This document shows, piece after piece, positions 1 to 64,000 of a stretch of DNA of 64,000 bases. The notes under the pieces are model-generated. The model was not told where the DNA came from, did not search any database, and worked only from the letters and a program-made list of their open reading frames with translations. The first letter of the stretch is position 1, and the number at the start of each line of letters is the position of its first letter. The DNA is taken from the NCBI GenBank assembly GCA_028768545.1, contig CP054838.1, forward strand, positions 2,777,001-2,841,000. Reading direction: 5' to 3'. A program made the position numbers and the translations under genes. This DNA is from Desulfobacter sp. (lineage in GTDB: Bacteria > Desulfobacterota > Desulfobacteria > Desulfobacterales > Desulfobacteraceae).

Positions 1-882
1 GGTCCACCGGAGTTTATAAATTGTTGCTATTTGTTCCGCTGTTAAATCATGCCTGTCAGTTGCCACATAGTATTTGACGCCAGCAATTTTATAGCCAACA
101 ACCCGAACAGGCCTTTTCGTCTGGTTTTGATTCGGAGTACCAAGTTTAACCAGTGCATCATAAAAAATGTAGCTGTCGGAAGGGGTCTCGTGGTTATCAA
201 TAATTGTTCTTGTTGTCCTGGTTTTTATACGGCAGACAAAATGTTTGCCTTGCTCCTGAAGCAGGTCAAATTCTTTATGGGATTGATATCCACGATCCAT
301 AACACCTGTTTGCCCCTTGGAAAGTATTTTGGGAACAAAAGTGCGTTCAGCGCCGTTGCCTTCAGTCAAAAAGATTTTGTTTGGGATTCCGTGATTAATG
401 TCAAATCCGCAATGTACTTTGGCTTTTTTACTTCCTTTTCTGTAGTTCGCCCAGTGCATTGAAAGGACTGCATTTATGAGACTACCGTCAATGGAAACCA
501 ACTCTCCTAACTCGGCGTGTTCACCCGGATGACACTCAAGAGCCTGTTTATAAAGATCCTCAAAGATAAATTGCAGTTGTTCGAGTCCCCTGTGATTGAT
601 GGCTTCACAGAAACTACTACGGCTGATACCACCGTCTGGCGCAATATTTTCTTTAGCAAAAACATTCTCCTTGAGATCCTGAATTAAATGTCGGGCAGAC
701 TTGTGCTCCTGAAGATGGAAATAAACCAAAGCATTTATCTGGTCTTCGAATGTCATTTTTAAAGGGCGGTCTCCTCGAGATTGTAATTCCGGTGCTTTTG
801 AAAGTGACTTTATCAGAGGGCACCTGAAATTGTCAAAGTTCAGGGACCGTAGTTGTTTTTTAGGGACTGAGATGTGCGTCAT
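1..882 (-). CDS. IS4-family transposase, 3' end outside window
   Basis: DDE transposase of the IS4 family. The visible part holds the N-terminal three quarters: the first catalytic Asp in the SIDGSLI segment and the second in DRGYQSH. The Y-R-E-K signature seen in the complete copy (50625-51794) falls beyond the left edge. The start is placed at the ATG complementary to 880-882, because an AAGGAG ribosome site lies six bases upstream. An in-frame ATG 17 codons further upstream lies close to the element end and has no ribosome site. The sequence runs without stop or frameshift to the edge, so the gene may be intact. Confidence 0.85.
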   Translation of the reverse strand, partial: MTHISVPKKQLRSLNFDNFRCPLIKSLSKAPELQSRGDRPLKMTFEDQINALVYFHLQEHKSARHLIQDLKENVFAKENIAPDGGISRSSFCEAINHRGLEQLQFIFEDLYKQALECHPGEHAELGELVSIDGSLINAVLSMHWANYRKGSKKAKVHCGFDINHGIPNKIFLTEGNGAERTFVPKILSKGQTGVMDRGYQSHKEFDLLQEQGKHFVCRIKTRTTRTIIDNHETPSDSYIFYDALVKLGTPNQNQTKRPVRVVGYKIAGVKYYVATDRHDLTAEQIATIYKLRWT

Positions 883-1010
883 TTGAGCTCCTTGAGTTAA
901 ATTTTCAAGGAGCTCAAAAATTTTTACGCACATTTGTCAACACAAAACCGACTGTTTTTTCAATGATTTTAGATGCTTTTTATATGCAACAACCTAACCG
1001 GACACTACTG
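1..1010 (-). mobile_element. IS4-family insertion sequence, cut by the window edge
   Basis: Bases 1-1010 match 50913-51922 almost exactly, so this is a second copy of the complete element described at 50612-51922. Its outer end, at 1010, carries the inverted repeat GTGTCCGGTTAGGTTGTTGC when read inward on the minus strand. The left part, including the other inverted repeat, lies outside the window. Small differences from the other copy cluster near the transposase start, for example around 910-950. The element abuts the release-factor-like gene directly at 1011. Confidence 0.9.
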
Positions 1011-1388
1011 GGCCCGGACAAAAAAAAGATTCAAGCCCTGGAAAAAAAAATGACGGATCTGGGTATTTTAAAGGCAGATATTCTGGAAAAGTTCATTCGG
1101 GCTTCGGGCAGGGGGGGGCAAAAAGTGAATAAGACTTCCAGTGCTGTCTTTTTAAGCCATGGACCCACTGGAATTTGCGTTAAGGTGGGCAAGCATCGTT
1201 CCCAGCATTTGAACCGGTTTTTAGCCTTGCGCGCCCTTGTGGAAAAAATTGAAGCCCTGAAAATCGGGGTCAGGGACAAAGAGGCTGCCAAAATTGCCAA
1301 GAAGAAAAAACAAAAGCTGAACAGGAAAAGAAAAACGCGTAAAAAGCTTTCCGCCACCCTTGAAAACTCGGGGATTAAACGTGGATGA
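963..1388 (+). CDS. Release-factor-like (RF-1 domain, GGQ) protein, 5' end replaced by IS sequence
   Basis: Small peptide-chain-release-factor homologue of the ArfB/YaeJ class, predicted to hydrolyse peptidyl-tRNA on ribosomes. The diagnostic GRGGQKVNKTSSAV segment holds the catalytic GGQ, and the C-terminal 45 residues are very rich in Lys and Arg, as expected for a ribosome-binding tail. The first 16 codons (963-1010) are IS4-element sequence; native sequence begins at GPDKKK. The original start codon is therefore lost, or lay at the junction. Translation could begin inside the IS at 963 or at the internal ATG at 1049, which still precedes the GGQ region. The 3' end overlaps the convergent DUF503 gene by 14 bases. 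Function is likely retained if either start works, but this is inference. Confidence 0.75.
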   Translation: MILDAFYMQQPNRTLLGPDKKKIQALEKKMTDLGILKADILEKFIRASGRGGQKVNKTSSAVFLSHGPTGICVKVGKHRSQHLNRFLALRALVEKIEALKIGVRDKEAAKIAKKKKQKLNRKRKTRKKLSATLENSGIKRG

Positions 1389-1662
1389 TTTCCATGGTTG
1401 TATCCGCAATATAGGCCAGGCCCATGTCATGGGCCATGTTGAAAATCTTGTCAATTTGACTGTTTATTTTCCTTGCATCTCTGCCTGCGATGGCAAATCC
1501 GATTTGGGCCCATTCCAGGCTGTCGTTAAGGTCTGTTTCGGCAATGGAAACATGAAAGGTGTTGGATATTCTTGCGATCATTGATTTAACAATCTTACGT
1601 TTTGCCTTGAGCGAGGATATGCCGAAAAGTTTGAGCTTTAGCTGTCCGGTTCCCACGACCAT
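1375..1662 (-). CDS. DUF503 family protein (YlxP-like)
   Basis: A 95-residue member of the DUF503/YlxP family. Family hallmarks are an N-terminal hydrophobic strand with the SSLKAKRKIVKS segment, then the NTFHVSIAETD strand and the WAQIGFAIAG segment. In many bacteria ylxP lies near rbfA and infB and is linked to ribosome or RNA work, but its biochemical role is not settled. The start is ATG at 1662. It is followed on the minus strand by the tail of the convergent release-factor-like gene, and preceded six bases upstream by the CQLG-repeat gene, so the two are probably co-transcribed. Confidence 0.85.
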   Translation of the reverse strand: MVVGTGQLKLKLFGISSLKAKRKIVKSMIARISNTFHVSIAETDLNDSLEWAQIGFAIAGRDARKINSQIDKIFNMAHDMGLAYIADTTMEIIHV

Positions 1663-1668
1663 GGGATC

Positions 1669-2100
1669 TTAGAATGCACCCAGTTGGCAGGGTTTTATCC
1701 TGATATCAAGTTTTTCACATGCAGAGCCCATGGCCAGTTTTGAAATCCCATGGGCTTTTGCAATATCCCAGCATTGGCGGCAGGATAACCGTGAGTTTTT
1801 CTGGGTATTAAAAATCGTGAGTTCAAGGGCTTTAGAGACGTTCACCTTTGGGTTGATCTTTTTTTTGTCCGGAAAATATCCAAATAGCCCCAGTTGGCAG
1901 TGGGCAATACAAAGTTCCATCAGGTCGGTTTGGATTCCGATTTGGGCAGGTGTCTGGCCCAGAACTTTGGCAAGTCTGTGGGCAGAGGCGCAAAAAAGCT
2001 GTCCTTGTTTGGCTGCCGCCTTAATTTCTTGTGCAATGGCAGGATCGATTTGCAGTCCTGGATGTTTTCGGGCGTAATGGCCTCTGTCCTCGTGTCCCAT
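1669..2100 (-). CDS. Conserved hypothetical protein with duplicated CQLG domain
   Basis: A 143-residue protein of unknown function. It contains two copies of a roughly 40-residue unit. Unit 1 spans about residues 33-73 (Cys37, then CQLGLF at 68-73). Unit 2 spans about 102-143 (Cys107, then CQLGAF at 138-143). In both units the first Cys and the Cys of CQLG are exactly 31 residues apart, and an (I/L)AK-x-x-G helix follows the first Cys. Four regularly spaced cysteines suggest metal or cluster binding, but no known ligand motif is recognised. A short Tyr/His/Lys/Arg-rich N-terminus precedes the repeats. It probably shares an operon with DUF503. It looks full length because the CQLGAF motif ends the protein. 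Confidence 0.7.
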   Translation of the reverse strand: MGHEDRGHYARKHPGLQIDPAIAQEIKAAAKQGQLFCASAHRLAKVLGQTPAQIGIQTDLMELCIAHCQLGLFGYFPDKKKINPKVNVSKALELTIFNTQKNSRLSCRQCWDIAKAHGISKLAMGSACEKLDIRIKPCQLGAF

Positions 2101-2187
2101 GGTGTCTTCTTTGTTTGACTCTTGTTTATGCTTTAAGGTATGAGATCTTTATAACCTAAAATAAAGAGGGGATAAAGGGCTTATTTT

Positions 2188-3039
2188 ATGATTGATGAAC
2201 TTGCCTCAAATAAATTTCAAATGATTTACATTGCCTCCTGCGGGGAGGGAATCAATGCGTTTCAACTGGTTGAATCTACTTTGGTTCAGTTTCCGGATTC
2301 AAATATTACCGTGGTCAAAATGCCCCAGATCAGAACCGAAAGTCAAGTGGACGAGCTCATTGACAGGGTTAAGGATATAGAAAGCCTCATCGTCCATACC
2401 ATTGTGGATTCAAAGCTTAGAAAATATCTCACCCGTAAGGGTATTGACAATCATATTGTGACCATTGATCTGATGGGGCCGATTCTGTCTAAGATTGAGA
2501 CCTTTTTAGACAGGCCTCCCCTTGAAACCCCCGGGCTTTACCGGGAAATTCATCATGTGGATTTAAAACAGGTTTCGGCCATTGATTTTGCCCTGGCCCA
2601 TGACGACGGGCTCAATCCCGAGAGCCTGGCCGATGCAGAGCTTGTCTTGGTCGGGCTTTCCAGGGCCGGTAAAACCCCTTTGTCCATGTACATGGGGGTG
2701 ATGGGGTGGAAGGTGGCCAATATCCCCTATGTGCCCGGGGTACCCATGCCCAAAACCCTTGATCAGGTGGACAGACGGCGGGTCATTGCCCTGAATATCA
2801 ATGTGGAGCAATTGCTTGCCCATAGAAAGATGCGCCAGGAAAGCCTGGGGACCAAAGACCTCTACGCCTATGCCGGAAAAGAGGATGTTAAAGCGGAAAT
2901 TCGTCATGCCCAAAAATATTATATCACCAAAGGCTTTTCCATGATCAATGTGAGCAATAAACCCATTGAGACCAGTGCCGAGGAAATTGCTGAAATGATA
3001 ACAAGACGATTCAAGGCGGATGCCCATTTTACAAATTAA
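2188..3039 (+). CDS. Pyruvate, phosphate dikinase regulatory protein (PDRP, DUF299)
   Basis: Bifunctional ADP-dependent kinase and Pi-dependent pyrophosphorylase that inactivates and reactivates pyruvate phosphate dikinase by Thr phosphorylation. The 283-residue length fits the family. The P-loop GLSRAGKTPLSMYM (around residue 155) and the following GWKVANIPYVPGVP segment are family signatures. The target enzyme, ppdK, lies 2.8 kb downstream on the opposite strand, which favours PPDK over PEP synthase as substrate. The start is ATG at 2188, preceded by a GAGGGGATAAAGGG stretch some way upstream. The gene stands alone and is followed by the palindromic repeat at 3048-3172. Confidence 0.92.
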   Translation: MIDELASNKFQMIYIASCGEGINAFQLVESTLVQFPDSNITVVKMPQIRTESQVDELIDRVKDIESLIVHTIVDSKLRKYLTRKGIDNHIVTIDLMGPILSKIETFLDRPPLETPGLYREIHHVDLKQVSAIDFALAHDDGLNPESLADAELVLVGLSRAGKTPLSMYMGVMGWKVANIPYVPGVPMPKTLDQVDRRRVIALNINVEQLLAHRKMRQESLGTKDLYAYAGKEDVKAEIRHAQKYYITKGFSMINVSNKPIETSAEEIAEMITRRFKADAHFTN

Positions 3040-3047
3040 GGGGATCT

Positions 3048-3172
3048 CTAATAATCAGGATTTTGGTTTGAGTTCAAGGCGCAGGCAAATTTTAACCATA
3101 GGAATATATAGAATATTTGGAAGGTTCAAATTTGCCTGCAACAAACGAATCGAGCCAAAAGACAATTATTAG
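3048..3172. repeat. 125-bp imperfect palindromic repeat between convergent genes
   Basis: Two arms of about 50 bases face each other across a 25-base AT-rich centre. The outer ends are CTAATAAT and ATTATTAG. Inside, TTTTGGTTTGA pairs imperfectly with TCGAGCCAAAA, and GCAGGCAAATTT pairs perfectly with AAATTTGCCTGC. It fills almost the whole gap between the PDRP gene and cheR. It could fold as a long hairpin and end transcription from both sides, or be a MITE-like element. No second copy was noticed in the window. Confidence 0.65.
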
Positions 3173-3204
3173 AAGTGGCCTTAAACCCGTTTATGGGGAT
3201 TTTT

Positions 3205-4002
3205 TTACTTGAGATAAAGGCTGGGAATTTTGGGGATGGGTTTAAACTTGTGGTTCAGGTTCATGAGGCTTTCGGCATTGCCAATGGCAAAATATCCCTG
3301 GTGCCGGATGCTGTGGTAGAGTTTGTTGACCACTTTTTCACTGGTGCTCATGTCAAAATAAATCATCACATTTCTACAGGACACCGCGTCAAATTTATCC
3401 GGGGGCGGTGAATCCGTGACCAGGTTAAACCGCTCAAACCGGATATGGGCTGCAATTTCTTTTTTAATTCGAACAAATCCTTTGAACTTGCCTGATCCTT
3501 GTTGGAAATATCTGCGGATTAAGCTTGTGGGAACGTTTTTTAGCTTGTCTGTTCTGTAAATTCCCCGGGTGGCTGTTGCCAGGACTGAATGGGAAATATC
3601 CGTGGCCAGAATGGAAAAGGGGCGGCCTATAGCGGCCAGCTGGATGGCTATGGTATAGGGCTCATCTCCGGTGGAACAGGCAGCACACCAGATTTTAAAC
3701 GGCCTTTTTCCGGCCGCAGGCCAGGTGTTGAGCTGGTTGACGATATGGGCAATACTTTTATTTTCCCTGAAGAAAAAAGAGTGGTTTGTGGTCACCGTGT
3801 CAATAAACTCAATGACTTCATTTTCATTGGTTTTCAAATAGTGCAGGTAGTCTTTGAAATTTTTTTTAGTCATTCGCATCCGTTTGGCCAGCTTGGATTT
3901 TAAGAGTTCAAGCTTTCCCTCGTGGAGATAGATACCTGACAGAGCATAGACCATATCTTTTAATTCATTGAATTGTTTTTTGGAAAGAACTATGGAATTC
4001 AT
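3205..4002 (-). CDS. cheR: CheR-type protein-glutamate O-methyltransferase
   Basis: S-adenosylmethionine-dependent methyltransferase that modifies glutamates on chemoreceptors. It has the usual two parts: an N-terminal helical CheR domain (LSGIYLHEGK, then TNHSFFFRE) and a C-terminal SAM fold with CSTGDEPYTIAI and the late motif CRNVMIYFD. From the ATG at 4002 it is 265 residues, normal for CheR. A longer reading from a TTG 17 codons upstream adds only a hydrophobic stretch atypical of CheR, so the ATG is preferred, although no strong ribosome site precedes it. No che neighbours are visible, so its partner receptor is unknown. Confidence 0.9.
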   Translation of the reverse strand: MNSIVLSKKQFNELKDMVYALSGIYLHEGKLELLKSKLAKRMRMTKKNFKDYLHYLKTNENEVIEFIDTVTTNHSFFFRENKSIAHIVNQLNTWPAAGKRPFKIWCAACSTGDEPYTIAIQLAAIGRPFSILATDISHSVLATATRGIYRTDKLKNVPTSLIRRYFQQGSGKFKGFVRIKKEIAAHIRFERFNLVTDSPPPDKFDAVSCRNVMIYFDMSTSEKVVNKLYHSIRHQGYFAIGNAESLMNLNHKFKPIPKIPSLYLK

Positions 4003-4114
4003 GGGAAAATAATAATATAAAGCCCAAAAGAAAGTAAACAAAAATAAGGGCAATATCTGGAGGTCGATTATAAATCAGGGCAAACAATTTATAGAACGCC
4101 GGCGATCAAGGGAT

Positions 4115-4432
4115 TTGTGGACCCGGTTATTTATCCTGGTCAATTATGTTTCCTGGACCATTCTTTTTGTCGCCCTTCTTGTCTTTCACAAGGCCCAGCC
4201 TGAATTTGATACCTTGTTTGACCGGTTTTATCAGCTGAATTTAAGAACCCACTGGGATAAGGATTTTGTCCGATATTTTGTTTACACCGCAGGGCTCGGG
4301 CTGGGTGCAAGTGCCTTTGGACTTGGTTTGGCCATTTTCAGGGCCCGCAGAAGGACCGATCATAAAATTCCCATCAGGGTTCTGGGCGGACTCTATCTTA
4401 TTCTTTTAGTTCTGGCATGGATTTTATTGTAG
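4115..4432 (+). CDS. Small membrane protein, three predicted transmembrane segments
   Basis: No family is recognised. From the TTG at 4115 the product has 105 residues with hydrophobic segments near residues 6-23, 57-76 and 86-105, and a basic loop (RARRRTDHK) before the last one. The frame stays open well upstream. A strong GGAGGT ribosome site at 4059-4064 sits five bases before an in-frame ATA (4070), giving a plausible 120-residue protein with a basic N-terminus (IERRRSRD) ahead of the first helix. The true start is therefore uncertain: TTG 4115, or a rare AUA/AUU start. It is followed by two exported-protein genes on the same strand. Confidence 0.6.
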   Translation: MWTRLFILVNYVSWTILFVALLVFHKAQPEFDTLFDRFYQLNLRTHWDKDFVRYFVYTAGLGLGASAFGLGLAIFRARRRTDHKIPIRVLGGLYLILLVLAWILL

Positions 4433-4512
4433 AGACCCCAATTTTGATCAAGAATTATGCCCCAGTATCCGATACCTAATCTTATATGGCCTTTAATTAA
4501 GGAATCGTGGTT

Positions 4513-5304
4513 ATGAAACGTATGTTAATATGTATTGCGGCATTGGTTTTGATTTGTGTCAACACCGGTTTTGCCAGGGATTTTATGGTCTCTTTTGTGG
4601 AGGAAAATTACAAGGAAACATCCATACCCTATTCCAATACCCCAAAGATTTATCATTCCATCCAGGTGAAATCAAATGCCGGCCCTAAACTGCTGGTGCT
4701 TTCAGGTGAAAATTTAGATTACCGAAAATGGCTCCGTCAGTACATTGCCCAGGATAAAACCTTTATGGTCAATGTGCCGGAAAATGAGAATGATCAATTT
4801 ATTTCAGCCAAGGTGTATGAGGTTGATGTGACACGGGTCCATCCGTTTAACGGGGCCAAATGGGCACCCGAAGAAAAGGTTGGCAGTCGTTCACATGGGG
4901 TGCGCATGCTTCACGGGGATCGCCACATCATGGTTCTTGACCAGAATACCAAGCGCAGCAATCTCATTACCTCTGTGATTAACCGCATGGGGTACACGGC
5001 CATGATTTCCAGAAACGGTGAACAGGCGTTGCGCCTTTTTCGCACCCAGCCTGAAAAATTTAAAATGATTATTACCAACCATGAGATCCCGGGCATGAAA
5101 ACAGAACAATTTGTAAACAGCCTGCTTAAAATTGATCACCAGATTCCCATTCTCGTGGAAACCGGGTATAACAATGAAAGGGCCAGGGAAGCGTTTATAA
5201 CAAAATTTTCAGGCGCAGGAACCGTGACCGTTAAACCCGTGGTATTGGATAATCTTCAGAACACCATCAAACAACTGGTCAAGCCAGTTAAGGCTAAGGG
5301 ATGA
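4513..5304 (+). CDS. Exported protein with degenerate response-regulator receiver domain
   Basis: Starts with a clear Sec signal peptide (MKRMLICIAALVLICVNTGFA, cleavage likely after FA). An unrecognised domain follows (about residues 22-130), then a receiver-like fold from about 135 to 255. The receiver part shows IMVLDQNTKRSN at its start and the IITNHEIPGM turn where phosphorylatable receivers have D-x-x-M-P-G-M. The usual phospho-acceptor Asp is Asn here. A Lys-Pro pair (TVKPV) matches the conserved Lys near the end. It would act in the periplasm, where ordinary phosphorelay does not operate, so a structural or binding role is more likely than signalling by phosphorylation. AAGGA at 4498-4502 fixes the ATG start at 4513. 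Confidence 0.7.
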   Translation: MKRMLICIAALVLICVNTGFARDFMVSFVEENYKETSIPYSNTPKIYHSIQVKSNAGPKLLVLSGENLDYRKWLRQYIAQDKTFMVNVPENENDQFISAKVYEVDVTRVHPFNGAKWAPEEKVGSRSHGVRMLHGDRHIMVLDQNTKRSNLITSVINRMGYTAMISRNGEQALRLFRTQPEKFKMIITNHEIPGMKTEQFVNSLLKIDHQIPILVETGYNNERAREAFITKFSGAGTVTVKPVVLDNLQNTIKQLVKPVKAKG

Positions 5305-5305
5305 T

Positions 5306-5731
5306 ATGGGCCGAATACTTTTTATCGTGACAATGCTTGGGATCTTAATTTTTCCAGGCAGTTTAATGGCTAAAGATTCTGAATACAACCGGTATGATGC
5401 AGGGTTTAAAAATTTTTTAACCTGCGAACTGACACGAACCGATGCCGAGGATCATTTTAAGGGCAAAGATTTTACCATTACCATGATCAGCCTTCATTCC
5501 ATTGTCCAGGAATCGGGCATTGTGATTCTTACGGGCGCGGTTCAATGCTTTGTCAAGGATGAGTATCATACCTTGTATCCGGCCGTGGGCATTGAAATGC
5601 TGGCCGGAAAAGAGGTGGTTTTCTATTATACCATTCGAAAAAAAAATTTTTCCATTCTGGCCACAGAACTGATTCGTTTTCCGTACAAAGAAAGGTGTCC
5701 CTGGACCCGGTACTGGATTGATCAGGATTAA
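5306..5731 (+). CDS. Exported hypothetical protein
   Basis: 141 residues, no family recognised. The first 22 residues form a signal peptide (basic MGR, hydrophobic core, cleavage near SLMA). The mature part contains three cysteines (TCELT, VQCFV, ERCPW) and a run of beta-like strands (ITMISLHSIV, GIVILTGAV, EVVFYYTI). The gene starts one base after the stop of the exported receiver gene, so the two are translationally coupled and likely work together in the envelope. It ends just before a strong bidirectional terminator. Confidence 0.6.
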   Translation: MGRILFIVTMLGILIFPGSLMAKDSEYNRYDAGFKNFLTCELTRTDAEDHFKGKDFTITMISLHSIVQESGIVILTGAVQCFVKDEYHTLYPAVGIEMLAGKEVVFYYTIRKKNFSILATELIRFPYKERCPWTRYWIDQD

Positions 5732-5762
5732 GCTTTTTTTTAACGAAAAATAAAAAGAGTAT

Positions 5763-5798
5763 AAACGGCCGGGTCCCAAATTTGGGACCCGGCCGTTT
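5763..5798. terminator. Bidirectional intrinsic terminator
   Basis: A perfect 36-base palindrome: arms 5763-5780 and 5781-5798, core GGCCGGGTCCC. GTATTGTTTTTT follows on the plus strand and a T-rich run (ACTCTTTTTATTTTT) on the minus strand. It sits between the convergent exported-protein gene and ppdK, so it can end both transcripts. Confidence 0.9.
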
Positions 5799-5808
5799 GT
5801 ATTGTTTT

Positions 5809-8520
5809 TTAGGGATTGAGAATGGCTGCCTGGGAGGCTGCCAGTCGGGCGATGGGCACCCGGTAGGGTGAACAGGAGACATAGGTGAGTCCTGCCTTAT
5901 GGCAGAAGACCACAGAGTCCGGGTCTCCCCCGTGTTCGCCGCAAATGCCCAGCTTAATGTCGGGCCGGGTTTTTTTCCCGCCTTTCACAGCCGTGGTAAT
6001 CAAACTGCCCACAGCTTCCTGGTCCAGGGTTTCAAAGGGATCAGAGCTGAGAATGGCATTGTCAATATAATCGTTCATAAAGGATCCGATATCATCCCTT
6101 GAAAACCCGAATGTCATCTGGGTGAGGTCATTGGTGCCAAATGAGAAAAATTCGGCATATTCTGCCATTTTGTCTGCAATCAGGGCGGCTCTCGGGATTT
6201 CGATCATGGTTCCGAACATATGGGGCAAAGCGTCTATCTTGTACTTGGCAAGGGCCTGTTCATGGCATTGATCAACAATTTTTTTGGTAAAGGCCAGTTC
6301 TTTTTCATTGCAGGTCACCGGCACCATGATTTCAGGCTGGGGATTAAACCCATCCAAAATCAGTTCTGCACAGGCCTCAAAAATGGCTTTGACCTGCATA
6401 TGGGTGATTTCAGGATAGGTAATGCCAAGCCTGACCCCTCTGTGGCCGATCATGGGGTTGGATTCCATGAGCAGTTCACTTCTTTTGATCACCTCTTCAA
6501 TATCAATTCTAAGGGCAGCTGCAATTTCCTGTTGGTTCTGGGCATTCTGGGGTACAAATTCGTGGAGCGGAGGATCCAGAAGGCGCATGGTCACCGGCAT
6601 CTTATCCATTACTGAGAGGGTGGCGATGATTTCTTTTTTAACAAAGGGAAAAAGTTCTTCCAGGACTTGTTCTCTTTCATCCAAAGTCTTGCTTAAAATC
6701 ATTTTCCGCAGCAAAAACAAGGGCTGGTCAGAATCAGACCCGTAGAACATATGTTCTGTTCTGAACAGGCCGATCCCCTCTGCACCGAATTCAAGCGCAG
6801 TTTTAGCGTCAGCAGGGGTATCTGCATTGGTTCTGACTTTCATGGTTCGGTATTTGTCGGCAATGGCCATAAATTTTTGGAATTTAGGGTTTTCAGAGGC
6901 ATCCTTCATTTTAAGTTTGCCGTCGTAAACCACACCCTTGGTGCCGTTGAGGGTGAAATAATCCCCCTCTTTAAACAGGCGGGTGCCCACTTTCAGCTCT
7001 TTGGTTTCAAGATTGATTTTCAAGGCACCGGCGCCAACAATGCAGCATTTGCCCCAGCCCCTGGCCACAAGTGCGGCATGGGAGGTCATGCCGCCTCTGG
7101 CGGTGAGAATGGCAGCCGCCGCCCGCATGCCTTCAATATCTTCGGGGTTGGTTTCTTCCCTGACCAGGATGACTTTTTTGTCGGCTTTGGCCCATCGGAC
7201 AGCATCCTCCGAGGTAAAGACGATCTGCCCCCATGCGCCGCCAGGTCCTGCGGGCAGCCCTTCTGCAACATGCACAGCTGTGAGTTCTTCTCCCGGATCA
7301 ACAATGGGATGGAGCATGTCGTCTAAGATTTTCGGATCCAGGCGGCAGACCATGGTTTTTTCATCGATCATCCCCTGGTCAAGCATGTCCATGGCCATGT
7401 TCAAAGCGGCTGTGGCCGTTCTTTTTCCCACCCGGCATTGGAGCATGTAAAGACGGCCTTCCTGGATGGTGAACTCAATGTCCTGCATATCGCTATAGTG
7501 GGATTCCAGCCGGTTGCGAATCTCGAACAACTGGGCATAGAGGTCGGGCATGGCCTCTTCAAGTGAGGGCAGGTGCTGGTTCTGATTGTTTTTAGTGTCC
7601 GTGTTCAAGGGATTGGGCGTACGGATACCTGCCACCACATCTTCGCCCTGGGCATTGACCAGCCATTCACCGTAAAATTTATTATCTCCTGTGGCAGGGT
7701 CCCGAGAAAAGGCCACCCCTGTTGCAGAAGAGTTGCCCATGTTACCAAATACCATGGTCTGGACATTCACGGCTGTGCCCCAATTATCAGGAATGTGTTC
7801 AATTCGGCGGTAGGAGACGGCCCGTTTTCCGTTCCAGCTTTTAAAAACCGCGCCAATGGCGCCCATGAGCTGCTGGTGAGGATCATCCGGAAAATCCAAG
7901 TCCAGGTCTTCCTTGATTTTTTTTTTGAAGCGTTCACACAGGTTTTTCAAGTCATCCGTAGAAATATCTGTGTCATTTTCATAGCCTTTGTCATTCTTGA
8001 GATTGTTCATCATCATCTCAAGGTTGAGACGGATTCCCATCCCGTCCTTGGGGCGTATCTGTTCTGCCTTTTCCATAACCACGTCAGAATACATCATAAT
8101 CAGGCGGCGGTAGGCATCATAGACAAACCATTCATTTTGGGTCTTTTGGATGAGTCCGGGAATGGTAGCAGAGCATAACCCTACATTGAGAATGGTCTCC
8201 ATCATACCGGGCATGGAACTTCTGGCACCTGACCTGCACGAGACCAGAAGGGGGTTGGAAGGATCTCCGAATATCATCCCTGTCTGGGCCTCTATATGGG
8301 TCATGGTCTTGAGGGTATCCGCCTCTAAGTCTTTTGGAAAACTGCCCTTGAGTTCAAAGTAGTGGTTGCAGCATTCCGTGGAAATGGTAAAGCCCGGAGG
8401 AACAGGGAGGCCCAGCTTTGCCATTTCAGCCAGATTGGCGCCTTTCCCGCCGAGAAGGTCTTTTTGGCCGGCATCCCCATCTGTTTTTTCAGGACCGAAT
8501 TCATATATGTACTTGGTCAT
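5809..8520 (-). CDS. ppdK: Pyruvate, phosphate dikinase
   Basis: Interconverts pyruvate + ATP + Pi with PEP + AMP + PPi in the cytoplasm. In autotrophic or acetate-using sulfate reducers it usually makes PEP for gluconeogenesis. At 903 residues it has the normal length and order: an N-terminal ATP-grasp part (LLGGKGANLAEM, CRSGARSSMPGMM), a central phosphohistidine domain with catalytic His in GGMTSHAALVARG, and a C-terminal PEP/pyruvate barrel with GICGEHGGDP. GAGGA lies just upstream of the ATG at 8520. The PDRP gene nearby is its probable regulator. A candidate sigma-70 promoter lies at 8562-8590. Confidence 0.97.
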   Translation of the reverse strand: MTKYIYEFGPEKTDGDAGQKDLLGGKGANLAEMAKLGLPVPPGFTISTECCNHYFELKGSFPKDLEADTLKTMTHIEAQTGMIFGDPSNPLLVSCRSGARSSMPGMMETILNVGLCSATIPGLIQKTQNEWFVYDAYRRLIMMYSDVVMEKAEQIRPKDGMGIRLNLEMMMNNLKNDKGYENDTDISTDDLKNLCERFKKKIKEDLDLDFPDDPHQQLMGAIGAVFKSWNGKRAVSYRRIEHIPDNWGTAVNVQTMVFGNMGNSSATGVAFSRDPATGDNKFYGEWLVNAQGEDVVAGIRTPNPLNTDTKNNQNQHLPSLEEAMPDLYAQLFEIRNRLESHYSDMQDIEFTIQEGRLYMLQCRVGKRTATAALNMAMDMLDQGMIDEKTMVCRLDPKILDDMLHPIVDPGEELTAVHVAEGLPAGPGGAWGQIVFTSEDAVRWAKADKKVILVREETNPEDIEGMRAAAAILTARGGMTSHAALVARGWGKCCIVGAGALKINLETKELKVGTRLFKEGDYFTLNGTKGVVYDGKLKMKDASENPKFQKFMAIADKYRTMKVRTNADTPADAKTALEFGAEGIGLFRTEHMFYGSDSDQPLFLLRKMILSKTLDEREQVLEELFPFVKKEIIATLSVMDKMPVTMRLLDPPLHEFVPQNAQNQQEIAAALRIDIEEVIKRSELLMESNPMIGHRGVRLGITYPEITHMQVKAIFEACAELILDGFNPQPEIMVPVTCNEKELAFTKKIVDQCHEQALAKYKIDALPHMFGTMIEIPRAALIADKMAEYAEFFSFGTNDLTQMTFGFSRDDIGSFMNDYIDNAILSSDPFETLDQEAVGSLITTAVKGGKKTRPDIKLGICGEHGGDPDSVVFCHKAGLTYVSCSPYRVPIARLAASQAAILNP

Positions 8521-8561
8521 TTCATCCTCAGTTTGTTGATGTTGTAAATGTTAAAACACAA

Positions 8562-8590
8562 CTATTAATAATCATGAAAAATCAAGTCAA
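8562..8590 (-). promoter_or_regulatory. Candidate sigma-70 promoter of ppdK
   Basis: On the minus strand TTGACT (8590-8585) is followed after 17 bases by TAATAG (8567-8562). This lies 42 bases upstream of the ppdK start. The -10 box is a weak match, so this is tentative. Confidence 0.4.
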
Positions 8591-8707
8591 GTAAAATCTT
8601 GTATTTATAATTTTACACGGCAATGCTATGGTACTTAATTTACTAATATCCCTAGGCGCGGCAGTGAACAGGGGATCTAAACTAAGAGGGGCAACCAAAG
8701 TCCATAC

Positions 8708-10549
8708 ATGCTGAATATTGAGTCCATTTCCAAAGGGTTTGGAGACCAGGTGCTTTTAGAAAATACCGGAATGCAGATCAATCCGGGTGAACGGGTCGGG
8801 CTTGTGGCCCGGAACGGACATGGAAAAACCACTCTTTTAAACATGATTGCAGGCCTTGATCACCCGGATGATGGGCGTATCAGTATACCCAACGGGTATC
8901 GACTGGGGGTGCTTTCCCAGCATATCCGCTTTGAAAAAAACACCGTTCTTCAAGAGGCCATGCTCGGCCTGCCTGACCATGAGCAGGATCATTTCTGGAA
9001 GGCTGAAAAGATTCTTGCCGGTTTAGGGTTTACCAACGAGGCCATGGAAAAGGATCCCATGCAGTTTTCAGGGGGATACCAGGTTCGTCTCAACCTGGCC
9101 AAGGTCCTGGTCTCAGAACCGGATCTGCTTATTTTGGACGAACCCACCAATTATCTTGATATCACTTCCATTCGGTGGATATCCAGGTTTTTGATCTCCT
9201 GGCCAAGGGAAGTATTATTGGTGACCCATGACAGGGGATTCATGGATAATGTGGTCACCCATATTGTGGGTATTCATCGCAAAAAAATGAAAAAAATTAA
9301 AGGCGATACCCAAAAATACTATGTCCAGGTGGCCCAGGACGAAGAAATATATGAGAAAACAAGACAAAATGAAGCCAAGCGGAAAAAAGAGATAGAGTTG
9401 TTTATTTCAAGGTTCAGGGCAAAGGCACGACTTGCCAATATGGTCCAGTCCAGGATAAAGACCCTGTCCAAACTCGACGCCAAGGACAAGCTGGCCCAGC
9501 TTAAAAATCTTGAATTTACCTTTAACTCCCTTGCCTTTGCAGGCAAACAGGTGCTTACGGCCAAGAATTTAACCTTTGGGTATGATCAAAACCTTCCTTT
9601 GATTAAAGATTTTTCTTTAACGGTCTATCCCGGAGACCGGGTGGCGGTCATTGGAAAGAACGGCAAGGGCAAAACCACTTTGCTCAAACTGCTCAACCAG
9701 AGCATGACCCCTGGCAGCGGATGGGTAAAGCCCAATCCCGGGGTGGAGTTCGGATATTTTGAACAGACCAATGTCAGTTCTCTAAATCCTGGGTTCACCG
9801 TTGAAGAAGAGATGATTCATTCATACCCGGACACGGACCGCCAGGCAGCCAGAAATATCTGCGGGGCCATGATGTTTGAACAGGATGCCGCCTTAAAAAA
9901 GATATCAGTCCTTTCTGGCGGGGAAAAAGCCAGGGTCATGCTGGGAAAACTTTTGATCCGTCCCTTAAATCTTCTGATTTTGGACGAGCCTTCCAACCAT
10001 TTGGATATTGAGGCCTGCGATGCCTTTGTTGCAGCCTTAGATCAGTTTGAAGGGGCCGTGGTTCTGGTCACCCATAATGAGATGTTTCTCCATGCCCTGG
10101 CCAATCGTCTGGTGGTGTTTACCCAAGCGGGCATCGAGGTCTTTGAGGGCGGTTACCAGGCGTTTTTGGACAAACAGGGCTGGGAAGATGAAGACCTGGG
10201 CGTGGTGAAAAAGAAAAAAATAAAAACCATATCCAAAAAGGAAATGAGGAAAAAAAAGTCAGACCTTGTTGCTGCCCGATCAAAAGAAATAGGCCCCCTT
10301 CAAAAACAGATTTCTAAAATCGAAGATGAAATCGAACAAAAAGAAGAAAAAATTGCCCAGGTCAACACGGATCTGCTGGAGGCTTCAGCCCAGATGGACG
10401 GTGCAAAAATTCAGGCCTTGTCCAAGGACCTGGCTAAATTTGAGGCTTGTGTGGAAACCTTGTTTGAATCCCTTGAGGAAAAAACCGACCGGGCCGAGGT
10501 CATTCAAAAAAAATATGACAAACAATTATCAGATCTTGAAAGGTGTTAA
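8708..10549 (+). CDS. ABC-F family ATPase (Uup/YheS-like)
   Basis: 613-residue soluble protein with two ABC domains and no membrane segment, typical of ABC-F ribosome-associated ATPases. Domain 1 has Walker A ARNGHGKTT, signature FSGGYQVRL and Walker B LLILDEPTNYLD. Domain 2 has GKNGKGKTT, LSGGEKARV and LLILDEPSNHLD. Between them is the charged interdomain linker, about residues 200-275. A Lys-rich region and coiled coil fill about 495-613, resembling the DNA/RNA-binding tail of Uup and YheS. Its likely role is translation quality control or ribosome rescue; an antibiotic-resistance role cannot be excluded. The small membrane gene at 10555 follows at once. Confidence 0.93.
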   Translation: MLNIESISKGFGDQVLLENTGMQINPGERVGLVARNGHGKTTLLNMIAGLDHPDDGRISIPNGYRLGVLSQHIRFEKNTVLQEAMLGLPDHEQDHFWKAEKILAGLGFTNEAMEKDPMQFSGGYQVRLNLAKVLVSEPDLLILDEPTNYLDITSIRWISRFLISWPREVLLVTHDRGFMDNVVTHIVGIHRKKMKKIKGDTQKYYVQVAQDEEIYEKTRQNEAKRKKEIELFISRFRAKARLANMVQSRIKTLSKLDAKDKLAQLKNLEFTFNSLAFAGKQVLTAKNLTFGYDQNLPLIKDFSLTVYPGDRVAVIGKNGKGKTTLLKLLNQSMTPGSGWVKPNPGVEFGYFEQTNVSSLNPGFTVEEEMIHSYPDTDRQAARNICGAMMFEQDAALKKISVLSGGEKARVMLGKLLIRPLNLLILDEPSNHLDIEACDAFVAALDQFEGAVVLVTHNEMFLHALANRLVVFTQAGIEVFEGGYQAFLDKQGWEDEDLGVVKKKKIKTISKKEMRKKKSDLVAARSKEIGPLQKQISKIEDEIEQKEEKIAQVNTDLLEASAQMDGAKIQALSKDLAKFEACVETLFESLEEKTDRAEVIQKKYDKQLSDLERC

Positions 10550-10554
10550 TTAAG

Positions 10555-10770
10555 ATGGACAAACCAAATTTTACATTTTATTATGGGATTGTATTAATTG
10601 CCGTGGGTCTTGGGGTCATTTTCAGGATACCTGAGGTCGTTCCCCAGGTTGAAGCCATAGAATTTTTTAAAAATAAAATCGGAATCGTGACCTTTTGTTT
10701 TTATACTTTGGGTGCTCTTTTGATTCTTGCCGGCGGCATCAGGGTGGTTAAAAATTTTAAAAAAGAATAA
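10555..10770 (+). CDS. Small two-helix membrane protein
   Basis: 71 residues from the ATG at 10555, with AAAGGTG eleven bases upstream. Two hydrophobic segments (about residues 8-24 and 42-62), a basic C-terminus (VVKNFKKE) and no catalytic motif. No family recognised. It starts six bases after the ABC-F stop and is followed by the GspE/PilB fragment, so it may belong to the same transcript. Confidence 0.6.
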   Translation: MDKPNFTFYYGIVLIAVGLGVIFRIPEVVPQVEAIEFFKNKIGIVTFCFYTLGALLILAGGIRVVKNFKKE

Positions 10771-10810
10771 TCAATAAAGCATTCTAAATTTTAGGTTTTC
10801 AGGATAAAAT

Positions 10811-11374
10811 ATGGCCAATGGTGTAACCTCAAAATCCGGATCCACCCTCAAATCCACCATCAAAGATCAGTCTGGTGCCGGGAAGACTAAAATCGGTGAA
10901 ATCCTGTCCAAAGAGGGGCAGATCACCAGTATGCAGCTCAACGAAGCTCTGGATGTCCAGAAAAAAACCCAGGAACGGCTCAGTTCCATTCTGCTCAACA
11001 AGGGATATATTGATCCGGATACCATTATCAATGTACTGGGCCGGCTGTATAATTACGACGTCTTGCCATTTTCCAAGATCAAGCCGGATCCGGCCGCCTT
11101 TAAGGTGCTGCTCTATGAAACGGCAAAAACAGATCTTGTCTTTCCGCTCAAGCTTACAGGCGAAGATCTTCTGGTCACCATGGCCGAACCCACGGATACC
11201 TCTGTGGTCGAGGCGCTGGGAAAAAATACAGGGAAAAATATCCAGGTTTTTGTCTCCACTGAAAATGATATCATCCAGGCCTATCGCGATTTTTATAAAA
11301 TTTCAGATGAAGAATATAAAAGTTTTCTGCATTTTGAAGATGACATGGATGATGATGAGCCGGTTACCTCTGTG
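10811..11374 (+). pseudogene. GspE/PilB ATPase, N-terminal domain only, cut by IS6
   Basis: The 188 native codons encode a type II secretion/type IV pilus ATPase N-terminal domain (MshEN/T2SSE_N): KIGEILSKEGQITSMQLNEA, then the LSSILLNKGYID repeat, then PLKLTGEDLLVTMAEP. The whole Walker ATPase part is missing. At 11375 the reading frame enters the IS6-type element and continues 22 codons to a stop at 11440 inside it. No matching 3' half occurs on the far side of that element or beside any other IS6 copy here. Loss by IS-adjacent deletion or rearrangement is likely. A product from this remnant could not power secretion. Confidence 0.85.
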
Positions 11375-12211
11375 GGTTCTGTTGCAAAAAATATTTCCAG
11401 GACAAAGAGATCGTTCAGGCGTAAAATTTACGCAGCATAAGAAAACAGATTTTCGACGAATTCTTTCTGCTTTAAAATTTCTCCCTTCCTGATATTTTTA
11501 ACTTGTCCTTTTCTGATCATGTTCATAATTTCATAGCCTTTTAGCGTCCGCCAGGCAGAATGAAATGTCTTGAACCCCATACCAGCTCTGACAAGCTTTT
11601 TGATAAACCGGTGGTCTTGCTCAATAATATTGTTCAGATATTTATTCTGTCTTAGGATACAGTCCTTATTCAGAAGCTTTTTTTCTTTCAAAGCCTTTAC
11701 TGCCGGAGGATATGCAGGATTTCCGTCAACACTCAGAACCCGAGGTCTGGAGCTATTGGAAGCTCGCAGCATCTTTTTAAAAAATCGTTTGGCAGATTCC
11801 ATATTACGTCTGCTGCGAAGAAGAAAATCGATGGTATTTCCACGGGAATCGACCGCTCGGTAAAGATACTTCATTTTCCCCCGCACCTTGATATATGTTT
11901 CATCAATACGGTAAGAATCATTTGATTGCCGCAGATACTTCCTGCTTCGCTTTTCCATTTCAGGAGCATAGCGCTGAACCCATCGGTAAATGGTACTGTG
12001 ATCCACAGACAAGCCCCGTTCTTGCATCATCTCTTCCAGATTCCTGTAACTTAGTTGATATCTCAGATACCAGCGAACATTCAACAGGATGATTTCTTTT
12101 TCATAATGACGCCACTTGAAAGGGTTTTCATTTTTCATACTATCTCTCTGCAAATAAATTAGTGCCAAAACGGACTTGTATCAGACATTAATAATTTTTT
12201 GCAACAGAACC
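11375..12211 (-). mobile_element. IS6-family insertion sequence, complete copy 1
   Basis: 837 bp with terminal inverted repeats GGTTCTGTTGCAAAAAAT at both ends. One intact transposase lies on the minus strand. Near-identical copies lie at 14598-16891 (broken), 52502-53338, 54956-55792 and 63779 onward. The flanks (CCTCTGTG left, AAAAAAAC right) are not a direct repeat, so this copy has recombined or caused an adjacent deletion since insertion. Confidence 0.93.
11428..12141 (-). CDS. IS6-family transposase
   Basis: 237-residue DDE transposase of the IS6 (IS26/IS240) type. Seen in order: N-terminal helix-turn-helix (LSYRNLEEMMQERGLSVDHS, TIYRWVQRYAPE), first Asp in DETYIKVRGKMKYLYRAVD, second Asp in VLSVDGNPAYPPA, and catalytic Glu in NNIIEQDHRFIKK. 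The start is the ATG at 12141 behind a GAGAGAT site; an upstream TTG in frame adds nine codons. The frame is intact and the protein probably active. Confidence 0.92.
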   Translation of the reverse strand, partial: SMKNENPFKWRHYEKEIILLNVRWYLRYQLSYRNLEEMMQERGLSVDHSTIYRWVQRYAPEMEKRSRKYLRQSNDSYRIDETYIKVRGKMKYLYRAVDSRGNTIDFLLRSRRNMESAKRFFKKMLRASNSSRPRVLSVDGNPAYPPAVKALKEKKLLNKDCILRQNKYLNNIIEQDHRFIKKLVRAGMGFKTFHSAWRTLKGYEIMNMIRKGQVKNIRKGEILKQKEFVENLFSYAA

Positions 12212-12260
12212 AAAAAAACGATACTTGTTTTTCACATAGTTCCCCCTCTATGAAACAGAT

Positions 12261-13514
12261 TTATTTGAGTCTCAGGATATCTGCCCCCAGATTCAAAAAT
12301 TTGTCTTCAATGCCTTCATATCCCCTGTCCATATGATATACCCGTGAAATCAGGGTGGTGCCTTCAGCCACAAGGCCTGCTATGACCAAGGACGCACTGG
12401 CCCTGAGATCAGAGGCCATGACAGGAGCGCCCTGAAGCCTGTCCACTCCCCTGACCATGGCAAAATTTCCATTGGAAATGGAGATGTCAGCCCCCAGGCG
12501 AAGCAGTTCATTGGCATGGATAAACCGGTTCTCAAATATGGATTCATGGATCACACTATTGCCCTTGGCAATGGTCATTAAGGCCATAAACTGGGCCTGC
12601 ATATCGGTTGGGAATCCAGGATAAGGAAGGGTTTTGATATCAATGCTTTTGATCTGGGCCTTCCCCTGGACCCGGATTTTATCTTCACCCACATCCACGG
12701 TGGTACCCGTGGCTTTGAGTTTGCTGATGATTCCTCCGATATGATCCGGTATGCAGCCGTTTATGGTAACATCGCCTTGTGTGGCTGCCGCTGCCACCAT
12801 AAAGGTGCCGGTTTCAATCCGGTCGGGGATGACCCTGACCTCAACCGGATTCAAGGTTTTGACCCCTTCAATATGGATAATGGCGGTGCCTGCGCCTGAA
12901 ATTTTTGCCCCCATCTGGGTTAGCGCTTTAGCCAGGCAGACAATCTCAGGTTCTCTGGCTGCATTGCGAAGCACGCTCTTGCCCTTGGCAAGGACCGCTG
13001 CCATCATTAGATTTTCAGTGCCTGTCACTGTGGGAACATCAAAATAGATCTCATTGCCCACAAGTTTCTCGGCCTTGGCCTCAATATATCCGTGTTCAAT
13101 ATTGATTGTGGCCCCAAGGGCCTCAAGCCCGGTTAAATGCATGTTGACCGGGCGTGCCCCAATGGCGCATCCTCCCGGCATGGAGACTTTTGCATGGCCG
13201 AACCTGGCCACAAGCGGACCTAATACCAGAATGGAGGCCCTCATTTTTCTGACCAGTTCGTATTCAGCCTCGATTTTATGGATGCCGGATCCGTCCACGG
13301 TCATGGTATGGTTTTCAAATTCGCAGCCGGCCCCAAGATCTTCCAGCAAGAGTTTAATGGAGTTGATATCCATAAGTTTTGGAACATTGGTAAAGGTGGT
13401 TTTGCCGTTGACCAGGATACTCGAGGCAATTAAAGGCAGGGCTGCATTTTTTGCACCGCTGATCCAGACCTCGCCTGCAAGCTGTCTGCCGCCGTTGATT
13501 TGAATTTTATCCAT
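12261..13514 (-). CDS. murA: UDP-N-acetylglucosamine 1-carboxyvinyltransferase
   Basis: First committed step of peptidoglycan synthesis: transfers enolpyruvate from PEP to UDP-GlcNAc in the cytoplasm. 417 residues, normal length, two EPT-synthase repeats. Lys22-Asn23 (ISGAKNAALPL) and the PEP-reactive Cys in PGGCAIGARPV (about residue 115, the fosfomycin target) are both present. Near the C-terminus SRVYHMDRGYEGIEDK matches the family. It sits with tRNA-Leu inside a block bounded by two inverted IS6 copies, only 50 bases from copy 1. A terminator lies between it and the tRNA, so it has its own promoter or reads through from the tRNA. Confidence 0.97.
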   Translation of the reverse strand: MDKIQINGGRQLAGEVWISGAKNAALPLIASSILVNGKTTFTNVPKLMDINSIKLLLEDLGAGCEFENHTMTVDGSGIHKIEAEYELVRKMRASILVLGPLVARFGHAKVSMPGGCAIGARPVNMHLTGLEALGATINIEHGYIEAKAEKLVGNEIYFDVPTVTGTENLMMAAVLAKGKSVLRNAAREPEIVCLAKALTQMGAKISGAGTAIIHIEGVKTLNPVEVRVIPDRIETGTFMVAAAATQGDVTINGCIPDHIGGIISKLKATGTTVDVGEDKIRVQGKAQIKSIDIKTLPYPGFPTDMQAQFMALMTIAKGNSVIHESIFENRFIHANELLRLGADISISNGNFAMVRGVDRLQGAPVMASDLRASASLVIAGLVAEGTTLISRVYHMDRGYEGIEDKFLNLGADILRLK

Positions 13515-13541
13515 AAGCTTGATTGACTTTCAGGGGTTATT

Positions 13542-13579
13542 AAAAAAGGGTTTTGGTGATAAGGCCAAAACCCTTTTTT
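13542..13579 (-). terminator. Intrinsic terminator of tRNA-Leu
   Basis: Stem of 15 bases (13542-13556 with 13565-13579, AAAAAAGGGTTTTGG against its complement) and an 8-base loop. On the minus strand it ends in a T run. It lies just downstream of tRNA-Leu and upstream of murA. Confidence 0.85.
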
Positions 13580-13589
13580 ATATTTAAGA

Positions 13590-13676
13590 TGGTACCTGGG
13601 ACGAGAATTGAACTCGTACAGCCTTGCGGCCGAGGGATTTTAAGTCCCTTGCGTCTACCAGTTCCGCCACCCAGGC
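13590..13676 (-). tRNA. tRNA-Leu(UAA)
   Basis: 87-nt gene with encoded CCA. The acceptor stem GCCTGGG pairs with CCCAGGT (one G-U pair). The D-arm region is GGCGGAACTGGTAGACGC. The anticodon arm AGGGA-CTTAAAA-TCCCT gives anticodon UAA at 13640-13642. A long variable arm follows (CGGCCGCAAGGCTG), and the T arm contains GTTCAATTC. The long variable arm and the anticodon identify it as leucine. Confidence 0.97.
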
Positions 13677-14147
13677 ACATGGTTGGGTCTAAATATAGTA
13701 TTTGGCTTTATTTTGCAAGACAAAATCCATTGGCCTGGGCCAATGGATCATGCCCTGAATTATCCAACGACCTGTTTTATATCATGAACAAGCCTTTTTT
13801 ATCATGGCAAATTGCCCTTTAAAATTTGGATTATAAATAAGCCTGGCACTCTTATCAATAGATAAAACATTAATTTTTCATTATGGGTATGATCACTGAT
13901 GAATTTAAGGAGAAATGATTCTCTAAACAAAGGATTTTACGGCAACGGGTTTGAGGTTCAGACATCTAATGCATAGCCCACGGACAAGGGAAGATCGGGA
14001 AAAGTTCAAATTTAAGATTTTTGATCGTCCATAAATTTTGTTTTGATCTCATCTGTTTAATCGGGTATTGTATTGGCGGCCTTTGTTGATTGACCCTTGC
14101 ATCCGGGACAAAGGTGAGTGCACATAAAAAAAGTATTGGAGACCCTA
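13677..14147. other. 471-bp intergenic region with short perfect palindrome
   Basis: No gene is supported here. At 13726-13747 there is a palindrome with 10-base arms (TCCATTGGCC and its complement) and a 2-base loop, lacking a T run, so it is unlikely to be a simple terminator. The rest is AT-rich and probably holds promoters for tRNA-Leu (minus) and the gene at 14148 (plus), but no convincing -35/-10 pair stood out. Confidence 0.5.
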
Positions 14148-14432
14148 ATGTCAGAAGTCATACTCGAAAATCTGGAAAAACAACTCAACCAACACCTTGG
14201 CCAGACGGTTCCCTTTCACGCGGCCTATGATATTAACCCGGCTCTGGAACTGGCTGGAATCATGGAAAACAAAGGGTACTCTTTTCAGTTGAAAGACCTT
14301 TATCCTAAAAGTATGACCAATACCGGGTGGCAGGCGGTCTTTTCCAAGGACGGCCAGAGGTTTTCAGCCGAAGATCCCGCCTCTCCTGTGGCCGTATGCA
14401 CTGCCGCCATCAGTGCCTTGACCCGCCAGTAG
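14148..14432 (+). CDS. Hypothetical small protein
   Basis: 94 residues from the ATG at 14148, chosen because GGAG lies seven bases upstream; an in-frame GTG at 14118 lacks such a site. The sequence has no membrane segment. It contains VPFHAAYDINPALELAGI and a C-terminal SPVAVCTAAISAL helix that resembles the substrate-binding end of small phage-like or DUF2591-like proteins, but the likeness is too weak to name. It lies between tRNA-Leu and the second IS6 copy. Confidence 0.5.
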   Translation: MSEVILENLEKQLNQHLGQTVPFHAAYDINPALELAGIMENKGYSFQLKDLYPKSMTNTGWQAVFSKDGQRFSAEDPASPVAVCTAAISALTRQ

Positions 14433-14667
14433 TTGACGGTGCCCTTTTTGTTTTACCCGGGCGGTTATAAACCATAAAAGATCATTAAAATTTGGCAGAA
14501 TTCACCTGGATCATGGAAAAGGGTTTAATTATTTAATAATGATCATGGATATATTCAAAGTCTTTTTTATATTTTGTTATGGTTTCAAAGATGATCGGGT
14601 TCTGTTGCAAAAAATTATTAATGTCTGATACAAGTCCGTTTTGGCACTAATTTATTTGCAGAGAGAT

Positions 14668-15317
14668 AGTATGAAAAATGAAAACCCTTTCAAGTGGCGT
14701 CATTATGAAAAAGAAATCATCCTGTTGAATGTTCGCTGGTATCTGAGATATCAACTGAGTTACAGGAATCTGGAAGAGATGATGCAAGAACGGGGCTTGT
14801 CTGTGGATCACAGTACCATTTACCGATGGGTTCAGCGCTATGCTCCTGAAATGGAAAAGCGAAGCAGGAAGTATCTGCGGCAATCAAATGATTCTTACCG
14901 TATTGATGAAACATATATCAAGGTGCGGGGAAAATGAAGTATCTTTACCGAGCGGTCGATTCCCGTGGAAATACCATCGATTTTCTTCTTCGCAGCAGAC
15001 GTAATATGGAATCTGCCAAACGATTTTTTAAAAAGATGCTGCGAGCTTCCAATAGCTCCAGACCTCGGGTTCTGAGTGTTGACGGAAATCCTGCATATCC
15101 TCCGGCAGTAAAGGCTTTGAAAGAAAAAAAGCTTCTGAATAAGGACTGTATCCTAAGACAGAATAAATATCTGAACAATATTATTGAGCAAGACCACCGG
15201 TTTATCAAAAAGCTTGTCAGAGCTGGTATGGGGTTCAAGACATTTCATTCTGCCTGGCGGACGCTAAAAGGCTATGAAATTATGAACATGATCAGAAAAG
15301 GACAAGTTAAAAATATC
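14668..15317 (+). pseudogene. IS6-family transposase, frameshifted and split
   Basis: Same protein as the intact copy at 11428-12141 but doubly broken. One G is missing in the GTGCGGGGGAAAATG run near 14928 (four Gs instead of five), which shifts the frame after KVRG. At 15317 the IS256 insertion removes the last 30 or so codons, which reappear at 16776-16850. It cannot make active transposase. Confidence 0.88.
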
Positions 15318-16767
15318 GGGAATGTTCAGAATTCTGTGTCACGGTTTCGGTTCCCGGATCTGTCTCGGCGCCAGCGGAAGTAAAAGCCAGGTCCGAGAAT
15401 GGGCCTTCAATCTGCCACGTCGGAGGAGTTGGCTTTTGCTGGAGCGGAGTTCCTGGAACCATCTTTTCCATCTGTAAATAAATCCCTATCAAATTCCCAG
15501 CTCTTTATCCAGCCGGCCTTCAAAGAAAATTGCCAACTGGGAAATTGTCAGTGACCAGTTTTGAACCGGCATTGTCCATTTCTTACTGGCGTTCTGGATC
15601 CCCATGTAAAGCAGCTTTAACAGGCTGTCCTGGTTAGGAAACGATCCCTTTGTTTTGGTCAGTTTTCGAAACTGTCGATGCACAGCCTCAATGGTATTTG
15701 TGGTGTATATTATCCGTCGGATCTCTTCTGGATATTTAAAGAAATGACTGAGGCGCTCCCAGTTGTTCCGCCAGGATTTTATCACAATCGGGTATTTGTC
15801 ATTCCATTTATTTTCCAAGATATCCAGTTCTTCTTCGGCCAGATCCTTATTGACCGCTTTATAAACACGTTTTAGATCTGCCATAAATTCCTTTTTATTT
15901 TTGGAACCAACGTATTTCAATGAATTTCGGATCTGGTGGACTACGCAGAGTTGAACTTCTGTGTCCGGGAATATGGTCTCAATGGCCTCGGGAAAACCTT
16001 TTAGACCATCAACACAGGCAATCAGGATATCTTTTACCCCTCGGTTTGAAAGGTCTGTTAACACCTGCAGCCAGAAGTTCGCACCCTCATTCTCGGATAT
16101 GTACAGCCCAAGAACCTCTTTGCGGCCCTCGATATTCACCCCAAGAATTGTGTAAACGGCTTTGCTGCCGACCTTTCCGTTTTCTCGTACTTTATAATGT
16201 ATGGCATCAAGCCATACGATTGGGTACACATTTTCCAACGGCCTGGCCTGCCATTCTTTAACGGTATGAATAATTTTATCGGTAATAGCGCTAAGGGTGG
16301 CATTTGAAATCTCAAGTCCATAGATTTCCTGTAAATGGGCAGCCATGTCATTATAGCTCATGCCCAGGCCGTAAAGGGCTATTATCTTTCTTTCAATTTC
16401 ATCGCTGAGCGTTGTTTGGTGTTTTTGACGATTTGTGGAGAGAAGGTTCCGTTCCGATCACGCGGGGTTTTTAGCTCAAATTTACCATCCAGGGACTTAA
16501 TGGTCTTTCTGCTTTTTCCATTACGGCGGTTGGCAGAAATTTCCTGTCCGAGATGGGACTCCAACTCTCCTTCAAGAGCAGCTTCCGCAAGATTTTTGAT
16601 TAATGATGTAAGGACGCCGCCCTTACCTGTGAAGGGTTTACCTTCCTGAATACCTTTAAGAGCTTTTTGAAAATCAAATTCGGTGTTGTCTTCGGTCATG
16701 TCAGTTCTCCTTATTTAGCTGAGTATATCAGCTTTGATTCAACTGACACAGAATTTTGAACGCCCTC
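15318..16767 (-). mobile_element. IS256-family element, copy C, inside IS6
   Basis: 1450 bp. The imperfect terminal repeats, read inward, are GGGAATGTTCAGAATTCTG (left) and GAGGGCGTTCAAAATTCTG (right). It is flanked by a perfect 8-bp target duplication AAAATATC, normal for IS256. It is a close relative of the two nested copies at 46083-48993. Confidence 0.93.
15489..16699 (-). pseudogene. IS256-family (mutator) transposase, frameshifted
   Basis: Mutator-type transposase read in two frames: residues 1-95 or so from 16699 to about 16420, then a shifted frame to 15489. One A is missing from the A run after SPQIVK (five As against six in the copies at 46151 and 47067). The downstream frame holds the DDE parts: WLDAIHYKVRENG, IACVDGLKGFPEAI and the late NTIEAVHRQFRK. 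Otherwise full length and near-identical to the other copies. Confidence 0.88.
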
Positions 16768-16891
16768 AAAATATCAGGAAGGGAGAAATTTTAAAGCAGA
16801 AAGAATTCGTCGAAAATCTGTTTTCTTATGCTGCGTAAATTTTACGCCTGAACGATCTCTTTGTCCTGGAAATATTTTTTGCAACAGAACC

Positions 16892-19196
16892 CTGGGTATA
16901 ATAACAATGCTGGCGGCGGGTATTTTTTTCCCTGGCCCTGTCTTCAAAATAAAAGGGTAAAAACACATAATCTGTTTTTTCAAGCAGGTATTTTACATGG
17001 CCGTGGAGGGCCACCACCGGAGCGCAGAATTCTGCATTGGCAATTTTCTTTCCCTGCTGCACAGGATCCTTAAGATGGGTGCTTGTCTTCACCTTTACCC
17101 CGAGATCGGCAAAAAACATCTGCCAGAAAAAAAGATCCTGGGTCATGTGCAGACCATCGGGAATCCCGATGGTCAATCTGTTTTTTGGGGATTTTGGCCC
17201 TAACACCGGGGTCGAAACCGTTTTTCTCAGGGCGAAAAGATCGTACTTGTCCTTTTGCTGAACCCGTTTTTGAGTCTCATAATCTCTGCCGCATAAAAAC
17301 CCGTATGCCTGGGGTTTGCCCCCCACGTCTGCAATGGTGATCTTGTAATGATTGGTACAGAGTTTACAGACTTCCTGGCGTATGGGAATCTTTTGTTTGT
17401 ACAGGTCAAACCCCCTGAAATCGGACTGGGCTATGGTGTTGTTTTCCGCCTCTTTTTTTGCCAGAAGTGCCACCCCGAGTGCGCCGGTTAAATGACAATA
17501 TTTAGAGACATGGATGGGCTTGTTGAGCTTTTGTTCAAACGCTGCCACCAAAGCCTTGTTCCTGGCTGTGGCGCCCTGAAAAAGGACCTGGTCACCGATT
17601 TTACCAATACTGGCCACCTTGGTCAGATAATTATCGCGAACCGAGTGAAGCACAGAGGCCAGAATTTCATTTTTTTCAAACCCTTTGGCAAAAAAATAGT
17701 TGATATCCCTTTCCATAAAAACCGTACACCGGTCACTGGACACCGGCGCTTTCACCCCTTCGGTCCTGGCAGAATATTCAGACAAGGGACAATCTAACTT
17801 GGCGGTCTGTTCTTCAACAAAACTGCCGGTGCCTGCGGCACACACCGTATTGCATCACCGAAGAGGTGACCATGCCGTCCCTTAAAAGGGTGAATTTAGC
17901 GTCCTGACCTCCGATTTCAATGATGGTATCTACCTTGGGATTTAAATTTACCGCAGCACAGGCATGGGCGGTAATTTCATCAGGTTCGATATCTGCCCCG
18001 ATAATTTTGGCTGATATCCGCCGGCCCGACCCCGTGGTGCCACAGCCGTTGATGGATAAATCAAGGGAATAGATAGTTATAAAATGATCACAGGCCTTGA
18101 ATAATTGTTGAACCGCCTGAACCGGCCTTGAGGCTGTTTTAGTGTAAAACCCGGCCAGAGGATCTCCCTTGATATCCACAATAATGGCCTTGGTTGAAGT
18201 CGATCCCACATCCAGGCCGAGAAAGCCTGACACTGAGGAACCCCTATCCGGATCTTTGTAAATATCCACCTCAACCTTCTCGTGATCATAGGAGTTAAAA
18301 CAGGTAAAATCCGGATAATCAGAAAGGGTCAGGCAAAGGGCAGGGTATCTGTAAACAGACTCATTTTCCTGAATTTTAAAATAATCATCAGGACAAGAAT
18401 AAGAATTGGGGGATATCCGGGCCATCCCATCCATAAGAGAGAGGGCAGCACCCAGGGCTCCATAGGCCAGACTATTGGAATCTGTTTCCAATTTGATTCC
18501 GACAATCTGCTCAAGGTGACGGCTTACAGCTGCGTTTAAAGAGACCCCGCCGCAAAAGACGATGCTGCCTTGGACCTTTTTTTGTTTGAACAGGGTATTG
18601 GCGATATTTTTGGCCAGACCATAGCAAAGTCCGTCACAAATCTGGTTTAAATCGTATCCTTCCTGCTGGGAATGGATAAGGTCTGTTTTAGCAAATACGG
18701 CGCACCGGGTGGCAATGTCCGGCCTTTTTTTTGTATTCTTAAGGGCCATGGATGAAATTTCTTTAGAACCGGACAAATGCAGGCGGCCTGCCTGCTGGTA
18801 CAGAAAACTGCCCGTACCTGCAGCACAGGAGGTGTTATGCCTGGCGCCGGTATAATTACCCATCTCATCAAAAAGGCTGAGTGAAAAATTTTCCCCCCCG
18901 ATATTTAAAACAGCGCCTGCCTTGCCATGATGCAGATGACGAACAGAACGGATAATGGCAACCTGATCGTCAACAATAAAATCTGATTGGATAAAAGAAG
19001 GGGAGGCCGCAGTTTTTGCCACATGGGTCACCCCGGTGAGCTCATTTTGTTCAACAAGCCGTGCCAATGCCGCTTTCACCTCACCATGATGATAGCAACT
19101 GGTTTGAAAAACCAGGGTTTTGTCAGGGGCAACCAGCGCAAGATGAATGGAAACCGAGCCCACATCAATACCGAGTATTAAAGATGATTTTTTCAT
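16892..19196 (-). pseudogene. CoA-dehydratase/benzoyl-CoA-reductase-type activase (BcrAD/BadFG), frameshifted and truncated
   Basis: ATP-dependent activase related to 2-hydroxyacyl-CoA dehydratase activators, of the large double-domain kind. Domain 1 (GIDVGSVSIHLAL, NTSCAAGTGSF) and domain 2 (GLDVGSTSTKAI, IEIGGQDAKFT, CAAGTGSFVEEQ) are ASKHA folds. After them comes the start of a DUF2229-like region with CKLCTNHY, FLCGRDYE and NAEFCAPVVALHG. An extra base near 17845 shifts the frame inside the domain 2 CAAGTGSF motif, and the IS6 end at 16892 removes the C-terminus. It is translationally coupled to the gene at 19199. No CoA reductase catalytic subunit is nearby. Confidence 0.85.
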
Positions 19197-19198
19197 TT

Positions 19199-19672
19199 TC
19201 AAATTTGCTCCCTGACTTCTTTCCAAAATAAAGTGACCCCGTCAAACCAGCCGTCCATAAATTTTTGCTCGTGATCAACCCCACCCTGGACAGAATATTT
19301 GCCAAGGTCGTGGGCCTCATATATTTTCTGAAAATAGGATTTAAACGTCTCATGCCCGATGATCTCGTACGTATGATCGCAATGCAGTACGTACAACAGA
19401 TTTTCATAATGGGCAGACCTGGCCCATTTCACGCCCTGGGTTTTTCCTGAGTTGTAAAAATTATTTTCCCAATCCAATTTTTCCTGGCGAAGACGCTTGA
19501 CAATATCGGGCATGTCAAACTCTTCGGAAAAACGCTTTTGCAGTTCTTCTTTCTTCTGAATGGCATCGGTCAACGCCTCTTGAAACATTTTTGAAAAATT
19601 AAAAGAGCTTCGCCATTCGGTGAGTTTTTCATGGAGCATATCTGGAATGCTCAAGGTTATTTTCTGGGCCAT
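19199..19672 (-). CDS. Hypothetical protein, ribbon-helix-helix-like N-terminus
   Basis: 157 residues from the ATG at 19672 (another ATG lies three codons upstream; neither has a strong ribosome site). The first 45 residues (KITLSIPDMLHEKL then a helical SKMFQEALTDAIQKKEE) resemble the strand-helix-helix of MetJ/Arc-type DNA-binding proteins. The remainder is acidic and aromatic with no recognised fold. Its TGA overlaps the region just before the activase start (ATG at 19196), so it may regulate or accompany that now broken gene. Confidence 0.55.
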   Translation of the reverse strand: MAQKITLSIPDMLHEKLTEWRSSFNFSKMFQEALTDAIQKKEELQKRFSEEFDMPDIVKRLRQEKLDWENNFYNSGKTQGVKWARSAHYENLLYVLHCDHTYEIIGHETFKSYFQKIYEAHDLGKYSVQGGVDHEQKFMDGWFDGVTLFWKEVREQI

Positions 19673-19966
19673 TTTATCCATCCAAATCGTAAAATTCAAA
19701 AATTGAGGTTGCCCTGGCCGACAAAAAAAGTCTGCACCTGGATTTAGATTAAATTTCAATTAAGTGAAAAATCTACATTAAAGGGGGTGCAGTTTAAACC
19801 AGCCCAAAGGGGGGAATCACCTCTGTACAATCTTTGTTATACGTATAAATTTTTGGGTCACGTGTCAATCTGATTCACAAAATTTTACAAATTCAGTTCA
19901 ATTGCCAACATTTTAACTGGGCCCAGGTACTTGTGTTTTTAGGCCAAACTTTATATAAGCCTTTGT

Positions 19967-20761
19967 ATGCTAAAGCAACAATTGGAAATACTTGGAACCC
20001 AGACCCTATTTCGCCTGGAATCCTTGGGCAGGCTTATCCTGTTTCTGGGTGCAGGCCTTGTCCAGGCATTTGTCCCTCCCTTTCAGTGGGCAAAAATCAT
20101 GGAACAACTCTGGTTTATCGGTGCAAAATCCATGTTTGTTATTATATTAACGGCATTGTTCACCGGCATGGTTTTAGGACTTCAAGGCTATCACACCCTT
20201 GTCAGCTTTGGGTCGGAAGCAGCCCTCGGGTCAGCCGTTGCCATGACATTGATCCGGGAACTTGGGCCTGTGCTTTGTGCCATAATGATTGCAGCACGTG
20301 CCGGATCTGCCATGGCAGCCGAAATTGGGGTCATGCGAATGTCAGAACAGATTGACGCCCTTGAAACCATGGAGATTCACCCGGTCAGGTTCACCTTTTC
20401 CCCGAGAATTATAGCGGCCCTGATCAGTTTTCCCCTGCTCACGGCCCTGTTTGACATCACAGGCATATTGGGCGGATATTTAACCGGATCAATCATGCTG
20501 GGAATCAATGAAAATATTTATATGGAAAAGGTCGTCCAAAGTATCAGCCTCGGGGATATTACCGGCGGTTTTTTCAAGGCATTGGTCTTTGGCCTGCTGG
20601 TCACCACAGTCTGCTGTTACAGGGGGTATTATGCACACCTGGCTGGAAATGAACAAGGATATGGAGCCAAAGGGGTTTCTCTGGCCACAACCAATGCCGT
20701 TGTAAACTCTTGTATTCTCATTTTGATTTCAGACTATATCATCACCTCTTTTTTGGTATAA
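19967..20761 (+). CDS. mlaE: MlaE-family ABC transporter permease
   Basis: Inner-membrane permease of the Mla retrograde phospholipid system that keeps outer-membrane lipid asymmetry. 264 residues with about five membrane segments. Family hallmarks are the TGMVLGLQGYHTLVSFGSE segment, LIRELGPVLCAIMIAARAGS, and EQIDALETMEIHPVRF, where the ATPase docks. First gene of the operon mlaE-F-D-C-A; MlaF starts four bases after its stop. No clear ribosome site precedes the ATG. Confidence 0.94.
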   Translation: MLKQQLEILGTQTLFRLESLGRLILFLGAGLVQAFVPPFQWAKIMEQLWFIGAKSMFVIILTALFTGMVLGLQGYHTLVSFGSEAALGSAVAMTLIRELGPVLCAIMIAARAGSAMAAEIGVMRMSEQIDALETMEIHPVRFTFSPRIIAALISFPLLTALFDITGILGGYLTGSIMLGINENIYMEKVVQSISLGDITGGFFKALVFGLLVTTVCCYRGYYAHLAGNEQGYGAKGVSLATTNAVVNSCILILISDYIITSFLV

Positions 20762-20764
20762 ATC

Positions 20765-21520
20765 ATGTCAAAACCCTTTATTGAACTCATCGACATCCAT
20801 AAATGCTTTGACACCAATGCGGTGCTCAAAGGGGTAAACCTGACGATTGACCAAGGAAAGATCACCACGGTGATCGGAAAAAGCGGCACTGGAAAATCCG
20901 TGCTCTTAAAACATATTATCGGGTTGCTTCACCAGGATTCGGGTCAATTGCTCATCAACGGCATTCCCTTGGACAGGATGAATAAAAAAACAAAACACGG
21001 ATTCCAAAAAGAACTCTCCTACATGTTCCAGGACAATGCCCTGTTTGATTTTTTAACGGTCTATGAGAACATTGCCCTGCCCTTAACGGAAAAAACAAAA
21101 CAATCTTCAATGGATATCAAAAAGCATGTATTGGAAAAAATGCGGGTTCTCGGTCTGACTGGCACCCAGAACAAATACCCCTCCCAGCTTTCAGGCGGGA
21201 TGCGAAAACGGGTGGCCCTGGCAAGGGCCTTGATTACAGATCCCAAGGCCGTTCTATTTGACGAACCCACCACAGGGCTTGATCCTGTAAGAAAAAACAA
21301 TGTCCATTCAATGATTGCCCAATACCAGAAAGAATTCGGATTTACGGCCATTATTGTCACCCATGACATTCCTGAAATATTTGAAATCACCCAGGATATT
21401 GCCATGCTGGACAGGGGTAAAATCATCTTCCAGGGAACTACTTTAGAAATTCTCAACTCAGACAATCCAAGTGTTAACTCCTTTATTCAAGGACAAAACT
21501 ACAGCACAAAGGCCAGTTAG
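20765..21520 (+). CDS. mlaF: MlaF-type ABC transporter ATPase
   Basis: Cytoplasmic ATPase of the Mla complex, 251 residues. Walker A GKSGTGKSVLLKHI, Q-loop region YMFQDNALFDFLTV, signature LSGGMRKRVALARAL, Walker B VLFDEPTTGLDPV and the H-loop VTHDIPE are all present. The SGGMRKR form of the signature is typical of lipid-type (Mla/Ttg2) ATPases. It lies between mlaE and mlaD with short spacing. Confidence 0.96.
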   Translation: MSKPFIELIDIHKCFDTNAVLKGVNLTIDQGKITTVIGKSGTGKSVLLKHIIGLLHQDSGQLLINGIPLDRMNKKTKHGFQKELSYMFQDNALFDFLTVYENIALPLTEKTKQSSMDIKKHVLEKMRVLGLTGTQNKYPSQLSGGMRKRVALARALITDPKAVLFDEPTTGLDPVRKNNVHSMIAQYQKEFGFTAIIVTHDIPEIFEITQDIAMLDRGKIIFQGTTLEILNSDNPSVNSFIQGQNYSTKAS

Positions 21521-21528
21521 GAAAACCT

Positions 21529-21981
21529 ATGAAAAATAAAAATATTGAATTGTATGTGGGCGTATTTGTTGTCATCTGCTCCATCTGTGTGGGATACCTG
21601 GTCCTGGTCATCGGAGATGTTAAGCTCTTCGGCGGAGAGCGGTATGCCCTTTACGGCTATTTTTCATCTGCCAGCGGATTAAAAACCGGGGCCCGGGTCG
21701 AGATGGCCGGCGTAGATATCGGAAATGTGGGTGAAATCTCCCTTGAACGGGAACGTCAGGTGGCCAAGGTGGTCCTTCATATCGATACAAGTGTGGAAAT
21801 TAGCGAAGATAGTATTGCCTCGGTAAAAACTTCTGGTATAATAGGAGAAAAATTTATCGCTATTTCACCTGGCGGGGCTGAGATACTGCTTGAAGATCAA
21901 GATGAAATATTTAATACGGAATCTTCACTGGATATTGAATCTTTGATCCGAAAATTTATTTTCAGCAATGAAAACCCATAA
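21529..21981 (+). CDS. mlaD: MlaD-type MCE-domain protein
   Basis: Membrane-anchored periplasmic lipid-binding ring subunit, 150 residues. One N-terminal transmembrane segment (about residues 6-27) is followed by one MCE domain: YFSSASGLKTGARVEMAGVD, then IGNVGEISL, then IASVKTSGIIGEKFIAISPGG. Length and single-MCE architecture match MlaD. Its end overlaps the leader of mlaC. Confidence 0.94.
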   Translation: MKNKNIELYVGVFVVICSICVGYLVLVIGDVKLFGGERYALYGYFSSASGLKTGARVEMAGVDIGNVGEISLERERQVAKVVLHIDTSVEISEDSIASVKTSGIIGEKFIAISPGGAEILLEDQDEIFNTESSLDIESLIRKFIFSNENP

Positions 21982-21997
21982 CCACCTCAGGAATAAA

Positions 21998-22633
21998 ATG
22001 AAATCACCCAAAATTTATCCGTTGTTCATTTTCATCCTCCTGTTTTTCACGGGTATTTCATCTGCCAATTTAGATACCAGTTCACAAAAAAAAGCAGACC
22101 AGGCCCAAGAGCAGCTCGAGGAACTTGTTGATCAGGTCTTGTCCATTATCCAGGATTCCAAGCTTGCCCAGGACCCTGTAAAATATAAACAGGTCTTGTA
22201 TGAAAAGGCGATGAAAATCTTTGATTTTAAAACCTTTTCAAGGCTGGCTTTGGGAAGAAAATACAAGGCCTTTTCTCCTGACCAGCAAAAGGATTTTATT
22301 TTATACTTTTCAAAGTTGATTTCAAACACCTATTTTCCCAAACTTGCGGGCCAGGATGTTCACAATATCCAAATTTTTTATCTGGACACCCATGCTCTGC
22401 CCACCAAAAGGAAAATCTACAGAACAGACATACACACCCAGCTTGTCCATGGCCAGACCCGCATCCCTGTTGTTTACAGAATGATTCAAAAACCGGACCT
22501 GGACTGGAAAATTTATGATATTAAAATTGAAGGGGTATCAATGGCTGCCAACTACAACGAACAATACCGGCAGCAAATTTCACTCACCCCCGAACAGATA
22601 ATCTTTCAGCTTAAGGAAAAGGTTGAACAATGA
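21998..22633 (+). CDS. mlaC: MlaC-type periplasmic phospholipid-binding protein
   Basis: Soluble shuttle between the outer-membrane MlaA and the inner-membrane MlaFED complex (Ttg2D family). 211 residues from the ATG at 21998, chosen for the AGGA site nine bases upstream. A signal peptide (IYPLFIFILLFFTGISSA) precedes the mature domain. Family segments include FDFKTFSRLALGRKYKAFSP, the VVYRM strand and DWKIYDIKIEGVSMAANY. Its stop overlaps the mlaA start in ATGA, indicating coupled translation. Confidence 0.92.
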   Translation: MKSPKIYPLFIFILLFFTGISSANLDTSSQKKADQAQEQLEELVDQVLSIIQDSKLAQDPVKYKQVLYEKAMKIFDFKTFSRLALGRKYKAFSPDQQKDFILYFSKLISNTYFPKLAGQDVHNIQIFYLDTHALPTKRKIYRTDIHTQLVHGQTRIPVVYRMIQKPDLDWKIYDIKIEGVSMAANYNEQYRQQISLTPEQIIFQLKEKVEQ

Positions 22634-23445
22634 AACATCTGCCAACACTCATTCTTGCCTGTCTTATAATCCTAGTTCACGGAGCTTACGCCCTGGCAGA
22701 AGAAAATCCTGTCCCTCCCCCTCAGACCATGAGCAGCCAGACCGGTACAGATCCTGTTGTTTTGTCCGAGGACAGCCTGGATGATGAAGAGTTCAGCGAC
22801 GATCTCTTTGACGAGTATGATACGGACACCACGGATGATCAGATGGTATCAGATCCCATCTATTATTTTAACTATGCCATGTACCAATTCAACGATTTTT
22901 TATACTTTTACGGTCTCAAACCTGTTTCCCGGGGGTATAAGGCCATTGTGCCCACACCGGCCAGAAGGGGAATCAATAATTTTTTCAACAACCTGCTCTT
23001 TCCGGTCCGTTTTGTCAACAACCTGCTCCAGGGCAAGGTTGAAGGCGCTGCAACTGAATTTTCAGCTTTTTTTGTCAATTCAACCCTCGGCATCTTTGGG
23101 TTCAACGATTTTGCTCAGAAACATATGGATATCACCTTGAACGAAGAAGATCTCGGACAGACCCTTGGATCCTATAATATCGGAGACGGGTTTTACCTAG
23201 TCTTGCCCGTACTCGGTCCTTCCACCCTCAGGGATACCATTGGCAGGGCAGGGGACTGGTTTATCACCCCGGTCAATTATGTGGAGCCCTGGGAATTATC
23301 CTGGGGCGTATGGGGAGTGGACAAGACCAACAGAACCTCTTTTAGAATCGGCGATTACGAGGCCCTTAAGCAGGCAGCCCTTGATCCTTATGTGGCCCTG
23401 AGAAATGCCTATATTCAAAACCGAAGGTCCCTGATCAGACAATAA
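22630..23445 (+). CDS. mlaA: MlaA (VacJ) family protein
   Basis: Outer-membrane component that removes misplaced phospholipids from the outer leaflet. 271 residues. After a signal peptide (cleavage likely after YALA) comes an acidic Asp/Glu/Thr-rich linker at about 40-72. The VacJ domain follows: DPIYYFNYAMYQFNDF, INNFFNNLLFPVRFVNNLLQ, LGQTLGSYNIGDGFYLVLPV. Unlike E. coli MlaA, no typical lipobox Cys follows the signal peptide, so it may be soluble or membrane-embedded rather than lipid-anchored. Last gene of the operon; having mlaA with mlaEFDC in one operon gives a self-contained pathway. Confidence 0.93.
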   Translation: MKHLPTLILACLIILVHGAYALAEENPVPPPQTMSSQTGTDPVVLSEDSLDDEEFSDDLFDEYDTDTTDDQMVSDPIYYFNYAMYQFNDFLYFYGLKPVSRGYKAIVPTPARRGINNFFNNLLFPVRFVNNLLQGKVEGAATEFSAFFVNSTLGIFGFNDFAQKHMDITLNEEDLGQTLGSYNIGDGFYLVLPVLGPSTLRDTIGRAGDWFITPVNYVEPWELSWGVWGVDKTNRTSFRIGDYEALKQAALDPYVALRNAYIQNRRSLIRQ

Positions 23446-23470
23446 TTGATCAGACCATAATTCAAGGCAC

Positions 23471-24271
23471 TTATTCGATAAGATCCGGTCTGCGGTTTGG
23501 CAGAAAATAACGCATTTTATGGGATCTGACCCGGGTGATGGCGGACAGGTCCATTTCAACCATGTGAATTCCTGGTTTATTTCCCATTTTTTTAGACATG
23601 AGATGGCCGTCCGGCCCGATGGCAAGGGCAAGCCCTGGAAATTCAAGTCCTCTTCCATTTTCACCCGTCTGGTTGACTGCAGCAACAAACACACCGTTGT
23701 CAAAGGCCCTTGCCGGCAGATGGCGCATCCATGATAAAAACTTTTCCTCTGGGCTCGTCCTTGGAGAGGCATGGGGAATAAAGATCATATCTGCCTTTTT
23801 CAATGCCATGGCAGTGGCAAGTTCGGGAAAATGGGCATCATAACAAAGCTGAATACCAAAACAGGCCTTTTTGAACTTAAAAACCTTTACACTGTTGCCC
23901 GGGGTAAAATAAGGGGCTTCAAAGGGGGAGAGATGAATTTTACGGTAAAACCCGGGATCATATCCCGGCCGGATCACCAGATGGGTGGCATAGACCTTGT
24001 TGTCCGAAGCCCGTTCCAAAAGACCTGCAAGAATCGCCATATTGTATTTTGATGCGGCGCAAGATATCTGGCCGAGCCAGTCTGGCTTAATTGACCGGGC
24101 AATGGAGACATCTGCCGGTGCATACCCGGTAAGGTTCATTTCGGGAAAAACAAGGATATCCGCCTTTAACCCGGCGGCAATGGATATGGTATCGAGGGTG
24201 GAGTCAAGGTTGCGCTCAAAATCGCCGGCCACACAGGTCTGAATTACAAGGGCTGCCCTGATTGTCGTCAT
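23471..24271 (-). CDS. Nitrilase-superfamily carbon-nitrogen hydrolase
   Basis: Cytoplasmic amidase/omega-amidase type enzyme, substrate unknown. 266 residues from the ATG at 24271. The catalytic triad is visible: Glu in VFPEMNLTGY, Lys in FYRKIHLSPFE, Cys in GIQLCYDAHFPE. Conserved ENGRGLEFPGLALAIGPDG lies near the end. It follows the AsnC-like gene by 13 bases and is probably co-transcribed with it. It converges on mlaA. Confidence 0.9.
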   Translation of the reverse strand: MTTIRAALVIQTCVAGDFERNLDSTLDTISIAAGLKADILVFPEMNLTGYAPADVSIARSIKPDWLGQISCAASKYNMAILAGLLERASDNKVYATHLVIRPGYDPGFYRKIHLSPFEAPYFTPGNSVKVFKFKKACFGIQLCYDAHFPELATAMALKKADMIFIPHASPRTSPEEKFLSWMRHLPARAFDNGVFVAAVNQTGENGRGLEFPGLALAIGPDGHLMSKKMGNKPGIHMVEMDLSAITRVRSHKMRYFLPNRRPDLIE

Positions 24272-24284
24272 ATTTACGTTCAGA

Positions 24285-24734
24285 TCATACTTTAAAGTTG
24301 GCTGAAATTTTAAAGACATGGGTGGCCGGAAGGTTGAGAATGGTCGTCACCCCGGTCTCTTTGGCAATGAGTTCAAGATTTTTTTCAATGGTGTCAACGG
24401 ACGGGGCAATAAAGGTGAACCAGATATTAAACTTGTGGTCCCGCCTGTAATTGTGTGTCACCCCGGGAAACCGGTTTACGGTTTGTGTAAATAGTTCCAC
24501 CTTGTCTTCTTCCACCTGGGCCGCACATAAGGTGGAATGGTATCCAAGACGGTCCGGGCTGAAATTTCCTCCGATCCTCCGAATCAGCAGATCTTTTTTC
24601 ATTGTCTTGATCCGCCCGATCACATCCTCTTCCGAGAGTCCGAGTTTTTCTCCAATAATCTTAAAGGGTCTTGGATGGATGGGAAAATCAACCTGAATGC
24701 TGTTTAGAATATCTTTATTGGTATGGTCTATCAT
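24285..24734 (-). CDS. Lrp/AsnC-family protein, siroheme-decarboxylase (AhbA/AhbB)-like
   Basis: 149 residues from the ATG at 24734 (a GTG four codons upstream is possible). An N-terminal helix-turn-helix (RPFKIIGEKLGLSEEDVIGRI) is followed by an AsnC-type ligand domain with GVTHNYRRDHKFNIWFTFI and ILNLPATHVFKI. The Y-R-R-D-H plus N-x-W-F-T pattern is typical of AhbA/AhbB, which decarboxylate siroheme to 12,18-didecarboxysiroheme in the alternative heme pathway used by sulfate reducers. A single subunit is encoded here and no other ahb gene is present, so regulator versus enzyme is open. Confidence 0.75.
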   Translation of the reverse strand: MIDHTNKDILNSIQVDFPIHPRPFKIIGEKLGLSEEDVIGRIKTMKKDLLIRRIGGNFSPDRLGYHSTLCAAQVEEDKVELFTQTVNRFPGVTHNYRRDHKFNIWFTFIAPSVDTIEKNLELIAKETGVTTILNLPATHVFKISANFKV

Positions 24735-24759
24735 TGGCCTTGCCACCCCTTTTAAAACA

Positions 24760-24789
24760 AAAGGCCCTGTTTTTTCAAACAGGGCCTTT
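24760..24789 (-). terminator. Intrinsic terminator of dsrC
   Basis: 13-base stem (AAAGGCCCTGTTT with AAACAGGGCCTTT) and a 4-base loop, followed on the minus strand by TTGTTTT. It lies 33 bases downstream of the dsrC stop. Confidence 0.88.
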
Positions 24790-24822
24790 AAAACCGAACA
24801 GAAAAACTAAAAATCAGTTTGA

Positions 24823-25140
24823 CTATACACAACCGGTAGGTTTGGGCAGACCGGCCATTTTACAGGCACCTTTACCAGGTCCTGAGGGGAACAATTCGTA
24901 GATGTGTTTCAGTTTGAACTTGGTCAGTTTAGAAAGAACACGTACCATGGGAGCAATACCATTTTTTTCGTAGTAGTCCTGAAGAACTTTAACCAGCTGC
25001 CAATGTTCGTCAGTCAACTCTTCGATACCTTCCTGGCCTTTTACATAATCAACCCATTCTTCGCAGTACAGGTTGTAGTCAAGCAGGAATCCGTCTTCAT
25101 CTATTTCAAAAGTTTTTCCGGTAAATTCGACTGTTGCCAT
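24823..25140 (-). CDS. dsrC: DsrC sulfur-carrier protein of dissimilatory sulfite reduction
   Basis: Cytoplasmic sulfur carrier that forms a trisulfide with DsrAB and passes it to DsrMKJOP in sulfate respiration. 105 residues, normal length. The C-terminal swinging arm GACKMAGLPKPTGCV carries both redox cysteines, Cys93 and the penultimate Cys104. Having both distinguishes true DsrC from TusE. WVDYVKGQEGIEELTDEHW also fits. AGGAGG lies nine bases upstream of the ATG, and a good sigma-70 promoter at 25247-25275 and a terminator make it a single-gene, probably highly expressed, transcript. Strong evidence for a sulfate reducer. Confidence 0.97.
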   Translation of the reverse strand: MATVEFTGKTFEIDEDGFLLDYNLYCEEWVDYVKGQEGIEELTDEHWQLVKVLQDYYEKNGIAPMVRVLSKLTKFKLKHIYELFPSGPGKGACKMAGLPKPTGCV

Positions 25141-25246
25141 TTACATTTTCCTCCTAAAAAAAAGTTTTTTCTTACCTAATTCAGTTAAGCCTATCATTAA
25201 GACATACCGTCTTCACATCAATAGTTACTTTAATAATTGACGACTA

Positions 25247-25275
25247 AACATATCTCAGCAGGGTATGGTTGTCAA
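25247..25275 (-). promoter_or_regulatory. Sigma-70-type promoter of dsrC
   Basis: On the minus strand a perfect TTGACA (25275-25270), a 17-base spacer and TATGTT (25252-25247). It sits about 107 bases upstream of the dsrC start, in the gap after the redox operon. Confidence 0.7.
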
Positions 25276-25328
25276 CAAAGAATCCTTGCTGATTGTTAAA
25301 AAAAACCACGGGCCTAAACCCATTGTTT

Positions 25329-26174
25329 TTAATACTCTTTAGGCGTCTTGTTAATCTCTGCCAGGGTAAAAACCGGACCGTCTTTACAGACCAGCTCTTT
25401 ACCGATATTACACCGTCCGCACATACCAATGCCGCACTTCATCCTGTTTTCAAGGGACATGATGATCTGGTCCGGCCCGTAACCGAGTTTGGTCAGGGCA
25501 GGCTGGGTAAACTTGATCATAATCGGGGGCCCGCAGATAATGGCATAGGTGTCTTTGTCCGCCTTGGGGGCGTTGTCTTCAACCACCTGGGGAACAAATC
25601 CTGTATGGTATTGCCAGTCAGGATCATCAGTCCCGTCAACCGTGATATGCATGTTGATATCATCACGTTTTTCCCAGTCAAAAAGTTCCTCTCTGTAGAG
25701 CAGCATGCCCGGAGATCTTGCACCGTATACCACGTCAATATTTCCAAATTTGGCACGGTTGGCCGGATCGAGCATATAAATAATAGAGGAACGCAGGGTG
25801 GTAAATGCAAATCCACCACCGATAATGACCACGTTTTTACCCTCAAGTTTGTCCCAGGGATACCAATTGCCCAAGGGGCCGCGGATTCCCATGATATCTC
25901 CCACCTTCATATTATGCAGATGGGAGGTGACCACCCCGGTTCTAAAAACCGTGAATTTTACAAACCCCTTTTCAACCGGTGAAGAGGCAATACCTATGGG
26001 TATTTCACCCACACCCGGGATGGACAATTCAGCAAATTGTCCTGCCTGGTAGGCAAACTTTTCTTCATCACCCTCGTTGATAAAAACAAAGGTAAAGGTT
26101 TTAAGGGACCTGTCTTCCGTAGCCACTTCAATATTGTCAATGCGAACCGGATACGGCATATATGGATTTTCCAT
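25329..26174 (-). CDS. FAD/NAD(P)-binding oxidoreductase subunit (FlxA/AsrB-like)
   Basis: Last gene of the redox operon. A ferredoxin-NADP-reductase-like fold: FAD part (YQAGQFAELSIPGVGEIP, IGIASSP), NAD(P) part (VVIIGGGFAFTTLRSSI, CGPPIMIKF) and a C-terminal 2Fe-2S motif (MKCGIGMCGRCNIGKELVCKD). It probably oxidises NAD(P)H or transfers its electrons to the adjacent 4Fe-4S subunits, as AsrB and FlxA do. 281 residues, normal for the family. It follows the AsrA-like gene by 20 bases. It is the second potential NADH site in the complex besides NuoF. Confidence 0.88.
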   Translation of the reverse strand: MENPYMPYPVRIDNIEVATEDRSLKTFTFVFINEGDEEKFAYQAGQFAELSIPGVGEIPIGIASSPVEKGFVKFTVFRTGVVTSHLHNMKVGDIMGIRGPLGNWYPWDKLEGKNVVIIGGGFAFTTLRSSIIYMLDPANRAKFGNIDVVYGARSPGMLLYREELFDWEKRDDINMHITVDGTDDPDWQYHTGFVPQVVEDNAPKADKDTYAIICGPPIMIKFTQPALTKLGYGPDQIIMSLENRMKCGIGMCGRCNIGKELVCKDGPVFTLAEINKTPKEY

Positions 26175-26194
26175 TTTCTTATCTCCTTTGTCCG

Positions 26195-27247
26195 CTATTC
26201 TTGTTTCTCATATGAATTCATTGTTTGGCAGACCTCTCTGATGTCAATGTTCACAGGACAGCTTTTGACGCATCTGCCGCATCCCACGCACATAATCCCC
26301 TGGTCATACTTATCCAGAAAATATTTAAGCTTGTGCATGAACCGCTGTCTGACCCGCTGGTTTTTTTCACCCCTGGGGTTGTGACCTGTAGCATGGCGGG
26401 TAAAGAGAGGAGACATGCAAGTATCCCAGTTGCGGAACCTTACCGAAGCCTTCTGCTTTGCCTCGTCCTGGATGTCAAAACACCAGCAGGTGGGGCATAC
26501 ATAAGTACAGGTCCCGCAGTTAATGCAGGAAAAGGCAATGTCATCCCAGAAGGGTGCCTGGTGAAGATCAAGTATGGTTTTATCCTTAAGCCTGTCCGTG
26601 TCAACAGAAGAACTGATATTGGACTCGGCCTCTTTTTTGAGCACATCCAAAAGCACCTGGCTTTCTTTTTCATCGGCCCCGGTTTCAAATCCGCAGGCAG
26701 CGGCAAAGGCCTCTCCCTTGGGAGTGAGCACCTTGGCCAGAAATTTGTCGTCCAGGTCGGCCAGCAGGATATCAAGGCCCTGTTCATCAAAGGGGCCGGA
26801 TCCTGTGGACGTGGAAAAATCAAAGGGTGAAGGCTTGTTAATACCCAGACCCACAAAGGTGGTGGCCTCATAGGCATCACACCAATACGGATCTTTGTAA
26901 TCGTCGGTATCAAAGTTAAGTTTCACCAATTGGACGGCCTTGGCATCATAGGGCCTTATACCGATGACTGCCCTTGGGGTGTAATCCGCTTGCGCCCGTT
27001 TCATGATGTGATGGTCTTCAACAGACTCGTCCAGGCTTACGGTCAAAATTTTCTCTGTCTGGGGAAAAAGAACGGATTTGGCAGAGAGCACAGAATCCGT
27101 GTAACTCATATCCGGCTGAACGTCAGCAGCAAGTTGCCTGATCTGACAGCCGTTTTCATCTTTAACCGGGCCGAAAAGCTGATAGGTTTTTCTGGATTTA
27201 TCAATGCCTTTGGTCCAGTCTTTTTTATCAATTGTAATGAATTTCAT
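26195..27247 (-). CDS. 4Fe-4S dicluster subunit (FlxB/AsrA-like)
   Basis: 350 residues from the ATG at 27247, which has AAGGAT eight bases upstream; an ATG two codons earlier is too close to that site. The N-terminal two thirds resemble AsrA and hydrogenase/sulfite-reductase beta subunits (AVIGIRPYDAKAVQLV). Two ferredoxin motifs follow: CINCGTCTYVCPTCWCFDIQ and CVGCGRCVKSCPVNI. It would relay electrons between the FlxA-like flavoprotein and the rest of the complex. Spacing to both neighbours is short, about 20-26 bases. Confidence 0.85.
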   Translation of the reverse strand: MKFITIDKKDWTKGIDKSRKTYQLFGPVKDENGCQIRQLAADVQPDMSYTDSVLSAKSVLFPQTEKILTVSLDESVEDHHIMKRAQADYTPRAVIGIRPYDAKAVQLVKLNFDTDDYKDPYWCDAYEATTFVGLGINKPSPFDFSTSTGSGPFDEQGLDILLADLDDKFLAKVLTPKGEAFAAACGFETGADEKESQVLLDVLKKEAESNISSSVDTDRLKDKTILDLHQAPFWDDIAFSCINCGTCTYVCPTCWCFDIQDEAKQKASVRFRNWDTCMSPLFTRHATGHNPRGEKNQRVRQRFMHKLKYFLDKYDQGIMCVGCGRCVKSCPVNIDIREVCQTMNSYEKQE

Positions 27248-27273
27248 TTTCATATCCTTATTGGGATTTACGC

Positions 27274-28221
27274 TTATTTGATAAAATCATTTGGATCATC
27301 CGGACTATAGGCATCCAGAGGCGGCCGTTTGGTTACGTCCAATCCCGCTTCCCAGCCAAACATATCCAAGGCATCCTTGTTGAGTTTCCGGGTAAAGGCC
27401 CTGACATTGATTCCCATGGGACAGGCTTCCACACAGGCCCCGCAATCGGTACACCGTCCTGCACAATGAAAGGCGCGCAGAAAATGGAAGGTATCCACAT
27501 CTGTCTTGTTCTGGCCCTTGCCCACCCATTGGGGACCGGTTTCATCCACAAAGCAGGTGGGACAATAACACAGGGGACAGGCATTTCTACAGGCATAGCA
27601 CCGAATGCAGTTTTGGGTCAGATCCTGGAAATACTGCCACCGTTGGTCCCCGTCCATTGCGGCAATCTTGTCCACATCGGGAAAGGGATTTTCAAGTGCC
27701 TGCTCTTCAACCAGATCCCCTGCCAATACATCGTAGAGCACAGGATTTCTATGGGTGCAGTATTGACAGTTTTCCTTGAGCACATCATTTTTGTCCACAG
27801 TCAGGGTCTGGAGGGTAGAGGTGACCGTCAAGGTGCCGGCCTCTTCCTCAAATCCGGTTATCTCGCCCTCAATTGCAGATGCAATCTTAACCTTGTCCAC
27901 CATTCCGGAACAGGGCATGCCAATAATATACAGGTTATCCCTTTGGATCTGGTTTTCAACAATATGGGTCACCAAATTCCGGGAGTCGCACCCTTTGGCG
28001 ATAACGGCAATTTTTCCTTTTTCCTTGGAAGCATAATTGGCAAGGTTCAGTCCGCAGGTGGAATTGAACACAAGTTTTTCAACATCATCCTTAGAGGAGA
28101 TCACAATAGGACGGGTTGCCATGGGAACGGTCCCTTGGGCAAAGCCAATCACTTTTTCAACCTCACCTTTTTCAAGAAGATCCGCTGCAAGCTCCCTGAT
28201 TTTTTGTATACAGGTATCCAT
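27274..28221 (-). CDS. Iron-sulfur subunit (FlxC-like, FrhB/FdhB-related)
   Basis: 315 residues. The N-terminal half resembles the coenzyme-F420-hydrogenase-beta fold (GKIAVIAKGCDSRNLVTHIV, IIGMPCSGMVDK). The C-terminal half carries cysteine clusters: CIRCYACRNACPLCYCPTC and [15 protein letters not shown], plus CQYCTHRNP. At least two 4Fe-4S clusters are expected. In Flx and Bam-type complexes such a subunit lies next to MvhD, as here. Spacing is 14 bases from mvhD, so co-translation is likely. Confidence 0.82.
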   Translation of the reverse strand: MDTCIQKIRELAADLLEKGEVEKVIGFAQGTVPMATRPIVISSKDDVEKLVFNSTCGLNLANYASKEKGKIAVIAKGCDSRNLVTHIVENQIQRDNLYIIGMPCSGMVDKVKIASAIEGEITGFEEEAGTLTVTSTLQTLTVDKNDVLKENCQYCTHRNPVLYDVLAGDLVEEQALENPFPDVDKIAAMDGDQRWQYFQDLTQNCIRCYACRNACPLCYCPTCFVDETGPQWVGKGQNKTDVDTFHFLRAFHCAGRCTDCGACVEACPMGINVRAFTRKLNKDALDMFGWEAGLDVTKRPPLDAYSPDDPNDFIK

Positions 28222-28235
28222 AAATATCGCCTTTT

Positions 28236-28658
28236 TTAATTATAGTCCTTCACAAATTTTGTATTGGGTCCAAGGGCCTTTACTTTTTCCGAAATTTCTC
28301 TGACCACATCCACAAACTTGGTGGCTTCGGCAGAAGAGATCCAGGAAAAATGAACCCGGTCCTTTTCAATACCCATGTGTTCAAGAAGGTTGCCCATGAG
28401 TGCAAATTTTCTACGTGCATAATAATTACCATCCAGGTAATGACATTCGCCGGGATGTCAGCCGGAGACCCAGACCGCATCTGCGCCTTCTCTCAATGCC
28501 GACAAAATAAATTTAGGACTCAGTCTGCCCGTACAGGGTATTCTGACCACCCGGACGTCCGCGGGGTATTGCATTCTGCTGACGCCTGCTAGATCCGCTG
28601 CACCATAGCTGCACCAATTACACAAAAAAGCAACTATTTTAGTATTGTTCTCAGTCAT
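28236..28658 (-). CDS. mvhD: MvhD-like iron-sulfur subunit, selenoprotein (UGA = Sec67)
   Basis: Methyl-viologen-hydrogenase delta subunit (MvhD/FlxD/BamF) homologue of 140 residues that links HdrA to an electron donor module. The frame has an in-frame TGA at 28458-28460. Family homology continues without a break across it: before it [18 protein letters not shown] and VRIPCTGR, after it [19 protein letters not shown]. The family has Cys at this position (S-G-C-H-P-G-x-C-H-Y), so the UGA most likely encodes selenocysteine. A hairpin suited as a bacterial SECIS starts 16 bases after the UGA. The residue is a probable cluster ligand or redox group. Conventional annotation would call two broken ORFs here. 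Confidence 0.9.
28425..28441 (-). promoter_or_regulatory. Candidate SECIS hairpin of mvhD
   Basis: On the minus strand ATTACC-TGGAT-GGTAAT forms a 6-bp stem with a 5-base loop containing GG. It begins 16 bases after the in-frame UGA (28458-28460). Distance and a G in the first two loop positions fit known bacterial SECIS rules. Confidence 0.65.
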
Positions 28659-28667
28659 TGTCTCTCC

Positions 28668-31600
28668 TTATACTGCTTCATTCAAAGCAAAGATTTGTGC
28701 AAGTATCTGGTTTGTATCAAAGCCTTTCAAATGAAGGGCACCGGACCTACAGGATGCCACGCACAACCCGCATCCCTTGCAAAGCACGGGATTTACCGCT
28801 GCCTTGCCTTCAAATCTGCCTTCGGTCTCAAAGGCAGGAGCCGAATAGGGACAGATGGATACACAGACGCCGCAGGCACTGCACTTCATGGGATCGACCT
28901 GGGCCACATTGCCGGAGGTATGAACCGTCTCTTTGGCCAGCAGGGTCACCGCCCTTGAGGCTGCGGCTTGTCCATGGGCAATGGCTTCGTCAATGGGTTT
29001 GGGGTAATGGGCAAGTCCGCATAAGAAAACCCCGTCTGTGGCAAATTCCGAAGGCCCGAGCTTGGCATGTCTTTCAACAAAAAACCCGTCTTCGTTCAGA
29101 GGCACCTTAAAGAAATTGGCCAGTCGTTCATCTTTATTGGGCACGATGGCGCTGGCCAGGGTCAATAGATCTGCCTCGATCTGCACAGGTAGGTCAAGCA
29201 CATGATCAGTTGCAGTGATCAAAATCTTGCCCTCTTTTATCTCCACCCCGGGTTTATTATCCACTGAATAGCGGATAAAAATAACGCCTGCTTCCCGGGC
29301 CTGCTGGTACTTATATTCGCGTTCCCCATAGGTTCTGATATCCCGGTACAGGATATAGACATCCATGTCCGGATTGAGTTTTTTAAGCTCTAAAGCATTA
29401 TCAATGGAATGGGTACAGCATACCCGTGAACAATAGGGCCGCTGTTTTTCCCTTGATCCGACGCATTGAATAAATACGGCGGATTCAAGTTTTTTAAGGG
29501 ACTCATCCTTTTCAATGAATCTTCTGTCCAGATCCAGGCTGGTCATGATCCTGTCATCTTGACCATAGCAGTATTCATCAGGCGTATGGGCGTGACCACC
29601 GGTTGCAACCACGGCAACCCCGTGTTCAAGCGTCGTAACCGTGCCTGATTCTTTTAATTCAGAGGTAAAATTACCCACAAAGCCCTCAACATTTTCCAAA
29701 CTTGTGTTGAGGTGGAGCTTTACCTTGTCATTGGCCTTAACATCCTTGATCAGGGAGGCAAGCTCTGTAGCAATATCTTCATCCTGATAGGTATGGTACA
29801 GATTGTTTGCCTGGCCGCCCAATACCCCGTCTCGTTCAATGAGATGAACCTCATAGTTCTGTTCTGCAAGGTTCTTGGCAGCCACCATTCCTGAAATACC
29901 GCCGCCGATAACCATGGCCACGGGTTTGACCTGAAGTTCAGCCTCTTCCAAGGGTTCCATCAGGGCCACCTTGGAGACGGCCATGCGGACAAGATCCTTG
30001 GCCTTTTGGGTGGCCAGAACCGGAGAGTCCTTGTGTACCCAGGAGGCATGGTTTCTGATATTGGTCATTTCAAATAAATACTTATTGAGCCCCGCATTGA
30101 TCAGGGTTTCCTGGAACAGAGGTTCATGGGTTTTAGGGGTACAGGCCGCCACCACGATTCTGTTGAGCTTGTTGGTCTTGATAATCTGGGTCATGGTCTC
30201 CTGGGTGTCCTGGGAGCATGAGTATAGGTTATCAGAACAATATTCAACATAGGGCAGGTCAGCTGCATAATCCCTGACTTCGGGAACATTGACCACCCCT
30301 GCGATATTGGTGCCGCATTTACAGACAAAGACCCCGATTCTGGGACGCTCTCCCACAATATTGGTTTCAGGAATCTCTTCAGGCACTTTGGTCAAGGTAT
30401 TTCGGGCCGAGGACAATAGGGCGCCGGCTTCACCGGCTGCAGCAGAAGAGTCGACAACCGCCTGGGGAATATCCTTGGGACCCTGAAAGGCACCGGCCAC
30501 AAACACCCCTTTTCTGCTGGTTTCCACAGGAGAAAAAGAAGCTGTTTTAGCAAAGTTCCCATCCGTAAGTTCAATGCCTAATTTTTTGGCCATGTCAACG
30601 ATTTCAGGAGAAATCTCAAGGCCTATGGAAAGAACGATCATATCAAAGGTTTCTTTGATATTTTCTCCGGATTCACTGGTGTAGGTGATATTAAGATCCC
30701 CTGTGCTGTCATCGGGAACCACGGTATGAACCCGGCTTCTCAAGAATCTGACCCCCTGGTCCTGGGCCCTGTTATAATATCTTTCAAAGTCTTTTCCATG
30801 GGTTCTCATGTCCATGTAGAAAATGGCACAGTCCAGATCATCTCCGGCATGCTCCTTGGCAATAACAGCCTCTTTAAGGGCATACATGCAGCAGACAGAC
30901 GAGCAGTACTTATTGTCGCATCTGTTCTGATCCCTGGATCCCACACATTGGAACCAGGCCACTTTCTTGGGTTCCTTGTGATCGGACATCCGGGTTAAAT
31001 GACCTGCGGTAGGCCCTGATGCAGATAAAATCCGCTCAAACTCCATGGCGGTCATGACATTGGGATGGTTTGCATATCCGTAATTGTCAAACTTGGACGG
31101 ATCAAAGGGCTCAAATCCCGGAGAAAGAACCACGGCCCCTGCATCCAGCTCAATAATCTCGTCCTGCATGGTATGGTCAATGGCATCCATCTGACAGACT
31201 TCTGAACAGACCTGGCATCCGCCGGTTTTAAAATGCATGCACACATCCCTGTCAATGGCAGGGGTGTTGGGCACGGCCTGGGCATAGGGTACATAAACCG
31301 GTTTTCTGCCCTTGAGTCCCATCTCGTATTCATCGGGGATCAAAGAGGGATGAGCCTTGGTAAATTCTTCCTTGATCTTTTCAAGGGTGATGTGTCCTGT
31401 GGGGCAGACCGATGCACAGGCCCCGCAGGCCATGCACACATCCGACTGAACCCCAAAGGGGGTGTTAATGTACATGTCCGTACCGCGGCCGGTTAAGCTG
31501 ATGGCTGCATTTCCGACCTTTTCACACATGCGCACGCAAAGCCCGCACAATATACAGTCATCTCCCTGGGATTCAAACCGGGGTTTTTCAATGCCGTATT

Positions 31601-31922
31601 CCTTGGCCAGTCGCTGGAGCAGGGGGACCTCAGGACACCTGGCCAAAAGCATTTCAACAATGAGTTTTCTGCCCTGAATGACAGCATCACTGTTGGTGGT
31701 GATTTCCATGCTTTCCCAGATGGGGTAATTACAGGCAGTGACAAATTTTGTCCGTCTGCCGTCAAAAAGTTCCACTGTACAGATCCGGCACATCCCTGCC
31801 GGTTCCAATGCCTTGTGGTGGCAAAGGGTGGGGATATCCACACCGTATTTCTCAGCGACGTGAATAATATACTGGCCCTCTTCTCCCTGTACTTCTTTAC
31901 CGTTGAGTTTAAAAGTTACCAT
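28668..31922 (-). CDS. hdrA: NuoG-like ferredoxin / HdrA fusion protein
   Basis: 1084-residue flavin and iron-sulfur core. Order: an N-terminal 2Fe-2S domain (TLCHHKALEPAGMCRICTVE, about 33-65); 4Fe-4S pairs CILCGLCVRMCEKV and CMACGACASVCPTGHI (about 120-175); an HdrA-type half starting at GRKPVYVPYAQAVPN with CQVCSEVC and FQCVGSRD; a second HdrA-type half with VFVCKCGTNIAG, dinucleotide fold [18 protein letters not shown] and IQCVGSREKQRPYCSRVCC; and C-terminal ferredoxin motifs CSACGVCVSICPYSAP and CKGCGLCVASCRSG. The first HdrA half lacks the usual N-terminal GGGISG fold and C-x-x-C segment. The selenoprotein at 34436 encodes exactly that part. Likely a bifurcating flavoprotein. Confidence 0.9.
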   Translation of the reverse strand: MVTFKLNGKEVQGEEGQYIIHVAEKYGVDIPTLCHHKALEPAGMCRICTVELFDGRRTKFVTACNYPIWESMEITTNSDAVIQGRKLIVEMLLARCPEVPLLQRLAKEYGIEKPRFESQGDDCILCGLCVRMCEKVGNAAISLTGRGTDMYINTPFGVQSDVCMACGACASVCPTGHITLEKIKEEFTKAHPSLIPDEYEMGLKGRKPVYVPYAQAVPNTPAIDRDVCMHFKTGGCQVCSEVCQMDAIDHTMQDEIIELDAGAVVLSPGFEPFDPSKFDNYGYANHPNVMTAMEFERILSASGPTAGHLTRMSDHKEPKKVAWFQCVGSRDQNRCDNKYCSSVCCMYALKEAVIAKEHAGDDLDCAIFYMDMRTHGKDFERYYNRAQDQGVRFLRSRVHTVVPDDSTGDLNITYTSESGENIKETFDMIVLSIGLEISPEIVDMAKKLGIELTDGNFAKTASFSPVETSRKGVFVAGAFQGPKDIPQAVVDSSAAAGEAGALLSSARNTLTKVPEEIPETNIVGERPRIGVFVCKCGTNIAGVVNVPEVRDYAADLPYVEYCSDNLYSCSQDTQETMTQIIKTNKLNRIVVAACTPKTHEPLFQETLINAGLNKYLFEMTNIRNHASWVHKDSPVLATQKAKDLVRMAVSKVALMEPLEEAELQVKPVAMVIGGGISGMVAAKNLAEQNYEVHLIERDGVLGGQANNLYHTYQDEDIATELASLIKDVKANDKVKLHLNTSLENVEGFVGNFTSELKESGTVTTLEHGVAVVATGGHAHTPDEYCYGQDDRIMTSLDLDRRFIEKDESLKKLESAVFIQCVGSREKQRPYCSRVCCTHSIDNALELKKLNPDMDVYILYRDIRTYGEREYKYQQAREAGVIFIRYSVDNKPGVEIKEGKILITATDHVLDLPVQIEADLLTLASAIVPNKDERLANFFKVPLNEDGFFVERHAKLGPSEFATDGVFLCGLAHYPKPIDEAIAHGQAAASRAVTLLAKETVHTSGNVAQVDPMKCSACGVCVSICPYSAPAFETEGRFEGKAAVNPVLCKGCGLCVASCRSGALHLKGFDTNQILAQIFALNEAV

Positions 31923-31940
31923 AGATATTATCCCTCGTGA

Positions 31941-33854
31941 TTATTTGATAACGATTGCGTTAAATTTACAGGCATCGTAACAAATTCCACATTTAATACA
32001 TTTGTCCTGGTCCAGGACGTGGGGTTCTTTTTTGTCACCTGTGATGGCATCCTGTGGGCATTTTTTGGCACAAAGCCCGCACCCGGTACAGGCACTTTCG
32101 TCAATTTCATAGACAAAGAGATTCTTGCAGACACCTGCCTTGCACTTTTTATCCCGGATATGGGATTCGTACTCTTCCCTGAAGTATTTAATGGTGGTCA
32201 GCACGGGATTAGGCGCTGAGGTGCCCAGACCGCAGAGTGAAAAGTTTCCAATCATCACCCCGAGTTCTTCGAGCAGTTCAATGTCACCTTCCTTGCCGTT
32301 GCCCTCGCAGATGGCGGTCAAAATATCCAGGGACTGTTTGATCCCTTCCCGGCAGGGGTTGCACTGGCCGCAGGATTCATCCTTGAGAAAATCCAAGAAA
32401 TATCTGGCCACATCCACCATGCAGGTATTTTCATCCATGACAATCATGCCACCGGATCCCATAATGGATCCCACACTTGCCAGCTGCTGGTAATCCACTG
32501 GGGTATCCATGAGGCCTTCCGGGATACATCCTCCGGAAGGTCCGCCGGTCTGGACCGCCTTGAATTTCTTTTTGCCGGGAAGTCCCTCGCCCATATTAAA
32601 CACAATATCTTTCAAGGGGATGCCCATGGGCACTTCAAGAAGTCCTGTGTTTCTGACTTTGCCCACCAGGGAAAAGGCCTTGGTGCCCTTGGAGTTGTCC
32701 GTACCGAAACCGGCATACCAGGGTGCACCCTTTAAAACGATGGCAGGCACATTGGCATAGGTTTCCACATTGTTCAAATTGGTGGGCTGATCACGAAAGC
32801 CCTTTTCAACCGTATGGACGTACTTGGCCTTGGGACGGCCGACCTTTCCTTCAAGGGAGGCCATAAGCGCCGTGGATTCACCGCAGACAAAGGCGCCGGC
32901 CCCGGTGGATATCTTGATTTTAAAAGAAAAGTTGGTTCCTGCAATATTATCCCCTAAAAGACCGTAGTCCGTGGCCTGTTTGATGGCCGTAACCAGGCGT
33001 TTTACGGCTAAAGGATATTCGTTTCTCACATACATAAACCCCTGGGAAGAACCGATGGCAAGGCCTGCGATGAGCATGCCTTCGATCACAGAATGGGGAT
33101 CGCCTTCAAGGATGCTTCGATCCATATAGGCTCCGGGGTCCCCTTCATCTGCATTGCAGATAATGGATCTGTCCCCCTCATGTTTGGCACAGGTGGCCCA
33201 TTTGATGCCGGTGGGAAATCCTCCGCCGCCCCGGCCCCTGAGGCCTGATTCTTTAACAGCGGTGATGATATCCTGGGGTTTGGTATTGTGAAGGGCATTT
33301 AAAAAGGCAATATACCCTTGCTTGCCAAAGTATTCTTCAATGGAATCCGGATCCACATACCCGCAGTTTCTCAGGGCAATTTTAACCTGACCCTTGAAAA
33401 ACGGGGTCTCTTCAAGAAAGGGAATATCCTCTAAAGGGGCGACCTTTTCCTGGGGATTTTCCATGTCATCTTCCAGAAGGGATCTTGGGTCCTTAACCTG
33501 GCCGAGGATATGCTTTTTAATTTTTTTATCACTATAGTCGTTATTGATATAGGCATTGATAATATCAACGATTTTGTCTTTGGTGACATTTTTAAACATC
33601 ATCCGGGGTTGATCCTTGGCAATGACTTCAACTAGGGGTTCAACCTCGCAGTATCCGATGCAGCCGGTCTGACAGATATCAATTTTTTTATTATCTGAAA
33701 ATGCTTGTTTAGCAGTATCAAAGGAATCCTTGGCACCTGCGGCAATACCGCAGGAGGCCATACCGATGTTTACCTTAACCGTCTCAGGAAGATTGAGCTT
33801 TATCCGGTATTCCTCTTTTATGGTTTCCAGATCTTTTACAGACTGAATGGTCAT
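31941..33854 (-). CDS. NuoF/HndC-like NADH-binding subunit
   Basis: 637-residue NADH:acceptor oxidoreductase subunit, probably the FMN and NADH site. Domain order: an N-terminal thioredoxin-like 2Fe-2S domain (ASCGIAAGAKDSF, CQTGCIGYCEVEP), the NuoF core with FMN/NAD loops (GLRGRGGGGFPTGIKW, ADEGDPGAYMDRSI), the N3-type cluster motif SCGQCNPCREG, and a C-terminal 2[4Fe-4S] ferredoxin (CTGCGLCAKKCPQDAI, CIKCGICYDACKFNAI). This is the HndC / HydB / BamH arrangement. It lies between the NuoE-like and HdrA genes, each about 20 bases apart. Confidence 0.94.
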   Translation of the reverse strand: MTIQSVKDLETIKEEYRIKLNLPETVKVNIGMASCGIAAGAKDSFDTAKQAFSDNKKIDICQTGCIGYCEVEPLVEVIAKDQPRMMFKNVTKDKIVDIINAYINNDYSDKKIKKHILGQVKDPRSLLEDDMENPQEKVAPLEDIPFLEETPFFKGQVKIALRNCGYVDPDSIEEYFGKQGYIAFLNALHNTKPQDIITAVKESGLRGRGGGGFPTGIKWATCAKHEGDRSIICNADEGDPGAYMDRSILEGDPHSVIEGMLIAGLAIGSSQGFMYVRNEYPLAVKRLVTAIKQATDYGLLGDNIAGTNFSFKIKISTGAGAFVCGESTALMASLEGKVGRPKAKYVHTVEKGFRDQPTNLNNVETYANVPAIVLKGAPWYAGFGTDNSKGTKAFSLVGKVRNTGLLEVPMGIPLKDIVFNMGEGLPGKKKFKAVQTGGPSGGCIPEGLMDTPVDYQQLASVGSIMGSGGMIVMDENTCMVDVARYFLDFLKDESCGQCNPCREGIKQSLDILTAICEGNGKEGDIELLEELGVMIGNFSLCGLGTSAPNPVLTTIKYFREEYESHIRDKKCKAGVCKNLFVYEIDESACTGCGLCAKKCPQDAITGDKKEPHVLDQDKCIKCGICYDACKFNAIVIK

Positions 33855-33873
33855 GATTCATACCTCTTAAGAT

Positions 33874-34368
33874 TTATTCGTATTGGTTTAACACCTTTTT
33901 AATTTCGTCAGGCTTAATCCGGCCATGCATATCTTCATTGATTTTAATGACAGGGCCTAAACTGCAGCAGCCAATGCAACGAACAGACTCAAGGGTATAT
34001 CTTTGGTCTTCGGTGGTTCCACCATCTTTTATGTTAAGGGTTGACTCAATCTGTTCTTTGGCGCGTTCCGCCCCCCTGACATGGCAGGCAGTACCCGTAC
34101 AAATGGAGATGATATTGCGTCCCCTGGGTTCAAGACTGAAGGTTGAGTAAAAGGTAGAGACTTCGTAGATTCGGCTGTAAGGTATGGACAATTTTTGGGA
34201 TAAGTATAAGAGTGCTGGTTTGGGAAGGTAATTATAACGGCGCTGTATGGCTTGGAGAATCATAATTAAATTCTCTTTGTCCTCGTGAAAATCCGTTTCA
34301 ATTATCTGGTCTAGCTCCAGATAATCTATTTGCTCACCGCTGTCGTGCTGAGTACTTATTGTGCTCAT
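33874..34368 (-). CDS. NuoE/HndA-like 2Fe-2S subunit
   Basis: 164-residue thioredoxin-fold 2Fe-2S protein that partners NuoF-like subunits. The four cluster cysteines lie in CTGTACHVRGAE and VRCIGCCSLGPV, and KENLIMILQAIQRRYNYLP matches the N-terminal helical part. Length is typical. It is the second gene of the operon, 67 bases after the small selenoprotein gene, and electrons from the NuoF FMN would pass to it. Confidence 0.94.
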   Translation of the reverse strand: MSTISTQHDSGEQIDYLELDQIIETDFHEDKENLIMILQAIQRRYNYLPKPALLYLSQKLSIPYSRIYEVSTFYSTFSLEPRGRNIISICTGTACHVRGAERAKEQIESTLNIKDGGTTEDQRYTLESVRCIGCCSLGPVIKINEDMHGRIKPDEIKKVLNQYE

Positions 34369-34435
34369 TGGGTAATTTCTCCTCTCTGGTTCTTCTCCTC
34401 ACTACTGAACAATTATTAAAAGCATCAAATAAGAC

Positions 34436-34816
34436 TTAACAGGCCTGCTGGGTGACGGGACACGCCTCAACGCAGGCGCCGCAACCGGTGCAGCGATCTG
34501 TAAATATGCTTCTTGCTCGTTTTTTAACCTTGACTTTGAAATTTCCAGCAGTTCCTTCAATGGATTCAATGTCGGAATAGGTGATCAGTTCAATGTTTAG
34601 ATGCCGGCCGACCTCGACCAGTGTGGGTGAGATAATTCACATGGCACAGTCATTGGTGGGAAAGGTCTTGTCCAGCTGGGACATGACACCGCCAATGGAC
34701 GGACTTTTTTCCACCAGATAGACATAATACCCGGAATTTGCAAGATCCAGGGCTGACAGCATGCCTGAAATACCACCGCCGATCACCACTACAGATCCTA
34801 TTTTTTCAGAGTTCAT
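34436..34816 (-). CDS. Small HdrA N-terminal-module selenoprotein (UGA = Sec60)
   Basis: First gene of the redox operon; 126 residues when the TGA at 34637-34639 is read as selenocysteine. Residues 9-36 form a dinucleotide-binding fold ([18 protein letters not shown]). TFPTNDCAM then precedes Sec60, giving Cys57-x-x-Sec60, where HdrA proteins have CAMC or CAMU. Homology continues with [20 protein letters not shown] and a ferredoxin motif [13 protein letters not shown], and ends at TAA after QQAC. The start is firm: AGGAGA lies six bases upstream of ATG 34816. The rest of HdrA is absent here but present in the fusion at 28668-31922. Easily missed because of the UGA. Confidence 0.88.
34604..34621 (-). 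promoter_or_regulatory. Candidate SECIS hairpin of the small HdrA-like gene
   Basis: On the minus strand CTGGTC-GAGGTC-GGCCGG can form a 6-bp stem, with two G-U pairs, and a 6-base loop starting with G. It begins 15 bases after the UGA at 34637-34639, nearly the same spacing as in mvhD. Confidence 0.5.
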
Positions 34817-35039
34817 TATCTTCTCCTATTTTTTCATTTAAAAAAACAAATGCAACAACTCGTCAAATTTGGGTCCCTGTTTCGTTCTGGGAATGGTGTA
34901 ATCCTTATTTATTACCTCTCTTTTAATTAATTCTTATTAATCAAAAAAATTATGTTATAAGGTCTTATAGCAAAGCTTGTCAACCATTATTGAAACAAAA
35001 AAAGACTTAATTGAACACCAGACCAAGCCCATAAAAACC

Positions 35040-35960
35040 ATGATGAAAAAAATACTGACCATTTGCGGTCCAACAGGCATCGGCAAGACAGGGTTTGCCA
35101 TCCAACTGGCCCAAAAATTCAACGGGGAAATCATCGGGGCCGATTCCATGCAGATATACAGGCATATGGAGATTGGAACGGCCAAACCCGATGCCAAGGA
35201 AAGGGCCATGGCCCCCCATCATCTCATTGATTTTCTGGACCCTGGTTGTGAATTTGATGCCGGAAAGTATGCTGCCGCCGCAGACAAGGCCATTGGTGAT
35301 ATTATTTCCCGGGGAAAACTGCCCATTGTTGCCGGGGGCACAGGCCTTTATATCCGGGCGCTTCTTTACGGACTTTTCAGGGCAGCACCTGTGTGCACCA
35401 AAACCCTGGAGCGTCTGACACAAGAACTTGAAGAAAAGGGAAGCCAACACCTTTATGACCGGCTGGTCCGTTGCGACCCTGGTGCGGCTCAAAAAATCCA
35501 CCCCAACGACCAATTCAGGCTGATCCGTGCATTGGAGGTTTATGCCACCTGCGGCGAGGCCATATCCGGCAAGCAAAAAGAGCACGGATTTAAAGAACCG
35601 CGCTACCAAAGCCTGACATTCGGGCTTTCCATGGACCGGCCCCAGCTCTATGAACGGATCAACCAGCGGGTGGACATCATGGTTGAACAAGGCCTGCTTC
35701 ACGAGGTCAATGCCCTGGTAGAAAAGGGATATTCACTGGATCTCAAATCCATGCAGTCCATCGGCTACCGGCAGATGGGTATGTTTATCAGGGGGGAGGT
35801 TGATTTTAACGAAGCCGTCCGGCTGTTAAAGCGGGATACCAGACGGTATGCCAAACGCCAGTTTACCTGGTTTAACAAAGAACCCGGCCTGATATGGATT
35901 GATCCCGTTCAAAAGGACAAGGCCTTTGATCTGGTGGATCAATTTTTAGCTGATGAATAA
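35040..35960 (+). CDS. miaA: tRNA dimethylallyltransferase
   Basis: Adds a dimethylallyl group to A37 of tRNAs reading UNN codons. 306 residues from the tandem ATG at 35040. P-loop CGPTGIGKTGFA, the ADSMQIYRHMEIGTAKP segment, VAGGTGLYIRALL and the late SMQSIGYRQM all fit MiaA. An in-frame TTG at 34977 would add 21 residues before the P-loop, which MiaA does not normally have. No strong ribosome site was found for the ATG. It is divergent from the redox operon and monocistronic. Confidence 0.95.
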   Translation: MMKKILTICGPTGIGKTGFAIQLAQKFNGEIIGADSMQIYRHMEIGTAKPDAKERAMAPHHLIDFLDPGCEFDAGKYAAAADKAIGDIISRGKLPIVAGGTGLYIRALLYGLFRAAPVCTKTLERLTQELEEKGSQHLYDRLVRCDPGAAQKIHPNDQFRLIRALEVYATCGEAISGKQKEHGFKEPRYQSLTFGLSMDRPQLYERINQRVDIMVEQGLLHEVNALVEKGYSLDLKSMQSIGYRQMGMFIRGEVDFNEAVRLLKRDTRRYAKRQFTWFNKEPGLIWIDPVQKDKAFDLVDQFLADE

Positions 35961-36285
35961 TTATTTTTTTGTTCTTTATGCCGATAGCGCATCCATTGCC
36001 CTTGCCCCTTTAGCCTGCATGGGGTAATTGCTTCAAAGTTAACTGGATATCTTTTGGATAATTTTTAAAAATCCTCAAGATCGTATACAAGGTATTAAAT
36101 GTATTCTTGCATTACTCTGAATGAGTAAGGATATTCACCATTAATCTTGACTTTAATCCCAATATTTAAAAACATTGGTTATGTTGTTGTCTGGGAATTT
36201 CGACAAAAAGCGGCCATTCATAGACATTCGTCACTCATACCACAATCATAAATTATGTTAGCATTTGGCTTGTTTATCGACGCTC
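35961..36285. other. 325-bp intergenic region, no gene seen
   Basis: AT-rich sequence between miaA and the convergent lon remnant. No open frame with recognisable protein, no RNA gene, and no clear terminator hairpin for either gene could be supported. Confidence 0.5.
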
Positions 36286-38361
36286 TCAATTTTTAAAAAC
36301 GATTTTAAACACATCTCTAAAGTTATGGGCAAAATAAAACACGATACCCTCTTTAATGTGGGCCGGCAGTTTTTTAATCTGGGGAATACTTCCTTCAGGT
36401 ATTATAATTTCATTAATCTTTGATCGACGTGCGGCAATGATTTTTTCTCTAATACCACCGACGTCAAGCACCTCACCCGTCAACGTTATTTCTCCGGTCA
36501 TGGCAAGGGGGCGTTTGATTGCTTTTCCTGTTGCAAGTGATACCAGTGCCGTTGCAATGGTGATACCGGCGCTTGGGCCGTCCTTTGGGGTTGCACCTTC
36601 CGGCACATGGATATGGATAAAAGCCTTATCAAAATATGTTTTGCTGATGTTAAATAGGCTAAGATTTGACCTGACATGACTATAGGCAATAGCTGCAGAC
36701 TCCTGCATTACGTCACCAAGTTTTCCCGTCAGTTTAAATCCCTGATTATTTTCATGGACCCTTACAGTCTCAATGGGAAGGGTCGCTCCTCCCATGGGGG
36801 TCCAGGCAAGGCCGGTGGCAATCCCAATTCCTGACATGGGTTTTTCATTTTTGAAAGTCGGAGACCCAAGTAACTTGTCTAAAGATTTTATCGTGATCCT
36901 GATTTTCTCTTTCTTTTCTTTTAATAGGGTCACAATACTTTTTCTGATAATTTTATTTAAAAGCTTTTCAATATTTTTTACCCCGGCTTCCCTGGCAAAA
37001 CCTTCGATCAGATACCGGATCGTAGAATCTGTGATGGTGATCACTTTGGAAGTGAGATGGTTCCGTTTTAAGAGCTTTGGCCACAGGTGTTTTCTGGCAA
37101 TCGCAATTTTTTCTTCTGTGATATAGCCGGAAAGATGTATTTTGTCCATCCGGTCCAGCAAGGGCCTTGGAATGGTATCAAGCTGATTGGCGGTGCAAAT
37201 AAACAACACTTTTGATAAATCCATCCGAAGATCCATATAATGATCCATAAATTCGACATTCTGTTCCGGGTCAAGCACTTCAAGCAATGCAGATGCAGGG
37301 TCTCCCTGGTAAGAAACCCCGATTTTATCCACTTCATCCAACATGATCACAGGATTGGATACTCGTGTATCTTTTAAGGCCTGAACCAGTCTTCCGGGCA
37401 ACGCGCCCACATATGTTCTTCGATGCCCTTTGATTTCTGCTTCATCTCTTATCCCCCCTAAGCTGAAGCGGTAAAATTGCCGCCCAAGGGCTTCTGCAAT
37501 TGATTTTCCAATAGAGGTTTTACCCACACCCGGAGGCCCCACAAACAGGATAATGGAGCCTGCGATATCCTGTCTGTAGATTCCAGCAGCAAAAAACTCT
37601 ATGATTCTGTCCTTTACGTCACTCAAGCCCGCATGATCCCGGTCAAGAATCTTCGCTGCCAGCCCAATGTCAACATTGTCCTTGGAATGGATTCCCCAGG
37701 GAAAAGATGTGATCCAATCCAGGTAATTTCGGGTCACCCCATATTCCGCAGATCCTATCTCAAGCACCGACAATTTTTCAATTTCATCATCAAACCGCTC
37801 CACCACCTGCTCAGTCGGAAAAAGTATTGCAAACTTCTCCTTAAATTTTTCCACATCCGAGGTTTTATCATCTTTGAGTAATCCCAGTTCCTTTTGAATG
37901 GCGCGCAGCTGTTCTTTTAAGAAAAATTTGCGTTTATTTTCATTCATTTGCTGATTGAGATCGTTATTAATTTTACTTTGAAATTTTGCAATTTCAATTT
38001 CTTTTTGCAGCAGCATCATTGCTTTTTTCATCCGATCTAAAACAAGCGGGGATTCTAAAACTTCCTGTAATTCACTCCCTGAGGCCGTTGTGATGCCTGT
38101 GGCAAAGTCAGTCAACGGTGAGGGATTCTCCGGACCAAACATTGACAGATATTGCTTTACCTGTTCGGAATATAATAGGCTCAATGCGGCCAATTGTTTA
38201 ATGGAGTTAATAATTGCGATGGCATAGGCTTTCAATTCAGTTTCATTTTCTTCTGTTTTTTCAAAATACGTTACCTGGACTGCAAAAGGCGGCTTATCAG
38301 AAAGAAACCGCTTAATTCGAAATCGTTCTAGCCCCTGGGCAATAAACTGAACACTGCTATG
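36286..38361 (-). pseudogene. lon: Lon protease lacking its N-terminal domain
   Basis: ATP-dependent protease. Present: the end of the substrate-binding region (FIAQGLERFRIKRF, SDKPPFAVQV), the helical linker, the AAA+ module (Walker A GPPGVGKTS, Walker B VIMLDEVDKIG) and the protease domain with catalytic Ser in PKDGPSAGIT and Lys in IREKIIAARRS. The native frame is open up to the ISKra4-like inverted repeat at 38362, so roughly the first 100 residues and the start codon are gone. A TTG at 38233-38235 could start a 649-residue product. Nothing resembling the missing part lies beyond the IS. It may still hydrolyse peptides but probably not select substrates properly. Confidence 0.88.
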
Positions 38362-39884
38362 GGGCGCATTCCCATTTTCCCGGTTTTAAAAAGGCCTGTC
38401 TTTTAGAGCAAAAAGAATGATATCCTCTGTTACGCTGAAATGAACATAAATGGATTGTGCTAATGAAGAAAGCTGAAGATTGTAATACTGTTGATGAAGT
38501 CCTTGCATGCCTCAAAGAACTGGAAGAAGATCCAAATCGCTTGGTTCGTAACGCTAACGAATTAGAACAGATGGAGCAGGAAATCCTTGAGTATACAAAT
38601 CGGATAAGCGCCTTTTTTTTAAAAAAAAGATCCAGGCCTCAGTAGATTCCTCTGAACAGGTCGACCAAGAAAAAGAATTGATGTCCAATTGGCCGGGACG
38701 GATGAAAAGCGAAGGGCTTGAGACCGTTTGGATTCAGCTTTGTACAGATAGTTCGGTTGATATTCATGTTCGATACTATCGAAGGTCCTGTGACCGCCGA
38801 AAAGGAAAAAGATATAAAGGTGCATACGCTGGCTTAATCCTTCTTGGAATCCATGATCGCTGCTCGCCTGCTTTGGCTTCTATGGTGAGTTCTTGGTCAG
38901 CCTTATTAAGTTCTTTTGAAGAAGTCCGTCAAGTGCTTTGTGACCGTGGGATGACGTTGGGTATAAAGGTCATCCGTAAACTGACCTATCGGTACGCATA
39001 GCGGGCTCGAGCCGAACAACAAGCGGGCCGAATCCCATTAAATGATAGAGATTTACTTGAAGGGCGGCGAGTCGTTATCAGCACTGATGGTGGCCGCACT
39101 CGGCTCAGAGAGAAGAAAAGGGGACCAAAAACCCAAAAGGATAGAACCCGATTTCGTGGGGCATGGCGAGAACCCAAGCTTTTGATCATTTATGTAGTGG
39201 ACGCCCATGGAAAACAAGAAAAAAGCTTTTCACCATTTATTGATGGCTGTTTCAATGGACCGGATGGTGTATTCCACTTGTTAAAGGGTTATTTGAACTC
39301 CCTTCATATTCAGAACTCAGACAAAATACTGTTTGTTGCAGATGGGGCACATTGGATTTGGAATCGAATCCCCGGACTGCTAAAAGCATTGGGTTTGGCT
39401 CCTGAGCGTGTGTATGAACTTCTCGATTTCTACCATGCAGTTGAGCATCTGGGTACAGTAGCAGGCTTAAGGAAGACCTGGTCATCCAAGGAACGCAAAC
39501 GCTGGGTATCGAAGCAGCGAGGTCTTCTGCTGAAGGGAAAGGCGATTGAGGTGGTACAGGCCGTCCAGAAGCTTTGTAGAGGCAGAAACAGTAAGGCTAT
39601 CAAGACGGAACGGGATTATTTTGTGCGCAATGAACTGAGGCTTAATTTCTCAACTGTAAAAGCGTTGAACTTACCTATTGGCAGCGGTGCTATTGAAAGT
39701 TCGATTCGGAGAGTCGTGAATTTACGTCTTAAAGGTCCATGCATCTTTTGGTATCGGGAGAATGCAGAAAAAATGATTATGCTGCGATCATTTTATAAAG
39801 CAGGGCGTTGGAACTGCCTGAAGCAGATGGCAAACATTCACAATCCAGTGCCAGCGGTATAACCGGGAAAATGGGAATGCGCCC
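38362..39884 (+). mobile_element. ISKra4-family-like insertion sequence
   Basis: 1523 bp bounded by perfect inverted repeats of at least 23 bases; the left end reads GGGCGCATTCCCATTTTCCC. The transposase lies on the plus strand and is decayed. The flanks show no target duplication and the left flank is the truncated lon gene, so a deletion probably accompanied or followed insertion. Confidence 0.85.
38463..39862 (+). pseudogene. ISKra4-family transposase, frameshift and internal stop
   Basis: Transposase of about 465 codons. The N-terminal piece (38463-38645) runs into a T8/A8 homopolymer near 38620, after which homology continues in another frame (VDSSEQVDQEKEL onward). A TAG at 38999-39001 interrupts that frame between YRYA and RARAEQQ. 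The rest is open: ISTDGGRTRLREKKRG, FVADGAHWIW, LLDFYHAVEHLGTVA and the late GSGAIESSIRRV. It cannot be active as it stands unless suppressed. Confidence 0.85.
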
Positions 39885-40195
39885 GCTCAACCTGCACAGA
39901 AAAAAAATTGTCGACCTGAGATAAGGGTATTATAAAAATGAATTTTAGGCAGCCATAAATGGTTCAGCGAAAATATTGAAAAACTTTGGAGATCTGGCCA
40001 TGGGGGTCGAGTAGAATCTGCTGAAGGCAGAAATCTCAAGGGTTGTCCTGGGCTTTCTCAAGTCAGTCCTCTCTTTTTGGGTTAACTCTGTTGTCACCCG
40101 CTTTTTTCCCTTAAAAATAACATCCGGTTTCAAACTTGGAATGATCATTTTTCAAATAGAAAAATTGTTTTTGTCAACTCAAATGTTGATTTTCA
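39885..40195. other. Intergenic region, no supported gene
   Basis: About 310 bases between the ISKra4-like element and the DUF2147 promoter. An open frame on the minus strand (39945-40148) ends in RFYSTPMARSPKFFNIF and might be a remnant of a transposase or other gene. Nothing identifies it. Confidence 0.4.
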
Positions 40196-40224
40196 TTGAC
40201 ATAAAATGAACGGCAGACTAATAA
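40196..40224 (+). promoter_or_regulatory. Sigma-70-type promoter of the DUF2147 gene
   Basis: TTGACA (40196-40201), 17-base spacer, TAATAA (40219-40224), 55 bases upstream of the start at 40279. Confidence 0.7.
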
Positions 40225-40278
40225 GAATAACATTGTTTTGACGCGTTCTTTTTAAACCTTTTTCAATGGAGAAGAATT

Positions 40279-40725
40279 ATGAAAACAAGTTTCAGGCTCA
40301 TCATCCTCACGTCTATCCTTACCCTGTTCATTTTAAGCACCGCATATGCACAGGCATCGGTTGTTGGAAAATGGAAAACCATTGATGACGAAACCAATGA
40401 ACCCAAATCCATTGTTGAAATCTTTGAAAAAGACGGAAAATACTATGGAAAGATCGTCAAGCTTTTCCTCAAACCCGGAGACGACCAGAACCCCACCTGT
40501 GACAAATGCAAGGATGATGACCCGAGAAAAGACAAACCCACCCTGGGTATGGTCATTATGCAGGACATGGTGAAAAAGGGTGAAAAATATGGTGACGGCA
40601 CCATTTTAGACCCTAAAAAGGGAAAGGTTTACAAGTGTAAATTCTGGACTGAAGAGGGCAACCTGAAACTGCGCGGCTATATCGGGTTTTTTTTCAGAAC
40701 CCAGACCTGGCTGCCGGCTGAATAA
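40279..40725 (+). CDS. Exported DUF2147 family protein
   Basis: 148 residues. Signal peptide (LIILTSILTLFILSTAYA) followed by a DUF2147 beta-barrel-like domain: SVVGKWKTIDDETNEPKSIV, KYYGKIVKLF, then CDKCKDDDPRKDKPTLGM and the WLPAE end. The CDKC pair is common in the family, whose role is unknown. GGAGAAG lies just before the ATG and a good promoter lies upstream. It ends one base before the convergent molybdopterin oxidoreductase remnant. Confidence 0.88.
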   Translation: MKTSFRLIILTSILTLFILSTAYAQASVVGKWKTIDDETNEPKSIVEIFEKDGKYYGKIVKLFLKPGDDQNPTCDKCKDDDPRKDKPTLGMVIMQDMVKKGEKYGDGTILDPKKGKVYKCKFWTEEGNLKLRGYIGFFFRTQTWLPAE

Positions 40726-42315
40726 ATCAAACCGGGGTCAAAGCGCAGAAATTATCGTAATAGGCCGCCTGATGCCCCATATCAGTCAACCGTTCTCGTG
40801 TTAAAAAATTAACAGCACCGCTTTTATGCCAAAATCCCTGGTAAATAAAAGCGGTGTTTTCATATACAGCATCATCACATTCAACCACCGCCTCAATCTG
40901 GCCGTTTTCCCCTTTTACCGCAACCTTGTCCCCGGAATTGAGCTTGAACCTGGCGGCCGTCTTTGAATGGATATGAACCGTGGGAATCTTCTGGTTCTCC
41001 ATAAATCCCTGGGAATGCATGGCGTTTTTGCAATGACAGGTTAAAAGACGAAGGGGAAAATTTTGGGGCGGAATCAACGGGGAAATAAATTCAGGCAAGG
41101 GGCTTAAGCCGTCAGCCTCTGCTCGTTCACTGTAAATTTCAACCCTGCCCGAAGGGGTTAAAAATTGTTTTTCCTTCCATGCAATATCATGGGATTGAAT
41201 CCGGGTATAGGCAAAGGGAAGATCCTTAAATTCCATGTCTGAAAATTCTCGTTCGGTTCTTAATTGATCAATCAAAGGAGCGGCACATTGCTCAAGGAAA
41301 TCCCGGGAAGATAAAACCCCAAGATCCATTCCCATATGTTTTGAAAGCGCCAAATAAAACTCAAATTCAGGCATCAGCGTTTTGGGCGGGTCTAAGGCTT
41401 TCTGGGAATAGTTTAAGATATGGGAATACATGGAGGTGGCAAAAATATCGTCCTGTTCAAACACGGTTGCTCCGGGCAGGATCAAATCAGCTGCCCGGGC
41501 TGTATCGGTTAAAAAATGATCTATCACCACTTTAAAGGGAATCTTTGAAAAGCCCTGGATGGCCAGGTTGAGATCCGGGGTCTGAACCAGGGGATTGGCC
41601 CAGGAAAAAAAAACCATCTGCAGGGGCGGAGTTTTTGCCTCTGCCAAAAAAGACCCAAGCTGGGGCGCTGGAAAAAAACGTTGGGTTGTCACGGCGGATT
41701 CGCTTTTTTCTTCAACACAAGACAGATAAGGGGCCAGAGATTTGGAGGCATAATTAACACCGGCCCCCGGTCTTGCCATATGGCCTGAAACAGCTGCCAG
41801 GGTATTGATGCACCGAACAGCATTTCCCCCGTTTTCATACCGCTGCATCCCGTATCCAATATAGATACAAGGCGCTTTGGCCCGGCCATAGGCAAGGGCA
41901 AGATCCTGGATTGTTTTTTGGGGAACACCGGTGATCTTTTGGACAAAGGCCGGGGTAAAGGGGGTTACCTTTTGTTCAAACCGTTTAAAGCCTTTGACAT
42001 GATCCCGGATAAAAGGTGGGTCTGTCAGATTCCGGTCGATCAAAACATGGGCCATTGCAAGGGCAAGGGCACCATCGGTTCCCGGGCGTATTTTTACGTG
42101 GGTGTCAAACCGTTGAGCGGTCGGGGTTTCAACAGGATCAACCACAAAAATTGGGGTCCCCTTTTTTTGGGCCCGGGTCAACAGATTATACAAATGAAGG
42201 TTGGTCTCCTTTGGATTTCTTCCCCAGACAATAACAAGATCACCCCTCTGTGACAATGTGAGTGAGACACTTACCCATTGATAAATTAGTGTAGGGCGGG
42301 TAAGGATTATTACTT

Positions 42316-42828
42316 ATGAAACCGATAAAAATGAACCCACTACCTGAATCCGAAAATCAGGCAGCCCCCAAGGAGGCCCCAATGGAAGGAGCCCATGGGG
42401 CGACTGAAGTTGGGGCCTCCTTGGGGAGCCAGGATTCAATCCCTGATCCTGAAGTACCTGAAAAAAAACCCCGGCGTAGATTCGTTGCTTCTTATAAACT
42501 GCGTATTCTCCAAGAGATTGAAAATTGTACCGAAATCGGAGGGATCGGCAAGATTCTTCGAAGAGAAGGCCTTTATTCATCAAATTTAACCGATTGGCGC
42601 AAAGCTCGGGACAAAGGACTTCTCAATGCCATGGCACCTCGAAAACGAGGAAGGAAACCAAAAAAGAAAAACCCATTGGCCATAGAGGTCGCCAGACTTC
42701 AAAAAGAGAAATTCAAATTAGAGCACAAGCTAAAGCAGGCGAAACTCATCATTGAAGCTCAAAAAAAAATTTCTCAGATCCTGGGAATCCAGCAGAATCT
42801 GGACGACCTCAAAGGAGAAGACTTATGA
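42316..42828 (+). CDS. IS3-family OrfA, helix-turn-helix protein
   Basis: 170-residue DNA-binding partner of the IS3 transposase. An acidic and proline-rich N-terminus precedes the HTH region (FVASYKLRILQEIENCTEIG, GIGKILRREGLYSSNLTDWR). A basic linker (RKRGRKPKKKN) and a coiled-coil leucine zipper (about 115-150) follow. Its stop overlaps the orfB start in ATGA, so OrfB is probably made by coupling or frameshifting. Confidence 0.88.
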   Translation: MKPIKMNPLPESENQAAPKEAPMEGAHGATEVGASLGSQDSIPDPEVPEKKPRRRFVASYKLRILQEIENCTEIGGIGKILRREGLYSSNLTDWRKARDKGLLNAMAPRKRGRKPKKKNPLAIEVARLQKEKFKLEHKLKQAKLIIEAQKKISQILGIQQNLDDLKGEDL

Positions 42829-43832
42829 ATGCCGCCCTAACGTTAAGTTGCGATATTGGAAAAAAGCCTTCATGTGAGGCTTTCGGTATTCCCCGATCAT
42901 CTTTTTACAGATTTCATTCTCCAAAAAAACATATTGGAGTTAGTCGGACCGGATCTCCCCTTTCTTTGAATTCTGATGAACAACAAACGGTTTTGGATAT
43001 TTTACATTCTGAAAAATATCAAGATCGAGCCCCATATCAGGTATATGCTTCTCTTCTTGATAACGGGCAATACTATTGTTCCATCAGAACGATGTATCGG
43101 CTTCTTCACAAAGAACATGGTTCTGTGCCGGAGCGAAGACGGCAGGTAAATCGCCCGAAATATAAAAAACCTGAATTGCTGGCAACAGGACCTAATCAGG
43201 TTTGGTCCTGGGATATTACCAAGTTGAAAAGTGTCACAAAATGGACCTACTTCTATCTATATGTAATCATGGATATTTTCAGCAGGTATGTTGTCGGCTG
43301 GATGGTCGCCCATAGAGAACAAACAGCATTGGCCAAAAAGCTAATTGAAAAGTCCTGTGAAAACCAGAAGATATTACCCGGTCAGCTTGGGCTACATGCA
43401 GATCGGGGAGCCAGTATGAAATCCAAAGGGGTTGCCCAGCTTCTTGTCGATTTAGGGGTAACCAAAACCCACAGTCGACCACATGTCAGCAATGATAACC
43501 CATACTCTGAAGCCCAGTTTAAAACATTGAAATATTGTCCACAATTTCCCAAAACTTTTGGTGCTATTCAGGATGCAAGAGCCTTCTGCCAGGATTTTTT
43601 TGGATACTACAACAAAGAGCATTACCATTCTGGTATTGGCCTGGTAACCCCAGAACAATTTCATTATGGCATTGCTAAAGATATTTATGAATCTCGCTGC
43701 CGAACATTGGAGGATGCATTTATTCAAAACCCAAAACGATTTAAGGGAAAAATACCGAGGCCACCGGCTTTACCAGAAGAAGCCTGGATTAACAAACCGG
43801 AACAAAAAGAGAAGGATATTATTGGAGCTTAA
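42825..43832 (+). CDS. IS3-family OrfB transposase (rve integrase core)
   Basis: 335-residue DDE transposase. Catalytic residues are visible as Asp in VWSWDITKLKS, Asp in LGLHADRGASM and Glu in NPYSEAQFKTLKY. An HTH_21-like segment (HSEKYQDRAPYQVYASLLD) precedes the core and FFGYYNKEHYHSGIGLVTPE ends it. The frame is intact, so the element may be active. Confidence 0.92.
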   Translation: MNAALTLSCDIGKKPSCEAFGIPRSSFYRFHSPKKHIGVSRTGSPLSLNSDEQQTVLDILHSEKYQDRAPYQVYASLLDNGQYYCSIRTMYRLLHKEHGSVPERRRQVNRPKYKKPELLATGPNQVWSWDITKLKSVTKWTYFYLYVIMDIFSRYVVGWMVAHREQTALAKKLIEKSCENQKILPGQLGLHADRGASMKSKGVAQLLVDLGVTKTHSRPHVSNDNPYSEAQFKTLKYCPQFPKTFGAIQDARAFCQDFFGYYNKEHYHSGIGLVTPEQFHYGIAKDIYESRCRTLEDAFIQNPKRFKGKIPRPPALPEEAWINKPEQKEKDIIGA

Positions 43833-44376
43833 TTTTAGGCATAGAGTGTCTCATTGTCATTGACACATTCCGCACTGTTGAGCAGATCCAAAGGATGGCT
43901 GGCCATGGCCTTGCCAAAATCATAGTCCTGGGCTTTGAGGCCGGCACTCCAGCAAAGTGATCCTGTAGCACGGGTGTCTCCGCCGAAATGATTGAAAAAA
44001 ATGTTCTGGATCTTATTTTTTACCCCTCCGTACCCGTCACTGGTGTAGTTGAGAACGGCTTGGGGACCAAACTCTTTTTTAAGATCTGTCAATTTTTGGG
44101 CCAGAAGATCAAATACCCGGTCATAGCCAATGGGTTCAAATCCATTTGAACTACGGATCAAAGGAGAAATAATTCGTTTGGGATGGGTGACCCGGGCCGC
44201 AAGCTGCCGGGCCTTTGCGCAGACCACCCCCTGGGTCAGGGGATGATCAGGATCCCCTTTCAGATGGACAATCTTATTATTTTTAACCGTGACGATAAAC
44301 CGGCACAGGTCAAAACAATCCATGGGACAGGAGACAAAGAACTGATTTGTCATAAGACTCCTTACAATTAAATAAT

Positions 44377-44412
44377 AAAAGCCCAGGTCCTCCGCAAAAG
44401 GCCTGGGCTTTT
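44377..44412 (-). terminator. Intrinsic terminator of the Usp gene
   Basis: 11-base stem (AAAAGCCCAGG with CCTGGGCTTTT) and a 14-base loop, followed on the minus strand by TTTTATTATTT. It lies between the Usp gene and the molybdopterin oxidoreductase start. Confidence 0.85.
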
Positions 44413-44429
44413 ATAATCTCAGATAAAAT

Positions 44430-44870
44430 TTAATTCAACACATTACGCAGTCGCAATACCGAACAATTGGCATGCTTGACTAATTTTCTGGCACAGGTAT
44501 CTGAAAAAGCCTCATTGATTTTGCGTCTGTGGTTGTGGTAGACCACGATGAGATCGGCCTCCCATTTGTCCGCCACTTTGAGAATTTCTTCATAGTGTTT
44601 TCCCACCAAAATTCTATGGGAGACCTTTGTTCCGCCGGTACAATTTTTTTCAACAAAATCGTTGAGCGCCTCCTTGAACTGCTGCCGGGCTTCATTTTTA
44701 ATTTTATCGGTTACAAAAGAGGCCACAATGGGCATGGAGAAATCAGGCATCACACTGACGATCCTGATCTCAGCCCCGCTCAGCGACGCAAGCTCCATGG
44801 CGTTTTGAAACACAGCCCGGGAGGTTTTAGGATAATCAATATCCACTGGAACAAGTATTTTGTTAAACAT
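44430..44870 (-). CDS. Universal stress protein (UspA family)
   Basis: 146 residues from the ATG at 44870, with AAGGAG nine bases upstream. Usp alpha/beta fold: KILVPVDIDYPKTSRAV at the N-terminus, the RIVSVMPDFSMP strand, a central VGKHYEEILKVADKWEADLIVVYHNHRR and the end VKHANCSVLRLR. The ATP-binding G-2x-G-9x-G(S/T) motif is not clear (YHNHRRKINEAFSDT in its place), so it may be a non-ATP-binding type. It stands directly after the DUF3394 remnant, and Usp genes often lie next to TRAP transporter genes, which fits. Confidence 0.88.
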   Translation of the reverse strand: MFNKILVPVDIDYPKTSRAVFQNAMELASLSGAEIRIVSVMPDFSMPIVASFVTDKIKNEARQQFKEALNDFVEKNCTGGTKVSHRILVGKHYEEILKVADKWEADLIVVYHNHRRKINEAFSDTCARKLVKHANCSVLRLRNVLN

Positions 44871-44901
44871 ATAGGATTTCTCCTTCATCTCTAAGTTTGA
44901 T

Positions 44902-45162
44902 TTAAACTTCTCCAAGCCGCTCTTTGCGCTTTTTTTGGAGCAGGTAGATCAGGGCCATCAAGGCCAGGGCCGGTATGAACATGATCTGCTTGGGCGGCCG
45001 GTCTGACGGCAGTTTCACCTGAAGAATCTCCTGGTCAAAATCAATGCCCATTTTTTCGGCATTGGACGAAAATACCACATTGTCCACCAGCACTTTGCCC
45101 GGTTTTGGTGGACCTTCAAGTATGAAGACGTTTATCCCAAAGCCTACAGTGATGGTCATGCG
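44902..45162 (-). pseudogene. TRAP-transporter permease C-terminal (DUF3394) fragment
   Basis: Only the last 85 or so codons remain: TVGFGINVFILEGPPKPGK, VFSSNAEKMGIDFDQEILQV, RPPKQIMFIPALALMALIYL. This is the DUF3394 tail found on fused TRAP permeases for organic acids. At about 45160 the sequence changes abruptly into an IS3-type orfB tail on the opposite strand, so the transporter body is lost. Confidence 0.75.
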
Positions 45163-45294
45163 CTTTATAGAGGGCTGGATGCTTATTTCAGATACTATAA
45201 TTGCGAACGAAAGCATTCTGCACTGGACAAGCAAACCCCGGCTGAGGTATTCATGAAAAGCTTTGTCAACAAGGAGGTTCATAAGGAATCATGA
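45163..45294 (+). pseudogene. IS3-family OrfB C-terminal remnant
   Basis: Plus-strand frame ending at TGA 45292-45294 reads AYFRYYNCERKHSALDKQTP then AEVFMKSF. This is the characteristic last part of an IS3-type rve transposase. It differs from the complete IS3 at 42249, so it marks an older insertion that probably truncated the TRAP gene. Confidence 0.75.
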
Positions 45295-46031
45295 TTGAAT
45301 ATGCCTCCGGCGGCCCTACGGGGTATTTATTCCGCGCTAAGGCGCGGGGATTTAACGCATTAAGAACAGAAAAATGGAAGAGAGGGCAGCATAAAACTGA
45401 CTGTATGCTGCCCCCATGTCTCCGTTACCAGTCATGGCGCTCAGGTTGCTTCCCAGCATTGCCTTATCCTCCAGGCTGGCGGCAGGAGGATACCATGGTG
45501 CTATAAAATTACAAGAGGATTATGGCACAAAAGTATTTAAACAGGCGGCTCTCAGGCCGCTTAAATCACGAACCATAGGAACGCATTTTCCACTTAAGAA
45601 ATCCAGTTCCGTGGTCTAAGTTTGGGGGCAGGCGCAGCCAGAGGTCGGAACGCTGTTCATTTTTTTTGGGTTACTCTTTTTTTTTGTTGGAATTTTAACA
45701 TTAAAAAAAAAAAAGAAACAAAGCTCTTATATATGTTGCCATTGTGAAAAACAATTCAATGGAGATCACGTTAAAATATCCATTTGCTCTTACTGTAATA
45801 GTAAACTGATTAAGTCTGAAATTAAAAAATCGGAATCAGATTAGAAAAAAAGGAGAGATTGATTTTCATAAAGACTCAATATTTTTAGCTTTCTTTTTCG
45901 TAGATTCCAGATTTTTAAGTTGTTCAATCCCGGAGGGGATGGACATGAAATTTTTCCACCTAACACAAAATCTTAATTCAAGAATTATGTCTTAAATAGG
46001 GAGCCTAATAAAAGGAGAACCGTTTTAAGAA
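45295..46031. other. 737-bp region with remnants and a GC hairpin
   Basis: At 45332-45347 CCGCGC-TAAG-GCGCGG forms a hairpin in a context (CCCTACGGGGTATTTATTCC before it, GGGGATTTAACGC after it) that resembles right ends of IS200/IS605 elements; this is only a likeness. A second hairpin-like GCGGCTCTCAGGCCGC lies near 45552. The zinc-ribbon fragment at 45620-45844 is listed separately. No complete gene is supported. Confidence 0.35.
45620..45844 (+). pseudogene. Membrane-anchored zinc-ribbon-like fragment
   Basis: An open frame without ATG, GTG or TTG start reads one hydrophobic helix (LFIFFGLLFFFVGILTL), a Lys run, and then a four- or five-cysteine ribbon: CCHCEKQFNGDHVKISICSY, where CHC is followed by CSYC. 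The stop is TAG at 45842. Either the start is non-standard (for example CTG at 45653) or the 5' end was lost. It resembles small membrane-anchored zinc-ribbon proteins but no family is assigned. Confidence 0.35.
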
Positions 46032-46998
46032 ATGAATTGGTCTGAAATTTTGAAAAACGCAGCAGGGTTCTGTTTCCTATCAGAGGGCGTTAAAAATTCT
46101 GTGTCAGTTGAATGAAAGCTGATATACTCAGCTAAATAAGGAGAACTGACATGACCGAAGAAAACACCGAATTTGATTTTCAAAAAGCCCTTAAAGGCAT
46201 CCAGGAAGGTAAACCCTTCACAGGTAAGGGCGGCGTCCTTACATCATTAATCAAAAATCTTGCTGAAGCTGCTCTTGAAGGAGAGTTGGAGTCCCATCTC
46301 GGGCAGGAAGTTTCTGCCAACCGCCGTAATGGAAAAAGCAAAAAGACCATTAAATCCCTGGATGGTAAATTTGAGCTGGAAACCCCGCGTGACAGGGCTG
46401 GAACCTTCTCTCCACAGATCGTCAAAAAACATCAGACAACGCTCAGCGATGAAATTGAAAGAAAGATAATAGCCCTTTACGGCCTGGGCATGAGTTATAA
46501 TGATATGGCTTCCCATTTACAGGAAATCTATGGACTTGAGATTTCAAATGCCACTCTGAGCACCATTACCGATAAAATCATCCATACTGTCAAAGAATGG
46601 CAGGCCAGGCCGTTGGAAAATGTGTACCCAATCATATGGCTTGATGCCATACATTATAAAGTACGAGAAAACGGAAAGGTCGGCAGCAAAGCCGTTTACA
46701 CAATTCTTGGGGTGAATATCGAGGGCCGCAAAGAGGTTCTTGGGCTGTACATATCCGAGAATGAGGGTGCGAACTTCTGGCTGCAGGTGTTAACAGACCT
46801 TTCAAACCGAGGGGTAAAAGATATCCTGATTGCCTGTGTTGATGGTCTAAAAGGTTTTCCCGAGGCCATTGAGACCATATTCCCGGACACAGAAGTTCAA
46901 CTCTGCGTAGTCCACCAGATCCGAAATTCATTGAAATACGTTGGTTCCAAAAATAAAAAGGAATTTATGGCAGATCTAAAACGTGTTTATAAAGCGGT

Positions 46999-48450
46999 GA
47001 GGGCGTTCAAAATTCTGTGTCAGTTGAATCAAAGCTGATATACTCAGCTAAATAAGGAGAACTGACATGACCGAAGACAACACCGAATTTGATTTTCAAA
47101 AAGCTCTTAAAGGTATTCAGGAAGGTAAACCCTTCACAGGTAAGGGCGGCGTCCTTACATCATTAATCAAAAATCTTGCTGAAGCTGCTCTTGAAGGAGA
47201 GTTGGAGTCCCATCTCGGACAGGAAATTTCTGCCAACCGCCGTAATGGAAAAAGTAGAAAGACCATTAAGTCCCTGGATGGTAAATTTGAGCTAAAAACC
47301 CCGCGTGATCGGAACGGAACCTTCTCTCCACAAATCGTTAAAAAACACCAAACAACGCTCAGCGATGAAATTGAAAGAAAGATAATAGCCCTTTACGGCC
47401 TGGGCATGAGCTATAATGACATGGCTGCCCATTTACAGGAAATCTATGGACTTGAGATTTCAAATGCCACCCTTAGCGCTATTACCGATAAAATTATTCA
47501 TACCGTTAAAGAATGGCAGGCCAGGCCGTTGGAAAATGTGTACCCAATCGTATGGCTTGATGCCATACATTATAAAGTACGAGAAAACGGAAAGGTCGGC
47601 AGCAAAGCCGTTTACACAATTCTTGGGGTGAATATCGAGGGCCGCAAAGAGGTTCTTGGGCTGTACATATCCGAGAATGAGGGTGCGAACTTCTGGCTGC
47701 AGGTGTTAACAGACCTTTCAAACCGAGGGGTAAAAGATATCCTGATTGCCTGTGTTGATGGTCTAAAAGGTTTTCCCGAGGCCATTGAGACCATATTCCC
47801 GGACACAGAAGTTCAACTCTGCGTAGTCCACCAGATCCGAAATTCATTGAAATACGTTGGTTCCAAAAATAAAAAAGGAATTTATGGCAGATCTAAAACG
47901 TGTTTATAAAGCGGTCAATAAGGATCTGGCCGAAGAAGAACTGGATATCTTGGAAAATAAATGGAATGACAAATACCCGATTGTGATAAAATCCTGGCGG
48001 AACAACTGGGAACGCCTCAGTCATTTCTTTAAATATCCAGAAGAGATTCGACGGATAATATACACCACAAATACCATTGAGGCTGTGCATCGACAGTTTC
48101 GAAAACTGACCAAAACAAAGGGATCATTCCCGAACCAGGACAGCCTGTTAAAGCTGCTTTACATGGGGATCCAGAACGCCAGTAAAAAATGGACAATGCC
48201 GATTCAAAATTGGTCACTGACAATTTCCCAGTTGGCAATTTTCTTTGAAGGCCGGCTGGATAAAGAGCTGGGAATTTGATAGGGATTTATTTACAGATGG
48301 AAAAGATGGTTCCAGGAACTCCACTCCAGCAAAAGTCAACTCCTCCGACGTGGCTGATTGAAGGCCCATTCTCGGACCTGGCTTTTACTTCCGCTGGCGC
48401 CGAGACAGATCCGGGAACCGAAACCGTGACACAGAATTCTGAACATTCCC
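46999..48450 (+). mobile_element. IS256-family element, copy B, nested in copy A
   Basis: 1452 bp with ends GAGGGCGTTCAAAATTCTG and, read inward from the right, GGGAATGTTCAGAATTCTG. The 8-bp duplication AAAGCGGT is perfect at 46991-46998 and 48451-48458. It is an almost identical element inserted in the same orientation into copy A. Confidence 0.94.
47067..48279 (+). pseudogene. IS256 transposase of copy B, frameshifted
   Basis: Mutator-type transposase that reads normally from 47067 to about 47870. One extra A in the A run after VGSKNKK (six against five in copy A) shifts the frame to a stop at 47909. The correct frame resumes and runs to 48279. Otherwise complete, with WLDAIHYKVRENG, ACVDGLKGFPEAIE and NTIEAVHRQFRK. 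Confidence 0.88.
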
Positions 48451-49288
48451 AAAGCGGTCAATAAGGATCTGGCCGAAGAAGAACTGGATATCTTGGAAAA
48501 TAAATGGAATGACAAATACCCGATTGTGATAAAATCCTGGCGGAACAACTGGGAACGCCTCAGTCATTTCTTTAAATATCCAGAAGAGATTCGACGGATA
48601 ATATACACCACAAATACCATTGAGGCTGTGCATCGACAGTTTCGAAAACTGACCAAAACAAAGGGATCATTCCCGAACCAGGACAGCCTGTTAAAGCTGC
48701 TTTACATGGGGATCCAGAACGCCAGTAAAAAATGGACAATGCCGATTCAAAATTGGTCACTGACAATTTCCCAGTTGGCAATTTTCTTTGAAGGCCGGCT
48801 GGATAAAGAGCTGGGAATTTGATAGGGATTTATTTACAGATGGAAAAGATGGTTCCAGGAACTCCACTCCAGCAAAAGTCAACTCCTCCGACGTGGCTGA
48901 TTGAAGGCCCATTCTCGGACCTGACTTTTACTTCCGCTGGCGCTGAGGCAGATCCGGGAACCGAAACCGTGACACAGAATTCTGAACATTCCCTCCTATC
49001 GGGCTTTATTCTTTTTATTTTGGTAAGCTGGGCGCACGGGGGAGGTTATCGAATGTCTCCATCTGATCCATATCTGAAAAACAAGATATCGCCTTTTGGA
49101 ATAAAATGCTGCATTGCTGCTGGGATATTAATTTTACTGGCAATTCTTTTTTTGTTGGGGTCTCAATTCTGATAGTTTTCTATCTCATTTTTCATCCTTC
49201 ATCCATGAAAGTGTATAATTCTGGATGGTATTGGCATACTTCAAACATTAAAACCCGATTCTTCTAACTGAAGAATAATTTAGCCGGC

Positions 49289-49480
49289 TCATGAAAATTC
49301 TTTGGGTGCGTTTGATGCACATTTCCCGATGCTGCTACCCATAAAACTGGATGCGCTCATATTCTTTACAATATCTTTACTTTTACATTTTGGACAAAAT
49401 ATTCCTTTTTCGTCTCCTGAAAAAACAACCCTCTCAAACTCTTTTTCACATTGCTTGCACGTATATTCAAAGATGGGCAT
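49289..49480 (-). CDS. FmdB-family zinc-ribbon protein
   Basis: 63 residues. MPIFEYTCKQCEKEFERVVF and CPKCKSKDIVK form the typical FmdB/CxxC_CXXC_SSSS zinc ribbon, followed by a Ser-rich tail (MSASSFMGSSIG). GGAGG lies five bases upstream of the ATG. The family is often called a regulatory protein, but its molecular role is not established. It stands alone between the interrupted membrane gene and the UDG-like gene. Confidence 0.88.
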   Translation of the reverse strand: MPIFEYTCKQCEKEFERVVFSGDEKGIFCPKCKSKDIVKNMSASSFMGSSIGKCASNAPKEFS

Positions 49481-49572
49481 AAGGCCTCCTCATAAATTTT
49501 ATGGTCATTGAAATGGAAAATATGTCTTTATTGCCGTTTATCAAGGAAGACTTTAAAGAACAGTCCCTTTAC

Positions 49573-50277
49573 CTAACTTTGGATGACCTGAAGAAACTGC
49601 TCCCTGAATAACTCGGCTCCCCCCATTGCCGGATGCCTTACCTTCACTGCAGATATGCCAATCATAGTTAAGATCGAGTCTGCTTTATTTCCCAAAGCAA
49701 TGATCTTATTAAAGTTAAAGGCTTGTAATAGGGCTTTTAAGACAGGTGCTCCTTCTTTTATCTCTGATCTGCCCGGTGTCCTGTTTGACAGCATTCCCTT
49801 TGAGCCTTTATACGGATGCCATGGGAAAGCATTCCATAAAACAAAATTTCTGGTATCCAGGTTTTCATCAATTAATTTTTGCCAAACGATAGTGGCCGTG
49901 GGTTCGTTGAATCCGTGTTTATGTTTTTTATTGTTGCTTGTTCTGTGAAGTTGTGAATGGCAGATATGATCCGGTAAAATGCCTTGATTTATTTTATGAC
50001 CCAAAACAATCCGCTCTGATGTCATTGGGATGCCGGTGAAATGACCGCCTTGATACCCCAAAGCCTCTGCTAAAAGAAGATATTTCGCATTCCTGCGTTC
50101 TTCCAGATACGCTTGTAAATTGTAGAGCCTTTTTTCGGAAGATGTCTTGTCAATGTCATTTATGGTATCAATCTCAAACCAGGGATTGAAAACCTGTTTT
50201 GTCTTCTTTTTTTTTAACAGCGTTATAAAGGCGTCCATTAGTTCCAATTCTCCACAATGATAATTCTTTTCAATCAT
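49573..50277 (-). CDS. Uracil-DNA-glycosylase-superfamily protein
   Basis: 234 residues. Segments expected of the superfamily: LLAEALGYQGGHFTGIPMTS for the first active-site loop, FVLWNAFPWHPYKGSKG in the middle, KIIALGNKADSIL and VRHPAMGGAELF in the position of the H-P-S/A leucine-loop motif. The N-terminal 45 residues are outside the fold. It is probably a base-excision-repair or mismatch glycosylase; the exact subfamily cannot be set from motifs, and the catalytic Asp/Asn of classical UDG is not obvious. Confidence 0.75.
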   Translation of the reverse strand: MIEKNYHCGELELMDAFITLLKKKKTKQVFNPWFEIDTINDIDKTSSEKRLYNLQAYLEERRNAKYLLLAEALGYQGGHFTGIPMTSERIVLGHKINQGILPDHICHSQLHRTSNNKKHKHGFNEPTATIVWQKLIDENLDTRNFVLWNAFPWHPYKGSKGMLSNRTPGRSEIKEGAPVLKALLQAFNFNKIIALGNKADSILTMIGISAVKVRHPAMGGAELFREQFLQVIQS

Positions 50278-50611
50278 CTCCCATTCAATATAATCCTTTA
50301 AGGCACATAGTAAGCCGGCTCAAAGGTTATAAAATAGAAGCATTTCGTTGAACAATTATAATAATTGGTAATTTATACCACCTGGGTTTGCAAATGTCAC
50401 CTGGCATGGATTCTGAGATATGAGGTTTTTCCAGTTGCAGATATATAAAGGAAAAAATTGCTATTTATATCACAAGGATTTACTCGAATAAGCTGTCCTG
50501 TTCTAATTTTTTTTCATGAATGAATTGTTAAGACATTCATGAAAGAAGGATTAAAACAGATGGGCCTGCCGTATTTCTTGGTTAAATTATTAAGGCACTG
50601 CCATAAAAAAT
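50278..50611. other. 334-bp intergenic region with inverted repeat
   Basis: AT-rich gap between the UDG-like gene and the IS4 element. It holds a perfect inverted repeat with 10-base arms TTCATGAATG (50513-50522) and CATTCATGAA (50534-50543), 11-base loop. No T run follows it in either direction, so it looks more like an operator than a terminator. No gene supported. Confidence 0.4.
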
Positions 50612-51922
50612 CAGTGATGTCCGGTTAGGTTTTTGCTTGCTCAATAATTTTTTGATCTTTGACAATATTGTCCCTGTTTGAACTATGAGAGCCCTGCTCC
50701 TCGCAGCCAAACAGGTCATTTAGAATGGCGGTTCGCAGCTGCCGAACTCTTTTGATCGTGACCTTTTCATTAAACTGTTTTTGGCAATGGATTGCCAGTA
50801 ACAGGTAAGTGATAAGGCCGCCAAGAATCTGAACCATAAGGCCGTATTCACTGCGGGCAATGAGATGATATACCTTCAGATGTTCTTTCCACCATTTGAA
50901 AAAATCCTCAATGGTCCACCGGAGTTTATAAATTGTTGCTATTTGTTCCGCTGTTAAATCATGCCTGTCAGTTGCCACATAGTATTTGACGCCAGCAATT
51001 TTATAGCCAACAACCCGAACAGGCCTTTTCGTCTGGTTTTGATTCGGAGTACCAAGTTTAACCAGTGCATCATAAAAAATGTAGCTGTCGGAAGGGGTCT
51101 CGTGGTTATCAATAATTGTTCTTGTTGTCCTGGTTTTTATACGGCAGACAAAATGTTTGCCTTGCTCCTGAAGCAGGTCAAATTCTTTATGGGATTGATA
51201 TCCACGATCCATAACACCTGTTTGCCCCTTGGAAAGTATTTTGGGAACAAAAGTGCGTTCAGCGCCGTTGCCTTCAGTCAAAAAGATTTTGTTTGGGATT
51301 CCGTGATTAATGTCAAATCCGCAATGTACTTTGGCTTTTTTACTTCCTTTTCTGTAGTTCGCCCAGTGCATTGAAAGGACTGCATTTATGAGACTACCGT
51401 CAATGGAAACCAACTCTCCTAACTCGGCGTGTTCACCCGGATGACACTCAAGAGCCTGTTTATAAAGATCCTCAAAGATAAATTGCAGTTGTTCGAGTCC
51501 CCTGTGATTGATGGCTTCACAGAAACTACTACGGCTGATACCACCGTCTGGCGCAATATTTTCTTTAGCAAAAACATTCTCCTTGAGATCCTGAATTAAA
51601 TGTCGGGCAGACTTGTGCTCCTGAAGATGGAAATAAACCAAAGCATTTATCTGGTCTTCGAATGTCATTTTTAAAGGGCGGTCTCCTCGAGATTGTAATT
51701 CCGGTGCTTTTGAAAGTGACTTTATCAGAGGGCACCTGAAATTGTCAAAGTTCAGGGACCGTAGTTGTTTTTTAGGGACTGAGATGTGCGTCATTTGAGC
51801 TCCTTGAGTTAAATTTTCAAGGCGTACAAAAATTTTTACGCACATTTGTCAACACAAAACAGACTGTTTTTTCAATGATTTTAGATGCTTTTTATATGCA
51901 ACAACCTAACCGGACACTACTG
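50612..51922 (-). mobile_element. IS4-family insertion sequence, complete copy
   Basis: 1311 bp. Inverted repeats read inward are CAGTGATGTCCGGTTAGGTT (left) and CAGTAGTGTCCGGTTAGGTT (right). It has an intact transposase and shares near identity with 1-1010. Flanks show no convincing direct repeat. The right end cuts an HDOD-domain gene. Confidence 0.93.
50625..51794 (-). CDS. IS4-family transposase
   Basis: 389 residues from the ATG at 51794, selected because AAGGAG lies six bases upstream. DDE fold with Asp in LVSIDGSLINA, Asp in GVMDRGYQSHKE, and the IS4 Y-R-E-K signature in YKLRWTIEDFFKWWKEHL. An N-terminal DUF4372-like segment (RSLNFDNFRCPLIKSLSKA) is present. Intact frame, probably active. 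Confidence 0.92.
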   Translation of the reverse strand: MTHISVPKKQLRSLNFDNFRCPLIKSLSKAPELQSRGDRPLKMTFEDQINALVYFHLQEHKSARHLIQDLKENVFAKENIAPDGGISRSSFCEAINHRGLEQLQFIFEDLYKQALECHPGEHAELGELVSIDGSLINAVLSMHWANYRKGSKKAKVHCGFDINHGIPNKIFLTEGNGAERTFVPKILSKGQTGVMDRGYQSHKEFDLLQEQGKHFVCRIKTRTTRTIIDNHETPSDSYIFYDALVKLGTPNQNQTKRPVRVVGYKIAGVKYYVATDRHDLTAEQIATIYKLRWTIEDFFKWWKEHLKVYHLIARSEYGLMVQILGGLITYLLLAIHCQKQFNEKVTIKRVRQLRTAILNDLFGCEEQGSHSSNRDNIVKDQKIIEQAKT

Positions 51923-52334
51923 ATTTTCAGTATATTTCAAAAAGGAATATACCCAGGTCAGACAATTTGCCATGGAAAATAAAAAGCCCCTGTACTTCAG
52001 TGAAAATGCGGTTTTAAAGCTCGACCATGCCGTGCTGTCGGCTTTGCTGATGAAACGATGGAATTTTCCAAATTCCATCATCATCCCATGCCGATTCCAC
52101 CACAACCCGGAATCCTCTCCTGCCCAACTCAGACACCAGGCCCTGATCATCAACCTTGCCGATTATTTGACCCAGAAAGCCGGGGTCGGCCATTCAGGAA
52201 ATCCCGTGCCGGTCACCATTAAAAATGCGCCCAAAAAAATCGGTGTAAACGAATCGGTTCTACGGCTGATCATAGATCAACTCAAGCGCAAAGAAACAGA
52301 AATAAAAGAATTTTTTAAAATCACCACCTCATGA
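51923..52334 (+). pseudogene. HDOD-domain protein, C-terminal remnant
   Basis: The frame emerges from the IS4 end and reads YFKKEYTQVRQFAMENKKP, then LKLDHAVLSALLMKRWNFP, RFHHNPESSP and HQALIINLADYLTQ. This is the C-terminal half of an HDOD (HD-related output) domain of signalling proteins. An internal ATG at 51972 would give 120 residues. The N-terminal half is not on the other side of the IS, so it was lost by rearrangement. Confidence 0.75.
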
Positions 52335-52349
52335 AGAACCTGTTTTAAT

Positions 52350-52501
52350 CTAAATATCCTTTATTTTCCGTTCTCCTATACACCCCCTTGCGGCATTGTC
52401 AAAATCATCCAGGCTTGCCTCAAGAGCCTGTGAGACCATGGTTGCGGTTTCAATTTTTGTATCCCCCTGAATGTCAACCGCAGTCAACACATCCATAATG
52501 G
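52350..52501 (-). pseudogene. C-terminal fragment of an unidentified gene, cut by IS6
   Basis: On the minus strand the frame leaving the IS6 element reads IMDVLTAVDIQGDTKIETAT and continues to a TAG at 52350. No family recognised. The rest lies beyond an IS-induced break. Confidence 0.5.
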
Positions 52502-53338
52502 GGTTCTGTTGCAAAAAATTATTAATGTCTGATACAAGTCCGTTTTGGCACTAATTTATTTGCAGAGAGATAGTATGAAAAATGAAAACCCTTTCAAGTG
52601 GCGTCATTATGAAAAAGAAATCATCCTGTTGAATGTTCGCTGGTATCTGAGATATCAACTGAGTTGCAGGAATCTGGAAGAGATGATGCAAGAACGGGGC
52701 TTGTCTGTGGATCACAGTACCATTTACCGATGGGTTCAGCGCTATGCTCCTGAAATGGAAAAGCGAAGCAGGAAGTATCTGCGGCAATCAAATGATTCTT
52801 ACCGTATTGATGAAACATATATCAAGGTGCGGGGGAAAATGAAGTATCTTTACCGAGCGGTCGATTCCCGTGGAAATACCATCGATTTTCTTCTTCGCAG
52901 CAGACGTAATATGGAATCTGCCAAACGATTTTTTAAAAAGATGCTGCGAGCTTCCAATAGCTCCAGACCTCGGGTTCTGAGTGTTGACGGAAATCCTGCA
53001 TATCCTCCGGCAGTAAAGGCTTTGAAAGAAAAAAAGCTTCTGAATAAGGACTGTATCCTAAGACAGAATAAATATCTGAACAATATTATTGAGCAAGACC
53101 ACCGGTTTATCAAAAAGCTTGTCAGAGCTGGTATGGGGTTCAAGACATTTCATTCTGCCTGGCGGACGCTAAAAGGCTATGAAATTATGAACATGATCAG
53201 AAAAGGACAAGTTAAAAATATCAGGAAGGGAGAAATTTTAAAGCAGAAAGAATTCGTCGAAAATCTGTTTTCTTATGCTGCGTAAATTTTACGCCTGAAC
53301 GATCTCTTTGTCCTGGAAATATTTTTTGCAACAGAACC
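52502..53338 (+). mobile_element. IS6-family insertion sequence, complete copy 3
   Basis: 837 bp, same repeats as copy 1, transposase on the plus strand. Flanks CATAATGG and AATTAAAA do not match. Together with the inverted copy 4 at 54956 it bounds a 1.6-kb block with a NUDIX and an HlyIII gene. Confidence 0.93.
52572..53285 (+). CDS. IS6-family transposase
   Basis: 237 residues, identical to the copy at 11428-12141 except Cys for Tyr in the LSCRNLEEMM segment. DDE residues and HTH are intact, so probably functional. Start ATG 52572 behind GAGAGAT. Confidence 0.92.
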   Translation, partial: SMKNENPFKWRHYEKEIILLNVRWYLRYQLSCRNLEEMMQERGLSVDHSTIYRWVQRYAPEMEKRSRKYLRQSNDSYRIDETYIKVRGKMKYLYRAVDSRGNTIDFLLRSRRNMESAKRFFKKMLRASNSSRPRVLSVDGNPAYPPAVKALKEKKLLNKDCILRQNKYLNNIIEQDHRFIKKLVRAGMGFKTFHSAWRTLKGYEIMNMIRKGQVKNIRKGEILKQKEFVENLFSYAA

Positions 53339-53380
53339 AATTAAAAAATAGATAAAATTTGAAAACATATCACCGCCCTT

Positions 53381-53935
53381 TTATAAGACCGTTCCGAAAT
53401 CGGCGAATTGTTCCAGCACAATCCAGGATTTCACATCAAAAAGAAGGTCCGGCGACGATAGCAGCTGCCTTGACTCCTTTGGGGACAGCAGAACCGTCTC
53501 TATTTCCTCTGAACTTTCATTAAAATCACTGCACGGGACACCCTCGCATTCCACATACATCAGACAGATGCTTTCATCGGTCATCCCGGATGAAGAAAAA
53601 ATAGGAGGGCTCAGCTTGAGCACCCGGGTCAGGCTCAGCCCGGTTTCCTCGTAAAGCTCTCTTTTACCGGCGCTTTCAACAGTCTCTCCCGGGTCAACCA
53701 GCCCTGCGGGAAAACCAAACTGGATCCCCTGCAAAGGGATTCGAAACTCTTTGATGACCACCAATTTTCCAAGGGTCTTATGATAGGGCACCACCACTAC
53801 GGCATCGGGGCGAATTTTATTTCCCCTTGAGGCATAGATCCAGGTCTTGTCGGATTGATTCTTGTCCTGGTACCGGACCGACACCAGATTCAGATGTTTC
53901 TGGTCGGTTATTTTCGTGGTGTTACAGATCTTCAC
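53381..53935 (-). CDS. NUDIX hydrolase (ADP-ribose pyrophosphatase-like)
   Basis: 184 residues. The NUDIX box GX5EX7REUXEEXGU is complete in the segment from GLVDPGETVESAGK through RELYEETGL. The upstream AVVVVPYHKT and VIKEFRIPLQG segments and the downstream GMTDESICLMYVE are typical of ADP-sugar pyrophosphatases (NudF type). Likely hydrolyses ADP-ribose or a related nucleotide sugar. It lies between inverted IS6 copies and starts 38 bases away from the IS-proximal side of the block only at its 3' end, so the gene is complete. Confidence 0.88.
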   Translation of the reverse strand: MKICNTTKITDQKHLNLVSVRYQDKNQSDKTWIYASRGNKIRPDAVVVVPYHKTLGKLVVIKEFRIPLQGIQFGFPAGLVDPGETVESAGKRELYEETGLSLTRVLKLSPPIFSSSGMTDESICLMYVECEGVPCSDFNESSEEIETVLLSPKESRQLLSSPDLLFDVKSWIVLEQFADFGTVL

Positions 53936-54075
53936 AGCCTTCTCCTTTTGGTCTCTTTAGGAAAAATAAGCATCAAAGGGATGAACGGCCACCCCAAAGC
54001 CAAGAGTTTTACAAAGATGGAATCAAATAACAAGAAATTTGAAGGCCGGGATGAATATTTAGGCCCGAAAAAAAT

Positions 54076-54735
54076 TCAGATATACATTAAATATCGAAAG
54101 GAAAGCCAGAAATGACAGGCACTGCCCAGGATAACAAAACAATGCCAGATTTCATGGAACCCTAGTATGCCCGGAAAGGGGTTGGGCTTTTTAAGGGCGT
54201 AAATCACAGCCCCCACACTGTAGAACACCCCGCCCAGCGCCAGCCAGAACAGGGCAATGGGTGCAAGCGTTTTAACCAGAGGATAGGCCGCCACCGTGCA
54301 CAGCCATCCCATCATCAAATAAATAAGGGTGGAAATCCATCTTGGGGCGTTCATGAAAAAAATTTTTAAAAAAATCCCCACAATGGCAATGGCCCAGACC
54401 GTGGCGAACAGGCTCCACCCCCAGGGTCCCCTCAAGGGAACCAGACAAAGCGGGGTGTAGGACCCGGCAATCACCATAAAAATCATGATATGATCGATGC
54501 GGCGAAAAATCATCAAGGCCTTTTCGGAAATCCGCAGCCCATGGTAGAGAAAACTTGAGGTATACATCATAATCAGGGTGGCACCGAAAATGGAAAAGGA
54601 AACCACATGCCAGACATCTGCCTTTAAAACGGCAAAAACCACCATCAATGTGAGTGCGGCAATAGACCCTAAAGCACCTGCCCCGTGGGAAATGGCATTT
54701 ACCGGTTCCCTTAATATTTTTTTATAAACACACAT
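54076..54735 (-). CDS. Hemolysin III (HlyIII/PAQR) family membrane protein
   Basis: 219 residues with seven predicted membrane segments. PAQR hallmarks: EPVNAISHGAGALGSIAAL near the start, SSFLYHG with Ser and His, IFRRIDHIMIFMVIAGSYTP with the conserved Asp-His, and FHEIWHCFVILGSACHF with two His at the end. These residues form the zinc site of the superfamily. Function in bacteria is unclear; lipid or membrane-stress roles are proposed. Probably complete. Confidence 0.92.
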   Translation of the reverse strand: MCVYKKILREPVNAISHGAGALGSIAALTLMVVFAVLKADVWHVVSFSIFGATLIMMYTSSFLYHGLRISEKALMIFRRIDHIMIFMVIAGSYTPLCLVPLRGPWGWSLFATVWAIAIVGIFLKIFFMNAPRWISTLIYLMMGWLCTVAAYPLVKTLAPIALFWLALGGVFYSVGAVIYALKKPNPFPGILGFHEIWHCFVILGSACHFWLSFRYLMYI

Positions 54736-54955
54736 AAGATACCCATCTAATCAATATAGAACCAAGGCTCAAGATCTTTTCTGAAATTTACAAAAATTTT
54801 ACCAAAACCGCATCAAATCCCCCCAAAAAACACCGACAAAAAAGTAAGATCTCCCGGCACTCGATTAAAAAAAACAGGTCATACGGTAAAAACCTTTGAA
54901 ATTTCAAATTCCTGTGCTAATAGTGGCAAAGGTTTTCGTAACATACATCATTTGT

Positions 54956-55792
54956 GGTTCTGTTGCAAAAAATATTTCCAGGACAAAGAGATCGTTCAGG
55001 CGTAAAATTTACGCAGCATAAGAAAACAGATTTTCGACGAATTCTTTCTGCTTTAAAATTTCTCCCTTCCTAATATTTTTAACTTGTCCTTTTCTGATCA
55101 TGTTCATAATTTCATAGCCTTTTAGCGTCCGCCAGGCAGAATGAAATGTCTTGAACCCCATACCAGCTCTGACAAGCTTTTTGATAAACCGGTGGTCTTG
55201 CTCAATAATATTGTTCAGATATTTATTCTGTCTTAGGATACAGTCCTTATTCAGAAGCTTTTTTTCTTTCAAAGCCTTTACTGCCGGAGGATATGCAGGA
55301 TTTCCGTCAACACTCAGAACCCGAGGTCTGGAGCTATTGGAAGCTCGCAGCATCTTTTTAAAAAATCGTTTGGCAGATTCCATATTACGTCTGCTGCGAA
55401 GAAGAAAATCGATGGTATTTCCACGGGAATCGACCGCTCGGTAAAGATACTTCATTTTCCCCCGCACCTTGATATATGTTTCATCAATACGGTAAGAATC
55501 ATTTGATTGCCGCAGATACTTCCTGCTTCGCTTTTCCATTTCAGGAGCATAGCGCTGAACCCATCGGTAAATGGTACTGTGATCCACAGACAAGCCCCGT
55601 TCTTGCATCATCTCTTCCAGATTCCTGTAACTCAGTTGATATCTCAGATACCAGCGAACATTCAACAGGATGATTTCTTTTTCATAATGACGCCACTTGA
55701 AAGGGTTTTCATTTTTCATACTATCTCTCTGCAAACAAATTAGTGCCAAAACGGACTTGTATCAGACATTAATAATTTTTTGCAACAGAACC
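54956..55792 (-). mobile_element. IS6-family insertion sequence, complete copy 4
   Basis: 837 bp, same ends as copy 1, transposase on the minus strand. Flanks TCATTTGT and GCCCGGCG do not match each other or the free flanks of the other copies. Its right end cuts a TPR-like gene. Confidence 0.93.
55009..55722 (-). CDS. IS6-family transposase
   Basis: 237 residues, the same protein as at 11428-12141, intact. Start ATG 55722. A base change in the leader (TTTGTTTGC instead of the TTTATTTGC of the other copies, read on its own strand with the matching complement) does not affect the coding part. Confidence 0.9.
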   Translation of the reverse strand, partial: SMKNENPFKWRHYEKEIILLNVRWYLRYQLSYRNLEEMMQERGLSVDHSTIYRWVQRYAPEMEKRSRKYLRQSNDSYRIDETYIKVRGKMKYLYRAVDSRGNTIDFLLRSRRNMESAKRFFKKMLRASNSSRPRVLSVDGNPAYPPAVKALKEKKLLNKDCILRQNKYLNNIIEQDHRFIKKLVRAGMGFKTFHSAWRTLKGYEIMNMIRKGQVKNIRKGEILKQKEFVENLFSYAA

Positions 55793-55972
55793 GCCCGGCG
55801 TGCCCTTGAAGTTAAACAGGCCTCTTTTATTCTAGACACCTATGTTGAAGCCTTGTTCGTCAATGATTTTAAAAAAGAGGCATTGGATGCCGCCAAGCGA
55901 GCATTGGCACTTGCTTCGGAAAAACGAGCCTATTACCGGGACCAGGTGGTTCGGTTTGAAAATCGGCTATAG
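55793..55972 (+). pseudogene. TPR-like protein, C-terminal fragment
   Basis: The frame running out of the IS6 end reads ARRALEVKQASFILDTYVEA, then FKKEALDAAKRALALASEKR and ends in FENRL. The two-helix pattern with Ala and Tyr at spaced positions fits a tetratricopeptide repeat. The 5' part is missing. Confidence 0.6.
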
Positions 55973-56190
55973 CCGGAATATTCCATGAAATTTTAAGTGT
56001 TTTGCCAAAAAGCTATATTATTACAACCGGTTATGTCTTTTTTTAAGTCGTTTTCCATTATACAAAACCTCACCCTCCGGCAAAGCGGTTTACCTCATCT
56101 GCTGGGTTACAGTCCGCTCGCAGTAAAGGAATAGGGCTTCTCGGTCTGTGCCTTGCAGCTAAGGCAAAAACGCTTTGTGAAATATGGGGG

Positions 56191-56880
56191 CTAAATTCCC
56201 ACCGGGAAAAAGGCTATCCCGGCGATGTGAACCACCTGCTTGATCATCCGGTCCCCCCGGCTTTCCACGATCAGGGACATGGTGTCCGTCAGTGAGATCA
56301 GCTTGCCAAACAATCGTTCAAAGCTCAGGTTTTTTTCCGGGCCGTCACAGATATTGGTGGTCAGATAGAGGCTGTTGTCTGGGGTTCGCCGGGTTTTGAG
56401 CCGCCAGACCAGAATTTCAATGTTCCGGGCGGAATTGTAAAGATTCTGGGCATCCAGAAAATCAAGTATGAACAAATCACATTTTTCATTGTATGCGGTG
56501 AAAAGCATGGTGAAAAGCCCGTACATCATTGCATATACCCGGTCCCCCCTATACTCGGGTTCAAATCCCTTGAGAATGGCGTCCGTGCTTCGGGTCTCGT
56601 TCAGTTCCGGTTCAGGAGGCAAGGGCGGGCATTGGAAAATTTTGGATATCTGGGAGTCAATGGTGGCCCCGGGAGATTTTGCAAGTTCCAGGGAATTCAT
56701 TTTATAGAGTTTGCGGGTCAGGGTTTTCAGCAGGATAAGGGTCTGGTCTATGTGAATGTCCGATACCTGGTTGATATCGGTTTTGGCCAGGGTCTCAACC
56801 TTGAAATCCGTTGAGACACACCCGGCCGTCGCAAATACGAAGCAAACTATTAAGATTGGATATTTAAGAAGCGTTTCCAG
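56191..56880 (-). CDS. Putative lipoprotein with a non-AUG start
   Basis: No family recognised. The first ATG (56700) would give a 169-residue protein without export signal. The frame is open upstream and there encodes a clear lipoprotein signal: LLKYPILIVCFVF then ATAGC, with lipobox Cys. The only start-like codon before it is CTG at 56878-56880 (the codon two before it is a TGA), so 229 residues from CTG are proposed. It overlaps the end of the NifU-like gene and is probably translated by coupling. The mature part has a central FTAYNEKCDLFILDFLDAQN helix region and an amphipathic C-terminus. Likely inner- or outer-membrane-anchored in the periplasm. Confidence 0.6.
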   Translation of the reverse strand: METLLKYPILIVCFVFATAGCVSTDFKVETLAKTDINQVSDIHIDQTLILLKTLTRKLYKMNSLELAKSPGATIDSQISKIFQCPPLPPEPELNETRSTDAILKGFEPEYRGDRVYAMMYGLFTMLFTAYNEKCDLFILDFLDAQNLYNSARNIEILVWRLKTRRTPDNSLYLTTNICDGPEKNLSFERLFGKLISLTDTMSLIVESRGDRMIKQVVHIAGIAFFPVGI

Positions 56881-57289
56881 ACTTCAGCTCTTCAATTCCC
56901 TGGTGCATGGTTTTTACTGCCAGCTGGATGCAGTGGTGCTTTTTTTCAGGGATATTTTCAAGCACTTTGAAAACATCTCCGTCATTGATGGATAAGGCCT
57001 GGTCTAAGGTTTTGCCTTTGGCCAGGTCCACCGCGGCCATGGCAGCTGAAATAGCACCGGCACAGCCTGTGATTTCATACCGGACATCCTGGATGACCTG
57101 GTGGGTGTCTACCTTGATGTAAATCTTCATTGTATCTCCGCAGGATCCCACTTTTTCAGAGATCTGATCTGCGTTTTCAATCATACCCATATATTTTTTT
57201 TCAAGGTAATAATCAATTGCCGGTGCCGCATAGCCGGCGTCTGACAGCATTTTGCGTTCCGCATCCGATGTTGTAATTTCAGTGACCAC
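56864..57289 (-). CDS. NifU/IscU-like iron-sulfur scaffold protein
   Basis: 141 residues, GTG start with AAGGG nine bases upstream. The three ligand cysteines sit in GSCGDTMKIYIKV, ITGCAGAISAAMAA and EKKHHCIQLAVKT, and the usual Asp-like position is kept in GDTM. N-terminal extension DAERKMLSDAGYAAPAIDYY resembles the short iron-sulfur scaffolds found in anaerobes without a full isc operon. It probably assembles clusters for the many Fe-S proteins here. It overlaps the lipoprotein gene. Confidence 0.88.
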   Translation of the reverse strand: MVTEITTSDAERKMLSDAGYAAPAIDYYLEKKYMGMIENADQISEKVGSCGDTMKIYIKVDTHQVIQDVRYEITGCAGAISAAMAAVDLAKGKTLDQALSINDGDVFKVLENIPEKKHHCIQLAVKTMHQGIEELKSGNAS

Positions 57290-57455
57290 TTAAATTTCCC
57301 TTATTTTACGCCCTAACCAAAAACAAAATATTTTACCGGGCAATGGAATAAAATATTCTTTGAGTTCATAAATATAATAACCTTCCTAAAATAATGAATT
57401 TCTTTTTGATGTCAAGGGAAATGAAGCAGATGATAAAAAACCCATGGAAAATCTC

Positions 57456-57486
57456 TTGACAGAATTTGCCGGGTTTGGGCAATAAT
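57456..57486 (+). promoter_or_regulatory. Candidate sigma-70 promoter of the gene at 57525
   Basis: TTGACA (57456-57461), a 19-base spacer and AATAAT (57481-57486). The spacer is longer than optimum. Confidence 0.45.
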
Positions 57487-57524
57487 AGGTTGTAATTTAA
57501 GTAAATTCTAATAAGGGGGGCCTC

Positions 57525-57800
57525 ATGGAAGAAGAAAAAAATAAGGCGTTTTTTCTAAAGGAGAGGATTGTCCGGCTCAAGCTTTTTGACGGCACCTTGA
57601 TAAACGGCCAGGTGAATATCAGCCGAAATCACGGATATGAACGTCTTTCTGATTTTATCAGTGATAAAAAAGATCCCTTTCTGGTGGTCTTCAATGCCAC
57701 ACTTTACGATAAGACGATTGAAAATTCTGAAAAGCATAAAACATTGTTTGTTAATAAAACTCATATTCTTTGGGTGGAACCCGACGAAGAGCAGAAATAG
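57525..57800 (+). CDS. Conserved hypothetical protein
   Basis: 91 residues, ATG behind AAGGGGGG. The sequence FFLKERIVRLKLFDGTLING then QVNISRNHGYERLSDFI, with DPFLVVFNATLYD and FVNKTHILWVEP, forms an all-beta small domain resembling DUF6812-type (Sm-like) proteins. No enzymatic motif. A promoter lies just upstream. The gene may share a transcript with khpA, 126 bases downstream. Confidence 0.6.
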   Translation: MEEEKNKAFFLKERIVRLKLFDGTLINGQVNISRNHGYERLSDFISDKKDPFLVVFNATLYDKTIENSEKHKTLFVNKTHILWVEPDEEQK

Positions 57801-57926
57801 TGCTTGTGATTATAGACGGTTATGATATGGTATTAAAAATATACTCGTTTGATCAGCCCTTAATCGTTAAAAGTTGTAGCTTTATATACCATATTCATTA
57901 TCACCTTGGCTAAAGGAGATCAGGTT

Positions 57927-58157
57927 ATGAAAGAGTTGATTAAGTTTATTGCACAGGCACTGGTTGATGACCCGGAACAGGTTGATGTTCAAGAGATTAA
58001 AGCCCAGCAGACTCTTGTGCTGGAACTTCGGGTAGCCAAAGAAGACCTTGGGAAAGTCATTGGAAAAAAAGGAAGAACAGCCCAGGCCATGAGAACAATT
58101 CTATCCTGCGCCTCTGCCAAGGAACAAAAAAGGGTGATTTTAGAGATCGTAGAGTAA
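57927..58157 (+). CDS. khpA: KH-domain RNA-binding protein
   Basis: 76 residues from the ATG at 57927, with AAGGAG nine bases upstream. A KH domain with the G-x-x-G loop in LGKVIGKKGRTAQAMRTIL. KhpA binds RNA, often with KhpB, and affects cell-division or sRNA functions. In most genomes it lies between rpsP and rimM; here it is alone. A strong terminator follows. Confidence 0.92.
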   Translation: MKELIKFIAQALVDDPEQVDVQEIKAQQTLVLELRVAKEDLGKVIGKKGRTAQAMRTILSCASAKEQKRVILEIVE

Positions 58158-58222
58158 ATGTTTATGGAATAAATCCTTTTTGGATTTAAAGATCTTACGA
58201 ACAGCCATTTACCGAAAATGGG

Positions 58223-58510
58223 TTAAAGGCCGGAATTTTTCCGGCCTTTTTGTTCCTCTATCAGATGGGCAATCTTTTTTGAGGCGGGCATGCGCTTGGT
58301 TTGGTATTCCAGACAAAAGGCCTGTCGCTTTGTCATGAAAGGGCTTTGGGCCACACAGGTCACAGGCAGCCGGCCTCTGGTATACTTTGATGCCCGTCCC
58401 AGGTTGTGGGTTTTAATCCTGGCATCAAGGTCTTTGGTCACCCCGCAATACAAACTTTTATCCGAGCATTCCAGCAGATAGACCTGCCAGTCTTTTTTTT
58501 CTTTGTTCAT
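58223..58510 (-). CDS. GIY-YIG domain protein (UPF0213-like)
   Basis: 95 residues. The GIY-YIG core is YLLECSDKSLYCGVTKDLDA, in which the second motif is YCG, followed by the Arg in RIKTHN. RASKYTRGRLPV and the Glu in FCLEYQTKRMP complete it. Likely a small structure-specific nuclease or DNA-repair protein; function unproven. Its last codons overlap the khpA terminator. Confidence 0.88.
   Translation of the reverse strand: MNKEKKDWQVYLLECSDKSLYCGVTKDLDARIKTHNLGRASKYTRGRLPVTCVAQSPFMTKRQAFCLEYQTKRMPASKKIAHLIEEQKGRKNSGL
58225..58252 (+). terminator. Intrinsic terminator of khpA
   Basis: AAAGGCCGGAA and TTCCGGCCTTTTT form a 10-11 bp stem with a T-rich loop and a T5 tail. It also encodes the C-terminus of the convergent GIY-YIG gene. 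Confidence 0.85.
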
Positions 58511-58558
58511 GGTCTGGGTCTGATATCATTTTTCCCCTTGAAAATCCAAAGGGGCCTT

Positions 58559-59611
58559 TTATCTATAAGTTTCAAAAATTTGTTGAAGTTTCTGGTTTCC
58601 CGGACACAACTCTTTTTGGGTCAAAGTATTCAATGGTTTGTCAGTTGTTTCAAGAATTTCATGGGTCTCTTTAAGACTTTGATTGATGTGCAAAATTCCC
58701 GTGGGGATCCGGCCTTGTTCACGGTGGTCCTCGATCTCATTGATGGCCGTACGCCTATTGGTGACATCAAAGGCTGCGTCGGTTTTGTGAAGATGGATGA
58801 GGGTTCCGTCGTGCAGGGTGACAGACTGGGTTTTCCCTTGTTCACAGCTTGCCGTGATTTCCTCTTTTTCAGGGATGAAATCAACCGTGGCCGTGGCCTC
58901 CATATGGTCGCGGACCCAGTGGTAGCTTTTGGTCGAGGCCGGGGTGTTGTTAAAGGTCACACAGGGGGAAATCACATCCACCAGGGCAAAGCCTTTGTGC
59001 CGTATGCCGGCCTTTAAAAGCGGAACCAATTGCTCCTTGTCTCCTGAAAATCCCCTGGCCACAAATCCGGCCCCCATCTGAACGGCTGTTGCGCACAGGT
59101 CAATGGCTTCAAATGGATTTGGCCGTCCTTTTCTGCTGGAGGATCCCCGGTCAGCCGTGGCTGAATCCTGGCCCTTGGTGAGCCCGTAGCAGCCGTTGTT
59201 CATGACGATATAAACCATGTTCAGATTGCGCCGGATCAGGTGAACAAATTGTCCCATACCAATGGAGGCGGTGTCACCGTCGCCGGAAACACCGATGAAC
59301 AAAAGGTCTTTGTTGGCCATGTTGGCACCGGTGGCAATGGCGGGCATGCGGCCGTGGACCGTGTTAAACCCATGGGATTTGTTGAGAAAATAGGCCGGTG
59401 TCTTGGACGAACACCCGATTCCGGAGAGTTTGACCACCTGGTGGGGGGCTATGGATAATTCAAAGCAGGCCTGGATAATGGCGTTGCTGATTGAATCATG
59501 GCCGCAGCCGGCGCACAGGGTGGAGTCTAATCCTTCATAATCTCTGCGGGTATAGCCTAAATCGTTTTTCGGCAGGTTGGGATGACGGAACACAGGACGT
59601 CTGGAATTCAT
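58559..59611 (-). CDS. korB: 2-oxoacid:ferredoxin oxidoreductase, beta subunit
   Basis: 350 residues. Thiamine diphosphate-binding subunit: LCAGCGHDSISNAII, IGCSSKTPAYFLN, and the TPP motif GVSGDGDTASIGMGQFVHLI ending in NN (VYIVMNNGCYGLTKGQ). SPCVTFNNTPAS is typical of 2-oxoglutarate-type (Kor) enzymes. It works with KorA to convert a 2-oxoacid, CoA and ferredoxin to acyl-CoA, CO2 and reduced ferredoxin. Overlaps korA by four bases. Confidence 0.92.
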   Translation of the reverse strand: MNSRRPVFRHPNLPKNDLGYTRRDYEGLDSTLCAGCGHDSISNAIIQACFELSIAPHQVVKLSGIGCSSKTPAYFLNKSHGFNTVHGRMPAIATGANMANKDLLFIGVSGDGDTASIGMGQFVHLIRRNLNMVYIVMNNGCYGLTKGQDSATADRGSSSRKGRPNPFEAIDLCATAVQMGAGFVARGFSGDKEQLVPLLKAGIRHKGFALVDVISPCVTFNNTPASTKSYHWVRDHMEATATVDFIPEKEEITASCEQGKTQSVTLHDGTLIHLHKTDAAFDVTNRRTAINEIEDHREQGRIPTGILHINQSLKETHEILETTDKPLNTLTQKELCPGNQKLQQIFETYR

Positions 59612-61434
59612 AGAACACCTCCTTTGGCCGTCTGCGACAGCACAGTTTCAATGGATCGGCTGATATATCTTGCATCAATGGGGGTTCCGTCGATATGGGC
59701 AACAGAGACCAGTTTGTCCAGAAGAATGCCCAGTTCGTTGATGAGCAGGGTCTGCATCTGGCCGTCCCGGTTTTGTTCAATCACAAAGGTTTTGTCATGC
59801 TGGTCAATAAAGTCCAGAACCTCATCTTGAAAGGGAAATCCCCTCAACCGCATGGTGTCCAGGGCAAATCCTTTTTTCTCCAGCATCTCTATGGCCTCAT
59901 AGGCCGCATAGGTGCTGGTGCCGAAAAAGATAACCCCCCAGGCTGATCCGGGGTCATTGCATTTGATTCGGGGCTTGGGCACAAGGGTTTTTGCGGTATT
60001 CCATTTTTTGGACAATCGCTCCATACACCGTTTATAGGCGTCAGTATCCTCGGTATAGGCCGCATATTCGTTGTGGGAGGATCCCCGGGTAAAATAGGCG
60101 CCTTTTTCCGGATGGGTGCCGGGCAAGGTCCTGTAGCAGACCCCATCGCCGTCCCGGTCCAGGTATCTGCCCCAGTCTTCGGTCATGGCGTCAAGCTGGT
60201 CTTTGTCAAGCACTTTTCCCCGGCAGTATTTTCGGTTGTCATCCCAGACCATGGGCAGACAGACATGGTCATTCATACCCAGGTCCAGGTCACTCATGAG
60301 AATCACCGGGGTCTGAAGTGATTCTGCAATATCAAAGCTGTCCGCCGCCATTTCAAAGCATTCTTTAGGATCGCAGGGAAAGAGCAGTACATGTTTGGTA
60401 TCGCCGTGGGAGGCATAGGCACAGGCCTGGATGTCTGACTGCTGGGTCCGTGTGGGCATGCCCGTGCTGGGGCCTGCCCTTTGAACATCCACCACCACCA
60501 CGGGGATTTCGGTAAAATAGGCCAGGCCCAGCAGTTCATTCATCAAAGAGATGCCGGGGCCTGAGGTGGCGGTAAAGGCCCGGGCACCGTTCCACCCGGC
60601 CCCCACGGCAATCCCCAGGGCTGCCAGTTCATCTTCCGCCTGGATAATGGCGGCCTGGCGTTTTCCCGAGGTGTCCAGCCGGTGCTGGCGGGTCAGCTTG
60701 TCAAAGGCTTCAATCACTGAGGTGGACGGGGTAATGGGATACCACCCGGCAACAGTGGCACCGCCGTACATGGCCCCAAGGGCCGTGGCCGTGTTGCCGT
60801 CCATGAGAATATGGCTGGACAGCTGGGTGCTGGGTTGTAATGAAAGCTTGCATACCCCGGGAAAATGTTCTGCTGCGTATTCAAATCCCAGTTCCAGGGC
60901 CCGGATATTGGGAGCGGCCAGCTTGGGTTTTTTGCTGAACTGTTTTGTAATGGAGTCGGTGAGAATGCTAAAATCCATATCCAGCAGATGGGCCAGCGTC
61001 CCCACATAGATAATGTTTTTAAGCAGGGGCCTGAGCTTGGGGTTTTCAATTTCTTGGTTGCAGATATGGGTCAGCGGCATGCCGATAAGGGTGATGTCCG
61101 TGCGGTTGTACCGTTCTGACAAAGATCTTGTGGAATCATAGAAAAAATATCCTCCGGGCAGAAGATCCTCATAATCTTTTTCAAGGGTCTGGCCGTTGAC
61201 AGCCACAATGAAATCATATCCTCCCCGGCGGCCCTGGTAGCCCGCTTCATTCACCCTGACCTCATACCAGGTGGGCAGGCCCTGGATGTTGGACGGAAAA
61301 ATATTTTTGGGGCTCACCATCACCCCGAGTCTGAAAACCGCCTTTGCAAATAAATTATTGGCACTGGCGGAGCCGGATCCGTTTACATTGGCAAACCGGA
61401 CAACAAAGTCATTGACAGATTCAAGTTTTTTCAT
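59608..61434 (-). CDS. korA: 2-oxoacid:ferredoxin oxidoreductase, gamma-alpha fused subunit
   Basis: 608 residues. The N-terminal third (residues 1-190) is the gamma domain (FANVNGSGSASANNLFAKAV, NPKLRPLLKNIIYVGTLA). The rest is the alpha domain with YPITPSTSVIEAFDKL, IQAEDELAALGIAVGAGWNG and TATSGPGISLMNE. Substrate cannot be fixed from sequence, but 2-oxoglutarate or a branched 2-oxoacid is likely. Four-base overlaps on both sides show tight coupling with korB and the GltD-like gene. Confidence 0.92.
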   Translation of the reverse strand: MKKLESVNDFVVRFANVNGSGSASANNLFAKAVFRLGVMVSPKNIFPSNIQGLPTWYEVRVNEAGYQGRRGGYDFIVAVNGQTLEKDYEDLLPGGYFFYDSTRSLSERYNRTDITLIGMPLTHICNQEIENPKLRPLLKNIIYVGTLAHLLDMDFSILTDSITKQFSKKPKLAAPNIRALELGFEYAAEHFPGVCKLSLQPSTQLSSHILMDGNTATALGAMYGGATVAGWYPITPSTSVIEAFDKLTRQHRLDTSGKRQAAIIQAEDELAALGIAVGAGWNGARAFTATSGPGISLMNELLGLAYFTEIPVVVVDVQRAGPSTGMPTRTQQSDIQACAYASHGDTKHVLLFPCDPKECFEMAADSFDIAESLQTPVILMSDLDLGMNDHVCLPMVWDDNRKYCRGKVLDKDQLDAMTEDWGRYLDRDGDGVCYRTLPGTHPEKGAYFTRGSSHNEYAAYTEDTDAYKRCMERLSKKWNTAKTLVPKPRIKCNDPGSAWGVIFFGTSTYAAYEAIEMLEKKGFALDTMRLRGFPFQDEVLDFIDQHDKTFVIEQNRDGQMQTLLINELGILLDKLVSVAHIDGTPIDARYISRSIETVLSQTAKGGVL

Positions 61435-63176
61435 TTTTGCCCTGCCTTTGGGGGATTATAGGTGTATTTTTGCATGTCCCAGGCCGCGGTTGGACACCGT
61501 TCTGCGCACAGTCCGCAATGAAGGCAGAGGTCTTCATCTTTTACCATGACGCGTCCTGTGGCAAGTGTATCAGAGACATACAGGGGTTGGCTTTCATTTT
61601 TTGCAGGAACTCCAAGGCTGGATCTCAGCTCCTGTTCATCCTTGTTTTTAACAAAATTAATGCAGGTGGTGGGGCAGACATCCACACAGGCATCGCATTC
61701 AATGCACAGGTCCGGGGTAAACACCGTCTGGATATCACAGTTGAGACAGCGCAGTGACTCTTTGGACCCCACTTTGGGGTTGAATCCCAGTTCCACTTCA
61801 AGGAGGCGGTCCTTGATGGATTTAACCTTGGACACCATGGGCACCGGATGCCGCATCTTGTCCGAGACCTGGCTGTTGTAGAGCCAGTCCTTCATCCCCA
61901 TTTTCTGGCCGGCAAGGGTGGTCACGGGCAGGGGCCGTTTTTTAAGATCCTTTCCATTGCAGAACAGGTCAATGGAAAGGGCGGCCTCGTGACCATGGGC
62001 CACGGCCGTGATCACATTTTTCGGGCCAAAGGCGGCATCACCGCCGAAAAAAACATGATCCAGATCAGACTGAAAGGTGAGTTCATCCACCCGGGGCCGG
62101 CCCTGATCATCAAAGGTGAGGCCGATATCTTTTTCAATCCAGGGAAAGGCATTCTGCTGGCCCACGGCCAGCAGGACTTCGTCGCAGGGGATAAACAGGA
62201 GTTCTCCTTCTGCCTTGTCCGGCAGCAGCTGTTTGAAATTCATCCCTTTTAAGACCTTGCCTTTCATGACAAAATCTACAGGAGAGAGGTGCTCTAAAAT
62301 CGGGATATCCTCCCTGACAGCATCTTCAATCTCCCAGGGGGAGGCCTTCATCTGTTCACGCCCGCCCCGGATGATCACCTTGACCTTTTTTCCCCCAAGT
62401 CTGCGGGCGGTCCTACAGCAGTCCATGGCCGTATTGCCCCCGCCGATCACCAGGGTGGTTTTGCCGGTTTTTTTGGTGTGCCCGTATTGGACACCGGCCA
62501 GCCATTCAATGCCGACATGGACAAACGCTTTGGCAGCCTTTCGTCCGGGCAGATCAAGGTCACGGCCCCTTGGGGCGCCGGTGCCCACAAAAACAGCATC
62601 ATGGCCTTTGGCGAGAAATTCTTTCATGCTGGGGATATAGGTATTTAAATGGGTATTCACCCCCATGTTCAAAATGGCGTTTACCTCTTGGTCCAGCACT
62701 TTTTTGGGCAGCCTGAACGAGGGCACCTGACTTCTAACAAATCCGCCGGCTTCAAGCTGGTCATCATAAAGATCAATGGTATAGCCCAGCCGTACAAGAT
62801 CCCGGGCCACGGTAAGAGATGCAGGGCCTCCGCCGATCAAGGCGATTTTCTTTCCGTTTTTTTTAGGGGGTGGTCCTGGCATGAGATTGGTCACATCCCC
62901 TTTGTTGTCCGCGCAGACCCGTTTGAGCCGGCAGATGGCCACGGCCTTTTCTTCCACCCGGGTCCTTCGGCAGGCCGGCTCACACGGCCTGTCGCACACC
63001 CGGCCCAGAATGCCGGGAAAGACGTTGGATTCCCAGTTGAGCATATAGGCCTGGGCATATTTTTTTTCAGCAATCAGTCTGATGTATTCCGGTACCGGGG
63101 TGTGGGCCGGACATGCAAACTGGCAGTCGATCACGCGATGAAAATATTCAGGATCGTTAATATCTGTTGGATTCAA
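61431..63176 (-). CDS. GltD-like FAD/NAD(P) oxidoreductase with ferredoxin tail
   Basis: 581 residues from the TTG at 63176, which has GGGAG eight bases upstream; a TTG at 63233 is possible but lacks a site. N-terminal 4Fe-4S domain (CQFACPAHTPVPEYI, RVCDRPCEPACRR), a GltD-type FAD/NAD core (ALIGGGPASLTVARDLVRLG, VIGGGNTAMDCCRTARRLGG, VFFGGDAAFGPKNVITAVA), and a C-terminal ferredoxin: CIECDACVDVCPTTCI and CLHCGLCAERCPT. It probably links the Kor enzyme to NAD(P)H, combining the electron acceptor with delta-type ferredoxin. First gene of the kor operon. Confidence 0.88.
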   Translation of the reverse strand: MNPTDINDPEYFHRVIDCQFACPAHTPVPEYIRLIAEKKYAQAYMLNWESNVFPGILGRVCDRPCEPACRRTRVEEKAVAICRLKRVCADNKGDVTNLMPGPPPKKNGKKIALIGGGPASLTVARDLVRLGYTIDLYDDQLEAGGFVRSQVPSFRLPKKVLDQEVNAILNMGVNTHLNTYIPSMKEFLAKGHDAVFVGTGAPRGRDLDLPGRKAAKAFVHVGIEWLAGVQYGHTKKTGKTTLVIGGGNTAMDCCRTARRLGGKKVKVIIRGGREQMKASPWEIEDAVREDIPILEHLSPVDFVMKGKVLKGMNFKQLLPDKAEGELLFIPCDEVLLAVGQQNAFPWIEKDIGLTFDDQGRPRVDELTFQSDLDHVFFGGDAAFGPKNVITAVAHGHEAALSIDLFCNGKDLKKRPLPVTTLAGQKMGMKDWLYNSQVSDKMRHPVPMVSKVKSIKDRLLEVELGFNPKVGSKESLRCLNCDIQTVFTPDLCIECDACVDVCPTTCINFVKNKDEQELRSSLGVPAKNESQPLYVSDTLATGRVMVKDEDLCLHCGLCAERCPTAAWDMQKYTYNPPKAGQK

Positions 63177-63526
63177 TGCCTTTTCTCCCGCTGTTATAAA
63201 GGTGAATTCAATCGATGCCAAAGATGACAACAAACACAGCCATGGTTTAGCTGTATCATCTTGCCGGATTCATGCGCTTTGATTAAATGTCGTTAATTTT
63301 TAAACGAAAAATGAAAAACATCTGCATGAATACCGTCTGTGCTGAAACCATGGTGGAGTTTACCTGTTTTTCATGGAAACGGTCAAGGACGTTTTCTAGT
63401 CTGTGAATCTCTTTGCCCGAAAAAGGGTGAAGGCAGATGATGCAGAAGAATTATATTTTTTTTCGATTATGGGTTTGGTGTAAGAGGGGACCGGATAAAC
63501 CATACTAATTTGATAGGAAATAAAAA

Positions 63527-63778
63527 ATGAAAAAATTCATGGTTTTTGGCCTGGCCGTTTTTGTATTGTTCGCCCCGCTATCTGCCTGCTTTGCAGACTA
63601 TCACGGGGAAGACCACCTGTGTTTTATGCAGGTTGACATGGACCAGGACGGGCGTGTGACTTTTCAGGAATTTGAAAAGGCCTATGGTAATGATCCTGAA
63701 AAATTCCAGGCAATGGACCAGGACCATGATGGTCAACTTACCCATGATGAGTATGAAGAATACGTGTACAATCAGGAA
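63527..63778 (+). pseudogene. Periplasmic EF-hand protein, 3' end replaced by IS6
   Basis: Signal peptide (FMVFGLAVFVLFAPLSACFA) followed by two EF-hand loops: DMDQDGRVTFQEF and DQDHDGQLTHDEY. Calcium-ligand positions D-x-D-x-D/G are all present in both. At 63779 the IS6 element starts; the frame continues as GSVAKNY and stops in the IS at 63800-63802. The protein is nearly complete after the second EF-hand, so it may still bind calcium. Confidence 0.8.
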
Positions 63779-64000
63779 GGTTCTGTTGCAAAAAATTATT
63801 AATGTCTGATACAAGTCCGTTTTGGCACTAATTTATTTGCAGAGAGATAGTATGAAAAATGAAAACCCTTTCAAGTGGCGTCATTATGAAAAAGAAATCA
63901 TCCTGTTGAATGTTCGCTGGTATCTGAGATATCAACTGAGTTACAGGAATCTGGAAGAGATGATGCAAGAACGGGGCTTGTCTGTGGATCACAGTACCAT
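63779..64000 (+). mobile_element. IS6-family insertion sequence, copy 5, cut by window edge
   Basis: The left inverted repeat GGTTCTGTTGCAAAAAAT begins at 63779. The first 222 bases equal those of copies 2 and 3. It interrupts the end of the EF-hand gene. Confidence 0.92.
63852..64000 (+). CDS. IS6-family transposase, 3' end outside window
   Basis: First 49 codons, identical to the other copies through the LSYRNLEEMMQERGLSVDHS helix-turn-helix. Start ATG at 63852. Confidence 0.9.
   Translation, partial: MKNENPFKWRHYEKEIILLNVRWYLRYQLSYRNLEEMMQERGLSVDHST

Follow-up and report, generated by a model that had tools for sequence, protein, structure and literature searches.

What kind of protein is built from two equally spaced pairs of cysteines, each pair closed by the motif CQLG-x-F, and what might these cysteines do? 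The question is raised by an open reading frame of Desulfobacter sp. located on the minus strand at positions 1669..2100 of the window (the whole stretch of 64,000 nucleotides analysed here), which starts with ATG and encodes 143 amino acids arranged as two tandem Cys...CQLG-x-F units. A first-pass annotation had regarded the product as an internally duplicated, symmetric metal-binding or redox protein that fits no nameable family and travels with DUF503.

Directly downstream of this doublet gene lies a DUF503 gene (1375..1662, minus strand; Pfam PF04456, E 9.6e-25), followed by an RF-1-domain gene on the plus strand. The divergent upstream gene (2188-3039, plus strand) belongs to the pyruvate,phosphate dikinase/PEP synthase regulator family, scoring above the cut-off of NF003742. 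A nearby ORF of 903 amino acids (5809-8520, minus strand) resembles, by eye, pyruvate phosphate dikinase, and the two may plausibly form a regulator/target pair. Elsewhere in the window, DsrC is matched at 24826-25125 and a NuoE-type 2Fe-2S thioredoxin-like protein at 33880-34296, both on the minus strand.

Next, we examined the internal repeat. As annotated, CQLG-x-F is found in both halves of the protein, as CQLGLF at residues 68-73 and as CQLGAF at residues 138-143. The two cysteine pairs, C37-C68 and C107-C138, are indeed equally spaced, the distance being 31 in each case; this leaves 30 residues in between and not the 31 originally given. Full-length doublets with a domain E-value under 1e-20 numbered 169, of which 120 were left after redundancy had been reduced at 85% identity. 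Across this non-redundant set, the overlap of the half-to-half profiles reaches 0.537 at an offset of 70, whereas the other 45 offsets average 0.189 (sd 0.022) and never exceed 0.256. Mean identity of the N- and C-terminal halves is 29%, and hhalign relates them to each other with a probability of 99.3% (E 1.4e-20). A profile made from single-unit proteins only gives two matches on the window protein, at a best E of 1.6e-13 in its genome, and hhalign places the single unit with the N-half at 99.7% and with the C-half at 99.5% probability. Sequence comparison thus gives strong support to an internal duplication, in which the doublet is composed of two homologous units of about 54 residues. The AK-x-x-G helix ascribed to both halves does occur twice in the window protein and is not a feature of the family as a whole (K45 38%, G48 32%, K115 36%, G118 35% in doublets), unlike its alanine, which is conserved in 83% (A44) and 99% (A114).

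The unit also occurs alone, and the doublet can therefore be viewed as two copies of it. Single-unit homologues, which the first-pass annotation had recommended searching for, were found by profile searches of the phylum: many genomes carry short ORFs ending with CQLG(C/L)F or a close variant. We fetched 60 such loci (20 + 40, not thinned for likeness) and set aside three longer proteins described below, which left 57 single units with ORFs of 56-151 amino acids as called from the first possible start. All 57 possess C21 and C52, again at a spacing of 31, as well as F57, and in 56 the protein ends at most one residue after this final phenylalanine. The usual endings are CQLGCF and CQLGLF, with few variants such as CELGCF and CQIGCF. 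A third cysteine is present in 55 of the 57, located at position 56 in 49 and at position 24 in 14; eight proteins contain both and two contain neither. Most of the eight single units devoid of C56 (six) display C-x-x-C at the first cysteine, which hints at a needed third thiol, kinship being ignored in this count.

The three proteins set aside (L167, L168, L169) represent a second, divergent type of doublet, 154-165 amino acids long, with a different linker and with units ending CQLGCF or CQLGFF. A unit tree was made of 97 rows (31 N-halves, 31 C-halves, 29 single units and 6 units of this second type) over 54 columns, which leave many of its forks open. Its five groups need only 4 changes, and single units stand beside N-halves in a poorly resolved arrangement. 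The second unit of L167-L169 is placed beside the C-halves (with L184_C, 98/89) and the first on the side of the N-halves and single units. A separate second duplication in these proteins, first suggested by the profile halves that the individual units hit, was given up, one ancient duplication being compatible with this tree.

Cysteine conservation is complete. C37 (codon 1990..1992), C68 (1897..1899), C107 (1780..1782) and C138 (1687..1689), all encoded on the minus strand, are invariant in 120/120 doublets, together with G74, Q139, G141 and F143; four invariant cysteines are a criterion used for Fe-S or zinc proteins with four cysteine ligands. Homologues lacking the cysteines, which the first-pass annotation had named as evidence against its view, did not appear either among these doublets, with four cysteines each, or among the 57 single-unit loci, with two each, both sets having been collected by similarity to cysteine-bearing sequences. 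In a smaller alignment (49 homologues including the query) the same four cysteines are present in 49/49, C110 in 31/49 and C64 in the query alone. A fifth cysteine, C128 (codon 1717..1719, minus strand), is situated in helix a3 of unit 2, is 96% conserved and has no counterpart in unit 1. W111 (99%) and H13 (97%) are also well conserved among the 120 doublets. The duplication, the single-unit relatives and the invariant cysteine pair of each unit are firm.

Covariation of H41 and C110 was considered as a sign of a metal ligand shared between units. The raw counts are striking (H41 is present in 51 of 52 proteins with C110, p 7e-11, and the pair ranks among the 30 strongest by mutual information). 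We rejected this candidate, since the tree leaves 1 independent pair on supported branches.

The AF2 model of the doublet (120 rows) has a pLDDT of 94.8 and a pTM of 0.86. Its unit 1 (residues 20-73; 1882..2043, minus strand) consists of H20-29, E34-36, H37-47, H51-60 and E64-66 followed by CQLGLF, and the same order returns in unit 2 (residues 90-143; 1672..1833, minus strand) as H90-99, E104-105, H107-117, H121-130 and E134-135, with CQLGAF closing the protein. Profile comparisons agree with this division. The model of a single unit (17 rows; pLDDT 84.4, pTM 0.61) retains the order of elements. Each unit is thus predicted to adopt a small winged-helix-like fold, a1-b1-a2-a3-b2, and the pTM of the doublet suggests that the two predicted units are held as one rigid pair. 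In the model, the first cysteine of each unit starts helix a2, zero to one residue past b1 (C37 follows b1 immediately), and the second lies two (C68) or three (C138) residues past b2. From this topology we infer that b1 and b2 run parallel, which would bring the two cysteines of a unit together.

Although the three-helix HTH core is predicted with high confidence, its matches among solved structures are weak. Foldseek found none at E <= 0.001 in PDB, where its list is headed by the DUX4 double homeodomain (E 0.077), and a BFVD fold search gave no match at the same threshold. The best VIA-align matches were the C-terminal domain of L11, the N-terminal domain of NuoE/FdsG, FapR/NiaR and homeodomains, all with Z <= 6.1, and may reflect only a common arrangement. 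Both models align best with the L11 domain, in one case with 2j28 chain I (Z 5.6, 48 residues, rmsd 2.0) and in the other with 1y39 chain B (Z 6.1, 50 residues, rmsd 2.2), both of them chains of ribosomal protein L11. However, no profile relation to 12 L11 sequences was detected (hhalign probability 0.2%), and the two L11 sequences compared lack the cysteine pair. The helical N-terminal domain of NuoE/FdsG (5lnk chain 2, Z 5.7 over 51 residues) also shares a short similar stretch around helix a2 of the unit, but hhalign against 20 sequences gave probabilities of 2.2% for the unit, 14.9% for the N-half and 1.2% for the C-half, so that profile similarity was not found; the Fe-S cysteines of NuoE presumably sit in its other domain. 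Winged-helix and HTH domains such as FapR, NiaR and homeodomains resemble our family in the predicted three-helix core with short strands and in some conserved basic positions, whereas the invariant cysteine pair, CQLG-x-F and the acidic or amide positions inside a3 set it apart.

Searches of sequence libraries bear out that the protein belongs to no family that can be named. For the window protein, Pfam yields nothing at E <= 1, and NCBIfam, PHROGs and PDB sequences yield no convincing match. We judged spurious the PDB sequence matches to acyl-CoA oxidase (E 0.44), archease (E 1.5) and TetR (E 0.087), as well as those in NCBIfam, for example a nucleotidyltransferase at E 0.047. Among its relatives there are weak Pfam matches to DUF7645, in 11 of 30 homologues (lowest E 5.3e-5) and in 2 of 17 single units (0.049), and to Arg_tRNA_synt_N, in 4 of the 30 homologues (lowest E 8.4e-5). 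Literature searches for CQLGCF or DUF7645, or under Desulfovibrio/FdhE-type terms, returned no paper. The family is without a name in the libraries searched, though its fold is of a common kind.

At the same time, the family is widespread. Of the 389 genomes sampled from the class, 316 have a homologue (match at E <= 0.01), as have 180 of the 201 good ones. Across the phylum, the single-unit profile picks up the unit, whether alone or doubled, in 142 of 297 sampled genomes (weakest E 0.0014), and the doublet profile matched in 141 of the 297. Among the matches listed, 69 genomes contain the doublet; another 73 have unit ORFs of other kinds only, the 154-165-aa type being counted with these. 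At least 8 of the 69 doublet genomes bear an extra unit ORF (G008, G456, G458, G483, G518, G574, G591, G604); doublets and other unit ORFs are thus mostly found in different genomes. Scanning GTDB contigs with the doublet profile yielded at least 564 relatives among 587 candidates, and the best 80 of these come mostly from contigs titled Desulfobacterales or 'Deltaproteobacteria', with few Pseudomonadota and one Actinomycetota. The last (L127) carries a homologue at 43% identity and is perhaps a mislabelled metagenome bin. The same scan with the window protein alone confirmed 0 of 67 stretches. No relative was found in plasmids and phages with one single unit as the query, nor did viral contigs match the single-unit profile.

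Genomic neighbours were then compared, genes being called as longest ORFs and grouped into clusters by BLAST. The proposed link with DUF503 holds locally and fails in general. A DUF503 cluster is next downstream in at least 29 of the 125 loci of L001-L130 with a gene called there, a set that comes largely from the window's own and closely related families and in which long or divergent ORFs may be missed. It is next downstream in 0 of 19 loci at L031 and L033-L050, 18 of which come from other families and one (L046) from the window's own. Because adjacency is only local, we reject DUF503 as a general functional partner; it is a separate protein encoded by the adjacent gene in the window. Other neighbours of doublets include an AMP-binding (PaaK-like) ligase and ACT pair, GcpE and ADP-forming acyl-CoA synthetase, an ACT gene being directly upstream of the doublet in 10 of 128 loci.

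At the unit loci, the next gene downstream encodes a radical SAM protein in 17 of 60 cases, and a gene for a BadF-type CoA activase is present in 15. At L151, L155, L157, L159, L164-L166 and others, the single-unit gene, the radical SAM gene (17/60) and a BadF/DUF2229-type activase gene (15 of those 17) form an operon-like arrangement. The library comparison of neighbours covered one activase and two of the radical SAM proteins, both of which resemble MoaA only remotely (54 and 39 bits, with a cut-off of 284). A gene cluster present at 8 of the 60 unit loci includes, at L160, an Mrp-like Fe-S carrier gene that scores 376 bits on MrpORP, short of the cut-off of 450. A few unit loci have formate dehydrogenase or molybdenum cofactor genes as neighbours (FdhE-like and MoeA at L153, FdhD at L154 and L158). 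CstA, LTXXQ, nitroreductase, metallo-beta-lactamase fold, SDR and DNA polymerase A genes were also encountered. No fixed partner gene was found, the top neighbour cluster being that of the 17/60 unit loci.

Co-occurrence in genomes was compared as well. Of the 142 genomes that have the unit, 109 also encode FdhD, compared with 85 of the 155 that lack it (odds ratio 2.7, p 9e-5, kinship ignored). PF09989 (CoA activase) is too widespread (230 of 297 genomes) to be informative. For DsrC no co-occurrence was seen (70 of 142 genomes with the unit, 85 of 155 without it; counts 70/72/85/70, p 0.35), and a role in dissimilatory sulfur metabolism was rejected, DsrC not being associated.

How, then, might such a protein work? 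Two minimal winged-helix-like units fused head to tail would give one fixed pseudo-dimer. In each unit, b1 and b2 would place the pair of invariant cysteines next to each other, and the doublet would in this way offer four or more thiols, as would, by analogy, a homodimer of single units of about 57 residues. These thiols would most likely bind a metal or an Fe-S cluster, the conserved CQLG-x-F being part of the site, and the protein would act as a redox or cofactor-handling accessory and not as a catalytic enzyme. A covalent pseudo-dimer with a metal or Fe-S site is favoured because of the invariant thiol pairs and the predicted rigid pseudo-dimer, and we hold it tentatively as the best reading, with somewhat less than an even chance. 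Some of the neighbours encode metal-cofactor functions (FdhE-like, MoeA, FdhD, Mrp-like, radical SAM, CoA activase), nearly all single units have a third cysteine, doublets and other unit ORFs mostly keep to different genomes, and FdhD is commoner in genomes with the unit (kinship ignored), all of which speaks for this reading; the contexts vary widely and the H41-C110 covariation was lost once the tree was considered, which speaks against it. From the annotated symmetric metal-binding or redox protein, the internal duplication has thus been borne out by sequence, and the metal or redox role is plausible.

The same conserved features may be read in other ways. Weak Pfam matches point to DNA-binding HTH families: HTH_36 is hit by 4 of 17 single units (E down to 6.9e-5) and HTH_11 by 2 of 30 doublets (E down to 7e-4). 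The window protein itself matches no HTH family at E <= 1, and the single unit L151 has 12.4 bits where HTH_36 requires 25. Together with the predicted HTH-like fold, whose nearest solved relatives include homeodomains, FapR and NiaR, and with DUX4 at the head of the Foldseek list, the weak matches would suit a redox- or metal-sensing regulator, whose units bind DNA or RNA while the cysteines switch binding. Basic positions are kept (K/R121 in 99% and K/R134 in 100% of doublets, K/R18 and K/R48 in 57/57 single units), so nucleic-acid binding is possible, and the pI of 9.4 and net charge of +9 of the window protein agree with it and tell against a metal or Fe-S site. The mean pI of the family is, however, only 7.9 for doublets and 7.8 for single units, and inside a3 it is acidic or amide residues that are conserved best (D59 97%, E129 93%; in the 57 single units N43 in 47 and D43 in 10). 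As all fold matches are weak and a fold match shows no function, we consider such a regulator somewhat doubtful.

A terminal cysteine motif, which ends the window doublet and nearly all single units, would rather suggest a thiol or persulfide carrier, in which the CQLG-x-F cysteine passes sulfane sulfur or electrons and its paired cysteine resolves, in the manner of DsrC/TusE or FdhD. The FdhD and FdhE-like neighbours at a few loci fit this explanation. DsrC/TusE resembles the family in its small size, its HTH and its conserved C-terminal cysteine. But CQLG-x-F is internal in unit 1 of doublets, DsrC does not co-occur with the unit, and PF04358 is absent for the window protein and from the best 25 of 31 families for 30 homologues; a carrier therefore appears unlikely. 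Invariant cysteines and varied gene contexts would also suit a structural zinc site in a small, general protein-protein adaptor without redox role. No partner is evident, though, and only two or three such cysteines are present in 49 of 57 single units and four in 8, so that most of them would have to dimerise to build a tetrahedral site; this explanation we find quite improbable.

Returning to the metal or Fe-S site, the family might constitute a new class of small proteins in which two winged-helix units, fused or homodimeric, hold one interface cluster via the paired Cys-(30)-CQLG-x-F and serve assembly of, or electron supply to, oxygen-sensitive cofactors (formate dehydrogenase, radical SAM, CoA-activase) across Desulfobacterota-type anaerobes. 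In this full form the proposal is doubtful. The fold and the placement of the units are predicted, and the function is not firm. A protein that occurs in such a large share of the genomes of the class, has four fixed cysteines in all doublets aligned and is covered by no model of the curated libraries searched is likely to be important in these bacteria. The natural single-unit form should be easily expressed, reconstituted and solved, and the metal-binding or redox role of the family could therefore be settled quickly.

Follow-up and report, generated by a model that had tools for sequence, protein, structure and literature searches.

A predicted exported pseudo-receiver and its conserved gene neighbour in the Desulfobacteraceae

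Receiver domains are among the commonest signalling parts of bacteria, and their action is assumed to be confined to places that have kinases and ATP. In RitR of pneumococcus, which contains an aspartate-less receiver (ALR), the phospho-acceptor position is occupied by Asn53, and this residue is hydrogen-bonded to the first acid (PMC4395418). A 2025 review calls the activation and inactivation of pseudo-receivers a mystery (PMC12632262). Exported receivers are absent from these accounts of aspartate-less receivers and pseudo-receivers (PMC4395418, PMC12632262), and no description of an exported, periplasmic or secreted receiver was found in the open-access library searched.

The window, which is the whole stretch of 64,000 nucleotides analysed from Desulfobacter sp., contains a gene for a receiver-bearing protein, here called A, followed by a second gene, here called B. 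The A gene starts with the ATG at 4513, which has AAGGA nine bases upstream, and ends with the TGA at 5302-5304. The B gene starts at 5306, one base after the stop of A. The features of the locus were as follows.

4067..4432, + strand: small membrane protein just upstream of A, same direction; start unsure (ATT 4067 or TTG 4115)
4513..5304, + strand: protein A, exported N-domain plus pseudo-receiver, 263 aa (ORF, Pfam, AlphaFold)
4513..4575, + strand: predicted Sec signal peptide of A, residues 1-21, cleavage between GFA and RD (-1/-3 conservation in relatives)
4576..4866, + strand: N-domain of A, residues 22-118, no known family; elsewhere alone or fused to coiled coils
4918..5283, + strand: receiver-fold domain of A, residues 136-257 (PF00072, AlphaFold, PDB matches)
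5077..5079, + strand: codon of Asn189, the phospho-acceptor position of A
5306..5731, + strand: protein B, 141 aa, exported, with invariant Cys 40, 81 and 131, predicted cystatin/NTF2-like
5758..5803, + strand: strong terminator-like hairpin (20 pairs counted) after B, between B and the convergent PPDK gene

With moderate confidence, we read A and B as an extracytoplasmic module of the Desulfobacteraceae in which the receiver of A is a pseudo-receiver kept for binding and B is its likely partner.

The C-terminal part of A matched PF00072 with 36 bits against a gathering score of 30.2 (E 8.6e-9), NCBIfam gave weak receiver matches only, and Spo0F was the best sequence match among solved structures (E 2.4e-7). 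An AlphaFold model built with 43 family sequences had a mean pLDDT of 91, which rose to about 97 over the receiver (about residues 140-250). In this modelled domain, strands and helices alternate in the receiver order, (beta-alpha)5. The pTM was 0.56, which leaves the relative position of the two domains uncertain. The top Foldseek matches of the model were receivers only, and VIA-align gave Z 16.7 with 3jte (2.3 A, 122 residues) and Z 16.1 with the Spo0F-type 1nat. The first-pass annotation had proposed a receiver fold for this part of A, and the structure prediction and the PF00072 score above cut-off bear it out.

The IITNHEIPGM turn sets Asn189 at the phospho-acceptor position, as that annotation had read it. 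The catalytic positions of the window protein hold D143, Q144, N189, T217 and K241, which is not the DD/D/T/K set. Across 45 receivers of the A family, the acceptor residue was Asn in 30, Asp in 9, Gln in 3, and His, Ser and Thr in one each. The first acidic position was Asp in 44 of the 45, and the second acidic residue (DD2) was present in just 6; the T217 position was kept in 42/45 and the Lys in 23/45. Asn189 was invariant in the clade of the window protein (28/28), where it belongs to 21 invariant columns of 122, and Asp143 and Thr217 were fixed in the same 28 proteins.

The full DD/D/T/K set was found in a single genus, g2, in five of its six species, where some chemistry or metal binding could persist. 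The K-3 position, which is aromatic for Y-T coupling, held Val or Ile in all 45 members; of the 122 receivers of the genome itself, 101 have Tyr or Phe there. At T+1, where a small residue is usual in receivers, five of the six g2 proteins have Asp; both this position and Y-T coupling have been discussed (PMC12632262). The missing K-3 aromatic and the Asp at T+1 make even the Asp-bearing members look unlike working phospho-switches. Pocket decay goes further in some sequences: L085 and L086 have Gly-Ala where the receiver pocket has a conserved Thr-Gly, and L093 lacks the residues beside the acceptor. In the A ortholog of G019 (L095:4848-5984), an insertion of about 45 residues that includes a repeated NEMES stretch directly follows the acceptor Asp; it may be genuine or may stem from the assembly.

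The state of the pocket bears on two other readings. The first is that the pocket is a site for a divalent cation or small ligand and that A and B form an envelope sensor of metal or another periplasmic condition. Asp forms would then bind Mg or Ca, and Asn forms would bind something else or be locked. Such a sensor would fit the abundance of Mg and Ca in sea water, the acidic triad that the g2 proteins keep over long branches, and the invariance of D143, N189 and T217 in the main clade. However, most members have lost metal ligands, namely the acceptor Asp and the second acid of the DD pair, and A and B are without an output domain or a transmembrane link; we regard this reading as unlikely. 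The second is that the receiver was exported with the complete catalytic set, as kept in g2, and would act outside the cytoplasm as a switch that is not driven by a kinase; the driver would be, for example, a metal, some ligand or a phosphodonor of that compartment, B would be the output, and the Asn members would be locked descendants. We give this only a slim chance and continue to favour a pseudo-receiver kept for binding.

The N-terminus of A, MKRMLICIAALVLICVNTGFA followed by RD, reads as a classic Sec signal. Residue 21 (-1) was Ala in 50/52 relatives, and residue 19 (-3) was small (G/S/C/A/V/T) in 49/52; small residues at -3 and -1 are required by signal peptidase I. The Sec signal peptide that had been assigned to A at first reading is confirmed by this conservation. 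A PF00072 search of the genome gave 136 matches, of which the 129 passing the cut-off singly were examined. A signal peptide directly before a receiver-bearing protein was found for one of these 129 domains, that of A. Other hydrophobic, signal-like stretches before the genome's receivers were rejected, as they were kinase-core glycine motifs or a hybrid-kinase membrane helix. Furthermore, Cys made up 5 of 5572 residues (0.09%) in the A receivers, compared to 128 of 13992 (0.91%) in the genome's other receivers, a comparison in which the A orthologs are related, so that the P value of the Fisher test assumes too much independence. This tenfold depletion is in the direction expected for an extracytoplasmic location, and A is predicted from its sequence to be periplasmic.

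If the N-terminal segment were instead an uncleaved anchor, the receiver would face the cytoplasm, which is where receivers elsewhere are found, and A would be an ordinary membrane-tethered pseudo-receiver. However, the n-region is positive, the hydrophobic core is short, and the small -3/-1 residues with Ala at -1 are conserved. The Cys depletion and the signal peptide of B also argue against an anchor, which we consider very improbable. The exported pseudo-receiver is therefore retained as our reading.

The N-domain (about 97 aa) had no convincing Pfam, NCBIfam or PDB-sequence match, and a Pfam search of the N-terminal part of A gave no match. Other families of the order have it as a stand-alone exported protein, mostly of 133-155 aa, and some Desulfobacteraceae carry it joined to coiled coils. 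In paralogs L079, L080, L096 and L098, a long charged coiled coil takes the place of the receiver in the fusion with the exported N-domain; the paralogs in L079 and L080 adjoin TatD- and FtsE-like genes. The solo N-domain genes had no common neighbour across families. The only further match of the N-domain in the phylum was marginal, lay in an SDR-like frame and looks spurious.

Protein B carries its own signal peptide, and its three Cys (40, 81 and 131) are invariant; we read it as a small, disulfide-capable protein. No convincing Pfam, NCBIfam or PDB-sequence match was found for B. Its model (pLDDT 83) has a helix followed by a four-stranded antiparallel sheet. The best match, a weak one, was the NTF2-like TraM domain 4ec6 (Z 8.3, 2.4 A over 85 residues), and the other matches had Z 6.3-7.4, with VirB8-like and cystatin-like folds at 6.3-7. 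From the model, the fold of B is likely cystatin/NTF2-like, and membership is not claimed. Thus, of the earlier description of B as an exported protein of unknown fold, the export stood and the unknown fold has given way to a predicted one, on a weak match.

Fifty-nine Desulfobacteraceae genomes were searched with both proteins. A receiver-bearing A together with B was found in 44, neither in 15, and one alone in none. The two genes were adjacent and in the same direction in all 43 testable genomes (the contig of G011 was excluded from this test). The two-protein module, which had been proposed from the one-base spacing, is supported by this search. A B profile found none in the 394 other genomes of a 395-genome phylum sample, and no B was found in the searched genomes with only N-domain forms. 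This absence of B where only N-domain forms occur is the main argument that B goes with the receiver and not with the N-domain. The co-occurrence and adjacency could also reflect shared regulation without contact.

A maximum-likelihood tree of the A family was rooted on stand-alone N-domain proteins. On this tree, whose exact branching is insecure (moderate support at the deepest forks, an outgroup of N-domain columns only, some long rows), the Asp-bearing lineages lay at the base, with a minimum of three Asp/non-Asp changes and six among all states. Asn is not universal, since nine of the 45 have Asp and six have Gln, His, Ser or Thr, which suggests that export preceded the loss of Asp. In the simplest order, the receiver would have joined the exported N-domain, and Asp would then have been lost several times (at least three).

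The dN/dS over the A receiver was about 0.04-0.19, similar to that of the N-domain. These low values indicate that the receiver domain is maintained by purifying selection and, with conservation across the family, that A is not a chance ORF. They also bear on the reading that the receiver has become a passive relic that has no partner of its own and serves the N-domain as an aid to folding or stability. A relic would agree with the repeated decay of catalytic residues and with an N-domain that also exists alone. However, the receiver and the N-domain have equally low dN/dS, Asn189, D143 and T217 are fixed in 28/28, and B tracks only the receiver-bearing form. We find a relic improbable and prefer a receiver retained for binding.

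The upstream genes encode an ArfB-like release factor, DUF503, a PPDK-regulator-like protein, CheR and the small membrane protein, and the downstream genes encode PPDK and ABC-F. These neighbours were syntenic in close relatives, and some of them give way to other genes in basal genera. For this reason, and because the synteny looks like that of housekeeping genes, no role of A and B was inferred from them.

The small membrane-protein gene adjoins A in many relatives and was not found in the basal genus g2. It seems to avoid ATG (window; L061, L063, L065, L066, L072-L075). Several relatives have a Shine-Dalgarno-like stretch before an in-frame ATT, ATC/ATA or CTG, and others start with TTG or GTG; in L063 and L072, no ATG, GTG or TTG occurs from the upstream stop to the conserved ERRK motif. 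This sequence pattern may reflect a conserved weak start, of which infC is a known example. In basal lineages, A and B are directly followed by polysaccharide-like genes, judged by eye from translations: Wzz-like in L084 and L093, and nucleotide-sugar dehydrogenase plus epimerase-like in L087, L090 and L095.

The signal peptide, the fold, the Asn, the missing Y-T switch, the conservation of the pair, the purifying selection and the order of events on the tree were computed here; the physiological role of A and B is one that we infer. In the proposed mechanism, an exported N-domain protein would have captured the receiver domain of A. That receiver would no longer be a phosphorylation switch, if it ever was one after export, and would be retained as a folded protein-binding domain in which the frozen pocket (Asp143, Asn189, Thr217) stabilises one conformation. 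Its face would most likely bind B, and the N-domain would contact another, presumed envelope component. A marine family of sulfate reducers thus appears, from these sequences, to have reused a switch domain as an ordinary envelope building block with a dedicated partner. With the receiver exported first and the acceptor stripped later, at least three times, the A family would offer a natural series on the receiver fold without phosphotransfer. PF00072 matches should not be counted as cytoplasmic response regulators without a signal-peptide check.

The Spo0F-type and hybrid-kinase receivers are the best matches of A in both sequence and fold. However, they are phosphorylated and cytoplasmic and have intact catalytic sets, and A differs in these respects. 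In its predicted helix and four-stranded antiparallel sheet, protein B resembles cystatin/NTF2-like extracytoplasmic domains such as TraM of pIP501 and VirB8-like ones (best Z 8.3 over 85 residues), whereas no sequence similarity was found and the Z score is near background. RitR resembles A in the receiver fold, in the Asn that replaces the acceptor Asp and in retaining the first acid, but it is a regulator that binds DNA in the cytoplasm (PMC4395418). Protein A lacks a DNA-binding domain, carries a signal peptide and has a likely partner that is predicted to lie outside the cytoplasm. The FrzS-type bacterial pseudo-receivers resemble A in having a receiver fold without the phosphotransfer residues, and they are thought to act by binding (PMC12632262). 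The review of pseudo-receivers is silent on periplasm, secretion and signal peptides, whereas A is predicted to be exported (PMC12632262). With a receiver fold and Asn189 in place of the acceptor Asp, A is an aspartate-less receiver, or pseudo-receiver, by definition. Cytoplasmic location is a habit of the characterised pseudo-receivers that lies outside this definition, and it is from this habit that A, by its predicted export, would depart.
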